A stretch of DNA of 64,000 nucleotides from Rhododendron vialii (taxonomy: Eukaryota > Streptophyta > Magnoliopsida > Ericales > Ericaceae): NCBI RefSeq assembly GCF_030253575.1, contig NC_080560.1:40719001-40783000 (forward strand). The letters run 5' to 3'. Positions 1 through 64,000 of the stretch are shown one piece after another (the stretch's first letter is position 1; every line of letters starts with the position of its first letter). The notes below the pieces were generated by a model. That model was not told the DNA's origin, made no database searches, and worked only from the letters and a program-made list of their open reading frames with translations. The position numbers and the translations under genes were made by a program.

Positions 1-157
1 TTAATCTTTATTATCTTCTTCAAAGATTAATAAAACATTTGTGCTTATCAAAAAAAACTTGCTTCTTCCTCCTTTCTTTTCCTTGAGATGATCACCTCTA
101 ACCATCCACTTTCTCCAAATTAGGGCCGGCTTGTTCCAATCAAGCTAAAAAAAATAC

Positions 158-345
158 TCCCTCCATCTCAATTTTTTTATTCTTTGTTCTGCTCGATCTA
201 ACCGGATAAAAACTATTTCTATAATCTGATTGATACTGTATTACTTTTCATAAGCAATTTGAAACTTGTTTAATGGATATCGATTAGTTCCATTAAGCAA
301 AGTTTTAAAAATCACTTATAATATCATATATTTAAAGATACTTCG
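158..345 (+). mobile_element. Truncated Stowaway-like MITE
   Basis: The left end reads CTCCCTCCATCTCAATTTTT, the usual plant Stowaway terminus. The body is clearly related to the complete copy at 25770-26000: both share the stretch around CTAACCGG, a 'gaaacttgtttaa / taaaccttgtttga' block, 'atcgattag' and a 'ttttaaaaatcac' block, in the same order. The matching right terminus is missing here, so this is a one-ended remnant of a Tc1/mariner MITE. Confidence 0.55.
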
Positions 346-591
346 TTTGTCCCATACTCTTTGTTCCCTTTCTAACTTTTCCATATTCCAGATGAAATTA
401 AATTCTTTTCACCGGCGGTGAAAAATCCTACTTTTCCACCACCACTTTTTTCGGTCCTATCTTGTCTTTCTTTTGTAGACCTTTTACGGTACCTCATTCT
501 CTGTGGTCTGTATCTGGGTTTGCCTCGATGTACCATTTTATCGAGTTTCTAATAAAATTTTGTTTCCTATCAAAAAAACACTGTACATCAC

Positions 592-965
592 CCAGCTCAA
601 CTCCGCCCGTGCTACCGGAGTCTCCTTTGGATGACATGTTCTGGTGATCTTCTTTTTGCCGTTTCTTGACAGAAACCTATGATCAAGTCTACAAGAGAGC
701 CGCCGGTCTCGATGAAAAATACGATAGTAAAATGATTGCTGAAATCTTGACTCGAGTGCAGGCGTTTCAAGTCATTATTCTCCAAGACATTGTTCACGTC
801 TTCCACCGCGACCCACGACCCCTCCGCCGAGCACGGAATCCCCTGCGACACTACTACCCTCCTCTGGCCCGCCCTCCTCCGCCCCACCTAGCTCAATCCC
901 GCCCGTGCTCCCAGAGTTCCCTATTGAAGACATGTTTTGATCATCTTCTTTTTCTGTCTATTTGG
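592..965 (+). repeat. Imperfect direct repeat with coding-like ends
   Basis: Two segments of about 75 bp (592-667 and 886-965) match with scattered differences. In their best plus frame both read as a proline-rich tail ending in an acidic motif: PPVLPESPLDDMFW then stop, and PPVLPEFPIEDMF then stop. Between them is a short open stretch (about 666-790) reading YDQVYKRAAGLDEKYDSKMI, after which the frame of the second tail is not continuous with it. This looks like a partial duplication of the end of a small gene, or a decayed retrocopy. I do not recognise the family. Confidence 0.35.
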
Positions 966-2135
966 TTCTTCGTTCAAACTCGTTACGGTAGTTTTACACT
1001 TATAAATTCCGTTAATTTTATGCAGAATTTTATGAGTTTACTGTCTACAGTTGTCTTTGGCTTTGTTTTTTGTGGTGTTTGTTTCATGAGTTTTATTTCG
1101 TTATCCGTCTCATGAAAGGTATCAATTTGAATCATTTGATCATATATTAATATCAATTAGCAATAAACTTGTGCTATGCACGGGAATTAGACCAAAAATA
1201 TATACTTGCGTGCTAATTTTCAAAATTCAAATGGTAACTTAAAAATAACGCCTATGAAAGAGGTGTACTTATTGAGGACCTACACTAATTGGGTCTACAA
1301 AACGAGTGAGACGAAATACTGCACCTCATTGATACTAGTTTTTTTTTTTTAAATCGATCGGATATTACGAGTGAGGGAGAGAGAGAGAGATTATGAGGGA
1401 GTGATGAGAAGAGAGAGGAGGGTTTTCACACAGAAACCGGATTTGATCGTGAACAATGCCGAAACAACTGATATTTTCAAGTACCAATCCCAAAACTTCA
1501 TCCTTTTTACCACTTTTTCTTGATTATTTTTCTCAATGCGAAAATCGTAGGAAAAATAAGTGAAGTTAAGAGAGAAATTAGGGCAAGTTTGTCTAAGCAA
1601 TTAACGATCAAATGAGTCCAATTTGATACAGATAGCTAGCATTCCATTCTTTTTTTTTTTTTTTTGCTCACGCTTTTGGTCCAAAATTAATGAAGGCTAT
1701 TTGCTTCAGTAATGGGATTATGCTCCGGCAATAGTCATTTAGCCATGCTACGAGGATTCAAACTTTAGTCTTGTCCAATCAAGTCCAAATTTCCACCGCT
1801 GAACCAACCCCTCTGAACTGTACCCTAACAATAGCGTTGGCCTAACGGTCTGATTGGTACTAGGGGCAAGAAAGAGTGTGGAGGAGAAAATTTTCTCCAA
1901 TAAGTATATAACTGCACACAAATACACAAACACTTACCCACACTCACTCACAATAGGAAGGGAATCTGCGAACCGATGGTATCATTTTCCTCCTGGGTAA
2001 TGTCTTATTCCACACACCAAAAAAACACATAAAACAGCTCATTTTGGCTGAATAAAGCAAACTCCAAGCAACCAGAAGAAGAGAAAAGGAAAACAAACGG
2101 AATAAATCAAAGGAATATATACACTGAAGTAATTT

Positions 2136-2372
2136 TCTTTTTTGAGAAGAAGATCACTGCAATTGTCATTATAAAGAAGATCCAAGAGGATCAAATTACA
2201 AGAGGTAAAGGACCAATAAGACACGGGGAAAAAAGAACCCGAAAGAAACACTAAAGAACTCCGTAATACAACCCCAGTTAAAAACAACTGAAGCACACTC
2301 AACAATGACAAGACTTGCCTAGCTACACGCCGGTGAACAAGTAGGATAAGCAAACAAAATTTGAGCACTAAA
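2136..2372 (-). mobile_element. LINE (L1-type) 3' end fragment
   Basis: Read on the minus strand, the segment ends in a TTGCAGTGATCTTCTTCTCA block followed by a short A-rich tail at about 2136-2142. This block, preceded by a 'cttctttataatgac' stretch, is the usual 3' terminus of plant L1 elements. It is strongly 5'-truncated. No clear target duplication was found, so the upper boundary is approximate. Confidence 0.5.
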
Positions 2373-2424
2373 GATTAAAGAATATGCACCGAGAAAGCAA
2401 GACAGAAAGGGAAAAAAGCAAATC

Positions 2425-5400
2425 TTATTTGCGTTTAGTCACAGGCAGATAACGATCACTGTTTTGTTTCAACCATATCGTTGAACGGGTTTTCTCGATG
2501 CAGTCTGCGAAGAGACGGTGTCTGCCATCAAAGACATAAAAATTTGTTACAAATCATGTATAAATCCAAATACAATTTGTTCGGATACATGCATTAGCAT
2601 GCAAAAGGTTGCAATTCATTTGTAAGAATGACATGCATTTCCCCATTCTGATTGAAGAAATTCAAATTTTCCGAGATAGATTAATTAATTTTCCAAGATA
2701 GATTAATTTTCCAAAAGTACAAACTAACCTTTCGTACTCTAGCTTCTGGGTAACCATTCCATTAAGTAGCAGCTCGGAACTGTAAACTGCAGCCCCTGAA
2801 AATAAAAGAAGGTTCAAAATTCCAAATCAGACGATCATTATTAATCGACTAAGGCTGGAAAAGCATATATTATAATTAACCTTTCTCAAGAAAAGGCACA
2901 CAGATAGCATAATCTTCCTCGCACGATAAAACCAAGAACTCCTCCGGAATTTCACTATCCTTGAATGCTGATCTGCCAATTCTTTCCACCACCTGCGCAG
3001 TCTTACCCTTCAGCATTAACAAAGGGAATTCAAAATTAACCATATTCTAGACATTAATGCACATAGCTCTCAAGAAAAGAACAGAAGCCCTACCAACCTG
3101 GCCATGAACTGCCTTAACCAAGCTCGCCAGTAGTTCTTTACAAGGTTTTGTATTTGGAGTGATCAGAACTTTTTGCCCCTGGATAAAAGAAAATTTGTGT
3201 AAAGGAACGAAACAGTAGCTGCATTTGATTAATCAAGAATCGTGAGATCACCTGTAAAAGTGGACGTTGGCATGCACGTGCCAATGAAACTGGCAAGCTA
3301 AAGCCAAACTCCTTTTCCTTTTTGGCATCTCTCAATATGTAAGTTCTCTCGTCAATGAAACAACCAGCTTGTCCACAGCTCTCAAGCCATAAATGTGTCA
3401 CCACTGGTTTGCCAAAGGCAATAGCTTCCAACATATTCCTCGTTCTCACAAACTCATCTGTTATGAAGTGTGTGGCTTCTGAAATAGAGGATGCTACTGA
3501 AGCTCCTAGCCGAGCCAAAATCTGTGACGAGAACAATAATAAGGCACGTTATGAAGTTGGCTGGGGTGCCAATGTTTCCCGACTCAAAAAGGTTATTAAG
3601 GTCTTTATTTTTGTTTAGGGTGTCACTATAAACTCCATTTCATTCTCTTTTTCTCACTTAACGTTAAGGGGTGGTCAAGCGACCAACCTCGCATATGTGC
3701 AGAGCCGCCAATGGGCACACATAAGTATGAACCTGCTAAGGAAAGAGCAGAAGATACCACAAATGAGTACCTTCTTCTGCTGCTTGATCATATCCCCATT
3801 CAAGTGGTGACTGAACAAGACTCGAACATTAGCCATCTCTCGCCTCCTCCTAGAATCTCTGGTTGTAGAAGTAGCCTCTGGACTGTTGGAAATTAAGCTC
3901 TTGATTTCCCTCATAAGGAATGATCTTGACAAATTCTTTCTGCATGACTGTTTAAGACACTCATCACCCACACAGATAAGCGATGCAGCGCTTACAGGAG
4001 TGGTACAATTAGCAGATACTGAACCAGAGGGCTTGCATTTATCCCCTGGTGACACTTGTAATTTGGCGTTTCCTCCACCTGAAATGGTATCTGCATCCCT
4101 CTGCCTGTCAGAAGGCTTGGATGTCAAAGCCCCAACCATGTCTTTAGGGGCCAAATTTCCGTCTGTAGAGTTACATTCAAGAGCCGCAAACCCTGAAACA
4201 CCTTTATCCACAGCAGGCGAAACTGGACCATCATTCGTAGATTCTCGGTTTTTCCTTTTTAAACCATTGGTTTTCGATCTGTTTGATTTTCCAGGAGATT
4301 GTCCATTAGTTTTCTGCCCAACAATTTGATTGACTGATCCATGTGGGTTGGTACTTCCATTTAACTGGCCTGAAAACTTTCTAAGAGTTCTTCTAAATTC
4401 ACCAATTCTGACAGCAGCAATTGTATCTCTCACCTTCTGACATGATTTCTCCTGCTCATTCACATTTTCATTTTCATTTTCTCCAGATTGCTTGGGATTA
4501 AGGATGCTGGCTTTTCCAGAATTATATGGTGCAATTCCAGCCCTTAACGGGTTTGTCACACTTCGCTGCCTAGTTCGACAAGCTATGGGTGTAAAAAAAC
4601 CAGTTTGCCCTTGCAAATGGCATTTCTTGACTGAACTTGATCTCGTCCGTCGCACATGCGTCGCAGACCATGCTCTATCCCCTTTTTCTCCTCTGGAAGA
4701 ACCGTTATTAAGATTGTTGCTACCATCATGAGAGTCTTCGTTGTCACAGTTAGCCACATCCAAACCAAAGCACAACGCTTCCATGGATTCAGCAGCCATT
4801 TGAGTATCAAAACCTACATTAAGCATCTCCGGCATATCCTTGTCAGTAACAATAGCTTCTGTTCCATCTGGGGCGCCAGTCTTTAACTGTTCATCCAACT
4901 CCTCAGTCACGTTCTTTTTAGGTTTTGTATCTATTATATTTTCTGTCTTGTCTTTCCTTTTTGAGTTTTGCGACACTATCCCTTTGTCCCTGGTTTCATC
5001 AACAGCCCCACATCCTTTGGAGTAATTCTTGACCTTCTGATGTTTGGTACAAGATCTCTTCCTCCGACCACCTCCATCATCAAAGAACGCTTCCTTCTTT
5101 TTGGTGAAAAACTCACCCCCTCCCTCATCTTCAAGGCTGTCATTCCAATCAAAAGTCCCTCTTTCTCCAGCTGTACTGATGAAACTAGTTCTTTTCGCCA
5201 AACTTTGAATCCCTTTCGTACTTGAGACGGGCTTTGATTTCTCCCCAGTAGACCTTCCAATGTCACCTTCTTGATCAACATCCATGACGTTAAATTTCAG
5301 AAACCTGTCCACAAAGTTGAGTGCATTGTCTTGCGACAACTCTCCAGGTTCTTGAGAGTCAACATAGCTTAACCCCGCCACTTCATCGCCACAAGCAGGT

Positions 5401-8400
5401 AAATGAGGCAAATCAGCATTATTTGTGCAGTTGTCAGGTCCTTCAAGTGTATCATTCATAAAAAGCCTCCTCACTATTGAACTACCAACCCCGTACTTGT
5501 TTTCATTCCCTGATCCCTTAATCTGCTCATTGCACTTGCCCGAAAAATCCTCCAGATCTACTTCCACTCCAAGTGCCGATGAATTTTTAATAACAGCTAT
5601 CTCCTTAAAGTCAGAAGTATATTGCTTCAAAGACTGTGTGTCACTCTTTATTAGAGAGGACTCATCGCTGGTTCCCTTAAGAGCCATGATACGAGCTGCT
5701 GAAGAACAGGCCCTCCAAGATGCTGCATGAACTGAAGTGGAAGTCTTCTGCTTGAATCCTGATTCAACAAGCAGTAATTTCAATTCCGTACTTAATATGA
5801 CAGTTCACCCAATGTGCGCTATATTTTCAATTTTCTTGACCTTGACAACTCAAAAGCTTCTGAAAGGGTGCAAAAAAAGATGGCATTCTACATGCTAATA
5901 ACACTCTGGTGATAGCACTGGGAATTACATTACAATACAATGATTCAGGACAAATCTTTTAAGAGTTATATCCTCTATCAAAATCGTTAGATATTTAAGC
6001 AAATACATGAACAGAACATGAACGGAAGGTATACAATATGTGGATTCTCTGTTAATAAGACAAAATACTAAATATCATGATCGTAACTAAGGCTGCAATA
6101 ACATGAACCCGAATTTCCAATAAGGTCCACGAGCGGATGGCTTTTGCTGCTTCAAAACGTTACATTAAATTTAGGTTTGCGAAGACAAAAAGAAGGCAGT
6201 GTGCATTTTGATACAATATTAATCCCCGCCATCTTCCTCAAACGAATTGGAGGAATGCCAACATGGTAAAACTATTTCATTCTAGGAAGTATAAAAGCAG
6301 GTGGCTTCATCTGACACATGAATTGACGTTTGAAATGAGATCTTTATGTGAAAGCTATGAGACAGTTGTGTCAATTTCACTAACAAGGTATGAAAACTGA
6401 TAAACATAACTATTTTGTACAAACAGTGATCATCATCCACTTGGCATGAGATGCCCATTTACGCAAGTTGGGTAGAGTAGGTTTTGTGAATCAATTGGAC
6501 AAATGAGATGCAGATTAAACTGATGAAAACGAAAAATATGGTACCACGCTCTAATTCTTAGGTTTCTTTGTCAAATGGGCTCTAAAATGGATTCATATTT
6601 ATCGCTACAATCGATAACTAGGATCAGATAAAGGGCTTCGTGGATTGCCCCATTTTCACCTATTTTCTGCAACTGCTCCACAGCATCCACTCATAAGTCT
6701 ACTAATCATAAAAATTGCATACACAGTTAGTGAATCAAACTCATAACACAACATTTCTAAGCATGCCCCAAGTCTGAGTACTAACATCTCAACCAATTAG
6801 TAAGGGAAGTGGAATGCACACAGAAGGTACAGGATTAAATTCATTTTGAACAAAAAAAAATACCTTTTTCATTTTTGAACAGAAAAAAGATATTTTATTT
6901 ATCTTTGGACAAAGTATACAAAGATTAAAAAAGGGAAATTAAAAGGGCAAGAGAAAGACGACATCACAATGAGGGCATTTTGAACCAAAAAAACCTAGTA
7001 GTTAAGCAGGTGAAAATGAATACATGACGCAAATATTATCCCAATCCGCACTCCATTTTTCCCTGATAAACAGTGCATAACTTGCATCACCGGAATAAGC
7101 AAGTGAAATATAGCACTCCATTTTTTTCAGAATCAGTGACCAAAATGAGCCTCCTATCCACAAATTACTGACCTGAACTCTGCAGTTCAATGTCCAAACC
7201 ATCTAACTTTGCTTTAAATCCCCTCTCATCCTCTTTGAAAGCAGAGGAATAGAGCTTACTCTCCTGATGCACTGCACAAATACCCACTCTTTTTGCTGAA
7301 TCATCATCAGAGAACTCCACAGAATCATCTAAAACTTCTGTCGCATCTGATCCTTCACCATCAGTAACAACAACTTCATAATAGCAATTGCCCAACAACT
7401 GGGCACCCATGTTTGCAGCACCATCAGGATCATCCAATACTTGAGTTTCACCAGCAATATCTATAGCCTGGGTCTCAAATGCTGCAACATCAGGATCATC
7501 CAATACTTGAGTTTCACCGGCAAGATTTATAGCCTGGGTCTCAAATGCGTCTTCGAGTGGAATGGTATCAACCATTGGCAATGTACACTGCTGAAACTGT
7601 AACTCATAGAAGGCCTTGTCTTTGAGTTTTTCACCTATTGCAATAAATGGATAAATATGTGTTTAACATTTTAACCTTGTATTTGTCAAATTTGTACATC
7701 TGAGTTACTTGAAATTTTAGACTGATCAGTGTTCACTCCTAGGTTACCACGGGTGCCAAATCTATGTAGATGATGTACTGAGACATCATAAGAGATTAGC
7801 CAACTGATTGTTCATTAGAAACACAATTTCTCTGCCCCAACCAATTTTTCTCTTTATTCCAATTAGTTAAACAAGTGCATGGGTTTGTGGGCCATCATAA
7901 AGCCCAATGTTAACCATTACCATACAAAATATTTAGTGTTTGCACTAACCATCTTTCCATAGCGTGATAATAGCCAGGAAGCAAGATATCACCACAAACA
8001 GTAAAATAACATGCATCGAGTAAGCCCACTCATGATAGTTCTTTCTCTAATGCGAAATAGAAAGTTGTCTCTCTTCCACCATTCATTCAACTGAGTTATC
8101 ATTTTCACCCATTATTGAAGGAAAATAGCCTAAAGCTATCTCCAGCCTTTCCTAAAATCTCGACTCAAATTAAGTGAGACTCTTTAATTCAAACTCATGA
8201 CCAAACTACTCAATTTTTAACTCCAATCAAGCACGACTCTTTGTTTTGCTCAAAATACTTTATGCTTAAATCTGATTATACCCCATTGAAGTGCTTCATA
8301 CCAAAGGAAATTCTACTCAAATCAACAGTTTGAGTAAAGGGCAGAACCTAAGAGCATCTCCCGCCCTGAACTCAAATATCCACTCTAAGTCAAGTTCCAA

Positions 8401-9347
8401 ATCCTTTGAAACTTCCTCCAATCCTAGATTCCAAACCTACATTTAGACAGTTTTACTCAAATCCTTCTCAAATTTCACGGTCCTTTCGTGTCTTCCAAGT
8501 TTATAACCATGCCGTTAATGAAGCCTTTACTCAGATTTATGCCCAGCATTGAGTTGGTCTATTGGAGTGCCTCACATCAAAATGAAGATTTAATCAAGTT
8601 TTACTCCCATGAAGCAAAAGTTAGAATAGTGGCAGGAGATGTAAAGACTGCTAGCATCTCCAGAACTTACCCTTTTTTCAACTCAATGCCAAAATTCTGA
8701 CTAAAAACCGTAAAACTCCCTCTACTCATAGCATCTCCGGTCCTTGCTCAAAATATTTAAAAACTTCATCTGGTATGAACCACTACAACGGACGAACCCA
8801 AATCTGAACACAAATTTGAGGGAAAAGCTTCATTAATTGAATAGTCGTGAATTGTGAAGAGAAAACAAGCCTTCAAAATTTTGATTAAAAATTTTAAGTC
8901 TCCCTTGATTTGGTTAAAATTTGAGTAAAACACAATCTACTATGAGTTTGAGCGAAGGACCGGAGTGAGTTTACTGAGCGTTTCCAAATTATCAAAAAAA
9001 AATCGAATTTTTCTTGATAAAGTTCATTTTTGAAGTTCTAGTTTCGGGGACCGGGACGACGTCAGTATCGAATTTAGTTATCCACAAAGTTTTACTCAGT
9101 CTATTCCTCTCTCTCAAACTTACAACTAAGTCAGTATTCAGTAATTTAAACTTCTACTCTAATTTATGAAGCTTTTCCTCGAATTCAAGTGAAAGTACGA
9201 GTAAGGAATGAAGATATGGTCTAATGGTAATTTACCAAGCAGTGAAGGCGGAGGAGACTGACTGTCAAATTGTTGGGTTCTATTTTCGCAACAATCCCTA
9301 CTCGAATTCAGCTTCGCCGCTTGTATCTCATCATCAATTGAACCCAT
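2425..9347 (-). CDS. BRCT-domain DNA-damage protein (MDC1/BCP-like)
   Basis: Eight coding exons were traced with consistent phase: 9236-9347, 7173-7634, 3771-5758, 3252-3521, 3098-3178, 2881-2992, 2729-2795 and 2425-2521, giving 1,062 residues. The first ATG at 9347 opens an acidic N-terminus with a TQQF motif (24-27) and a duplicated 22-residue TQ cassette (68-111). A long, basic, low-complexity middle follows, encoded mainly by the 1,988-nt third exon. The C-terminus carries tandem BRCT domains, about 832-930 (starting NVRVLFSHHL, with the conserved W in THLWLESC) and about 940-1050. The architecture fits the Arabidopsis At3g21480/At4g03130 group, reported as phospho-H2A.X readers of the damage response; that match is from memory of the family. 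Intron 1 (7635-9235) is full of MITE remnants. The third-exon acceptor at 5759-5760 was chosen because the next upstream AG breaks phase. Confidence 0.86.
7414..7545 (-). repeat. In-frame 66-bp tandem duplication (TQ cassette)
   Basis: Within exon 2 of the BRCT gene, residues 68-89 and 90-111 repeat almost exactly: FETQAI(N/D)(L/I)AGETQVL followed by DDPD. Each unit carries two TQ dipeptides in acidic context, the type of site phosphorylated by ATM/ATR kinases. The period is 66 bp, so the frame is kept. Confidence 0.9.
8105..8970. repeat. Cluster of 'GCATCTCC'-type MITE remnants in intron 1
   Basis: This part of the BRCT intron contains at least four end-like motifs of one family: CTATCTCCAGCC near 8133, GAGCATCTCCCGCCC near 8351, TAGCATCTCCAGAAC near 8651 and TAGCATCTCCGGTCC near 8729. 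Opposite ends resemble 'ggcaggagatg' near 8632 and 'aaggaccggagtgag' near 8955. Between them are A/T-rich bodies with 'ttactcaaat' and its complement. It reads as several short elements inserted next to or into one another. Individual boundaries and target duplications could not be settled. Confidence 0.5.
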
Positions 9348-9959
9348 TTCTACTTCATCCGAAAATTGTGCAAAAAAAAAAATGTTACAAGATGAGCCGA
9401 ATGAAAGAGTCTTTTTACATGTGTCGGATTTTGCGTGTACGAGTGGGGTAGAGGCTGTAATTAGGGTTGGAGAAGGGGGAGGGGGGAGGGAGTTTTGAGA
9501 AGAGCACGGAAGTGTTCATGGCGGCCGGCGGTGGCTGGAGGAGGTGCAGGCGAGCGATCGCCGCCATTTCTCAGTGGCCCCGAAGTGGTGCAACGATATG
9601 GGAATTTGTTTTTGTTGTTTCAGATCAATTAATAGATAAAAAATCAAATGGCTAAACAAAAAGCAATTAATTAGGGAAACAAGGAAAGCGTGGTGCGCAG
9701 GCGCGTTTCTTCTGAATAGCTAAACAAAACTTTCCGGCCAGAGTACATAAGTTTGCGTCTCTTTGCAAAAGTTTGCGGTCATAACTCGAACCCCAGCGTG
9801 TTCGTGGTTCGGCTTTCCGAATTAACGGGGAAAGCGTGATTTGTACGTGGGTTTTACTCATTTTAGCACACATGTACTCGTATTTACGGACTTGTTCGAG
9901 CTCTTTTGTATGTTTCAGAGGCTTTACTCAGTTAACCTTTTAGTTTTAGTTTTAGTTTT
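9348..9959. other. Upstream region of the BRCT gene
   Basis: Presumed promoter and 5' leader of the minus-strand BRCT gene. A GC-rich patch (about 9475-9595) stands out from the AT-rich surroundings, as is common near plant transcription starts. The short plus-strand open frame in it has no recognisable product. No TATA box could be assigned with confidence. Confidence 0.4.
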
Positions 9960-10172
9960 AGTTTTTTTTTTTTTTTTTTTGTCAGGGCGATATACATCAG
10001 CAGGGATTAGTGGGGCTGTTAGAGTTAGCACGGGGAGACCAGAAGCTATCCATAGCCCTGGTCCCCTAAAAGGCCTGCCCTCAGTGGGGCTCAAACCCAA
10101 GACCTTCCACAAAGGGAAGGCAATCATTACTCTATTCTTCTCTCCACCCACTACCAAAACTAAACTAAATTA
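9960..10172 (-). mobile_element. tRNA-derived SINE
   Basis: On the minus strand the element starts near 10172 and contains a Pol III B-box-like GGTTTGAGCCCC (about 10086-10097), then a body ending at a long A run (9962-9980) followed by ACTAAA repeats. The B box, poly-A end and about 200-bp length fit a plant SINE. A clean target duplication is not visible because both flanks are AACTAAA-rich. Confidence 0.55.
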
Positions 10173-10200
10173 AACTAAACTCTCAACCAAATAAAGCCAG

Positions 10201-10476
10201 AGCATCTCAAATCCATCTCTATTTTTCTAAAATAGAGAATAAATGTGACATATTGAGAAGAGATTTTGTAATTTATGCTCTCCTTTCTTTATTTTTTGTA
10301 CTTTTTTGAGAGAATTTTGGAGAAACTCATTGTTCTTTTTAGATATTTGGTCTCCAAAAAACGAAAGATCCCTCTAAGATTTTCTCAAAAAATGATTAAA
10401 AAATGGAATAAATTATAAAAACTCCTATACATTTATTCTATTTTAAAGAAATTGAGATGGGTTGGAGATGCTCTTA
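10201..10476. mobile_element. MITE with 'AGAGCATCTC' termini
   Basis: The left end reads AGAGCATCTCAAATCCATCT. The complement of the right end reads AGAGCATCTCCAACCCATCT, and the inverted repeats continue for about 45 bp with few differences. The body is AT-rich and non-coding. No obvious target duplication. Same end motif as the remnants in the BRCT intron and at 59279-59809. Confidence 0.65.
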
Positions 10477-10785
10477 CACATCCATCAAATTTAAATATCA
10501 CTTACTACTAGATGGTGGTGGTAAACATTTCCATTCCAATATGATTAAAAACTCCTCACATCATAATTTAGAAGGAAAGAAAACCTGTTACACTGTTACA
10601 ATCTATTTGAAAATGAAATTCTTTTGATTAAAAAAGAATGTTAATTTTTTATTGAACACTGGACGCACAGAAAATCTGTCTCTCGAGGCAAGGATTATGG
10701 TTCTCTCATTTCTCTAAAATACCCAAGAAACAAATAAGTGGAAAAAAAAGAAACAGGGACTATTCTCGAAACAAGAAAAGCAGGA

Positions 10786-10857
10786 GGGGCATTCCGAGAA
10801 TTGAACTCGGGACCTCTCGCACCCTAAGCGAGAATCATACCACTAGACCAAATGCCC
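10786..10857 (-). tRNA. tRNA-Pro (anticodon AGG)
   Basis: The minus strand folds into a complete cloverleaf of 72 nt: acceptor stem GGGCATT/AATGCCC, a D arm with GGTCTAGTGGTAT, an anticodon stem CTCGC/GCGAG around the loop TTAGGGT (anticodon AGG, reading CCU), and a T arm CCGAG-TTCAATT-CTCGG. There is no intron and no encoded CCA. A TTTT Pol III terminator follows within 10 nt (10776-10779). It stands alone between two protein genes. Confidence 0.96.
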
Positions 10858-12570
10858 TTATTTGATTATCACAGCGTGGTAAATATATCTAACCGTGACA
10901 CACACTTTGAACCATTATAAAAAAGGAGTGATTTTCACACTCCCCAAATTTATTTAACTATGACAACACTTTGAACCATTATACCATTGGGAAGGCAAAA
11001 ATCAATTCTGTATTGATTTCCATAGTACGGTTAACAATTTGAGGAATTCGAAAATCACTCGCCTGTAAAAAACATAAAATATTCAATATGCTGCCCTTGA
11101 CAAAACAAACACTCCCACCAGAATCCGACAGTGGGTATCAATTGTGTATGAACCCTCTGTGGGGCCATCTCGGATCCAACACAAATGATCCAAAACGTTC
11201 ATTTTATCAAGAATAAAAAACTCGTAAATTTATCGTATAAAAAATCAATTCATTTGGATACCGATAAGTACTTAACCAATTCATTCAATTTTGGTTCAAG
11301 GAATCGCATTAAAAATTACTTTGAACAAACTAATGTCTCATAGCGTTTGTGCGGGACCCATCAAAGGGTGGGTCGGTACCCATAGCATTTTTGCTTCCAC
11401 TATTGTCTAGTACGTGAAACAATAAAAGGAAAAGAAAGTGTAATTATACTGTCATGCACCAATTCGTTCAATCCTTCCAGTAACTCGCGCCAAGAGATAA
11501 GTACTACCTAAGCATCACTACCAACCGGGAGATCAAAAAAATCTCAGACGCGCCAACAAACGTCTGTTAAATAAGACAAAGTTTCAACAGGAAAGAGAGA
11601 TTTATTTCCCTCCATATCTTTACTATTTTCACCAAATCACTCACACCAAACAAAGATATTGCTTGCAAACTGCATTTGATTCAACCATGGGTGAAACTCA
11701 TGTTAAGAGACTTCGTACACTTCAACTTCCAGTAACTCGCGCCAAGAGATAAGTACTACCTAAGCATCACTACCAACCGGGAGATCAAAAAAATCTCAGA
11801 CGCGCCAACAAACGTCTGTTCACACAGTCCACGCTATCGTGATTTGCAATATAGATCTGTAGTTCCCCCCGTCTACAAAAGTTTCAAGGAGCAACAAGGA
11901 ATTCGCATCAGAATACCTGGAGAAAGCAGTAAATCCTTCAAAAAAAAAACTCTGTACGGCAACATTTCATAAGGTAGTACTAATATTCAACTATTTCCAA
12001 GATTGAAGTAGAGCATCCATGCCAAGAGGTATTAAGCAAACGCGAGTAAGACCTCCGTGGGATTGCAGTCCAGCAGAAGCCAGAATTGACAATTAAGTAG
12101 CAAAAGGGCATAGTAATTGTAAGAATGACTTTTGAGGCCATAAATAATCTGTCCAAAGTAAAACAACAATAAGTAACTAAAGTTGCTTAAAGCTAACAAT
12201 GGACACAACATCAAGATTAACAAAGACAAACCAATAGTATCTGTGTGGACAGACTAGACCACAAAAGGTTATAACTACAGTTCAGAGAGCAATACTTGTT
12301 TCACACCGTACCGCGAATCGGTACACAACCTAATTAACCAAGACAGATTTCAAAATTCAGAGTGAGATAGAGAGAGAAAGATGAAACCAGCAAGGACACT
12401 TTTTCCAATGTCTGATGCAGCTAGCCAGGAACCAAAAATCATCAGAGGGGATTAATATCCATAATGATCGATCCGGATCACCCAAATCGTAAAGCAGCAG
12501 TTGATGCATCCAGTCCCTATTTACAAAACAACCAGCATAGGAAAGGCATCAGATTCATCATTCTCCCGCA
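10858..12570. other. Intergenic region with a perfect 95-bp direct repeat
   Basis: Lies between the tRNA and the 3' end of the J-domain gene. Apart from the repeat pair (11474-11568, 11726-11820) I recognise no gene. The last few hundred bases before 12570 are probably 3' untranslated sequence of the J-domain gene. Confidence 0.5.
11474..11820. repeat. Perfect 95-bp direct repeat pair
   Basis: Positions 11474-11568 and 11726-11820 are identical by eye over 95 bp, 252 bp apart. Each copy contains two small hairpins: GAGAT-CAAAAAA-ATCTC and CAGACG-CGCCAACAAA-CGTCTG. The 157 bp between copies is unrelated. Perfect identity implies a recent duplication, or constraint on both copies. Confidence 0.9.
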
Positions 12571-15282
12571 TCAACTCGAACGAAACAAAGCGATTGGCAA
12601 CGCTGCAGGATCAAGCTCCCAGTACCCTCTCAATCTACCACCTTTCTCTGTTGTCAGCCGGAAAGCAGGAATTTGATGGGAAAATCTAAGCAGCCCATAA
12701 CGAGGAATCTCCCTAATGATAGTTGTTCCTTCTTTCGTTTGAGCCTTGAAAACGGACTTGTAACCACTTACCGGTTCAAGTACCAAAAGCTTGAACTCTG
12801 AGTCATTTTCCTCCAGGATTTGCACCATGTCATATTCACACTTCTTTAAGTCAGAACGTGTAATTGCAGCATTCCAGTTCCTGTATAGCGCCCAAACCTC
12901 ACCTTTCCTAGGGAAAATGGCACATACACCCTTCTTATCCATACGTTGTGCTATTACCTTATGAGAGAAGGGACCCGTTTCAGTATACTCCCCGTGTCCA
13001 TCCTTTTGAAGCCTAAACATCCCACAACAAGTGAGCATGTTTTTATCAAACCACCTAACAGTGTCCTTCGGCAGTGGCAAGCTAGAAAGCCAAGTTACAT
13101 GCACTTTAAACTCTGGGTTAGCATCAATTTTTGTTATTCGCCCATAGTACTTCGGCAAGCCATCCTCATCACTGTATAATGCCCAAGTCTGACCAACCTC
13201 AAATTTTTCGGGGGATTTATCAGTATCAAAATCGTAAAATTCTGGATCAGGAATTTCATAAAGTTCGGAATCCTGTTGTTCAGTGCAATTAACAGCACTA
13301 ATGTGCTCAGGATCCAACTGGGTCTTCTTGTTTGGAGACACGGCTTTCAACTCTTCAGGAACAGAAATCTCTTGGAGATTAAGAGGAAGAGAAGCGGGAT
13401 CCAGTTCAAAAGATCCCTTGGGAACATCTTTTCTTTCCTCACCCGTCAATCGAAATGAGGGAACCCTGTGAGAGAATCTAAATAGTTGATTTGGTGGTAT
13501 TTGAAATGAGTCGATACCTTCTTCCCCCTTCGTTGTTCGACAGAAAAGACATGAAAACCCTTTTACCTTACCCAAGTACGCAACAGAAACACCAATACCC
13601 TCACCCCAGTCCAACAATATTTCCACAAATTCGAATTCATACTTCCTCCCACTGACTGGGTCAGAGTGCCACTTCATATCCCAGTTTTTGAAGAGGGCCC
13701 ACGTTTCTCCCTTCCTCGGATATATATTGTAAGTATCCCTTCTGCTGCCCTTTTCCCAGTGGACCAAATGTGAGAACATGGGACGATCTTCAATGGTGTC
13801 AGAGGCTCCATGCTTGAACTTACCACAAGAAACAGGCAAACCTGCCTCAACCCATTTAATTCCATCCTCTTCGCCTGGCTCTGGCTCAAGCCAAGTTATG
13901 TTCACTTTGAACCCAGGTGAGGATACTTTCCGGATTCGAGCATAAAATCTAGGCATTCCATCCACTGTATCATAAACAGCCCAGGTTTGGCCAACTGCAA
14001 AACACTCTTGTCCTCTATGGCTATCAAAATCACTAAAATCAGGATCAGGGTATTCGTAAATTTCTGGATCTATTGCCGCGGAAGGGCTTGAGTTCAATGA
14101 AGACTCCACATTAGCCCCTATTTCTCCATTTTCTGTCTCAACATCTGGCTTGTTCGGTTTGAGAGCCTCTTGTTTCAACACCGCTTCAGTAGCTCGAACT
14201 GGTCCATTTCCCTTTACACTCTTTGAAGGTCTACCAAAGTCGTTTTCATCGTCACTCAGATTGTCATCATATGATACTTGCCCTCTAGAACGAGTAGATC
14301 TCCTGGGGTACTCTCTATAAACCCCAAAATCCTGTTTCACCAAGCCATCATCATTCTCTTCAATATTGAAATCTCCCTCAGAGTCACTGCTACTTTCACT
14401 CGATTCATCTACCTGCTTCCTTTTCTTACCATTAGCTTTTCCTGAGGCTTTAGATTCCTCAACTCCTCTCTTATTACTTTGCACACCCACATTTCCACAG
14501 GTACTTTGTACATTGGGCTTAAAAGCAGCAGCCGGATGGGGACCCTCTCTCTGATGGGGCAATACGACAGGGCGAGTGGAGTTGGTTCCTGGTGGCATAG
14601 GTGTAGATTGGTCCTTAATCTCATAGCCAGTAAAGTGCTTTTTGCATTTTTGACAATCAAGAAGTTTGTTGACCACGTTCCTATAATACTGGTACTTTAC
14701 ATAACAGTAAGGACACATTGTCCAAAACGTCTGCCCTTGTGTCTGCTGCGTTTGTGGGTTGAAGCTTGTGAAAGGTGGAGTAGGCTTGTTCATAGGATGG
14801 TTATGCACCCAAGGCTGTTTCCGGCCGTGTGAGTGAGTGCTTGCCTGTTGTGAGGCCCAATTTGGTACTGCCCCCGGTCTTGAAGCTCTACATTTGCTGT
14901 CATGTAACCTGCGTTTCTCACTGTCCAAAAGTACCCTCTGAGCTTCCCCAATCAATTTAAAGGCATCTGTCGCGCCGCCAAAATGATTCTTATCGGGATG
15001 AAGCAAGAGGGCAAACTTCCTGTATTGTTTCTTAATTGACGCCTCATCTGCAGTAGAATCAATTTTGAGGATACCATACCAGTCCATTTCGTTCCCATAA
15101 ACCTTTTTCTCAGCAGAGCAGTGTACATCACAAACGGTTATCATTTGTGAGATGTTTTCCAAATCCGGATAGAGTTGTTGAGCCTTAAGTGCAATCTTCC
15201 GTGCCCCCAAAAAGTCTTTATTTTGCATCTTCTGCTCCGCAATTAATTTCGCTCTGACAGCCTCTTCTTTATTGCACTCCAT
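12571..15282 (-). CDS. J-domain (DnaJ/Hsp40) protein with two DUF3444 domains
   Basis: One uninterrupted coding exon of 903 residues. The ATG at 15282 (MECNKEEAVRAKLIAEQK) is chosen because it matches the usual start of this plant family; the open frame extends nine codons further only through a non-ATG. Residues 1-60 form the helical N-terminal region typical of the group. The J domain spans about 66-130 with the HPD motif at 95-97, needed to stimulate Hsp70. A Cx2C...Cx2C zinc ribbon follows at about 190-220, then an acidic, basic-rich linker, then two DUF3444 modules that both start with a YPDPDFSDFD/IPDPEFYDFD motif and VGQTWA. Plant proteins of this plan are nuclear or cytosolic, and some relatives act with methyl-DNA readers; whether this one does is unknown. 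Confidence 0.93.
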   Translation of the reverse strand: MECNKEEAVRAKLIAEQKMQNKDFLGARKIALKAQQLYPDLENISQMITVCDVHCSAEKKVYGNEMDWYGILKIDSTADEASIKKQYRKFALLLHPDKNHFGGATDAFKLIGEAQRVLLDSEKRRLHDSKCRASRPGAVPNWASQQASTHSHGRKQPWVHNHPMNKPTPPFTSFNPQTQQTQGQTFWTMCPYCYVKYQYYRNVVNKLLDCQKCKKHFTGYEIKDQSTPMPPGTNSTRPVVLPHQREGPHPAAAFKPNVQSTCGNVGVQSNKRGVEESKASGKANGKKRKQVDESSESSSDSEGDFNIEENDDGLVKQDFGVYREYPRRSTRSRGQVSYDDNLSDDENDFGRPSKSVKGNGPVRATEAVLKQEALKPNKPDVETENGEIGANVESSLNSSPSAAIDPEIYEYPDPDFSDFDSHRGQECFAVGQTWAVYDTVDGMPRFYARIRKVSSPGFKVNITWLEPEPGEEDGIKWVEAGLPVSCGKFKHGASDTIEDRPMFSHLVHWEKGSRRDTYNIYPRKGETWALFKNWDMKWHSDPVSGRKYEFEFVEILLDWGEGIGVSVAYLGKVKGFSCLFCRTTKGEEGIDSFQIPPNQLFRFSHRVPSFRLTGEERKDVPKGSFELDPASLPLNLQEISVPEELKAVSPNKKTQLDPEHISAVNCTEQQDSELYEIPDPEFYDFDTDKSPEKFEVGQTWALYSDEDGLPKYYGRITKIDANPEFKVHVTWLSSLPLPKDTVRWFDKNMLTCCGMFRLQKDGHGEYTETGPFSHKVIAQRMDKKGVCAIFPRKGEVWALYRNWNAAITRSDLKKCEYDMVQILEENDSEFKLLVLEPVSGYKSVFKAQTKEGTTIIREIPRYGLLRFSHQIPAFRLTTEKGGRLRGYWELDPAALPIALFRSS

Positions 15283-16030
15283 TATAGAATTGTTAAAAAC
15301 CAAACTCAAGTGGCCTCCATACAGTGAATTAGACGATGAAGGTCATGCTTGAGGGGTACAGCAACACAGGCAAGTGAACATGCTAACTTGAATCAGACCT
15401 TCATATTTCCTCAAACAGCCTGCAAAAGGGCATCGATTTCCTTACAGTAGACAAGCGTAAAAAAAAAAAAAAAGGGAAACAAAAACGTGCTGGAAGAGGC
15501 AAGGCATTGGTGAAAAAGGCTCTAGAAAAATTCAAAGTTGCAAACTAACAAGAATACAAGGAAAACTCTATAATGTACCAAACAATATACCAAATAAATA
15601 TTGTCAACAAGCTAAAAACCATGAGAATTAATGCAAAGCAATTGAAGAGAACAAACAATAGTTCAAGTAATCAAGATGAGAAAAGCTTTGAAAAAGGAAA
15701 GAATTGTTTTGTAGAAGAGATGCATCATGAACTTTTCTTAGGGGAAAGGTAGGTGAAAGTCGTTTGTCAAGATCATGGATAAATATGCGTAGATATGTCA
15801 GGCAGTCCAACAAAAGATAATTTCCATAAACAAACAAAGTTCACGAGAAGCTTAATCCTCTAAGTTTTGGGTACAACCTTTGGGCTGTGAGTTACCAATC
15901 CAAACTGATGAACACTTCCATCCACAGACTTCAGCTATATTACATGGACTTAATGTTCTAAAAGTCGCTATGCACAGCGGTCAGCCACCTTCGAGTGATT
16001 AATCGGCGAATAATTGGTGCATATTAATTA

Positions 16031-16095
16031 GTAATCGGTGATTAATTGTTAGTCGGACCTAATCGGATAGGCCCCGCCAACAATTAATCACCGAT
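16031..16095. repeat. Fold-back hairpin
   Basis: AATCGGTGATTAATTGTT and its exact complement AACAATTAATCACCGATT are separated by about 28 nt with GTCGG/CCGCC bases at the inner edge. A related 'gattaatcggcgaataatt' stretch lies just to the left (about 15998). It looks like the tip of a small inverted-repeat element; no target duplication was found. Confidence 0.7.
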
Positions 16096-17257
16096 TAATT
16101 CCTTGTTTTAGAACACTGCATGGACTCGGGTGCGGGTATGTGCCTAAGTGTCCACTTCATCCGTTTTCAGTCTCAAGGTCAAGGACTGGGATTATATGCC
16201 ACAACTTCAAATTTTTGTTAGCATATTCCTTATTTTCTCGGTAAATAGTGTTTACAAAGTGTCTTAGGGCAATTTTGTTCGGTTACTGGTTTGCCTTTAT
16301 ATGATTACGACATTCGAATTTGTCACAGTTGTGTCTGGTAACAGTATATCCTATGCCACCTTTTAATCCAGAAAAAGTATATCCTCCGGTTCCAGAGACT
16401 GTGACAGGGCCCATGATGAGCTTGCTTTTGGAAGTAACTGCTAATGCCTGATGGAATGCAATGGGATAGATGGTAGAAGGATGCCTTTGGACTCGTATTT
16501 TGTTCGTACACAATCATGAATAAACTAGGAGTTCCACGCATAGTTTGTGGCAAATTAGAATTACAAACTACGATTGCTAGGCGAATATCCAACTAAATGT
16601 GTCGAGAGTGACACAGATCTCAATTCCCACACCCTTATCTGAGTGCCAAGTGTCCCATCGTATTTTGTACATGTAGGAGGACCCATCTTAGTCTCTACTG
16701 ACGTGTTTACAAGGATCAACACAGATTATTAAACCAAAAGGAGAAACCAAGATACTTTGATACCACTTAGAAAGAAATTACCGCTTAAAAACAACCCCAA
16801 GAATATCCATACTCCAGTTTCGCTAATCAGCTAGTTCCTCCTACATAAGCCACAGAATATGTAATGATGAAGAATAACAAGACCACTGCGATAGAGATGC
16901 AAAAATCTCCGGAACATCAATGAGTGTCCCACATGTAAAATGCCATTCACTCTTCTGATGAACAAAATCCATCAAACACAAGTTGAATATACAGACTCAT
17001 AAAAACAACTTGAGGAAAGGGAGGAACACTCTGTGTTTTTTTACCCTTCTTAAGCAGTAGAACCAGAAAAACAATATCACCAAATTGTGGGCCATCAACG
17101 CTGCACCAAATTCGCTATCCCTACCAACACTGCAATACGACTTTTTCTCACCCAAATTCAAATTCACGAAATGATTTTCTTCACAGGAAATAACTATTAG
17201 GGCAAAACCACTAAGGCTAAACAAGCCGGAAAAAAAAAAAACTAAAGCACCTCTCTT

Positions 17258-17549
17258 ACAAGTGGCTGCTTTCCCCTCCCCTTTCTTACTGCAATGTGAC
17301 CAATAAAGTTTCTTATTTTGAAGCCGCGACTTCAATACCATAGCACAAGATAACTATCTAAAGACAGCAAAACAAAGTCTAAACTCTAAATTCACAACTA
17401 CCCAATGACAAGTGGCTGTTTTCCCCTCTACCCTTTCCTACTGCAATGAAACCAATAAAGTTTTTGGTTTCCCAATTTCAATAACATAGCATGTGATAAC
17501 AATCTAAAGACGGGGAAACAAAGTATAAACTCTAAATTCACAACTACCC
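17258..17549. repeat. Imperfect 150-bp tandem duplication
   Basis: The segment starting ACAAGTGGCTGCTTTCCCCT at 17258 is repeated from 17408 with about 85-90% identity by eye, both ending in 'ctaaattcacaactacc'. It lies in the presumed leader intron or promoter of the J-domain gene and is non-coding. Confidence 0.75.
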
Positions 17550-17727
17550 GCAAAAGCACAAAAATTAGAATTACAATTAGCATAAAGCAATAAACCGTGC
17601 AAGTAACAAAGAAGTGAGCAATAAACCCTAAATCACAAAATTAGGGCAAAAACAAGCTCATACTTGTGCATTTTTCACTTCAAAGACACAAGATAACCAA
17701 CTCATTCAAACTAATGGAAACCCAGAA

Positions 17728-17830
17728 CGAAAAAAACTCCCCGTTCTGCTAAGGTTCTTATTATTTAAGTACTTATTTTTCACTTTACGAGACAAGTCAT
17801 GCTCTCACAGTACATCACCTTTAATTCAAA
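17728..17830 (+). mobile_element. Short MITE family 'AAGTACTTATTTTTC', copy 1
   Basis: Shares a body (AAGTACTTATTTTTCACTTT, then ACGAGACAAGTCAT, a 'tctcacagtac' block and TTTAATTCAAA) with copies at 18727-18830 and, reversed, at 33529-33628. The outer motif CCGTTCTG resembles CTCCGTTCC of copy 2. Target duplications are not resolvable. Confidence 0.55.
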
Positions 17831-18726
17831 TTCAAAGAAAAAGTATTGGAACACATAATCAAAATAATCAGTACCCATATAGCCAACAACCATAGGCCAT
17901 AACAACCCAAGATAAACAACTCATTCATACTAACGGGAACATGCTCCGTATGTAAAACCCAGAACAAAACAACTAAATACAATCGAAATAAGCATTACCC
18001 ACAGAGCTAACACCTTCCACCTTGAAATTAGAAAGGAAAAAAAACCTTAAAATATAATATAACAAAACAAAACCCTAAAACTGTTCGATTCCAAATAAGG
18101 TAAAAACCAGAGTAGAGGACAAAGATCGATAACTTCTCCTACCATGAGAGCAGACTATTGAATGGGGCTGGATAGATCAGGTAAAGAGAGCTCTGGTGGT
18201 TTGTTCTACCCCCGAAGTTGACTTCCTTGAAATGAACTGAGGGTAGAGAGAGAAGATGGTTACGGTTCTAGGCGGGGTGCGGGCAGGGAGAGGAATATAG
18301 GGGAAATGCGGTGGGAGGGAGGGCTAGAGAGAGACAGGGAGGGAAAGAAGTCTTCAAGCTTGGGTTAATTACACAGGTGGTCTATTAGGCCAGTCGTAAT
18401 TAAACTGAATTTGAGGGGTATTTTGTAGTGACTTGTTTTCCACTTTTGCCCTTTGCTCAAATGGGAAATTACAACTTCTTTTAGGGTTAAGGAAGGAGTA
18501 AGGAATCTCTCGTGTGATGATCCCTCGTGCAATGGTCTCTATGATGCGGGATTGGACTCGTTGCGGTCCCATTTGATGATCCGGATCGTCTATTTTGTAG
18601 GTCTCGATGCATTTATCATCTATGCATAAGTTTAAGTTGATATGAAATCGGTATCAATTTGAACGAAACCTATGTGTCACAAGAAGAATGAACGGCCAGA
18701 ATCTGACTGTTTATTTCTCTTATAAT

Positions 18727-18830
18727 CGGCTCCGTTCCTTCAAGATTCTTATTTTTAAGTACTTATTTTTCGTTTAACGAGACAAGTCATTCTCTCACAA
18801 TACCTCACTTTTAATTCAAAAGCGGAACAG
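18727..18830 (+). mobile_element. Short MITE family 'AAGTACTTATTTTTC', copy 2
   Basis: Runs from CTCCGTTCCTTCAAGATTC to AAGCGGAACAGGG, so the ends are CCGTTCC and its complement GGAAC(A)GGG. The body matches copy 1 at about 90% by eye. It sits inside the duplicated upstream segment and is absent from the 23.6-kb copy, so it inserted after that duplication. Confidence 0.6.
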
Positions 18831-19059
18831 GGCATTAATCTGTGTCGCCCAAGTATTTGGCATTAGTTGATCAGTTTTATTTTTTTGGAAGCATGATGAT
18901 CACATCCAAAAGTACGAGATGAACGATTTGGATCGTCAAATGAGACCTTGGTAGGTTACATTTTGCATCACATGAGAAGCACATGATGAATCATTGCATG
19001 AAAGATCTTGATTTGTACTTGAGAACTGTTTTGTTCTTCTTCTATTTTTGTCATACGAT

Positions 19060-19245
19060 ATATGTCTAGCCTACTCCTAAAAGAATGGGGAAGGGATATC
19101 GCAAAGCGGCATACGGGTGGAGCAAGCCCAAAGGGCATCAACACCACAACAAGCACTCACGCTCCTGGCGAGACTCGAACCCTTCACTTTTCATGTGAAA
19201 GAGATGAAGAAATGTCATTGGGTTACAAGCCCATTGGCAGAGTGT
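19060..19245 (-). mobile_element. Probable tRNA-derived SINE
   Basis: On the minus strand a B-box-like GGTTCGAGTCTC (about 19173-19184) lies about 55 nt after a weak A-box-like CTGCCAATGGGC. The body continues to an AT-rich 3' end near 19060. The stretch is missing from the otherwise similar copy at 23.6 kb, which supports an insertion of about 190-200 bp. Exact ends and target duplication are uncertain. Confidence 0.5.
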
Positions 19246-21182
19246 TATTTTGTCCACCCTCCTTATTTAGTGGGCAAACGTTATTCAATTGCCGTAGAGT
19301 TTACCCTGTTCGTCTATAAGATCTAACACATTATACCGGCGTCACCACCAATATAATATGTCAGGGTCACCAAAGGTAACACCGTGAGCTACAAAAGCTC
19401 AATAGAACAACCCATATCCACTAACCCTTAACTTACGAACAAACGATCATAAATTCAATGATTTCCACATAGTTCATACATATTTGACAAAACAGTTATC
19501 AATGACACATCCACATTCATTATCCAAACTAACGTTGGTGTCCATTATTTTTCGAATTTCTCCTACGCGACTTCTCGTAGACCATGTCACCATTTTCCAC
19601 ATTTCATACCATATCAACATTTCCAAACTCGTTTTTAATATACCCAACCTCGGTTCCATCGTTCCGGTCTCTCGAGTATCCTCATAATGGTTTCGCCGCA
19701 CCGGGTTCCCATTGGCACATTTTGCATTAACTCCTCTCCGCGGATAACCAAGCCATACACCCAACCTCGGTTCCGCCGTTCCGGTTTTCTGAGTATCCTC
19801 ACAATGGTTCCACCGTACCGGGTTCCCATTGGCACACAAAACACACACCACACAATGGGCTACCATGTCCGGCCACATTGCGGTTTCCAAAATATTTCAC
19901 CTTTTTAAAACATGCCTTTTTATTAACCACACCCTAGGTTTCATGTTTCTACTTTCTCGATTTCCGTGTCTCGTTTTCATGCATAGACTCCGCGCTTTTC
20001 ACAAACATAAATCATTCATTGTAATTTTGAAACTAAACTAGTAAAATCAACCAACTCAATATTACAATTCATGCTCATAATCATCTTAAAGATTAAAATA
20101 CAAATACTTCTATCAACAATAAAGTCGTATCTTTCGAAAACCGTTCTTTATTCCTTTGTGGAAAATTCAAAACAACACATGTTTATTAGAATAAAAGTTC
20201 CTTATTCAACACGTTCATACCACCTTTAGCAAAACGAATTGGTTTACCATCATGCAATCTAAACATAATAAGCGATAGATAACCTTATCTACTTAAAAAT
20301 ACTTCAAGTTATACTTTGAACTAAAGAGTAAAAATATCCTATTTTTCAACATATGGTTCTATGCTATACGTTGAGTTAGTAGACAAGGGACTCTACGTAT
20401 ACTTAGAGATAGCGTATATGGGACTCTACGTTATACGTGGAGTTAGTGAATAAAGGATTCTACCTTTCTTCTTGGCGGTAGTGACGACTACGGAATGTAA
20501 GTTGACGATCGGGCGGAGTGACTTCCTACGGTTGGCTTCCGGTAGCTTCGAAAGAGAAAGGTTTCTCTCGAAACTTCTTTGTGACTAAAACTACTAGACT
20601 TTATGGATCGAAAGAGGGGTTTAAGTTGAGTTTCTTGAAGAACTCAAAAACACTCAAGAATAAGGAAGAATAAAGTAAGAACACAAGGATTTTCTAGAGA
20701 GAAGTTGGAGGATTTGAAGGTGTGAGTTGAATGATGAATGGGGGGTCCTATTTATAGCAAATTTTGGCTCTCCCTCTCCTCCATTTGGCCGGCCCTCTCT
20801 CTCTCTTCTTTCTCCCATGGATTTGCTCCATGGTCATGTCAAATCATGCTTGAAAGCATGCCAAATATTGTCAAATCCAATCTTTAGGCATAAGGCTATA
20901 AAATCAATTAGGATCTTAGGTTTTCTAGGTAAATCCTAGGTAATTATAAGCTAGGTTACAAGACTTACAAGCTTAGGGTAGGGTTTGATTAGGCTAGGCT
21001 AATGTGTAGTCTTCCCATGTGTAGTCAGTCCTAGGCTAGGTTGTAGTCAATTTATATGATGATTAAAGGCTAGGTAGTGTGCTTGAAATAGTCTAGGAAT
21101 GGGTTGGCATGGCCATAAATAGACTTAATGCTATAAAGTAGCTTGTTGGAGTGACCAAACACATGCACACACCTCATCCTTT

Positions 21183-21208
21183 CTCTCCCTCTCTCTCTCG
21201 GGCTCTCT

Positions 21209-21300
<92 letters not shown>

Positions 21301-21314
21301 CCTCCCTAGTACAA

Positions 21315-21383
<69 letters not shown>
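21183..21383. repeat. Compound microsatellite (CT)n-(TG)n-(TA)n
   Basis: A CT tract (mainly 21211-21297, about 43 units) is followed by TG units (about 21315-21331) and a TA tract (about 21332-21383). It lies inside the old LTR. Such a tract is prone to length error in assemblies. Confidence 0.97.
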
Positions 21384-21385
<2 letters not shown>

Positions 21386-21646
21386 ACAGAAAATCTAGGA
21401 AAGTAAGCCTTGGAGGGTAATTATTAGGTTTAGGGCTATTAGTCTTAGGTTGGCATGCATGACAAGGCTAAGTTTGCTTCTTTTAGTATGACTTATCTTG
21501 TCAAATATATATACACTTTGGTAAGTCTAGTCTCCATTATCCAAGGGATAAAAAATTTTCTAACAAATATTATCCAATGGTTAAAGAGGTAATGATGATA
21601 GATGTGACGAGATATGATTAGGTCTAAGTAGGCTTATATGGCTAAG

Positions 21647-22678
21647 TGATCGTGTCATTTCCGTATCAAAAATAATTAATAAAACAGAATAATTACTACT
21701 ATCTAAAAAATAGCGGTAAGTACTCTGAGTATCGTCCTCAAGGATTACGAAGGCTAAATTGCAATTGTTTCAATTAATTTCTATATTAATCCGAGCAAAA
21801 AAAGATTGATTGATTGTTGGTTTCTTAAAACTATTGAACTAAAATTAAAGACGATAGAAAAGCAGGAGAAGAATTGATGGAAAAAAGTTCTAGGGTTTCG
21901 AATCCACTCTTCCCCCTCGTAACATAAATATGTTTCGATTACAGGTTAACTATTCGAATCAATTCGGATACCGTAGGATTGCAAGCCCTAGCGATATCTC
22001 CTAAAAATAATTTATGAATCACCAATCGGCATGGACTATCTCCGCCTAGCACGAATCATCTTACCAGCACGACTCGTCTTACGTAGTATAATCCATCTAA
22101 TCAGTTATCACAAAACAATTAAAACCATTGTATGAACGTGCATAAAACCTAGGAATTCATACACGAGATTTGATGGAAAGAATTAATCTTATAAATAAAT
22201 CCTTGTCATACAACCATGATCCGAATAATAAAACCTAAATCAAAACATAGAAAGTGTTACTCAGAGTTTGAGCTTCATCTACACCCTAGAAGAGGGTTTA
22301 GCTGGCCATCGAAATAGAAAAGATCGAAGTTCTTGTCTTCTGTTCTTTGGACATGACTATCTTCATCGTCCTATTTCAAAAAACCCGTTCCGCAGCCCCC
22401 TGCCGAAGTCAGTCAATTTCCATTATATAGGGTTTCAAGTATTAATTACATATAGGCCCTTGAACTTCGTGCTTTAATAGATTAGCAATTCAACTTTGAA
22501 GCTCTTTACACTTTGACCCCAAACTTCCATTAAACTCTTCGTTTTATCCAATATATTGGACTACGAGCTCGAACAACCTACTAACAAAATAAGAGCAAAA
22601 TAAATATCAAGTAACAAATATAGATGACTAACAAATGTAGTTTGGAGGGCCAAAATTTGAATATTTCTTCACTTATCA
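21647..22678. mobile_element. Solo LTR, 1,032 bp, nested in the older LTR
   Basis: The element begins TGATCGTGTCATTTCC and ends TTCACTTATCA, so it has TG...CA ends with a TGAT/ATCA inverted terminus, and it is flanked on both sides by CTAAG (21642-21646 and 22679-22683). Outside it the host LTR sequence continues. No internal retroelement genes remain, as expected after LTR-LTR recombination. Family not assigned. A fossil insertion, younger than its host. Confidence 0.8.
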
Positions 22679-23363
22679 CTAAGGTAGGTTATGATTAAAG
22701 GTTAAGCTTCCAAAGGTAATCATATGGACCAATGGTTAATAGTTTACTAGAAAGTAAGTCTATGGTCAAGTAGTCATGATTAAAGTAGGCTATGGGTGCT
22801 ACTTTTGGTAGCATCATGATTACTATCTTTGTCCAATGGTTCTTAAATGCTAGGGAAAGGTAACTAAGTTAATTGGTACTTAGGTTTACTTAACTAAATG
22901 ATTGGAAACAAAACCTATTACCCAAAGGGCAAGAATTTCCCTAACAACTATTGTTCAATGGGTAAAGAGAAAAGATATACTAGAAAGATGTAATGATGAG
23001 GAAATAAAAAGTCAAGAATTGACTAGTCAATAAAGTGCAATGATTACATCCTTTGGTCCAAAAGGTTCAATCAGGGTTTGGATGTGTTCACAAGGCTCAA
23101 AGATGGTCAAAAAAAGGTCCATCTAGGGTTAGGAGATGTAACTAAGTGAATTGATAGTTCGATTTCTCCAACTAGTCGATTGAAAACCAAATCTATTTGT
23201 CATGTAGGACTTCTAGTCAAGAAAATGAAATTTAAAGGACTTAAATCTAATTATGATGGATTATAGAAATTTAAAAGGAATTTTTAAAAGCAAATCCAAG
23301 TAATTTAAATAAAATTTAAATATTTAACGAAATTTTTATTTACCGAAAATCAGGGTCGTTGCA

Positions 23364-24235
23364 AGTTTGTAAAGTTCAATGAACATCACCAGTGTACTAC
23401 AAATTAAGGTAACGGATATTGGTAGCTGTGTGATTAAGATAGATTTGTCTTACAATTCATTTTTTAGGATTAAATATTGACCATCCATTCTTTGTATTAA
23501 CGAATGTTGACCTACCAAGGGGCAAATGATATCCAACCAATCTATTTTTTTCCCTTAACGATCTACTCTGTGAACTCCACAAATTGAAAGAAACCGAGGC
23601 TAGAGAGAGAGGGGGGCGGAAAGGGAGGGAGAGAGAAGGAAAATTTAAGTTTGGATTAATTACACAGGTGGTCTCATTAAGCCGATGGTTATTAAATTGA
23701 ACTTGGGGGGCCTTTTCCAATTACTTGTTTTCCACTTGCTCAAACTGAAATTACAACTCTTTTAGGGGTAAGGAACCTATCATATGATGATCCATCGTGC
23801 GATGTTTTCTATGATGCAGAATCAAACTCATTGCGGTCTCATTTGACGTTATTGGTTGTCTATTTTGTAAGTCTTGATGCATTTATTGTCCATGCAAAAA
23901 TTTAAGTTGATTTGATACCGATATTAATTTGAACAACGCATATTTGTCACAATAAGAATGAACAGTGATTCATCAGAGTATTTGGCAATATATAATCAGT
24001 TCAATTTTTTGGGGAGCATGATGAACACATTGAGAAATGCAAGATGAATGACTTGGATCATCATAATGAGACTATGGTTGGTCACAAGAGCACATGATGA
24101 ATCACATGGGAGGATCTTCATTAGTACTTTAGTAGTTAAGAGGGTTGTTTTATTCACCCATCTAAAAAGTGGGCAAACATTATTCACTTGATGAATTTTT
24201 ACATGAAAGGATCATTACTACGCCTAGGAGAACGT
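23364..24235. repeat. Second copy of the duplicated upstream segment
   Basis: Positions 23364-23585 match 24985-25204 (GTTTGTAAAGTTC/GTTTGTAGAGTTC, 'tattaatgaatgtt(a/g)acctacca', 'actccacaaa'). Positions 23590-24180 match the J-domain upstream segment at about 18290-19290, including a GA-rich piece like that gene's 5' leader. The arrangement suggests a tandem duplication of a segment of about 1 kb whose two copies were later split by an LTR and a LINE. No gene is seen. Confidence 0.55.
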
Positions 24236-24302
24236 AGTGCGCCTCAGTACGGTCTATCAAAATATCATTATCGTAATTTGATTGATTTAGTTTGTAGAGT
24301 TC

Positions 24303-24984
24303 TTTTTTTTGTCAAAAGTGAGAAGATTGTATTGATAAACGCTTAGCGTTACTTACAAAACGAAGATCATTACAAAGAACTTTGACAAAGCCAAACTAAT
24401 CGTCTAACAAATACAAAACAAGTAAATCACAAGGCAATCAATATCTTTCATCCTAACCCGGACATGGCTTGACGCAATAATGACACTTTTAAACTGCCTA
24501 ATACTCTAATTAGGAGTCTCAAATGAAAAGTGCACAGTTAAGGACAAAAGACACCAAATACCCAGACGATCAAATGCACTCCACCCAAGTATGAACGCAC
24601 CAATGAACTCCCTAGAACTACGATCTGTCAAGCCACCACGGGTTGCCTCGCCAAAGACATGAACGCTAAAGCACAGATATAATTGTGACGCAACCTCGAT
24701 TGAGAGAACCTAATCTATAGACAAAATTCATCCAAAGACGAAACTAATAACTCTTGTAGAACGAGAGACAAAACTCTCACAGATCAGACTATAAGTCGTA
24801 GATCTGAAGAGATGGAAGGAAAAAAGAAAACAAAAAGCAAAGAAAGGGAGTCGGTAGTACCATGGCATTCCCCTCTCACCGCCACACACGAGTACGAAAC
24901 CCATAGGGGGAGGGGGAGGGGAAGGGAGAAGATCGAGGAGTTGTGGTGGCTAGGGTTGAGAGAGAGTAAGAGAGAGATAGGGTT
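24303..24984 (-). mobile_element. 5'-truncated non-LTR retroposon with 13-bp TSD
   Basis: Flanked by identical GTTTGTAGAGTTC at 24290-24302 and 24985-24997. The poly-A tail appears as eight T at 24303-24310, so the element lies on the minus strand. The sequence before the tail (CAATCTTCTCACTTTTGAC) resembles plant LINE 3' ends. No reverse-transcriptase reading frame is recognisable in its 682 bp. Its 5' part is CT-rich and leader-like, so a processed copy of a host transcript is an alternative. Confidence 0.75.
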
Positions 24985-24997
24985 GTTTGTAGAGTTC

Positions 24998-26580
24998 GTT
25001 AAACACTACATTGTACGAAAAATCAAGTTAATTGGATATTGATAGCTATGTATGTGATTTATAGATTGGTCCTGCATTTATTTATTTATTTTGAATTATA
25101 CTGCGTTTTTGTATTAATGAATGTTAACCTACCAATGGGCTAATGGCATCCAAACATTTATTTTTCATGAATGGTCTTCTCAACTAACTCCACAAACTAA
25201 TGGTGAACAACATTCACTCGCAAATTAATGGGGAATTCGGATCGCCAAAAAGGTTATCCTTTTATCTTTGATGACATACGTCCATGATTTTTTTGATTTC
25301 ATCTCGACGAGAAGATCAAAAAGTCAAAACATGAATCAATGTTTAAATAAGATTAGAAAAGACAAATAAAAAGCAAATAAAGGAGTTTTTTTTTTTTTGG
25401 CTTATTTATTCTGTTGTATATATATTTTTAAACTTTAAACTAGAATTTATGAATTCTAAGTTTCTCATGGCGATACAACGTATATGCCTGTCAGTGTAGT
25501 TACATTTTAATAAAAAAACAGAGAATACGATTGAATTTAAGTTTTTTCGTTTTAAATTTTACTCAAGCAGAGATCACGCGGGAGTTGACTTCTAAATAAA
25601 ACAAAGTCAAGAGTGGGACTCCATAACGATATGCATTATAGAATCTGACTTGATAATTTATTTACCAAAAAATATGTCAATATGCTCCCCAGCCCCAGCA
25701 ATGAGTTTCTTGCAAAACCCACCAAGTTACTCAAGTGGTGGATGCAAGTGCAGTTGTTCTAGTTTAATACTTCCTTTGTCCCAATTTAATTGTCTCTCGT
25801 TCTATTCTAACCGGCTAAAAAACGAGTTATATTTTTAAATCCGTAATAAATTTCGTATCGAATATAAACCTTGTTTGATAGATCTCGATTAGTTTTACAA
25901 TATAATGTTTTCAAAATCACATAAAACATTACTATAAATTACAAGATATAATCAATTGAAAAGTGGCACAAACCGGACAATTAAATTGGGACGGAGAAAG
26001 TAGTTCAAAACGGCGCATTCAAATGTGAACTGTCCAGCAAAATGGACCCACCATGGTCCCACTTGACGAACCATTTATTTTGTAGACCTGAATATGTTGC
26101 AAAATGTCAACCTGGGTGTCGATGATCGATGGGAATTTAAAATTTAAATGTTACTACCTATGACCAGTACCCATTATCAAGCTCGCAATCACTCGAGACA
26201 TTCTTCTCTGCTTAGCAACTCAGAGAGACAAGAGGCTTGCAATGGAGAAACTTACCAGTAACGAGGTTGAATAATAGTTGCTAAACGTATAGTAGTAGTA
26301 AAAACCAGTTCAGATGCGTCGATAAAACGCCCACTAATGTTATTCTAATTTCTTGTTCCTGAAAATTGATCCATTAAACACAGATGTGGACAAGAAGGCT
26401 CGGAATTTATGGAGAGTGCGAAAACTCAGTTGCTCGAGGATACCAAACCAAACCACATCATCAAAGGTACCAAGCAGTTCTTTATTTAGATTAACCAAGC
26501 CTTGGGTTGTAACTTGATTTTCCCTAACAGTTTAAGGATTATACTCGATTTTCAGTGTACAGCAATTCATGAGTGGCTGA
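24998..26580. other. Region downstream of the superoxide dismutase gene
   Basis: Contains the right part of the duplicated segment (to about 25204) and the Stowaway MITE at 25770-26000. The remainder is AT-rich with no recognisable gene. The final few hundred bases before 26581 should include the 3' untranslated region of the minus-strand dismutase gene. Confidence 0.45.
25770..26000. mobile_element. Stowaway MITE (Tc1/mariner), complete
   Basis: Ends are CTTCCTTTGTCCCAATTTAA and the complement CTTTCTCCGTCCCAATTTAA, continuing to GTC on both sides, flanked by TA at 25768-25769 and 26001-26002. Length 231 bp, AT-rich, non-coding. The termini and TA duplication are diagnostic of Stowaway elements. 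Confidence 0.88.
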
Positions 26581-29500
26581 TCAACCCTGCAGTCCAATGA
26601 CACCTGCGAAAAAGGAAGACTAAATTAAACTGGTGTTTGGTCGAAAAAGATTAAGCAGGTTTTTATCGACAACCGGAATCAACTCATAAAGTGGATCAAC
26701 AATTTGCGCAATCAACCATTAGCATGGGCGAAGCTAGGATTTTAGCACAGTGGGAGCAAATATCAAGGAAGGGGCAAATCAATAGCATAAAAGGCTCATT
26801 GGCAAAGGCAATAATATTGATTAATTTGATTTCTGGAGAGAAAAATTACGGATAAAGTTTCATACTTGTAAAAATCTCCAAGGGGCAATTATGAAAAACC
26901 TTCAAAAATATGGATACAACTGCATTTTTTTTACAAGTGAATGTAGGTAGGGCTGCCAATGACCTGAGCCAGTTGCGAGCAGCTTGAGGCTTGGCTCAAT
27001 AAGTGCTCATTGAGTTAATAACGAGCTTAAGCCATAATTTTAGGCTTGTTTCTTAGATGAAACGAGCTCAAGTTAGCCTCGCGAACACAAAAATACATTC
27101 GACAAATTTTATTCTGTTGCAATATTTGTAACTTCCACTATTTGGTTAAATTTCTTGTTGAGAGCTCGAGTTTGAGTTAGAGCTTGGCTTGTTTATATTT
27201 GTTCAACTAGAACTTGAGTTTCATAAACATGAGCTCAACTACTTTTGACCAGGCCCAGCTCAAACATTTCCAAGCTTGGCTCGTTTGCAGCTCTAAGTGT
27301 GGGCAAATGCCCCCCAGCTCCGCCCAGGACCATTGACTGCAAGTGCTAATATTAGGTATGACTTATGAGTTATGAGGTTTCCGCTAAACCATTTTATATA
27401 TAAGACAGCATGGAAATTCAGAAAGATAACAAGAATTCTAACCACAGGCAACCCTTCCACCAGCATTTCCAGTACTTTTGCTGAGTTCGTGCCCACCTGA
27501 AATGCAAAAGAAAAGATTAAAACAGATGATGTCGTCTCAAGAACAAGCAAGTTTATAGAAAGAACAGTCACAGTAAACTACTACCCACAATACAGGGTAG
27601 GTGATGGGGTTTCTTTATTTCACTAGTGAACCAAAAACTGTGTTTGTTTCTGTATTTTTTAGCTCCCCAAATAAACTTTGTTACTGTTCCAGGAAAATTG
27701 GAAGGAGGGGTGTTTTACTGTTTTGCACTTGACTCATCACAAGTGATTCACAACCCACCAGAATGAGCTACAAACCATTAGAACTTCAAATCTAACAGCA
27801 ATTAACCATAGTTCTCTTTCACTTAGCAAGACGTGCAAATTCTCCTCTGAATGATCTCAATGCAGTTTGCTAATCATATAGTCCCCAGTTGCTTTTGCAA
27901 ATTCATTCCTCTCCATTTTTTGGCAATGATAGATTCAAATCTAAGGGCTATAAATAAGTCGAAATCTCCAATCTGAGATCCCAATCTGCAGTTGACGCTT
28001 TTATGTATTGGTTTTGGAAAAAGGAATTATACGGAAACACAATTCTTTCCAGACCATAACTTCAATACTTCAAAAGGCTAACCTATGTTTAGGATCTTGC
28101 ATAATTTCAGCATTAAGAAAAGACATCGTATGGATCACCCTATTGACATTGAATGGTTTCTTGTCTTAGAGCGTATACAATCGATAATAGAAGTCCAATG
28201 TTGGATTAAACCAAGAGAGTTTGACTCATGACTATCACTATTGGTCTACAAATTAGGTTTAAGATTTTATTGGAGGATGGAATTCTTTAGCAAAATCTCC
28301 TTGCTCCGAAAACCTTTCTACCAAAAACCAAGACCTTCATAACGAATCGTTCTTTTATAATGGTGACTCCATTCAAGAAAGAGAGATTCAACCCACATGA
28401 TGAAACGTCCAGGCATGCCTCACCTTAGTAATCACATAAGAATCCCACCAGAATTACATGCCCAACCAGTTAAGAACAGTGTTTGTGCCACCACCAAGAA
28501 CCTTGAACCACTTTCAAGCCTTCATGTTTAATACAAACAAGCAGGACTTCAATGATATCAGCTTCAACTTGTTTCTCTCCACACTTCAATTTCTTCTTTC
28601 CAACTTCTAACTACTTGACATAGACACTTACATGTGCAACAAAAGAGCAATCAATGTTCTCACATGTATTTGTAATCCCTCAACCCTTCACTCTCTGGTT
28701 TTTGTCTCGACAGTTTTCATATGTTCTCACTCAGGAGTACCTCTATTTGATGCAGAAAATAAACAACCAATGTTCTAGCCTATTATGACTACTCCCCCTC
28801 CCCTCCATACTTGACTTCTTATGTTTGGTCAAATAAGTTAACAAATAGGTAATCAAGCACTAACCGCTCAATTACATCTACCTCTTTGTTTGGTGGTATA
28901 ACTATTATATAAGAGAACGCAAATGGGTATTCACATCCCAATTCTTCCACAACCACAAACACTTAAACAAACAAAATCACATTCACATGGGACCCACACA
29001 CACTACACATCTAGGGTGTGTAGGACCCACAAATAATAATGTGAGTGTGTGTAATGAGTTTGTGGTTGTAGACTTTTTGATTCACACCCATCTCCTTCTC
29101 TTGCATTCCATTTAAAGGCCATATAGATATAGCTTATTTGTGAAAGCAGGTGCTTTATGCAGAAGTGAAATATGGAATTGTAACAGAAAACGTAATCAAT
29201 TGACTCAAAATAAAATTACCCTTTCCGAGATCATCGGGGTCAGCATGGACAACAACAGCCCTTCCAATGATGGAATGTGGCCCAGTGAGAGGGATCTGCA
29301 CATAGTAAACGTGTCAGAAAAATCTAATTGAAATCCCATATAGCAGATATATTAGCATTAACCAATTCACCTGTTTGTCAACAATGGTGAAATTTGCAGT
29401 GCCTGAAACATAAAGTCATGAAGAAAAATCAATTCCATCCTAATCATGGTATTCTGCAGCAAATTATAGTATTTATTATGGTGATGGCTATAACATGTAA

Positions 29501-30311
29501 AAATGGAAAGGTACCTTTCATTTGAAACCTGAACAGCAACCACAACGCCATACATATGAGTTAAACATGTATGGGGTTTCAAACATGACAGGTAGCTAAG
29601 CAAAGTAAGGTTGGATGGGGTTTCAAACAAGTATATTACAATATAAGGATTGTTATATGAAACTACACTCCAGCTAAGCAAAGTAAGGCATAGATCGGAA
29701 GAATTGTGATAGACAGGCAAAATGATGTCACTAATAACAGGTAGTTATAATGATCTGCAAATAAAGTGCATGGTCCAAAGGATAGTCTACCATCTTCACC
29801 AACTGTGACATTGCCCAGGTCACCTGCATGACGGTTCTCATCCTCAGGAGCACCATGCTCTTTGCCACCAGGATTGAAATGAGGGCCTGCAAATTGACAT
29901 CATCAAGAGTGAATTTCTTTCAGGTTTAAACTTGTTACTAAATTTGCATTTTTCTTGTTTCCTGGCTATGCATGTACGAAAAGTTGTAGAAGAATTTATT
30001 GGGGTGAAATTACCAGTTGACATGCAACCATTTGTGGTATCACCAAGAGCATGGACATGAAAACCATGCAGTCCGGATTTAAGGCCAGAAAGGCATCCAG
30101 TCACTGTGGTTGGACCTGAGGCATATAACAGAAGTACAGAACAATTCAAATTCTCGACACCACTGGAAACAACTGCCGCGTAGATGTTTTGTGCACAAAC
30201 CAACTACAAACTATATTATTGTAGTTTGATATTACCATCTCCCTCTTGTGTAAAGTACACAGCACCGCTGACTCCTGCAGTGCTGCTTAGAACGGCCACA
30301 GCCTTCACCAT
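26581..30311 (-). CDS. CSD1: Cytosolic Cu/Zn superoxide dismutase
   Basis: Dismutates superoxide to hydrogen peroxide and oxygen. Seven coding exons in phase: 30236-30311, 30014-30115, 29791-29886, 29371-29402, 29220-29295, 27443-27496 and 26581-26603, giving 152 residues, the usual length of the plant cytosolic form. It starts [10 protein letters not shown] with no transit peptide, which separates it from the plastid CSD2. Copper ligands H45, H47, H62 and H119, zinc ligands H62, H70, H79 and D82, and the disulfide pair C56/C145 are all in place. The last exon holds only the VIGLQG tail. The coding start lies 11 nt inside its exon; a 5' leader exon ends at 31618. Introns carry a hAT MITE (26948-27295), a fold-back element (28921-29095) and a Tourist MITE (30897-31081). 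A miR398 site is formed in the spliced leader. Confidence 0.97.
26948..27295. mobile_element. hAT-type MITE in the last dismutase intron
   Basis: Ends TAGGGCTGCCAATGA and complement TAGAGCTGCAAACGAGCC, with 'gagctc/gagctt' rich body. Flanks AATGTAGG and AGTGTGGG match at 6 of 8 positions, fitting an aged 8-bp hAT duplication. A relative sits in RUNKEL intron 1 (36574-36835), and a fragment of the same type near 47680-47900. Confidence 0.65.
28921..29095. mobile_element. Small fold-back element in dismutase intron 5
   Basis: Left arm AAATGGGTATTCACATCCCA ... CCACAACCACAAAC pairs with the right arm, whose complement reads GAGATGGGTGTGAATCAAAA ... CTACAACCACAAAC. About 175 bp, non-coding. No clear target duplication; family unassigned. 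Confidence 0.6.
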
Positions 30312-30316
30312 TGTTA

Positions 30317-30322
30317 TGTGAT
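30317..30322 (-). promoter_or_regulatory. miR398 target site, 3' part (second leader exon)
   Basis: The first six bases of the exon that carries the dismutase start codon read ATCACA. Joined by splicing to the end of the leader exon at 31618 they complete the 21-nt miR398-like site. The acceptor is TTGTTTAG just upstream (30323-30330). Confidence 0.75.
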
Positions 30323-30896
30323 CTAAACAAGTAATAGAAACAAGCCCTCGGTATCAGAATCAACAAATTGGTTGTAAGAGTTGAAAAAGTTAGAACTTTT
30401 ACTGTGTGGACAGTGGAATGCAAATGTGTAAGACGCCAAGCTTAAACAATCCCAGATGCATAAAGCTCCAAAACCAAAGACCAAATGGCCGAAAAAACGA
30501 AGCTACAGAGATAAATTCAAACTCCATCCGCAGAACAAATGTACAGTGATTAATCCCAAAAGAGTGGACATTGACTAGTAAATCCACCTAAACTGCAGCT
30601 ATGATCTTCTATTCTTCACAACGCAGTACGAATGCTTTTTTTAAACTTTGTTAAATCATCTTAACATAAATTTTTCTTACAATTGGCTGTGTTTGAAGCC
30701 CGAACTTTGTGAAAGTCGTAAACCACTAAAATTATCAAACTTACGAGCCTACCCCTAAAACATAATCACGTGAATACCATAAACGGATATCTTTCTCAAT
30801 CTTCTAAATGGTCCCCCCTCGAATCAAAATCTTAGCTCCGCCCCAAAATCCACCCCACTCTAATGTAGGTGGTTGAACATAATTGATCTCAAGTAA

Positions 30897-31081
30897 AGGC
30901 CTCGTTTGGTTTGCATTGCTTAAGCAAATTTGTTTGGTCAAACGACTGCTTATTTGCTTATTTCCTATTCTAAATTGTCGGTTTCCATAAAATAAGCAAT
31001 TAAGCTTCCAAATGTGTCCAAACTTTCCTATTTGCTTGTTGTCTACTTCAAGAAAATAAACAAGGTAACCAAACGGGCGCT
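30897..31081. mobile_element. Tourist-like MITE (PIF/Harbinger) in the 5' leader intron
   Basis: Ends AGGCCTCGTTTGGTT and complement AGCGCCCGTTTGGTT, flanked by TAA on both sides (30894-30896, 31082-31084). Length 185 bp; the body is AT-rich with several AAGCAAAT/ATTTGCTT palindromes. End motif and TAA duplication are typical of Tourist elements. Confidence 0.75.
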
Positions 31082-31617
31082 TAATAACCACTTGTTTTTC
31101 TCGACAACTAGACAGAACAAGATAATCAACAGCAATTCAGTGACCAAAATCATGCCTCTGCAAAAATGCATACTCGAGAATCGAGATCTGTCATTCACCG
31201 GATAAACACAACTTCTGGACACAAGTGTGTTTGGAGCCGTCCCATGTATGTGAGCCCGCATACATCAAACTGCTCTGGCTGCAGTTGTGTCCAGATTTGT
31301 ATTCTACTGTGTTGCTAGCATTGCTCTGAATTATTTCAATTAGAACTATCATAGTTATTTTCCGATTAAAAAAGTATCATAATCATTTGGATGGTTATAA
31401 CGACAACAAAAAAAAATTATGTTATTCCAAACGGATTACTACCACATGAATCTATTTCAACAGCGTGAGAATAAAACCTGACCCAATCGCTGAAGCAACG
31501 AAAATTAACCGATAAATCGTTGGAAACTCGGATTAATCAAACCAAGGGCGAATGAAATCATGTAAATCTGATGGGTAAAAGGGTAGATATAGAAGGAGAA
31601 ATCGGATCTATACTCAC

Positions 31618-31630
31618 CTCAGAACACCCC

Positions 31631-31632
<2 letters not shown>
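31618..31632 (-). promoter_or_regulatory. miR398 target site, 5' part (end of leader exon)
   Basis: The dismutase 5' leader exon ends GCGGGGTGTTCTGAG before the donor GTGAGTA (31611-31617). Spliced to ATCACA (30317-30322) it gives a 21-nt site with good pairing to miR398 (as I remember its sequence): four mismatches, two of them at the miRNA 3' end, and one G:U. The intron falls between miRNA positions 6 and 7. Confidence 0.75.
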
Positions 31633-31671
<39 letters not shown>

Positions 31672-31740
31672 TGTGGAAGGCGTGAAATTTGTTGTTGGAA
31701 AACCAGTGACTGATCAGTGTCACTCCTCTCTTCAGTCTTT
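31618..31740 (-). other. 5' leader exon of the superoxide dismutase gene, with CT repeat
   Basis: The donor CTGAG|GTGAGTA fixes the 3' end at 31618. The exon contains a CT microsatellite on the sense strand (31634-31667). The transcription start is not identifiable; I set the outer end loosely. Upstream lies an imperfect palindrome around TGACTGATCAGTGTCA (about 31709-31724) and a CCAAT-like ACCAATCAC near 31780. Confidence 0.55.
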
Positions 31741-31800
31741 TCCGCCTATCGGCTTCTCCACGCGCTTTGTGACGTTGTGATTGGTAGGATTATAAAAAAA

Positions 31801-32181
31801 CAGAAATGCTACACACACATACAATCTGTGCACAGATTGTGCACAGATTTTGTTGTGGGGCCCACCACGGGTCCCACACAAATCATCCGAGCCGTTCATT
31901 AAATGTAAAATATTTTTTCAAGGGTCTCCATAAAAAATAATTTCAATCCGATACCTATAGATGCTCGATCCAATCGTATAACTTTTCATTATCCGAAAAT
32001 CTGAATGAAAAGTTAGATGGTTGGATGAAGCATCTATCGGTATTGGATTGAGCTTATTTTTTACGGGGACTCTTGAAAAAATGTTTTACATTTAATGAAC
32101 GGTTTGGATGATTTGTGTGGGACCCATGGTGGATCCCACAACAAAATCTGTGCACAAAAATCTGTACCGGTAGCAGGACTC
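31801..32181. mobile_element. Mutator-like MITE, long palindrome, copy 1
   Basis: Flanked by ATAAAAAAA (31792-31800 and 32182-32190), a 9-bp duplication that extends to 10 bp if the following C is counted. Ends CAGAAATGCTAC and complement GAGTCCTGCTAC. Nearly the whole 381 bp is an inverted repeat: 'tgtgcacagattttgttgtg' at the left has its complement at the right, as do 'cattaaatgtaaaa' and 'aacttttcatt'. It sits about 60-130 bp upstream of the dismutase leader exon. Confidence 0.82.
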
Positions 32182-32889
32182 ATAAAAAAACGACAACAGG
32201 TTTTTTTTTTTAACAATCGGATATCCGGATTAAACTTGTTCGCTCATCGATTAATCTAGGAAAAATAAATAAACCGTCACTAGCAAGGGTCCGTTTAAAG
32301 TTAGAGCAAAATTTTGTATGAACCAGTTTCAAAAGGGCTGATAACATCAAAGAGGTTTTAAACTTGATGACTTAGGAATGAACAAAAATTGTTCAGATGT
32401 TTAAAGTTTAATTGAACTTTTAATCACGCTATCGTGATCTAATCTTTAGTAGTTTTAAATTTTCATACACTATAAATTGGAGAGCTCGAACTTGAATTGC
32501 ATGGTTTGCTTTTATAAAAATGAGTTGATCGTATAATTAACTTATTAGATACTATATAATTTTAATTTACTTATTTTTTCATACATCATCAAGTGAACTA
32601 GCTGAGTAGTATTTTGTTCAATCTTTATACAGCTCCAAAATATGATGTATTAATTTTGTTTAGAGAACAATCTAACACGTTAACCTGAAGGGTTTGGCCA
32701 AATAAGTACTTCATGAGAAAGCTAATTATTTGTCCTCCGTATGTTCAATCTCACATAGGTCAAACATTGCAAAATATTGAGAGTTTGTCCATACGTTACC
32801 TTCAACTTTGTAATTAGTTGAGGTGTGTGGAACATTAAGAGGATACGCCTAATTCCGGCCGCTAACAAAAATAATTCCAAATAATCTTC

Positions 32890-33520
32890 AACACATGCTC
32901 TATTCCTCCATTTGAGAGTATGGAACTCCTCTAACCCATCCTCTCAAGCCTCCTCTATTTGAGATGATGAAATTTTGGTCCTCCATATTTAGAGGATGGG
33001 AGAAAATATGGAGGATTCTATCTATAATACTATTTACTTTTTAAAATGGCATTTGTATTCTTATGAGCTTTTGTTTATGTCAACCATAGCCTTTCACCCT
33101 TGCACCTTTAATTTATGTCAACCTTTTAACACTGTCTGCACTTCTACAACATCAATTTAATTCCACAGGACTTGTACTTAACTTCTAGTACATTTCACAT
33201 GTAGTGGAAGCCATGGGCTCTAGAAAATTGGAGTAAAGAACAAGTGGGTGGGAGGGGGAAATGCAGTGGAAGCCATGGGGTCTACAAAACTGGAGTAAAA
33301 AACAGGCGGGAAACTTGTTTTGCTGTGATAGAGGTTAATTTTGGAAGGAATTATTGGAGGGAATTGGTAGAGGTTAATTTTGGAGGAAAATTTTAGAGAG
33401 AAAAATAGAGGGTTTGTGGTTGGAGTAAATAGAAATAGTGATTTTCTCTAAAATCACTTTATGAATAAATATAGAGTATTTTGATACTCTCAAATAGAGT
33501 ATTGGATTAGAGATGCTCTC
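32890..33520. mobile_element. MITE-like element with 'GAGAGTAT' inner arms
   Basis: The left side reads GCTCTATTCCTCCATTTGAGAGTATGG; the complement of the right side reads AATCCAATACTCTATTTGAGAGTATC and then GAGAGCATCTCTAATCC, similar to the GCATCTCC end family. Boundaries are approximate and no target duplication was found. Confidence 0.4.
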
Positions 33521-33528
33521 AGTATACT

Positions 33529-33628
33529 TATTTTTTGAATTAAAATACGGCATATATAGTAATAAAAGAATGACATGCTTCGTAAAACGAAAAATAAATA
33601 CTTAAAAAAAAAATGCTAAAGAGAACGG
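33529..33628 (-). mobile_element. Short MITE family 'AAGTACTTATTTTTC', copy 3
   Basis: In reverse orientation it repeats the family body: complement AAGTATTTATTTTTCGTTTT, ACGAAGCATGTCATTC, and TTTTAATTCAAA, beginning CTCCGTTCTC at 33628. More diverged than the two copies near 18 kb. Confidence 0.5.
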
Positions 33629-33835
33629 AGTTGATTGGTTTTGTGCGAGGTGCACGTGGAGTTATTGTACTGGTGCGTGAACTGGACGACAGTCTGTTCT
33701 GCGACGGCTTTAGATTGTTTTAAATTGTGCGTGTGAATCGCGTGACGTGGTTTAGGTGGAAATTGACTCTTTCTTCGGTTTGGAGTCTTCTGGAACATTA
33801 ATCGCTTTTTTCCCTAATCAAAGTCTTTAAATTCA

Positions 33836-34001
33836 CCTAATTCTGCTCGCTGGATAAAGTTGACAATTATACACCAGCGGATAATGATTTTCGCACAGTC
33901 TTTTTTATAACCGCACTTCCTAATTCTGCTCGCTGGATAAAGTTGACAATTATACACTAGCGGATAATGATTTTCGCACAATCTTTTTCATAACCGCACT
34001 T
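33836..34001. repeat. 83-bp tandem duplication
   Basis: The unit starting CCTAATTCTGCTCGCTGGAT at 33836 is repeated from 33919 with only a few differences (for example CACCAGCGG versus CACTAGCGG). Non-coding. It abuts the MITE at 34021. Confidence 0.9.
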
Positions 34002-34020
34002 CCTCTTCTGTTTGTTTTTA

Positions 34021-34376
34021 CAGAAAGTCTACACACACATATAATTTGTGCACAGATTTCATTATGGAACCCACCACGGGTCTTATATAAATCATCCGAG
34101 CCGTTCATTAAATGTAAAATATTTTTTCAAGGGTCCCCGTAAAAAATAATCTCAATCCGATACCTATAGGTACTCGATCCAGTCATATAACTTTTCATTA
34201 TCCGAAAATCTGAATGAAAAGTTAGATGGTTGGATGAAGCAATTGAGCTTATTTTTTATGGGGACCCTTAAAAAAATGTTTTACATTTGATAAACAGTTC
34301 GGATGATTTGTGTGGGACCCGTGGCAGGCCCCACAATGAAATCTGTGCACAGATTGCTATGTGTATAGCAGGACTG
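34021..34376. mobile_element. Mutator-like MITE, long palindrome, copy 2
   Basis: Flanked by TTGTTTTTA at 34012-34020 and 34377-34385. Ends CAGAAAGTCTACACAC and complement CAGTCCTGCTATACACAT. It is the same family as 31801-32181, in the same orientation, about 85% alike by eye with one internal gap of about 20 bp after 'gatgaagca'. 356 bp. Confidence 0.85.
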
Positions 34377-34385
34377 TTGTTTTTA

Positions 34386-36100
34386 TTCATGTGAAGTCCT
34401 TTTATAAATCTCGTTTTCCGGCATATGTGAGGACAATGTTGTATTTTTACACAGTTAAAAGAGCAAAAAAGAGTGTGAAAATCACTTACCTTATAAAGCC
34501 AATTCAATTTTACAAAAAAAAATATTCTCTTTCTTATTCAACATAAAACGTGCTTAAAAAATACTGTATGTCGTTTGATTTCCAATAAACATGAATTTTG
34601 ATGTGGTTGATTGTCTCGAAGATTTCTAAGTAAAAATGAATAGTTCCGATCATCAAAATAAAATCGATTATAGGCTTGGACAAAATTGTCTAGTCCCGAA
34701 AAGGAGCTTAAAGAGGATCCCAGTCCTTCAATGCTTAAAGGCCAGAATATTGAGAATGAGTAAGAAGACGATTACTAGAAAAGAAATTTCTTTTTTCCTT
34801 ACGAATTGTGAATCAGGAATTTAAGTTTATCACGTAAAGCAGAGATTAAATTGTCGTCCAAGAATGCGATTCTTGATTGATATGTGGTTCGGTCTTTTCC
34901 AAAAATAGAAAACATTGCGTTAGTAATAAGACTTTAGGAATAGGTATTTGATTCGATCCAATGGTTGAGATGCATTCTCTAACTTTTATTAAAGTGCAAA
35001 CATCTCCAAGATTGTTATGCAATTGCCACCAATGATCTCCTTCCTGTCTCACCTCTGGATGCCCGAAAATTGAGAGCGTTTTTGGATCTCTTGACCCAAC
35101 GTATATAGAGTAGAGTGGGGCTTACGAAGTTAGGGAGGAGAGAGATGGGTTTAACCAAGAGAAATGCTCGTTATCATGGCCATTGGATTGAAGCGATCTT
35201 AGTTGTGTACAGGGCTGGTTTTGATATTTAGGTTACTCAAGCCCGATCATATTTTAAACATAATCAAATGGTTTTAATTAGGCTCTGTTCCAAAAAAATT
35301 CTTGAAAAATAAGCAGTTTATTCCACACTTTCAAACTCAAAAATAATAATGTAAATGAAAAATAATTTTTGATTATTTTTTTTTGCACCAATTAAAAGCT
35401 CTAATTTTCATGTACACTTAATGTACATACCCTTACCTTTTTTGAAAACTCTTGAACCACAAACACATTTGCACGAAAGAATGTGTAAACTCTCACGATG
35501 AATGTGGCCCTCACACACATTTTTTCCATACAAACACAATAGTTGTGTTTGGTTTTTTTTTTTTTTAAATAGTAAGATAATAAGTGAAGAGAAATAAAGA
35601 GAGAAATGTTAGAAGTAAAAGAAATCTAGGAAAAACTTTTTGAAAAATTCTTTTTGAGAAGCAAACCAAACACATCAATTATGTGTTTGTGATTTTAGCA
35701 TCTTTGTAGTAGTCTTTTTTTGTTATACTAGTACTCTACAATTTATGATGCAATATGAGAATCTAATCCTCGATAAATTATTCAATATTAACGGGGTACT
35801 GCGTGGTGATGTTTCAAACTTTTTCTTTACCAAACATTTGTATGGTCCGCACAAATGTTTGGATAGAGAAGAGTTTGAGGTACCGTCACGTGATGCCTTA
35901 GGAGGCTGCACAAATACGTAGATAAAAGAAGAGTTTGGGGCACTATGTGATGGTGCCCTACGACATTGAATAATTTTTCCTAATTTTGAAATTTAAAACA
36001 GACTTTATTTTTGCCAACCTTGTTACCGTTGTTGTCTGTTCTAATTTTCAACGTTTTTGATTTTTCGATTGTAGAGCTCTTCTCCCGCCCACACCCCCTC

Positions 36101-36102
<2 letters not shown>
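34386..36102. other. Gene-free region upstream of RUNKEL
   Basis: No gene is seen on either strand. A small element with GTGTTTGG/CCAAACAC ends lies at about 35545-35675. The rest is AT-rich; the last few hundred bases should contain the RUNKEL promoter, in which I found no clear TATA box. Confidence 0.45.
35545..35675. mobile_element. Small MITE with GTGTTTGG ends
   Basis: Begins GTGTTTGGTTTTTT and ends AAGCAAACCAAACAC, so the ends are inverted. The body is A-rich and non-coding. No target duplication could be fixed. Confidence 0.4.

Positions 36103-36135
<33 letters not shown>
36103..36135 (+). repeat. CT microsatellite in the RUNKEL 5' leader
   Basis: About 16 CT units on the sense strand, 190 bp before the RUNKEL start codon. 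It likely falls in the 5' untranslated region or at the transcription start. Confidence 0.85.
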
Positions 36136-36137
<2 letters not shown>

Positions 36138-36323
36138 ATTTTCCGAACCAGTGAAGCATTCTCTCACTAGAAAACAAACATCCAAATCCGAAGCAGGCAA
36201 ACGCAAATCGAATTCACATTGCCTCCGATCTGCCACTCTCTCACCTCCTTTATCTCTCCTCTGGCCCCTCAGCCTCTGTTTCAGACTCCAAACCCTAAAA
36301 ATCCTCCACCGCCGAACCCAACC

Positions 36324-43634
<7,311 letters not shown>

Positions 43635-45280
43635 TGCTTGACGGTAATCCGCTTATCAGCTTTTCTCCCTTTAGTCCCCATGAGATTAATTTCATAAATT
43701 AAATTTGGATAAATTCTTTGCAGGGGTCAAGGATGTACATTGGCCTTTTCTATTGGTTATTTGCCTTTTCTCGAATATGAGGTGAGCCTGCCAGCCTTAT
43801 CTTGAGGTGAGTTACTTTTTCGCTCTCCTCTTGAATGCTACCAGGACCAGGTTACCAACTTTATTTGGACAATATTTGTATAATCTGAGCATACTTGAAC
43901 CATCATTAATTTGTTCAATCGAATAATATTGGTTCTCTGATATTTGCTTATCAGATTTTATTCCCCTTAACTCTAGTGCCTGGGCATGTTTCTTGTTTAT
44001 GATGTTTTGGCCCAAGTTTTATGTCTGAGGTCTATTATCACATGACAGCTGGGTTTATAGACTGCTGTTGAATTCAAAAGATATCCTATGTCGAAAACAT
44101 TATCACTCTCAATTTTAATTGATTTGAGCTTAATTCAATCTAGACAATGACATGGAACTTGATCACCAAAAAGGCCACTGGAACTCTGGGACTCTATGAA
44201 TTGGGTGACTATCTTCATATGAATCATAATTAGGGCTGCCCAATAGGTTAGAAAGAGTATTCTTGTGATCAATGAATCAGGATCAGAATCACCACCCACA
44301 TGCTGTCCTGCTCGTACCATTTCCCTAAGATTCCGCTACCACTTTCCTCTAGAGTAAGTTAAACAGTTGCTATCCCAAGTATGCCAATCTGTTACAGAGA
44401 TATAGCAAAATCGCAAGCTTGACGAGGTAAGAACAAAGAATCTACAATGCCAGGCAGAAGTTAGGAACTTCTTGATTATCAAAAAAAGGTTTGTTAGATA
44501 ACTTAGATTGCTAAAACTCAAATCTTACGTTGTTAAGGAAAATGAAAGGGGACCACTTGGGTCTGGGGTTTCAGTCACTTAAATCCGTCATTCAACCTAC
44601 CCAACTCCACTTCCATCTGCAGGTGAAAGTTAAAAGATATACATATTATCCTAACACTTTATATGTTCATACAACTATACACATTCAAAGATCAATTATT
44701 GCCTTCCAATTCTCCTATCCATAGTATTTTCGTCTTATCGGTGGGCCATACAGTATGCAGGTATTTGGCGGGATATGGGGAGAATTGTTTGAGTTTGTGA
44801 CTTTGTGACCTTTTTTTGATGATTTAGGTGTTATTACCTTTTCCCTCTCATTTGCTAGGCTGGTTGATTTTGACCTTAGCCTGTAGAGTGTAGACCCCAT
44901 GATTTGCGGGGGCAAATCATTTTGGTCCCATGAATCACAAAGACACTTCTGCCCTCAACTGCCCTCCTTGCATGGTCATGCAACCATGGGCAGATTTGTC
45001 CCGAAAAACATCACGAGCCAGAAAGGAATCCTCAGCTTGACAAATTGCACCACACATAGAAACAAAACAACTACCTAACCTAATCATGCCTATCGTTTTC
45101 CCCCCACACATGCCAACCTGTATTTTCCCATTGGTGTCCAATGATCTCCGTCCACATGGCACCGGCCCCCACCAAGAACCTCAGCTCATACCTTTTAATT
45201 GCCTTAATCATACCATATCATTACACATTAATTGCTGCCCCCAAGAAGTATAGTGCGCTTTGATTCTCCTCATGATTTGT
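43635..45280 (+). other. RUNKEL 3' region and AGP upstream region
   Basis: The first part should be RUNKEL 3' untranslated sequence, with a possible 3'-UTR intron (donor near 43643 in GACG|GTAAT, acceptor near 43723 in TTTGCAG). From about 44050 to 45280 no gene is seen on either strand. The AGP promoter must lie in its right part; no clear TATA box found. Confidence 0.4.
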
Positions 45281-45691
45281 ATGGCTTCATTTTGGTTTCT
45301 CTTACCACTAACAGTGGCTTTCATGGCCACATCTTCTCTCTCTTTAACTTCTGAGCTGAATTTAGAAACCCCCTCCAGGGCCTCCTCTATTTCAGCAGCA
45401 CCAGCAGTCTTGCCAGGCCCTCCACTCTCTCCTCCATACACAGAGTTGTCACCTGACATTACTCCTCGTTTGCCTTCACCAGGTGGTGAATTGCCTTCTC
45501 CAACTGGGTCTCTCATCCCCACCATTCCATCGAACCAGAGCCCACCGAACCCGGATGAGGTGGCCATTGTTGGCCCTGATTCTGCCATTTCGCCATCCGG
45601 GTCTAAATTGGTTTCGACTGCATCCTCTCTAAGTGTCTTTGGTTTTCTGAATTTAGCACTTCTATTGGGCTTGATGTCGAATTGGCGGTGA
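45281..45691 (+). CDS. Short classical arabinogalactan protein (AGP25/26/27 type)
   Basis: A single exon of 136 residues. It opens with a signal peptide (MASFWFLLPLTVAFMATSS), then a hydroxyproline-type region rich in P, S and T with the family hallmark around SPDITPRLPSPGGE and a PTIPSNQSPPNPD block. It ends in a hydrophobic segment (about 117-131) with a short polar tail, fitting GPI anchoring at the plasma membrane or wall. Length and motif order match the small Arabidopsis AGP25-27 group, whose members are glycosylated cell-surface proteins of unclear biochemical role. Another ATG nine bases upstream (45272) is in frame; I prefer 45281 because it gives the usual MASFW start. The open frame beyond that begins only with TTG. 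Confidence 0.88.
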   Translation: MASFWFLLPLTVAFMATSSLSLTSELNLETPSRASSISAAPAVLPGPPLSPPYTELSPDITPRLPSPGGELPSPTGSLIPTIPSNQSPPNPDEVAIVGPDSAISPSGSKLVSTASSLSVFGFLNLALLLGLMSNWR

Positions 45692-46122
45692 TTGGTATCT
45701 GTTGCTTGGTGTAAGTTCCTCTTCTAGTTCTTGTTGAAAGTGTAATGGGAATAGTGTATATGGCGATTCATGGAGCCAAGTACTGTTCTAGTTGAGAGTT
45801 TATTAATAGTAGTTTACCTGGAAATTAGAGGTGGTTATTTTTTATTCTATTGATATGATTCTTAGTTGTATCCTGTTTGGCAACAACTTAATGAGCTTTT
45901 CAGGTTTTTTAGATAGAATATAACGCTCACCTCACAATGCTTAGTTAGGTTACTTTGGTAACACTCAATTTTTTACTTTCGGTATCTTGGTTTCAAATGT
46001 GTCAAAAACATAAATAGAAAGTTTTCTGTCAACTTGTTTTTGAACAGCCAAAAAAAAAGCAGAAATTAAACATCTTTGATACGAAAACAGTAGGTTCTCA
46101 TTTACAATTACCCATTTACAAT
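45692..46122 (+). other. AGP 3' flank
   Basis: Expected to contain the 3' untranslated region of the AGP gene. AT-rich; nothing else recognised up to the hAT element. Confidence 0.4.
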
Positions 46123-46130
46123 AATGAGTT

Positions 46131-46982
46131 TAGGGATGGCAACGGGGCTGATCAGAGGCGGATATTGCAATATCCAAATCCGAACCTTCCATCCGCCCCC
46201 GAATCTGCTCCGAACTCCGAACGGATATATATTTTGGAGGACATCCCCACTCCGAACAGGGAACGGAGATCCGATCAGATATATGAATCCGAATTTGAAA
46301 AAAAAAAAAAACAGATTGGAACTTGATAAAAAAAAAAAAATCTAACAGATTGAAAAAAAAAAAAAACACTGATAAAACTAACATGTGTGTGTATGCATAC
46401 TTGATGGCATCAAAGTTGTACCAACGAGGGGGATTGGGGCCCCTAGGGTTAACGAGCATGAAAACGGAAGCGGTGGCGGAGGAGTAGAATGCAGCGAATC
46501 GGAAGACAAGGATCAGGGTGTTGAAACGGCATAGCTTATGTACGGAGATGGTGGAGTGGAAGTGGTGGAGAGGAGTGTTTTGTTGGATTCGGGGGCGAGG
46601 GGAGGGAGTCTCGCCGCCGCCGTTCCTGAGGGGAGATTGCAGGATCTCTCGGCTTGGGGGGGGGGGGGTTTAGAGAAAGAGGGAGGGGGGTTGGGGAGGA
46701 GAGAGAGAGTGGGGGGTCATGGGCGAGGGGAGGGAGACTCGTGCGAATTGAAGTCAACTGGGTAGGAGACTGACTATTGACTAACTCTCAAAATAAGAGG
46801 TATTTATATAGTCGGGTATTCGGGGGCGGATCGGAGGCAGACTTGCCTCCGAATCCAATTTGATTTCTGAATTTAAAAAAAAAAAAGTAAATCCGAATCA
46901 GCCCCGATATTCAAAAAATCTGATCCGTTCGGGACGGATAACGGATCGGATACGGACGGATCGGCCGAGATGACCATCCCTA
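46131..46982. mobile_element. Non-autonomous hAT element carrying a CASP-like gene fragment
   Basis: Bounded by a perfect 8-bp duplication AATGAGTT (46123-46130 and 46983-46990). Ends TAGGGATGGCAACGG and complement TAGGGATGGTCATCTC, the usual hAT/Ac-type terminus. Subterminal zones are rich in CGGAT/ATCCG motifs, which are typical transposase-binding decorations of such elements. The 852 bp contain no transposase. The centre (about 46385-46760) differs in composition, being G/C-rich and coding-like on the minus strand. Confidence 0.9.
46385..46760 (-). pseudogene. Captured CASP-like (UPF0497) gene fragment
   Basis: On the minus strand one frame reads SVHKLCRFNTLILVFRFAAF, then a second stretch ending RGPNPPRWYNFDAIKYA. 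This resembles the first membrane segment and following loop of CASP-like proteins, probably the 4A group. Upstream (to about 46760) is a proline-rich open stretch like the long N-terminus of that group, but in another frame. Right after GATGCCATCAA comes GTATGCATAC, which looks like the original splice donor, so genomic DNA rather than mRNA was probably captured. It is a fragment without the other membrane segments and is unlikely to be functional as such. The family call is from memory of the conserved motif. Confidence 0.6.
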
Positions 46983-46990
46983 AATGAGTT

Positions 46991-48938
46991 GATGACACCT
47001 GAGTTGTTTGTATTATATAGTTCGACTAAATAAAAATAAAAATACATCAGTTTGCAAAAAAGAAAACCTTTTGGGTGGGTGAAAAGTTTGTTTGCATATT
47101 ATTTCCCTTTTAGATAACAGATGGAAGACCCGCTGGAAAGTGACCGGGACTGCTTTTGGCTTTTGCCATGGATTTGATTTTGGGATCCCTTGAAGCGAAA
47201 AACTAGGCTTCTATGCAGTTGCATCTCGGACATCCATCTCGCGAATTAATCGTCCACATATTTAAAAAAGTCTCCTCCAGTTAAGAGTCTATTATTCTTC
47301 TCGAAACTTGTTAGGGTTATGCGGCTATATAGAAAAGGCGGAACAACCTTTCAATAGATCTAAATTATTAATAGTAACATATTTGGACGACTGAGGTTAT
47401 ACAAACGGTTCCTGCATTTCAAACCCGGACTACAGAGAAGTTCGAGTCTAAGCTAAAATCCTGTTGCTCAGGGCCTCTTCGCGTGCCTTTTGGCTTTAAG
47501 ATTTATATGGGTTTTGTTTTTATTCGTGTTGGTGGCCTACATTTGTGTAGTTCTATAATTTCAAGTACGTGCAAGCATGTGAACATATAGTGGGGATTCA
47601 CATGTCTGTGTTTCTTCGAATTAGGATAAATTATTAAGAAACCAGACCCACAAAACTGTTTTTATGTTCAAACTTGAGTTGTTTTTAAGACGAGGCAATC
47701 ACAAACGAGCTTTAATCGAGCTGATCATGAGCCGAGCTGAATCTAAACGGGCTTGGTGATACTTTGTATTAAGCTTGATTTGAAAGCTTAATGATCTCCA
47801 AAATAATGTTTAAGCTTGATTTCTCATCTAACAAACTACTAATCTTAAACGAGATTTTAACTTGCAAAACATGAGTTTGAACTAAAGAGTTTGACTCGTT
47901 TATTAGGCCTTCCTTCGATGCTTACATTCCTAATGTGTGAAAAAACCTTATCTCGCCACACTTCAACTCAAGAACTGATAAACAAAGCCATATGTGATGA
48001 AGAAAACGAACTATTCAAATTACATACCGAGGCCAGTGTGAATCCGATTTGGAACCTTGTAATTGGCCCAAGAGGCATGATCAACCACACAACAAAGTCG
48101 CGAGATCTTTATGTGGTTCCTCAATTGAGTACATCCACAGGAGGATCGGGGAGTGTTTCCCTATACGAGAAATACAAATACTATTACATATCATCTTTAT
48201 GTGGTTCCTCAATTGAGTACATCCACAGGAGGATCGGGGAGTGTTTCCCTATACGAGAAATACAAATACTATTACATATCTCAACTACCGCATCTACGGA
48301 CCTAGAATATTCATGTCCAAAATCACTTTAACCTATTCTCTCTTATTGTATCTTCTATCAGCACTAGTCCTACCATCCCACGAACATTTTCGTCTCTAAT
48401 TTATGTCGCAAAGTCTTACCATACATCATATCAATGTTCTCATTTCAACTACACTCACCTTGCTCGAATGTTGCTTCTTAGTAGCCCGATACCCCCGTGT
48501 GCATACAACATGACTCATCTTATTGGCAGTAAAATAGAGGTAAACTAAACCACGACGAAGAAAAACATGGTCTACCATCAATGCCCTCAGACTGCATAAG
48601 ATCAGTCAGGTTCTCTTGACCAACTGTTAAACAAAACGAAACAATACGCATTGTTGAAGCCACATACACAGGGAAAAACGAGATTTATTATAGTTCTAAT
48701 ACATAAGAGTATTAAAATAGGCTCAAATCGAGTCTGAGATAAGAGTACGAGGCATAAGGAGTACCTTTAGACAAAACATAAAAATTGGCACAGGGAAAAA
48801 ACCCTTGTAAATTAACTTTTCACACAAGCACACTTGAAAGTCTAATGCATTGGAGTGAAAGGATGCCAATGTCGTGATGAAATAAACAGGTAAAGAAGAA
48901 CCAAGAGAAAACTATATGGCTCGTCCCCCACCAAGTTA
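46991..48938. other. Gene-free region with retroelement scraps
   Basis: No host gene is seen. About 47680-47900 resembles the hAT-MITE family with 'gagctgatcatgagccgagctg' motifs. About 48000-48480 has the look of a copia-type LTR fragment and contains the 88-bp tandem duplication listed separately. The last 300 bases should include the ACP 3' untranslated region. Confidence 0.4.
48105..48280. repeat. 88-bp tandem duplication
   Basis: The unit beginning ATCTTTATGTGGTTCCTCAA (48105-48192) is repeated exactly, by eye, at 48193-48280. It lies in sequence that resembles an LTR retroelement fragment; no intact element is present. Confidence 0.88.
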
Positions 48939-51900
48939 TTACTTCGCTTCGATGAGCCTGTCAATCATCTCAGCTGCATCTTGAACGGTAAGAATGCTCT
49001 GGGCACTCTCTTCTTCCACGCTTATCCCAAATGCCTCCTCCAGTCCCATTACAATCTCCACCTGTGCAAGAAATGGGAATCATTAAAGCTGAGACAAAGC
49101 CCATATGAATTGGCCCAACATACGAATTGATAGCACGTGGGCGACAGTCCAACCTCAGACCACAAGCCCGGGTGACTACCAATGCGTCAACCCCAGGGAG
49201 GTTGAATGATTATTGGTTAGAACAATTGAGTAGCTCAGTTTCAAAGATATCACACACAATCACTTTCCTTTTCCAACTGAACATGCAAATTGAGAGTCAA
49301 CCATCAGCGGCAATTCCGAATGTGAGCATGAAACACAAATTCTTGAGGCTGATCAAAAGGCTAGATTGGAGTTTTCATTACATTCCTGCTTAGGAGTTTC
49401 ATTGATTTTAGGTGGGAACCTTCACAATCCATCGAAAACTACTGCGATCTATTACTGCGAATGGGGGTCTGGAAACAACTAATAACGCAAACAAACAGGA
49501 ATTTCTGAACCGGTGCGTGATTTAACAAATTTTCTTTTGAAAAGATACGATTTGCAGAGAGAGGTTTTTGACTAATTTTATGGATAAGAGGAATGCAATG
49601 TCTGTCATTGCTCATTAGAAAAAAAAGCACCACCAAAATGCATCATAAAAAGATGTAGCAAAGAGATGCATATCTTAGTATCTACCCATCAAGTAGAGCA
49701 GAATAAGTAGGGTTTTATTAGCATAAACTTTAGCGAAACTCAGCTCAGCATAGTTATGATTCATGGTTACAAATACAATACCGTGTCAAGAGAGTCAGCC
49801 CCAAGTGCTGTGAACTTTGAGTCTCCGGTGACTGCAGTTTCAGCTGGAAGTGCCAATTGTTTCCTCACTATTTCACACACTTGGTCTACTGTCGCCGGCT
49901 TGGCCTGTTCAAGCAAATCAATTTTTTTTTTTTGATCAGTCTGTTCAAGCAAATCAACATCACTTCAGTACATTATAGATATGTGCCATGGTTGAAAAAT
50001 GTTTGATATTGAATTTTGTGCATTGTCTGATTAGCATTTTTTGGTCTAACATTTCATGGTGTAACAAATTTGTCATTCTGATGCAGCGCGTGTATGAACC
50101 ACAGAAAAGAACGTGCAACAAAGATTAACACAAACGATATAGGTTAGAGAAAACGTTCTCTGACTCTGATTTTATTCAATAATCAATAATAACCGTCCAG
50201 CCCGGAGGCTTACAACTTATTATAAATAGGCAGGAACCAAAACCTTAATTGATTCGACCAACAAGGAAGGCGAATCAATCAAAGAACTAATTAACTGAAA
50301 TTTTGCCAAAAACGGAAAGTTCGGCAATTATTACATAATCAGAAAATATAGAAAATTCTAAGAAATTCCCCAAAAGAACCGCTTAATTGGGATTTTCCAA
50401 GCCCAAGTAATAGGCCAGTCAAAACTTTCCTTAAACGGCAAATTTGGCAATTTTGGGCCCTAAACATCATTAAACGGCTATAAAACACGCGGCACATGGC
50501 CAAAGGCGATGTGTCTTGACCGCGGAGCCGTTTCGCATCAAACATAGGTGGGTCCGACTTAAAACTCCTCCATCACAAAATTACGATTTTGCCACTCTAT
50601 TCTTAAAATGCCTAAAGTAGCACTCCTCCATGGCCACTGCATCACATTCCCATACCACTGAAACAGTTGGCAATCCAATTATAACAAAGTGATGACCAGG
50701 ATTGAGAACTAGCGACTTCCAATTGTTTGATATTGAACTTTGTGCATTGTCTGATTAGCATTGTTTGGTCTAACATTTCATGGTGTAGCAAATTTGTCAT
50801 TCCCACACCACTGAAACAGTTGGCAATCCATTTATAACAAAGTGATGACCACGATTGAGAACTAGCGACTTCCAATCAAAAGAGCTATATGTTGATGAAA
50901 TTATCATTTCTTATCAATACCCCATGCAAAGAAAAGGAATGAAATGAAAGCATAATCTCAACAGCTGAAGATGATAAAACTGTCATCCGTGACAGCTTCT
51001 CCAGTAGCTGGCTAAATGGCACGCTATTGGCAATCTTGTTATAAATAGTGAAGAAAATAGAAGAAAAACATTTGAACCATTGGAGCACCATTACTAAAAA
51101 GTGGCGAATCGCCGCTATTCATTGCCCAATTTTTAGAAATCGGTAGTTCACAAGCTACCCAACCACCGAAGTTGTGGTCATAAATTGCATATTGCAAATT
51201 CAAATTCAATCATTGAGTGGGTGGAATGCAAAGGCAGATGCGAACTAGTATTAACTTAACATATAAGAGAGGCTTTTACACCTACAGTAAGTGGCATCAC
51301 AATTGGAGAAACATACCGCACAAGAAATCTGAAAGCGATGTGGTACAGAGCGAGACCTTAGTGATGGAAAGCATTTACCATTGCTAGAAAGAGACACCGA
51401 ATTCAGCCCAGAGATCCTGGTGGGTCCCTGTTCAGTCCAATAACAACATATGAGTAAACCCAAGAAACAAAGAAGCAACGAAAATCCGATGAAATGCAAT
51501 TTCAAAATTGTTTCCTGCTCTGGCACAAAACCACAAAACAGAAATTATGGAATAACGAATGCTTGATTAATGGATCACAGTTATTGAGATAACATTATGT
51601 ATAGGTCTGAACCCAACATAGTGAGGAGGCCTTTAGGCACCTTACCACTTCCTCAACATTATGTATTGGTCAAAAATGGTATCTTCAAAAAATTTAACAC
51701 CACTAGACTTGTGAAATCCAGATCTCTAAATAATGAATGTCCATAAAAGCAGCTACAAAGAGCAAATATGTCAGACCTCCTTGCAAATAACATTTCAACT
51801 TTGTCGTAGAATTATTTCCAATCGCGATAAAAGAACAAAAGCCAAAGATCGAGGAAATTGAGAACAAAATCAAGCACTAATAAGCATAATCAACCAGCAA

Positions 51901-53002
51901 TTCCAACTACAACACAAGATCAAGCTTATCAATAAACAGGTCCAACATAAATAAAGGTGGCTAATAATTCCACAATTTTTTTCTTTAATGCCACGACATT
52001 TAGTCTTCTGACAATTATGCCCTTGTGCATCACCGACTTCTATCTCTGTTTTTCCCACCCTACCAACCCACCTCTCTCTCTCTGGTCAGCTACTAATTAC
52101 AAAGTAATAACTTTATTGGTCTATACTTCGCTTGAACTGATATTTCAATTCAATTTCTACATGTACCGCTTGATAAAATGAATGATTTGTAATACAGATA
52201 AGAAAATGGGAGTACGGAGATGTGGAAATAAGAAATTTTTTGTTGGAGTGGCGGGGGAGAGGTTGATCTGCTGGTAAGTAATCTTTTATGCCCAATTTGC
52301 ACTGTGGTAAGTAATCTTTTATGCCCAATTTGTTACTCCCTACGTCCCATTTTGTTTGTCCATTTCTGAATGTTGTGCCTTTTTAAAATTATTTAATCTT
52401 TCAATTTGTAATGCTTTGCAAAAATTTTGGAGATTCATATTAGAATATATAAGCGAATGAAAATAGGCACAAATATCGAAAAGGACAAACAAAAGAGGAC
52501 GAATGGAGTAACTAGGATAAACTTAGATGTTATTGAAATGTGTTATGTTTCAACTTTTTCTTTTCTACAATTGTGAAGAGAGATTTGAAAAAAAGTGCCA
52601 TAAGAATCATCAATTTCTACAGGTAACAATTTTCCTTAGCAAGGATAGATGAGTTATGAATTGCTAATATACTAACATGAATACTTTCTGCTCTTTGTTT
52701 TTCATTTTCGTATAATTCAATTCCATATTCAATTTTTATGTCCGAAAAACAAATTATGTGTTGCAGATGTTTCACCCCACTGCAACTAAATCCTAGGTCC
52801 GCCCCCGCCAGAGAGTTTATATAAAAGAATATAGACGTGCAACAATTAACAAAACGCGTGTATAACATATAATCATAAAAAAGAAGGAAAGAAACGAGAA
52901 TTGATACGATAGATAAGCTAAGAGGAAATTAATTACCTGGTTTTGTTTCAACGAGCATGAGATAGAGGTCATGGACATCGACGATCGAGCCACGAAAGCC
53001 AT
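48939..53002 (-). CDS. Plastid acyl carrier protein
   Basis: Carries growing acyl chains in plastid fatty-acid synthesis. Four exons in phase: 52937-53002, 51317-51427, 49782-49904 and 48939-49061, giving 140 residues. Residues 1-59 are a Ser/Arg-rich plastid transit peptide ([20 protein letters not shown]...), with the mature protein starting near [13 protein letters not shown] (60 on). The phosphopantetheine serine is S97 in GADSLDT, and the acidic helix [20 protein letters not shown] that docks onto partner enzymes follows at 101. Transit peptide plus the [19 protein letters not shown] signature separate it from mitochondrial ACPs. The acceptor of exon 3 was duplicated by a tiny retroposon insertion. 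Intron 2 holds a tandem duplication split by a solo LTR; intron 1 has a Stowaway MITE. Confidence 0.96.
49905..49957 (-). mobile_element. Retroposon stub with 17-bp target duplication at a splice acceptor
   Basis: CTGTTCAAGCAAATCAA occurs at 49905-49921 and 49941-49957, flanking 19 nt that read on the minus strand as ACTGATC followed by 12 A. This is the expected signature of a LINE insertion truncated to its last seven bases plus poly-A. The duplicated target contains the last 17 nt of ACP intron 2, so there are now two TTGAACAG acceptors, 36 nt apart. Confidence 0.8.
50001..50877. repeat. Tandem duplication in ACP intron 2, split by the solo LTR
   Basis: Two blocks recur: 'gtttgatattgaa...tttgtcattc' at about 50000-50078 and 50726-50794, and 'cattcccaCaCcactgaaacag...gacttccaat' at 50645-50724 and 50790-50877. 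Removing the LTR leaves two adjacent units of about 150 bp that are some 95% alike. Non-coding. Confidence 0.8.
50079..50644 (-). mobile_element. Solo LTR (copia-like), 566 bp, in ACP intron 2
   Basis: Begins TGATGCAG and ends CTGCATCA, an 8-bp inverted terminus with TG...CA ends, flanked by CATTC at 50074-50078 and 50645-50649. A polyadenylation-like GAATAAAATC on the minus strand (about 50168-50177) suggests minus orientation. No internal genes. It interrupts one unit of an older tandem duplication, so it is the younger event. Confidence 0.85.
52336..52508. mobile_element. Stowaway MITE in ACP intron 1
   Basis: Ends CTCCCTACGTCCCATTTTGT and complement CTCCATTCGTCCTCTTTTGT, both continuing TTGTCC, flanked by TA (52334-52335, 52509-52510). 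173 bp, AT-rich. Just to its left a 29-bp motif (GTAAGTAATCTTTTATGCCC...) is present twice, at about 52274 and 52308. Confidence 0.85.
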
Positions 53003-53022
53003 TGGAATGAGCAACGGAGATT

Positions 53023-53024
53023 CT

Positions 53025-53053
<29 letters not shown>
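53023..53053 (-). repeat. CT microsatellite in the ACP 5' leader
   Basis: About 15 units, GA on the plus strand and therefore CT on the ACP sense strand, 20-50 nt before the start codon; a second short tract lies at about 53092-53106. Confidence 0.9.
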
Positions 53054-53057
<4 letters not shown>

Positions 53058-53140
53058 AGATTCTGGGGGGAAGAAATGGCAGGGGGGAGGAGAGAGAGAG
53101 AGAGAAGGAGGCGGAGAGCACGAAGGGTGTGAGAGTACTG

Positions 53141-53150
53141 TATATATATA
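53141..53150 (-). promoter_or_regulatory. TATA box of the ACP gene
   Basis: On the minus strand CCTATATATATACAG lies about 140 nt before the ATG. A start about 30 nt downstream would give a 5' leader of about 110 nt, CT-rich throughout, as is common for highly expressed plant genes. Confidence 0.7.
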
Positions 53151-53330
53151 GGCGTGGTTTTCTGTATGGGTTTTGACTTTGATTTCATCGAAATTGTCGC
53201 GGTTGGTTTCGGGGATGCGGAATGACTATATTGCCCTAAGGCTCGGTTTGGGAGATCAGGCCGTGACACCTGTCCGGTCCAGTTTTGGTTTTTGTGGGTC
53301 CATTCCTGACTCACAACAAAGATCAAACAT

Positions 53331-53555
53331 TTTTTCTTAGAACTCGTCAAATTCTTTTAGTATGAGAAAAATCATATTCGGTTGATGCCGATAAATGACT
53401 TATCCAATCACATTTACATTGAAATAGATGTGTTCGATTCAGTGTGGATAGCGCATTTGATTCAAGATAAATGTAATCCGATAAATCATTTACTGATATT
53501 CACCAAAACATGATTTTTCTCGTACTAAGACAACTTGACGAGTTCTAAAAAATAA
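53331..53555. mobile_element. Fold-back MITE upstream of the ACP gene
   Basis: TTAGAACTCGTCAAATTCTT at the left has its near-complement at the right (TTAGAACTCGTCAAGTTGTC reading inward), and the arms extend about 80 bp through GAGAAAAATCAT. No clear target duplication. It starts about 180 bp upstream of the ACP TATA box. Confidence 0.7.
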
Positions 53556-53828
53556 ATGGCTTTGAAAATTGATATGAGCTTGGAATGGACCCACAAATAT
53601 CAAGATTAAACTGGACTTGATGGGAGGCGCACTGGGAGGTGTGAACCGTCCATTTTATACAATTGGTTAGAACGTATCAATAGATGAAGATGATTTTTTA
53701 AACATAGGTCGTTATGTCCGAGAAGTACAATCAACGGTTCGGGAATTTTTTTTTTTCCCCCGTCTATAATGGTGGCCTATGATCGGACCTGAAAATTGTT
53801 TTTGAAGGGGTTTGGTGAATGCATAATG

Positions 53829-54081
53829 CTGTAGGACCGACCAGTTTCCTATCGAAATCGTACTGACGGTCGCGCCGAGTCGTTTTCAGCTACCGGACGG
53901 CCGATCCGAGTCGTCTAAAAATTCTAAAAAAAAAGATGAGGAGGCTTTCGCCGAAATCAACGGCATCAGATATGTATAGAGCGCTTGATCCAAATACCTT
54001 ATTTTTCGCCGTCTTGTGGCCGGAGATGGCCCAGTGCAGCCGTCGTTACGATTTCGGCAGAGAACCGGTCGGTCCCTATAG
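53829..54081. mobile_element. MITE with about 45-bp inverted ends
   Basis: Left CTGTAGGACCGACCAGTTTC, right complement CTATAGGGACCGACCGGTTC, both continuing to CGAAATCGTA(C/A)(T/C)GACGG. GC-richer than its surroundings. Target duplication not resolved. Confidence 0.7.
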
Positions 54082-54620
54082 TAAGACTCTCGGTAGATAG
54101 TGGTATGGAGGTGAGGCGACACTTGCTCTATGAGTATAATGCAGTTACCCGCTCACAGGTTGAACAGTAAGAATTCAAATCTCTCTTCTTTGGCGTCAGC
54201 CAATTCAATTTTTTTTTATTTATTTATAGGAATAGGAGTATATACTTTTAAGTCATTTTATTTGCACAAGGAGTATGTTTTTAAGTTCGCATTCATTTTT
54301 GTAAAATCCCGAAGTCGCCATTTTTCACCAATGGAAAGTCTTCCTCCGATCCCCATAAAAATTGCAACCAAACAATTAAAAACAAACAACACAAGCAAAC
54401 AACGAAAAAAAAAACTCCCTTACAAGAAATCTCAAATTGAAAAAGTTGAATTTTGGCTTCATCAACGAACAACTCTAATTTCAGTCACATCATTTTTAAA
54501 GGTTTGTCTCACCTCCATCGGGTGCCTGGAACATCCCATGATGAGAGTCGAGAGATTAGAAAAACCTCATGGGGAGGGAGCTCTATAAAGAAGTACTCTA
54601 AACAAACTAATAATATCATG
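54082..54620. other. Gene-free region
   Basis: AT-rich sequence between two mobile elements; no gene or repeat recognised. Confidence 0.5.
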
Positions 54621-54628
54621 GTCTTTTC

Positions 54629-55359
54629 TAGGACTACTTGCGGTCTGGTTCGGTTCGAATTTTTAGAAATTCGAGGACCGAATCTTTAGTCACGGTTTTT
54701 ACAAAATGAAATCCGTGTCCGGACCAAAAGTCCTACGGTCCAGTTCCAATCCGATCCGTGACTCACGGATCGGTTACGGTTTCGTCCACAAATTTTAGCA
54801 AAAATAAAGTTCAAGCATATATCTCACACTAAAAAAGAAGAAGGTTAAATTCAGAATTAAGTTTAACACCACCAGAAAGTACTTGTTACATAAACTACCA
54901 AAGGTTTACTTCATTCAAAAGAATCTAAACACTAGTAGGATTGTTTTATTATAATACATAACATAAAAGAACTGGAAAAAAAAAAACTACTGAAACTCAA
55001 TTAGGGTTACCCGTAATTTATACGAAAAAACTACGATTTACTCTCTATATTTTATGTACATCTACACTATATCCCATTATTAAGATAAAATACTAAAATT
55101 GGTAGAAAAAGGTGTTAACATTACTAACAATTGATTATATAAATACATATACATATATATATATTTTTATAAAATAAAATAAAATATCTCGTGGTCCAGT
55201 TCGGTTAATTCACAGTTTCGTAATGAAAATCCGTGAACCGAACCGTGAGTCATGATTTTCTAATTTTTTAATCCGTGTCCGGACCATTAATCCACGGACA
55301 AAATTCAAAATGTACGAATCGATTCGGCCCGAACTGTTTCACGGTTTTGAGCAGCCCTA
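54629..55359. mobile_element. Non-autonomous hAT-like element
   Basis: Ends TAGGACTACTTGCGG and complement TAGGGCTGCTCAAAACCG; flanks GTCTTTTC (54621-54628) and GTCTTTCC (55360-55367) match at 7 of 8. Both subterminal zones are dense in TCCG/CGGA motifs ('atccgtgtccggacca' occurs near each end in opposite context). 731 bp, no transposase. Confidence 0.75.
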
Positions 55360-55367
55360 GTCTTTCC

Positions 55368-56295
55368 CTCATTCTACGGCATTATGGGTAATGGAAACTT
55401 GGCAGGAGGATTAGGAAGAAGAAACCTAAGGGGGACAGCTCTGTGCTCCCTCCCTCTCTTCACTCTCTAGCTCCCATTCAGTTTCGACCCTATGTCCGGT
55501 TTTTAGCATTTGTCGGCCCATATTGGGCTCGTAATGATGACCTGGACCTGGAGCGTCCATCTCTTATACCTTGAAAAAAAAATCCTTATGCCGGAATTCA
55601 TTTTTTATCGCCTATCGATACCACATGAACAAATCACACTTGTGGAATGAAAAATGTATGATTTTCGATAAAGATGATTTTTATCCGGAGGATCTTCTTT
55701 GTGAGAACTACGAGATGAACGGTCTAGAGTGGAAGATTGAAAACTGGACCAAGCCTGACTTGTAAACTTATCGCCATCATGCACGTAAATAATTTCGTAT
55801 AGTACTTCAAAAGTATTGAATAATTACCGGAGTCTTCCAGTGGGAGTGTGTTTATTTCTTTCGTTTTCGTTTGTATTCAAGATATATAGTTTAGTATTTA
55901 TTAATTATTGAAAACAAATTCATCTAAGTTTTATTCCTACTTCAAACTATCGAAATGTTGAGACAACAAGAGCAAATTTGTTCACCCTCACTTGGAGTGA
56001 TAGTAATAATGACATTCGGTGAGCTATGTTACAGGTCTCAATTTGATGATCGAAATTGTTTATTTTGTACTATAAATTTATTTGTTAGGAGATCATGCAA
56101 CAAATTAGTTATAGCGAATGTTGGGTAAGTACTTGAGCGCAAATTTTGATTCTTGGATTTAGAGTTTGAGCAAAATTGAATTTTTTGATCAAATACTTAT
56201 CATAACCGAGTTTCATTTTTGCATGCTATCCTAAAAAGTTAATTCATACAAAAAATGAACTGTTTTGATTATCGATACGGAACCCGTAATATATC
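55368..56295. other. Gene-free region
   Basis: AT-rich; a short plus-strand open frame at 55571-55765 has no recognisable product and no exon-like context. I see nothing else in it. Confidence 0.5.
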
Positions 56296-56300
56296 TCACC

Positions 56301-58923
56301 TGTAACGACTCGGATTTTTGACCCAATTTTTTTTCATAAATATAATATTATTAGAATTATTTTCTTTAATGCAATTCTTTTTTTAAATACAATTATGCAT
56401 GCAATATATACATGCATTCTTTTAAAAAAAATCTACACACACATGCGTGCATGCGCACTCCTTCTCCTCCCTCACCTCAAACTCCTTCAGTCTCTCCGTC
56501 TCCTACTCAGTCTCTACTTCCTCCCTAACCCTAAAATCAAACCCAATTCGTCCATTCCAAATCTCATGATTTCAACCCCATTAAATTCACTCTTATCCTC
56601 TTCCACCAAAATTCTCCTATAAATACCCCACCCCATTGACCCACGAAAATACCACGATATTTCCCATACTCCACCGACCAGAAAAGAAGAGAAAAACAGA
56701 AGAAACCCAAGTTCCAATCAATGGAGTTTTAGAGAGAGAAAGAAAGAGAAAGAAAAGTGGGTTTCATAGCTACGCCCAACTGAAACTCAATTCAACCATC
56801 CCGATCACCTCCTACAACCCAGAGCATCCCCAAACAAGCCTCAATCCGATCCTCCCAAAGTCTCCCGATCAAAGAACCCAAAGTCTTCTTCCCCAAAATT
56901 CAAGATTCGTTTTTAAATCAATTCGATCCGATTCAAGGTATTATAATCCATTCCAACCCCTTCTCCAAGTATATTAGGTGTTTATATACTTAACCCTTTG
57001 TCCCGAACAAAAAAATATATAGTTCACTGTGCGTTTTCTGCCATATTTATCAATTTGATATTATTTTTGAGCTCGACACTTTATGTGTAATTATTTACGA
57101 ATAAGATGACCCTTATGATATTTATTTTATAATCCTTTTGATAATAATATTATAAAAAACTACTAATCTGATATTATTTTATTACAGTATAATACCATGT
57201 TAGTATAAAATATATTAGTTATATCAGTTTAATTTATCTGGTAGATTGAGTTGATTTTAAATGTTTCGAAACAATTTTGCGACCTTCCGAACATCATTTT
57301 TTACACCCGAACTATTTTTTCTAGACTTTTCACACCTCAAATATTATAACTTGTTAAGATCATATTTTTTTATTTAATTATATATTTATTAAATTATTTA
57401 TTAGTTATCTATCAAAGTTTACAAACGAAAAATCTTTGCGACTTTCCAAACAACGTTTTAACACCCAAACTAATTTTTTCTGGACTCCTTGCATCTCAAA
57501 GATGATATCTTGTTAAATTAAATATTTTTTTATTTAATTTACTATTTATTGTTATTTCTATAGTGTTTCCAATCAAAATTATTTTACGACCTTATAAACC
57601 ATATTATTAATGCCCGAGTAATTTTATTTAGACTCCTTACATTCCAAAGATGAAACTATGTTAACCTCAACATATTTTAATTTATAAATTATTTATTATC
57701 TATTTACTTCACTTTCGGCCACTTTATTTAACGTTTTCATTTAAATTAATTTCGCGACTCTCCGAACCCAACTTTTGACACTCAACTGGTTGCATAAGAC
57801 CTTTAGGACTCTTATTAAGGTTATGTTAATTATTCTAATATTTTTACCTAAATAATGTATTTAATTAGTTTTTAATTAATCTAATTACCTAAAAATAATT
57901 AATGAGAGCCTAGAAATTTGTTTTTTAATTCTTTTAAAGAGGTTCTTACTTATTATCATCATGGCCATACAAGACTAAGGGAAACGGCCTATTCATAAAA
58001 GGTTAAGTGATTGCTTTACTTGTAGTTTGTTTTAATTATTATTCGTTTTAATTGCATCTTGCCCGATACTTGATTTGAAATGCTAGATTGGACCCTAGAA
58101 ACATGGGATGGTATGAAAATGGAATTCACCTAGACGATGCTAGGTAATTGATGAATTGGAAAGTTTTATTTTTAGATTGCCTGCAGGCGTGATTTTGAGA
58201 CATGATGGGATTTGTGATGAGATTGAAACTGACGAGTGTTCAGTGATAAATCGATAGATTGGCGTGTGTCCAGTGATGATTGTGAAGTGGTATATAAGAT
58301 AGGAGAACCTTAGTTGTGATTCAGGCATGATAAGCTTTCCCCTTGTTATAGTTATTGGGGTGCACACTCGGTATATAACTTAGGTATATCTGCGACAGCA
58401 AAGAGAAGTGACCTCATGGGACCGAGCATAGCTAGCGGTTGGGGGAGGAAAGATCTCGCGGAGAGATCTTAGATTTCACATTAGAATAATGAATAGTAAT
58501 AAATTGGTGTTTGTAAATCCTTATTCTGCTTTTCGCATCTTTATCATCCTATTACTTGCTAGTTGTAAAGTAAGAGGGGTGGTTGGGTTGGATTATTCTA
58601 CTGGGTGATTTATCACTCACGGATACGTCTGTATCCTGGCAAATTGTTTGCTTCGGCGATCAATTTGCCAGTGGGCGCAGGATTCAATGGAGAGGATTCA
58701 AAGATGTTGCAGTTCAACACGAAAAGAATATCAGGAACAGAGATCGAGTATGCTTGGGATTCGTGTCAAGCCTAGAGTCAACTCTAAAGTTAATGTATTT
58801 TGATTCAGTAAATTTATCTTAAGATTGTAATAGCTAAACCTTTATTTTGAATTTTTTTATTTATTTAGCAAAATTTTCCTAAAGAATCATTTTATTTTGC
58901 TTTCGGAAAATCAGGGTGTTACA
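56301..58923 (+). mobile_element. Solo LTR of a Tekay/Del-like Ty3/gypsy element, 2,623 bp
   Basis: Begins TGTAACGACTCGGATTTTTG and ends GGAAAATCAGGGTGTTACA, flanked on both sides by TCACC (56296-56300 and 58924-58928). A TATAAATA promoter motif lies at 56618-56625. Length and terminal motifs fit the long LTRs of the Tekay/Del chromoviruses. No internal genes are present, so this is a fossil left by LTR-LTR recombination. The intact target duplication shows no later rearrangement of the ends. Confidence 0.9.
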
Positions 58924-59024
58924 TCACCAAATGTGGGTATATTACCTTCATTAAAAGTGAGGGTGAACAAAGTTGCTCTCCGAAACATTGAAACAACAAG
59001 GAGCATTGATATATTTAACAACTG

Positions 59025-59276
59025 TGCTATACGCACAGATAGAGTAGGAAACTAGGAATAGGTTCTACACAGATTTTTTTGCGAGGGATCGGTGCAGTTT
59101 CATCCTACAAATTTTGAAAAAAAACTCTTACCGATATCCGATAGAGATGATTTGTAAAAGCAATACACTAAGAAATGTTTTTAAAATAATGAGCAATTCG
59201 AATCATCTTTGCGAGACCGAAGGTTGGCCTCACAAAATTTGTGTAGAATTTGTTCCTACTTTATATGTGTGCTTTA
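59025..59276. mobile_element. Fold-back MITE
   Basis: The left arm 'gcacagatagagtaggaa...ggttctacacagattttt' pairs with the right arm 'aaaatttgtgtagaatttgttcctactttatatgtgtgc'. About 250 bp, AT-rich. No clear target duplication. Confidence 0.6.
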
Positions 59277-59278
59277 AT

Positions 59279-59452
59279 TAGAGCATCTCTAGCCTTGACC
59301 CAAACCCTTCCCCAAATTCAAAATTTGGGCAAAAATTACAAAAATTTCTCTCTAATCCTTTACCCAAACCTTTATCTATTTTGGGTTTTACCTATTTCTT
59401 TGTCCAAATTTGCGACAAACCAAACCCTTTTCCCATTTCTCCAACGGCTACT

Positions 59453-59493
<41 letters not shown>

Positions 59494-59809
59494 CCTGGTT
59501 GGAGTGCTGTCGGATTTCTCACTCTGATTTCTCAGATTTGTCGGAGTCGTCGCCGAAGTGCTGTCAGAGTCGCCGGAGTGTCGTCGTAGTAGAGGTGGTG
59601 GGTAAGGTAGAAAGAAGGGAGGCGGAGGGGTGTGGTGGGGGTGGGTCAGTGGTGATGGATTGGAGGAGGAAGAGAGGGGTCGAGAGAGAGTGAATTGGGT
59701 AAAATTTGAGTTTGATAGTCGGACATGTATCTATCCAAAATGAACATTTACCCAAAATTTGACTCCAATTTGGAGGGAAAATGAGTAAAGGCCGGAGATG
59801 ATGCCCTTA
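59279..59809. mobile_element. MITE-like element with 'GCATCTC' ends and an internal GA repeat
   Basis: Ends AGAGCATCTCTAGCCTTGAC and complement AAGGGCATCATCTCCGGCCT, followed on each side by ACCC(A)AA/TTTGGGT motifs. It contains a GA microsatellite (59454-59490) and a G-rich segment (59500-59690) unlike the AT-rich ends, perhaps captured sequence. Plus-strand open frames across the GA tract are not convincing as genes. Confidence 0.55.
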
Positions 59810-60258
59810 CAAGGAGCAAGTTGGTTGGCCTAACCTAGAAAGTTGTCGAGGCTTGCTGCTCAATATTTCAGAAGACTTTATTATACTTTCCAAATTCTCA
59901 TCATATACGTACATTTTTTGTTTAAATTGAATCAAATACGAGAATTTATTTTAGGCACGTTTTAAAGGCATCATTAATTATTTGTATAAAAAATTGTTGG
60001 GAAATCCACTATAGCATATTTGTAACCCACTAAATCCACTTCTAAATTTCATAACCCCTCTAGTCCACTAATTAGGTTTTGATGAGGCCTTAAGTCCAAT
60101 TCAATTAAAAAAGGAAGTAGTTCAGGACCAAAATACCCTTATCTTTAAAAACTGTTAATCTGATATATATTTCACTCCTATAAAATCTCCCATATTCCAC
60201 TCCTACAAAATCTCCTATATTCACGTTGTTCCCATATCTAAAAGGGAAACAGAGTCCA

Positions 60259-60308
<50 letters not shown>

Positions 60309-61460
60309 ACCCTTTCCATTCAAATCCCATATTTTTAGCCCATTATCCGTTCTACGTTTGAAATCCCAACAGTTACGTTGGAATAAAGCGACAGAAGATT
60401 CTCCTTTTCTGATACACTGTATATAACGTAATTGTACATATATAACGTTATATACTCGTTTATCAGTTCTCATTTAACGTGCGATACTTACATTTTACGT
60501 TATATACTCATTCATCGGCTCTTACATTTTACGTTATATACTCATTCATCGGCTCGCATTTAACGTTATATGAGTTTTTGAAATCTTTTTTTATTATAAT
60601 ACAAGAACATATAACATTTCACGTTTACATCTGAACGTACATATATTAACATAAAATGGTATATGTTCTATAATTTTTTTGGAGTTTCGCTGCACAAAAA
60701 CTCTCATATAACATTATATTTTTACTTTATTGAATTGGTCCGCGCAGCGGCCTCAATGACTTGCTTCGAGTAACAATATATGTTCTTTTTTTGTTGGGAG
60801 GTACACAAGTCAGCAGCTTTCATATATGTTATATGTTCTATTTTTTTGGAGTTTCACAGCATAGAAACTCACATACTCCTATAACGTTATATGTTTTACT
60901 TTATTGAATTGGTCCGCGCAGCGGCTTCATTGACTAACTTCTGATAACTGTATATAAATAATCTTATATATGTTTACAATGCAAAAACAAACAAAGAACT
61001 TTATATGTGTATTATTTTGCCACATAAATAAATATACACAAAAAAACGTAATAAGTGTGACAAAAAATAAACATATAGCCTTATAACATTATACATGAGA
61101 TTCTGTCTTTTCTAACTCTAAAAAAAATGGGAAAAAAAAGAAGAGGAGATCTTGTAACTTCTTTCCCTTTGTCGCCGTCGCCTTCTTCACGGTCGATTTC
61201 ATATGTAACTTAATACTCTTCACCCTTTGAACAACTGCACAAATAATAAGTCAGTAAGGCCGCTGCGCGGACCAATTCAATAAAGTAGAACATATAATGA
61301 TCAGAGTTTGATATAATCATATCTACTCGCAATCAAAACCCTAACTTATATATTATTAACTGTTCAATTGTGTTTTGCTAATGAGTTCCTATATATACCT
61401 TGAACTGGACTCAGTTACCAACATTGATATAACCATATATAACCTTATATATTTGTTGAA

Positions 61461-61820
61461 CAGAACATCATATATAATGTCTCACGAGATAGTAGATCGT
61501 ATATAACGTTATATAAATCAGAAACTATATATACATATATGCAAAAGCCACAGAACATCATATATAATGTCTCATGAGACAGTATATTGTATATAACGTT
61601 ATATAAATCAGAAACTATATATACATATATGCAAAAGCAACAGAACATCATATAAAATGTCTTACGATACAGTAGATCATATATAATGTTATATAAATCA
61701 GAAACTATATATACATATATGCAAAAGCAACAGAACATCATATAAAATGTCTTACGAGATAGTAGATCATATATAATGTTATATAAATCAGAAACTATAT
61801 ATACATATATGCAAAAGCAA
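61461..61820. repeat. 90-bp tandem repeat, four copies
   Basis: Units start at 61461, 61551, 61641 and 61731, each beginning CAGAACATCATATA and ending TATGCAAAAGC(C/A)A, with few differences. Since 90 is a multiple of three, the minus strand stays open across all units (a 30-residue motif FCIYVYIVSDLYN... repeated), but nothing shows it is translated. Confidence 0.95.
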
Positions 61821-62129
61821 CGAAGGGCGACGATCGACGACGAAGGACGACGGCGAGGAGGATCAGCAATGAATCCACTTTGATATTTACCAATCGCATT
61901 AGCACTGTACACTATAAGCAGCACCTACATTTTCACATGACATTGATATACAACATCCACTTCAGCCGATGACCATCTAAAGAATAATTATAAACAGAGA
62001 CTAGATCCAAACTACTGTAATAATTTTTCACAAACTTACCTTCAAGAAAATGAACATGGAAAGTCGAGGATAGCCTGAAGTGAACATCTTCGATTGTAAT
62101 CATGACCAAGCAGATTGCTCCCAATCAAC

Positions 62130-62440
62130 TTCCATCTCTGGAACCTCTCAAGTGCGATGTCAGCGACGAAGGGCGATCGACGACGAAGGAAGTCTGGGAC
62201 GTGGGTTGATCTCTGTTTTTCGTCCGTTGATCTCGTTGTTGGAGTGACGACGGCAATCGAGTGCTTGACGACGGCGACGGAGACGACGCCGGTATTTGAG
62301 TGCTTGAGGACGGCGACGACGATCGAGTGCTTCTCGCCGATCGAGGATGACGAAGAAGGGCTGACGCCGAAGAAGCCCGACGAGGACCAAGATTGCCGAC
62401 TACCACCAAGTTCGTCTGGGTTTGTTCGTCTGGGGTTCAT
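62130..62440 (-). other. GC-rich coding-like block inside the Mutator-like element
   Basis: Dense CGACG/CGTCG repeats give open frames in several phases on both strands; the minus-strand frame 62042-62440 reads 132 residues starting MNPRRTNPDELGG. I do not recognise a domain. It could be a captured gene piece or simple-sequence expansion; a short related block ('gacgaagggcgacgatcgac') lies at 61820-61860. Confidence 0.35.
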
Positions 62441-62699
62441 CTGGGTTTTGTTCTTCTGGAAAAGGGGGGAGGGGGGAGGGGGGATGGGTTTTATAATGGA
62501 GGAATCCGAGAAAAAAAGGGGAATGAAGGAAAAAACGGGATAAAAGATTTTTTGAAAGCAGGGGTATATTAGACTAACTAGGGTTATTATATCTTTACTA
62601 ATAGGTTAGTGGACTTAGGGGGTTATAGAATTTAGAAATGGACTTAGTGGGTTTGGAAAGTGGTATAATGGACTTGGGAAAAATTCTCCCTTATTTGTA

Positions 62700-63624
62700 C
62701 CCACTTCCACAAGCTTATGGGTTCCAATATTGGGACTGATTTTTTGCGACTTTCATTTTGGCATTTGGTTTTATTTCTTATACTCTTATTTAATTGCTTG
62801 AACTTTTGGGTTTTTGGAAAATCAATTCCACCGTCCACTCTACGAGGTCTCAATTAAAATCAGAGTAAAACTCTGTATGAACTAACCCTAAAGATTTGAT
62901 AGCACATGAGAGATTTCCTACTTGAAGCTCTAAGGAACGTACGTAAAATGTGACAGATACATAGTTTTTGTACGATGACAAATCAACGTTAGATGCATGT
63001 CTAGACAAATTATCTGTTTCAAGATTTTGCACGTATTACTTTTTTTATACCCGCTTGGCCAAATCCCTTGGGTTATTCAAATTGAATGGTTGTTATCTTA
63101 GTACCTATGTGGAGGTAAACAGAGGAGGATTAATATGACAACTTTGTAGCTGGATTATTGAGCTCTTCAAAACACAAGATGCTAATAGTGAGGAACGAGC
63201 AATCTATTAGCCCAGGTAACATGACAAAACCACTCCATTACACCATGTATCTTCAGTGAAATTGCAATATACAAGAAGTTTCTCCATCAATAGGAAAAAG
63301 AACCATAGTTCTGGTTCAGGAAATCCAAAAACACCAAAAAAAACCAAAAAAAAGGAAGAGTCAGGGAGATAGCCTGCCTTCAGGGATGATCCATGGTTTC
63401 ACTCTTGGGACAGTGACTGACCCTTGAGAAAATTGAATCAAAACCACAAACCACCCACAATGAATAACTTACAAGCAACCCCATTTTATGCCACAATACC
63501 CCCACACCAAAGATACTCTCATACATATTAACCAAAAACACAGATCTCAAATCGACAACCGATAGCGCGTCCCACAAACATCTTCGCTAATTAGTTATGT
63601 ATTCTACTTTCTCACTTTCCTTTC
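62700..63624 (-). other. 3' flank of the NHX gene
   Basis: No other gene is seen. The part next to 63624 should be 3' untranslated sequence of the exchanger gene; the boundary cannot be fixed. The remainder is AT-rich. Confidence 0.4.
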
Positions 63625-63957
63625 TCATTGCAATTGATGCACGCTTTGTTCAGTCGGCGACCCAGCAACAAAGGGTACAAAACCCCGCCCACCAAAAACG
63701 GGCCGCATGAAGGCGTTATCAAACTTCCGCCAATAATAGTGCACGTTGTGAGTCGGGGTGGCTAGAAGCATCCGCAAGCTGGTCGGGCGGGGAACGCTGT
63801 AGTTGCCAAGATCAACTTCTGAACCGTTGCCGTTGGAAAGAAGTGGCAAAGTGAGGGATTTGGGAGACGACGGTTCAGAGGACAAGGATCTGCTTAATAA
63901 GGGCTTTGGTGAAGGAAGCAGGAGTCTAACCAAGGGTTTAGTCATCAACCCAAACAC
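63625..63957 (-). CDS. Endosomal Na+/H+ exchanger NHX5/NHX6-like, last exon (partial)
   Basis: The final coding exon, 110 residues and a stop, starting after the acceptor TTTCCAG at 63958-63959 (V-F-G-L-M-T-K-P). It begins at the end of the last membrane segment (VFGLMTKPLVRLLLP) and runs through the cytosolic tail with the conserved RPTSLRMLLATPTHNVHYYW and FGGRGFVPFVAGSPTE blocks, which are characteristic of the intracellular NHX5/6 class rather than vacuolar NHX1-4. These exchangers set luminal pH and K+/Na+ in Golgi and prevacuolar compartments. The rest of the gene lies beyond position 64000. An ATG further upstream (63987) is in the intron and not a start. Confidence 0.9.
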   Translation of the reverse strand: MFGLMTKPLVRLLLPSPKPLLSRSLSSEPSSPKSLTLPLLSNGNGSEVDLGNYSVPRPTSLRMLLATPTHNVHYYWRKFDNAFMRPVFGGRGFVPFVAGSPTEQSVHQLQ

Positions 63958-64000
63958 CTGGAAATTAGCACAACTGACATTAGGCATGCTTTCATGGTAT

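Follow-up and report, generated by a model that had tools for sequence, protein, structure and literature searches.

The 5′ leader of the CSD1 gene in this window (the whole stretch analyzed, C4:40719001-40783000, 64 kb) very probably carries a classical miR398 site that is interrupted by the leader intron, an intron that is itself probably spliced constitutively. We consider the split site real and well explained; closely allied ideas have already been published for other plants, to which the case of this plant is now added. Control of the CSD1 leader by miR398 is classical, and CSD1 is named among the miR398 targets with a site in the 5′ UTR (PMC9502370, PMC4005643).

The window contains on its minus strand a complete gene for a Cu/Zn superoxide dismutase, CSD1, whose full CDS translates and at whose locus Pfam Sod_Cu matches. 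We take it to be of the cytosolic kind because it has no N-terminal extension and in view of what is known of the family. All exon borders were read from the sequence alone (Table 1). The donor at 31618 has the context GAG/GTGAGT (the slash marks the exon border), and the minus strand from 30337 to 30323 ends with TTGTTTAG, followed by ATCACA. Folding of the leader revealed no special structure (z, +1.33).

Table 1. Coordinates of the CSD1 gene model and of the two parts of the predicted miR398 site in the window
Feature	Position	Strand	Remarks
Leader exon	31618..31760	-	5′ end near 31760 guessed from TATA-like sequence at about 31797-31790; (CT)n tract directly preceding the miR398 site
miR398 site, 5′ part, GCGGGGTGTTCTGAG	31618..31632	-	Pairs with miRNA positions 7-21; predicted cut between 31622 and 31621
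Leader intron, 1295 nt	30323..31617	-	GT-AG; 22 ATGs; placed by splice signals and comparison with the paralogue
miR398 site, 3′ part, ATCACA	30317..30322	-	Pairs with miRNA positions 1-6 except for a mismatch at 5; identical in the paralogue
Exon 2	30236..30322	-	Leader portion of 11 nt; start codon (ATG) at 30311; initial 76 nt of CDS
Exon 3	30014..30115	-	
Exon 4	29791..29886	-	Contains HAGDLGN
Exon 5	29371..29402	-	
Exon 6	29220..29295	-	
Exon 7	27443..27496	-	
Exon 8	26581..26603	-	Contains the stop codon

Two inverted repeats are found in and near the leader. Positions 31837-32157, some 40 nt upstream of the TATA-like sequence, form a nearly perfect palindromic repeat with two 154-nt arms (88% complementary) and a 13-nt spacer. 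It belongs to a high-copy family: the first look gave 2886 candidates, 40 of which were scored, and at least 40 places, the window copy included, match it at ≥95% identity, with two weaker ones (75-77%) adjoining one of them. This palindrome has likely inserted into the CSD1 promoter recently. The other inverted repeat, at 31214-31295, has 37-nt arms that are 70% complementary, lies inside the leader intron and is perhaps a MITE.

The pairing was computed with the miR398 sequences of the genome itself. A pattern search of its 13 contigs (532.6 Mb) yielded three miR398 loci, L001, L002 and L003, all of which passed the Rfam MIR398 (RF00695) cut-off of 55 bits (71.6, 65.2 and 58.8 bits) and had precursor folding z-scores below -5 (-5.9, -8.3 and -6.6). 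Two forms of the miRNA are encoded, TGTGTTCTCAGGTCACCCCTT at two loci (the L001/L002 form) and TGTGTTCTCAGGTCGCCCCTG at one (the L003 form).

In the joined site, GCGGGGTGTTCTGAG/ATCACA (31632-31618 + 30322-30317), the junction lies between the bases opposite miRNA positions 6 and 7. Recomputation thus upheld the intron placement given in the first-pass annotation, whose coordinates and bases for the two exon edges, the leader exon ending at 31618 and the next exon starting with ATCACA at 30322, were also right, while the junction itself is what we infer. The L001/L002 form has an Allen score of 6.5, with mismatches at positions 5, 13 and 20 and G:U pairs at 12 and 21; the L003 form has one of 7.5, with mismatches at 5, 13, 20 and 21 and G:U pairs at 12 and 15. 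The pairing first proposed (mismatches at 5, 13, 20 and 21, one G:U at 12) therefore fits the L003 form except for the wobble at 15, which it misses, and agrees with the L001/L002 form everywhere but at position 21, where there is a G:U pair. Positions 6-11 are all Watson-Crick with both forms, so that positions 10-11 are paired, and the joined leader site is near-complementary to miR398 with a mediocre score. The two ungapped Allen scores exceed the usual cut-offs. On the same scale, the Arabidopsis CSD1 site has a value of 5 for the L001/L002 form and of 6.5 for the L003 form, and the mismatch at position 5 is presumably common to both plants.

Unspliced RNA pairs far less well. The Allen score on the donor side is 12.5 with the L001/L002 form and 13.5 with the L003 form, and that on the acceptor side is 17 and 15, respectively; the duplex energy for the L001/L002 form changes from -28.3 kcal/mol in the spliced RNA to -21.8 kcal/mol in the unspliced RNA. 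The loss of miR398 seed pairing in unspliced CSD1 RNA is thus supported as physics, in agreement with the earlier proposal that such transcripts would escape the miRNA. An ungapped contiguous 21-mer scoring 6.5 or better was not found on either strand of the 64-kb window. Together with the occurrence of the same split in a paralogue (see below), this bears out the central claim of the first-pass annotation, that the CSD1 leader has a miR398 site only after splicing.

We also searched the genome with the 15-nt joined core for a CSD1 retrocopy. None was found among the exact matches: the two of them lie at neither CSD1 gene and are not followed by the CSD1 start. A retrocopy was accordingly rejected as proof of the junction, as neither match continues into CSD1 sequence. 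When up to one mismatch was allowed, the core had 59 matches in the genome, versus 37 for the reversed control. One of the exact matches, L004, reads by eye like what we take to be a chalcone synthase gene.

A second CSD1 gene is found on contig C2. Its CT-rich leader ends with AAGGGGCGTTCTGAG/GTAAAA and its next exon starts with ATCACATATAACAATGG, so that a 1476-nt intron divides the site AAGGGGCGTTCTGAG/ATCACA. The coding sequence of exons 2 to 7 shows 85.5% identity between the two genes across 145 codons, with a Ks of 0.62 and a Ka of 0.06. At the site, 12 of the 13 final nucleotides of the 5′ part are identical between the genes, as is the entire acceptor flank TTGTTTAG/ATCACAT. In the leader, BLAST (E of 0.01 or better) gave an alignment solely over the CT tract and the site; in the 1295-nt intron it aligned no more than 67 internal nucleotides, the final 20 nt and, as part of the leader match, the initial 2 nt. 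Therefore, the exon edges forming the miR398 site have been kept and most of their surroundings have not. We regard the same split at the same place in the paralogue as the strongest evidence for the candidate site. The copies differ opposite miRNA position 15, where the C of the paralogue pairs with the G of the L003 form and the T of the window gene with the A of the L001/L002 form; for two genes only, this match of each copy to one miR398 form may be called suggestive. Both paralogues have a long CT tract that adjoins or nearly adjoins the 5′ side of the site (31633-31667 in the window, 3776-3807 in L038).

Whether such pairing could have arisen by chance, or could belong to another junction, was evaluated with dinucleotide shuffles of miR398 and a ranking of splice signals. 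At the given junction 31618/30322, only 3 of 20,000 shuffles pair as well as miR398 with either form, and at the paralogue junction 3 of 20,000 (L001/L002 form) and 0 of 20,000 (L003 form) do so. A free-junction test admitted every GT x AG pair with a spacing of 70 nt or more and took the value of the 31618/30322 junction as the threshold, which makes it fairer than an earlier short-cut run that used the 12 best per side and the best pairing found as the threshold (10, 19, 16 and 12 of 1000). Under the full test, 49 of 1000 shuffles of the L001/L002 form and 72 of 1000 of the L003 form reach the threshold in the window; hence, pairing alone is only modest evidence. These frequencies and the mediocre score are what speaks for a fortuitous complementarity at the leader junction without any action of miR398. 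Such a coincidence is nevertheless very improbable given the counts at the fixed junction, the same split site in the paralogue and the standing of CSD1 as a known miR398 target (PMC9502370). In the paralogue, the split junction (6.0) pairs better than every other GT x AG combination, and its value is attained by 15 and 10 of 1000 shuffles.

In the window, two pairings reach the threshold, both with donor 31618, one with acceptor 31303 (5.5) and the other with acceptor 30322 (6.5). Pairing alone thus singles out the donor and not the acceptor. The better score of 31303, and the fact that 30322 is only one of 80 AGs in the scanned stretch 31610-30250, would allow for a different junction, for instance through another acceptor of the intron. 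However, 31303 comes after purine-rich sequence and is separated by 8 nt from an inverted repeat, whereas 30322 takes second place among the 80 in a crude count of pyrimidines and has the flank shared with the paralogue, which leaves a different junction scarcely probable. By the same crude count, the paralogue acceptor ranks only 8th of 65 AGs. Regarding the donors, 31618 is the best U1 match by duplex energy of the 94 GTs in 31800-30250, and the paralogue donor is the second best of 105.

A further alternative is a splice-gated switch, in which the choice of leader intron, first exon or acceptor would be regulated by copper or drought and some CSD1 mRNA would escape miR398. The geometry of the window site permits escape, and precedents exist. 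Peanut has CSD1 isoforms devoid of the site, the miR398 site of AhCSD1-2.2 being removed by alternative splicing (Park and Grabau 2017, quoted in PMC9502370), and PMC7674178 repeats this loss by splicing for peanut and Arabidopsis. Isoforms without the site are likewise described for soybean GmCSD1a/b in PMC7201782, whose abstract says that splicing might affect drought tolerance and whose conclusion has the drought effect unaffected by CSD1 splicing. A splice variant of rice CSD3 is without the miR398 site, and no splice variant was found for rice CSD1 (PMC8068833).

Retention of the leader intron looks like a poor route to such a switch. Transcripts that retain UTR introns can be exported, but Arabidopsis variants with a retained intron usually avoid NMD owing to their nuclear location, which also lets particular isoforms escape cleavage by small RNAs (PMC7826280). 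In the window gene, the leader with its intron retained contains 22 upstream AUGs, compared with none in the spliced leader from 31760. An intron-retaining CSD1 isoform therefore looks poorly translatable, and such RNA would hardly yield more CSD1 because of the 22 AUGs added upstream of the start codon. The donor 31618, as the strongest U1 match of the region, speaks for constitutive use. An alternative first exon or acceptor could give a CSD1 mRNA that is both escaping and translatable. On balance, we judge a switch regulated by copper or drought to be unlikely.

Nothing found in the sequence pointed to an action of copper via leader splicing either, and this part of the first-pass annotation was not borne out. 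GTAC motifs, the SPL7 boxes of the MIR398 promoter (PMC7674178), are clustered upstream of one MIR398 gene and not of CSD1: the 500 nt upstream of L003 (L003 901-1400) contain 9 of them, versus 1.8 expected from base composition. For L001 and L002, the 500-nt upstream regions contain 4 and 3, respectively (1.8 expected each), and for each CSD1 gene 1 was found versus 1.6 expected. Among the MIR398 and CSD1 upstream regions, clear GTAC enrichment is thus limited to L003.

For a constitutively spliced leader with a split miR398 site, we propose the following mechanism. Splicing would bring the last 15 nt of the leader exon next to the first 6 nt of exon 2, and cytoplasmic miR398-AGO1 would pair with the joined 21 nt and either cut opposite positions 10-11 or block translation. 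Copper-poor cells would make miR398 and hence less CSD1. Junction use, miR398 cleavage and the copper link are what we infer here. The exonic GAG before the donor would serve both U1 and miRNA positions 7-9. The split would most simply reflect an old intron position around which the site has grown or been kept, which does not require a regulatory switch. A bolder idea, and one that we think is quite improbable, is that the split itself has been selected. The GAG would then have two readers, U1 and miR398 positions 7-9, which would confine miR398 action to CSD1 RNA without the leader intron, and a regulated choice of first exon or acceptor would set the share of CSD1 mRNA that escapes copper control. 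If true, this would represent an overlapping splice/miRNA code, kept in two paralogues since their duplication at Ks 0.62.

Regarding known systems, the site reported in the CSD1 5′ UTR of Arabidopsis and other plants concerns the same gene, leader location and miRNA as that of the window. The difference is that the window shows explicitly where the intron falls inside the site, in a comparison drawn from this one genome. In the literature consulted, available in part, a statement that an intron splits the CSD1 site was not found; the nearest is in the paper on Phaseolus vulgaris CSD1 (PMC3882225), whose wording, in the text available, stops short of an intron interrupting the 21 nt. CSD1 isoforms that have or lack the site arise by alternative splicing in peanut (AhCSD1-2.2; Park and Grabau 2017, as quoted) and in soybean (GmCSD1a-1/b-1; PMC7201782), whereas an isoform of the window gene lacking the site would be hypothetical. 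More generally, 44 of 354 Arabidopsis miRNA sites are affected by alternative splicing (Yang et al. 2012, quoted in PMC4324062), and the interplay is thus known and not rare; the share of sites split across a junction is not given in the part of that source available. For upland cotton SODs, the available text of PMC5429560 reports predicted miR398 sites in coding regions only and no leader site. A leader site of a well-studied miRNA such as that of CSD1 can hide from searches of genomic DNA and from gene models without UTR exons, and target predictions can therefore miss it. The paralogue pair provides, in one genome, two independent leaders in which splice dependence can be tested.

Other members of the family were surveyed for miR398 sites. 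We take the genes on C1 and C13 to be CSD2-like, that on C10 to be CCS-like and L039 on C4 to be CSD3-like. In the CSD2-like genes, the coding HAGDLGN stretch pairs with miR398 at 68-74% of the perfect duplex energy and appears by eye to be contiguous in one exon, and the CCS-like gene has an ungapped contiguous coding site with a score of 6.0 (L042 4651-4671). HAGDLGN pairing is poor in L039 (42%). Elsewhere in the CSD loci L038-L041, the only contiguous ungapped site was one weak match (6.5) in L040. Among the miR398 sites examined, the predicted split is limited to the CSD1 pair.

Three minor observations were made on these sequences. At the HAGDLGN codons of the window CSD1 gene (29830, minus strand), the 3′ part of miR398 pairs and most of the pairing of its 5′ part is lost (-22.8 kcal/mol, 56% of perfect). 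The miR398 site of the CCS-like gene begins 2 nt past an apparent acceptor, TTTATTCAG; it adjoins the junction but is contiguous. The 5′ arm of the L003 precursor reads GGAGTGACCTGAGATCACATG at L003 1418-1438, which closely resembles the joined CSD1 site and has the same T opposite miRNA position 5. This arm suggested an origin of MIR398 by inverted duplication of CSD1, an idea that was dropped because the likeness is held by complementarity to miR398 and the CSD2-like HAGDLGN stretch is an equally good source. Apart from CSD1, the window contains a tRNA-Pro (AGG) gene at 10786-10857 on the minus strand.
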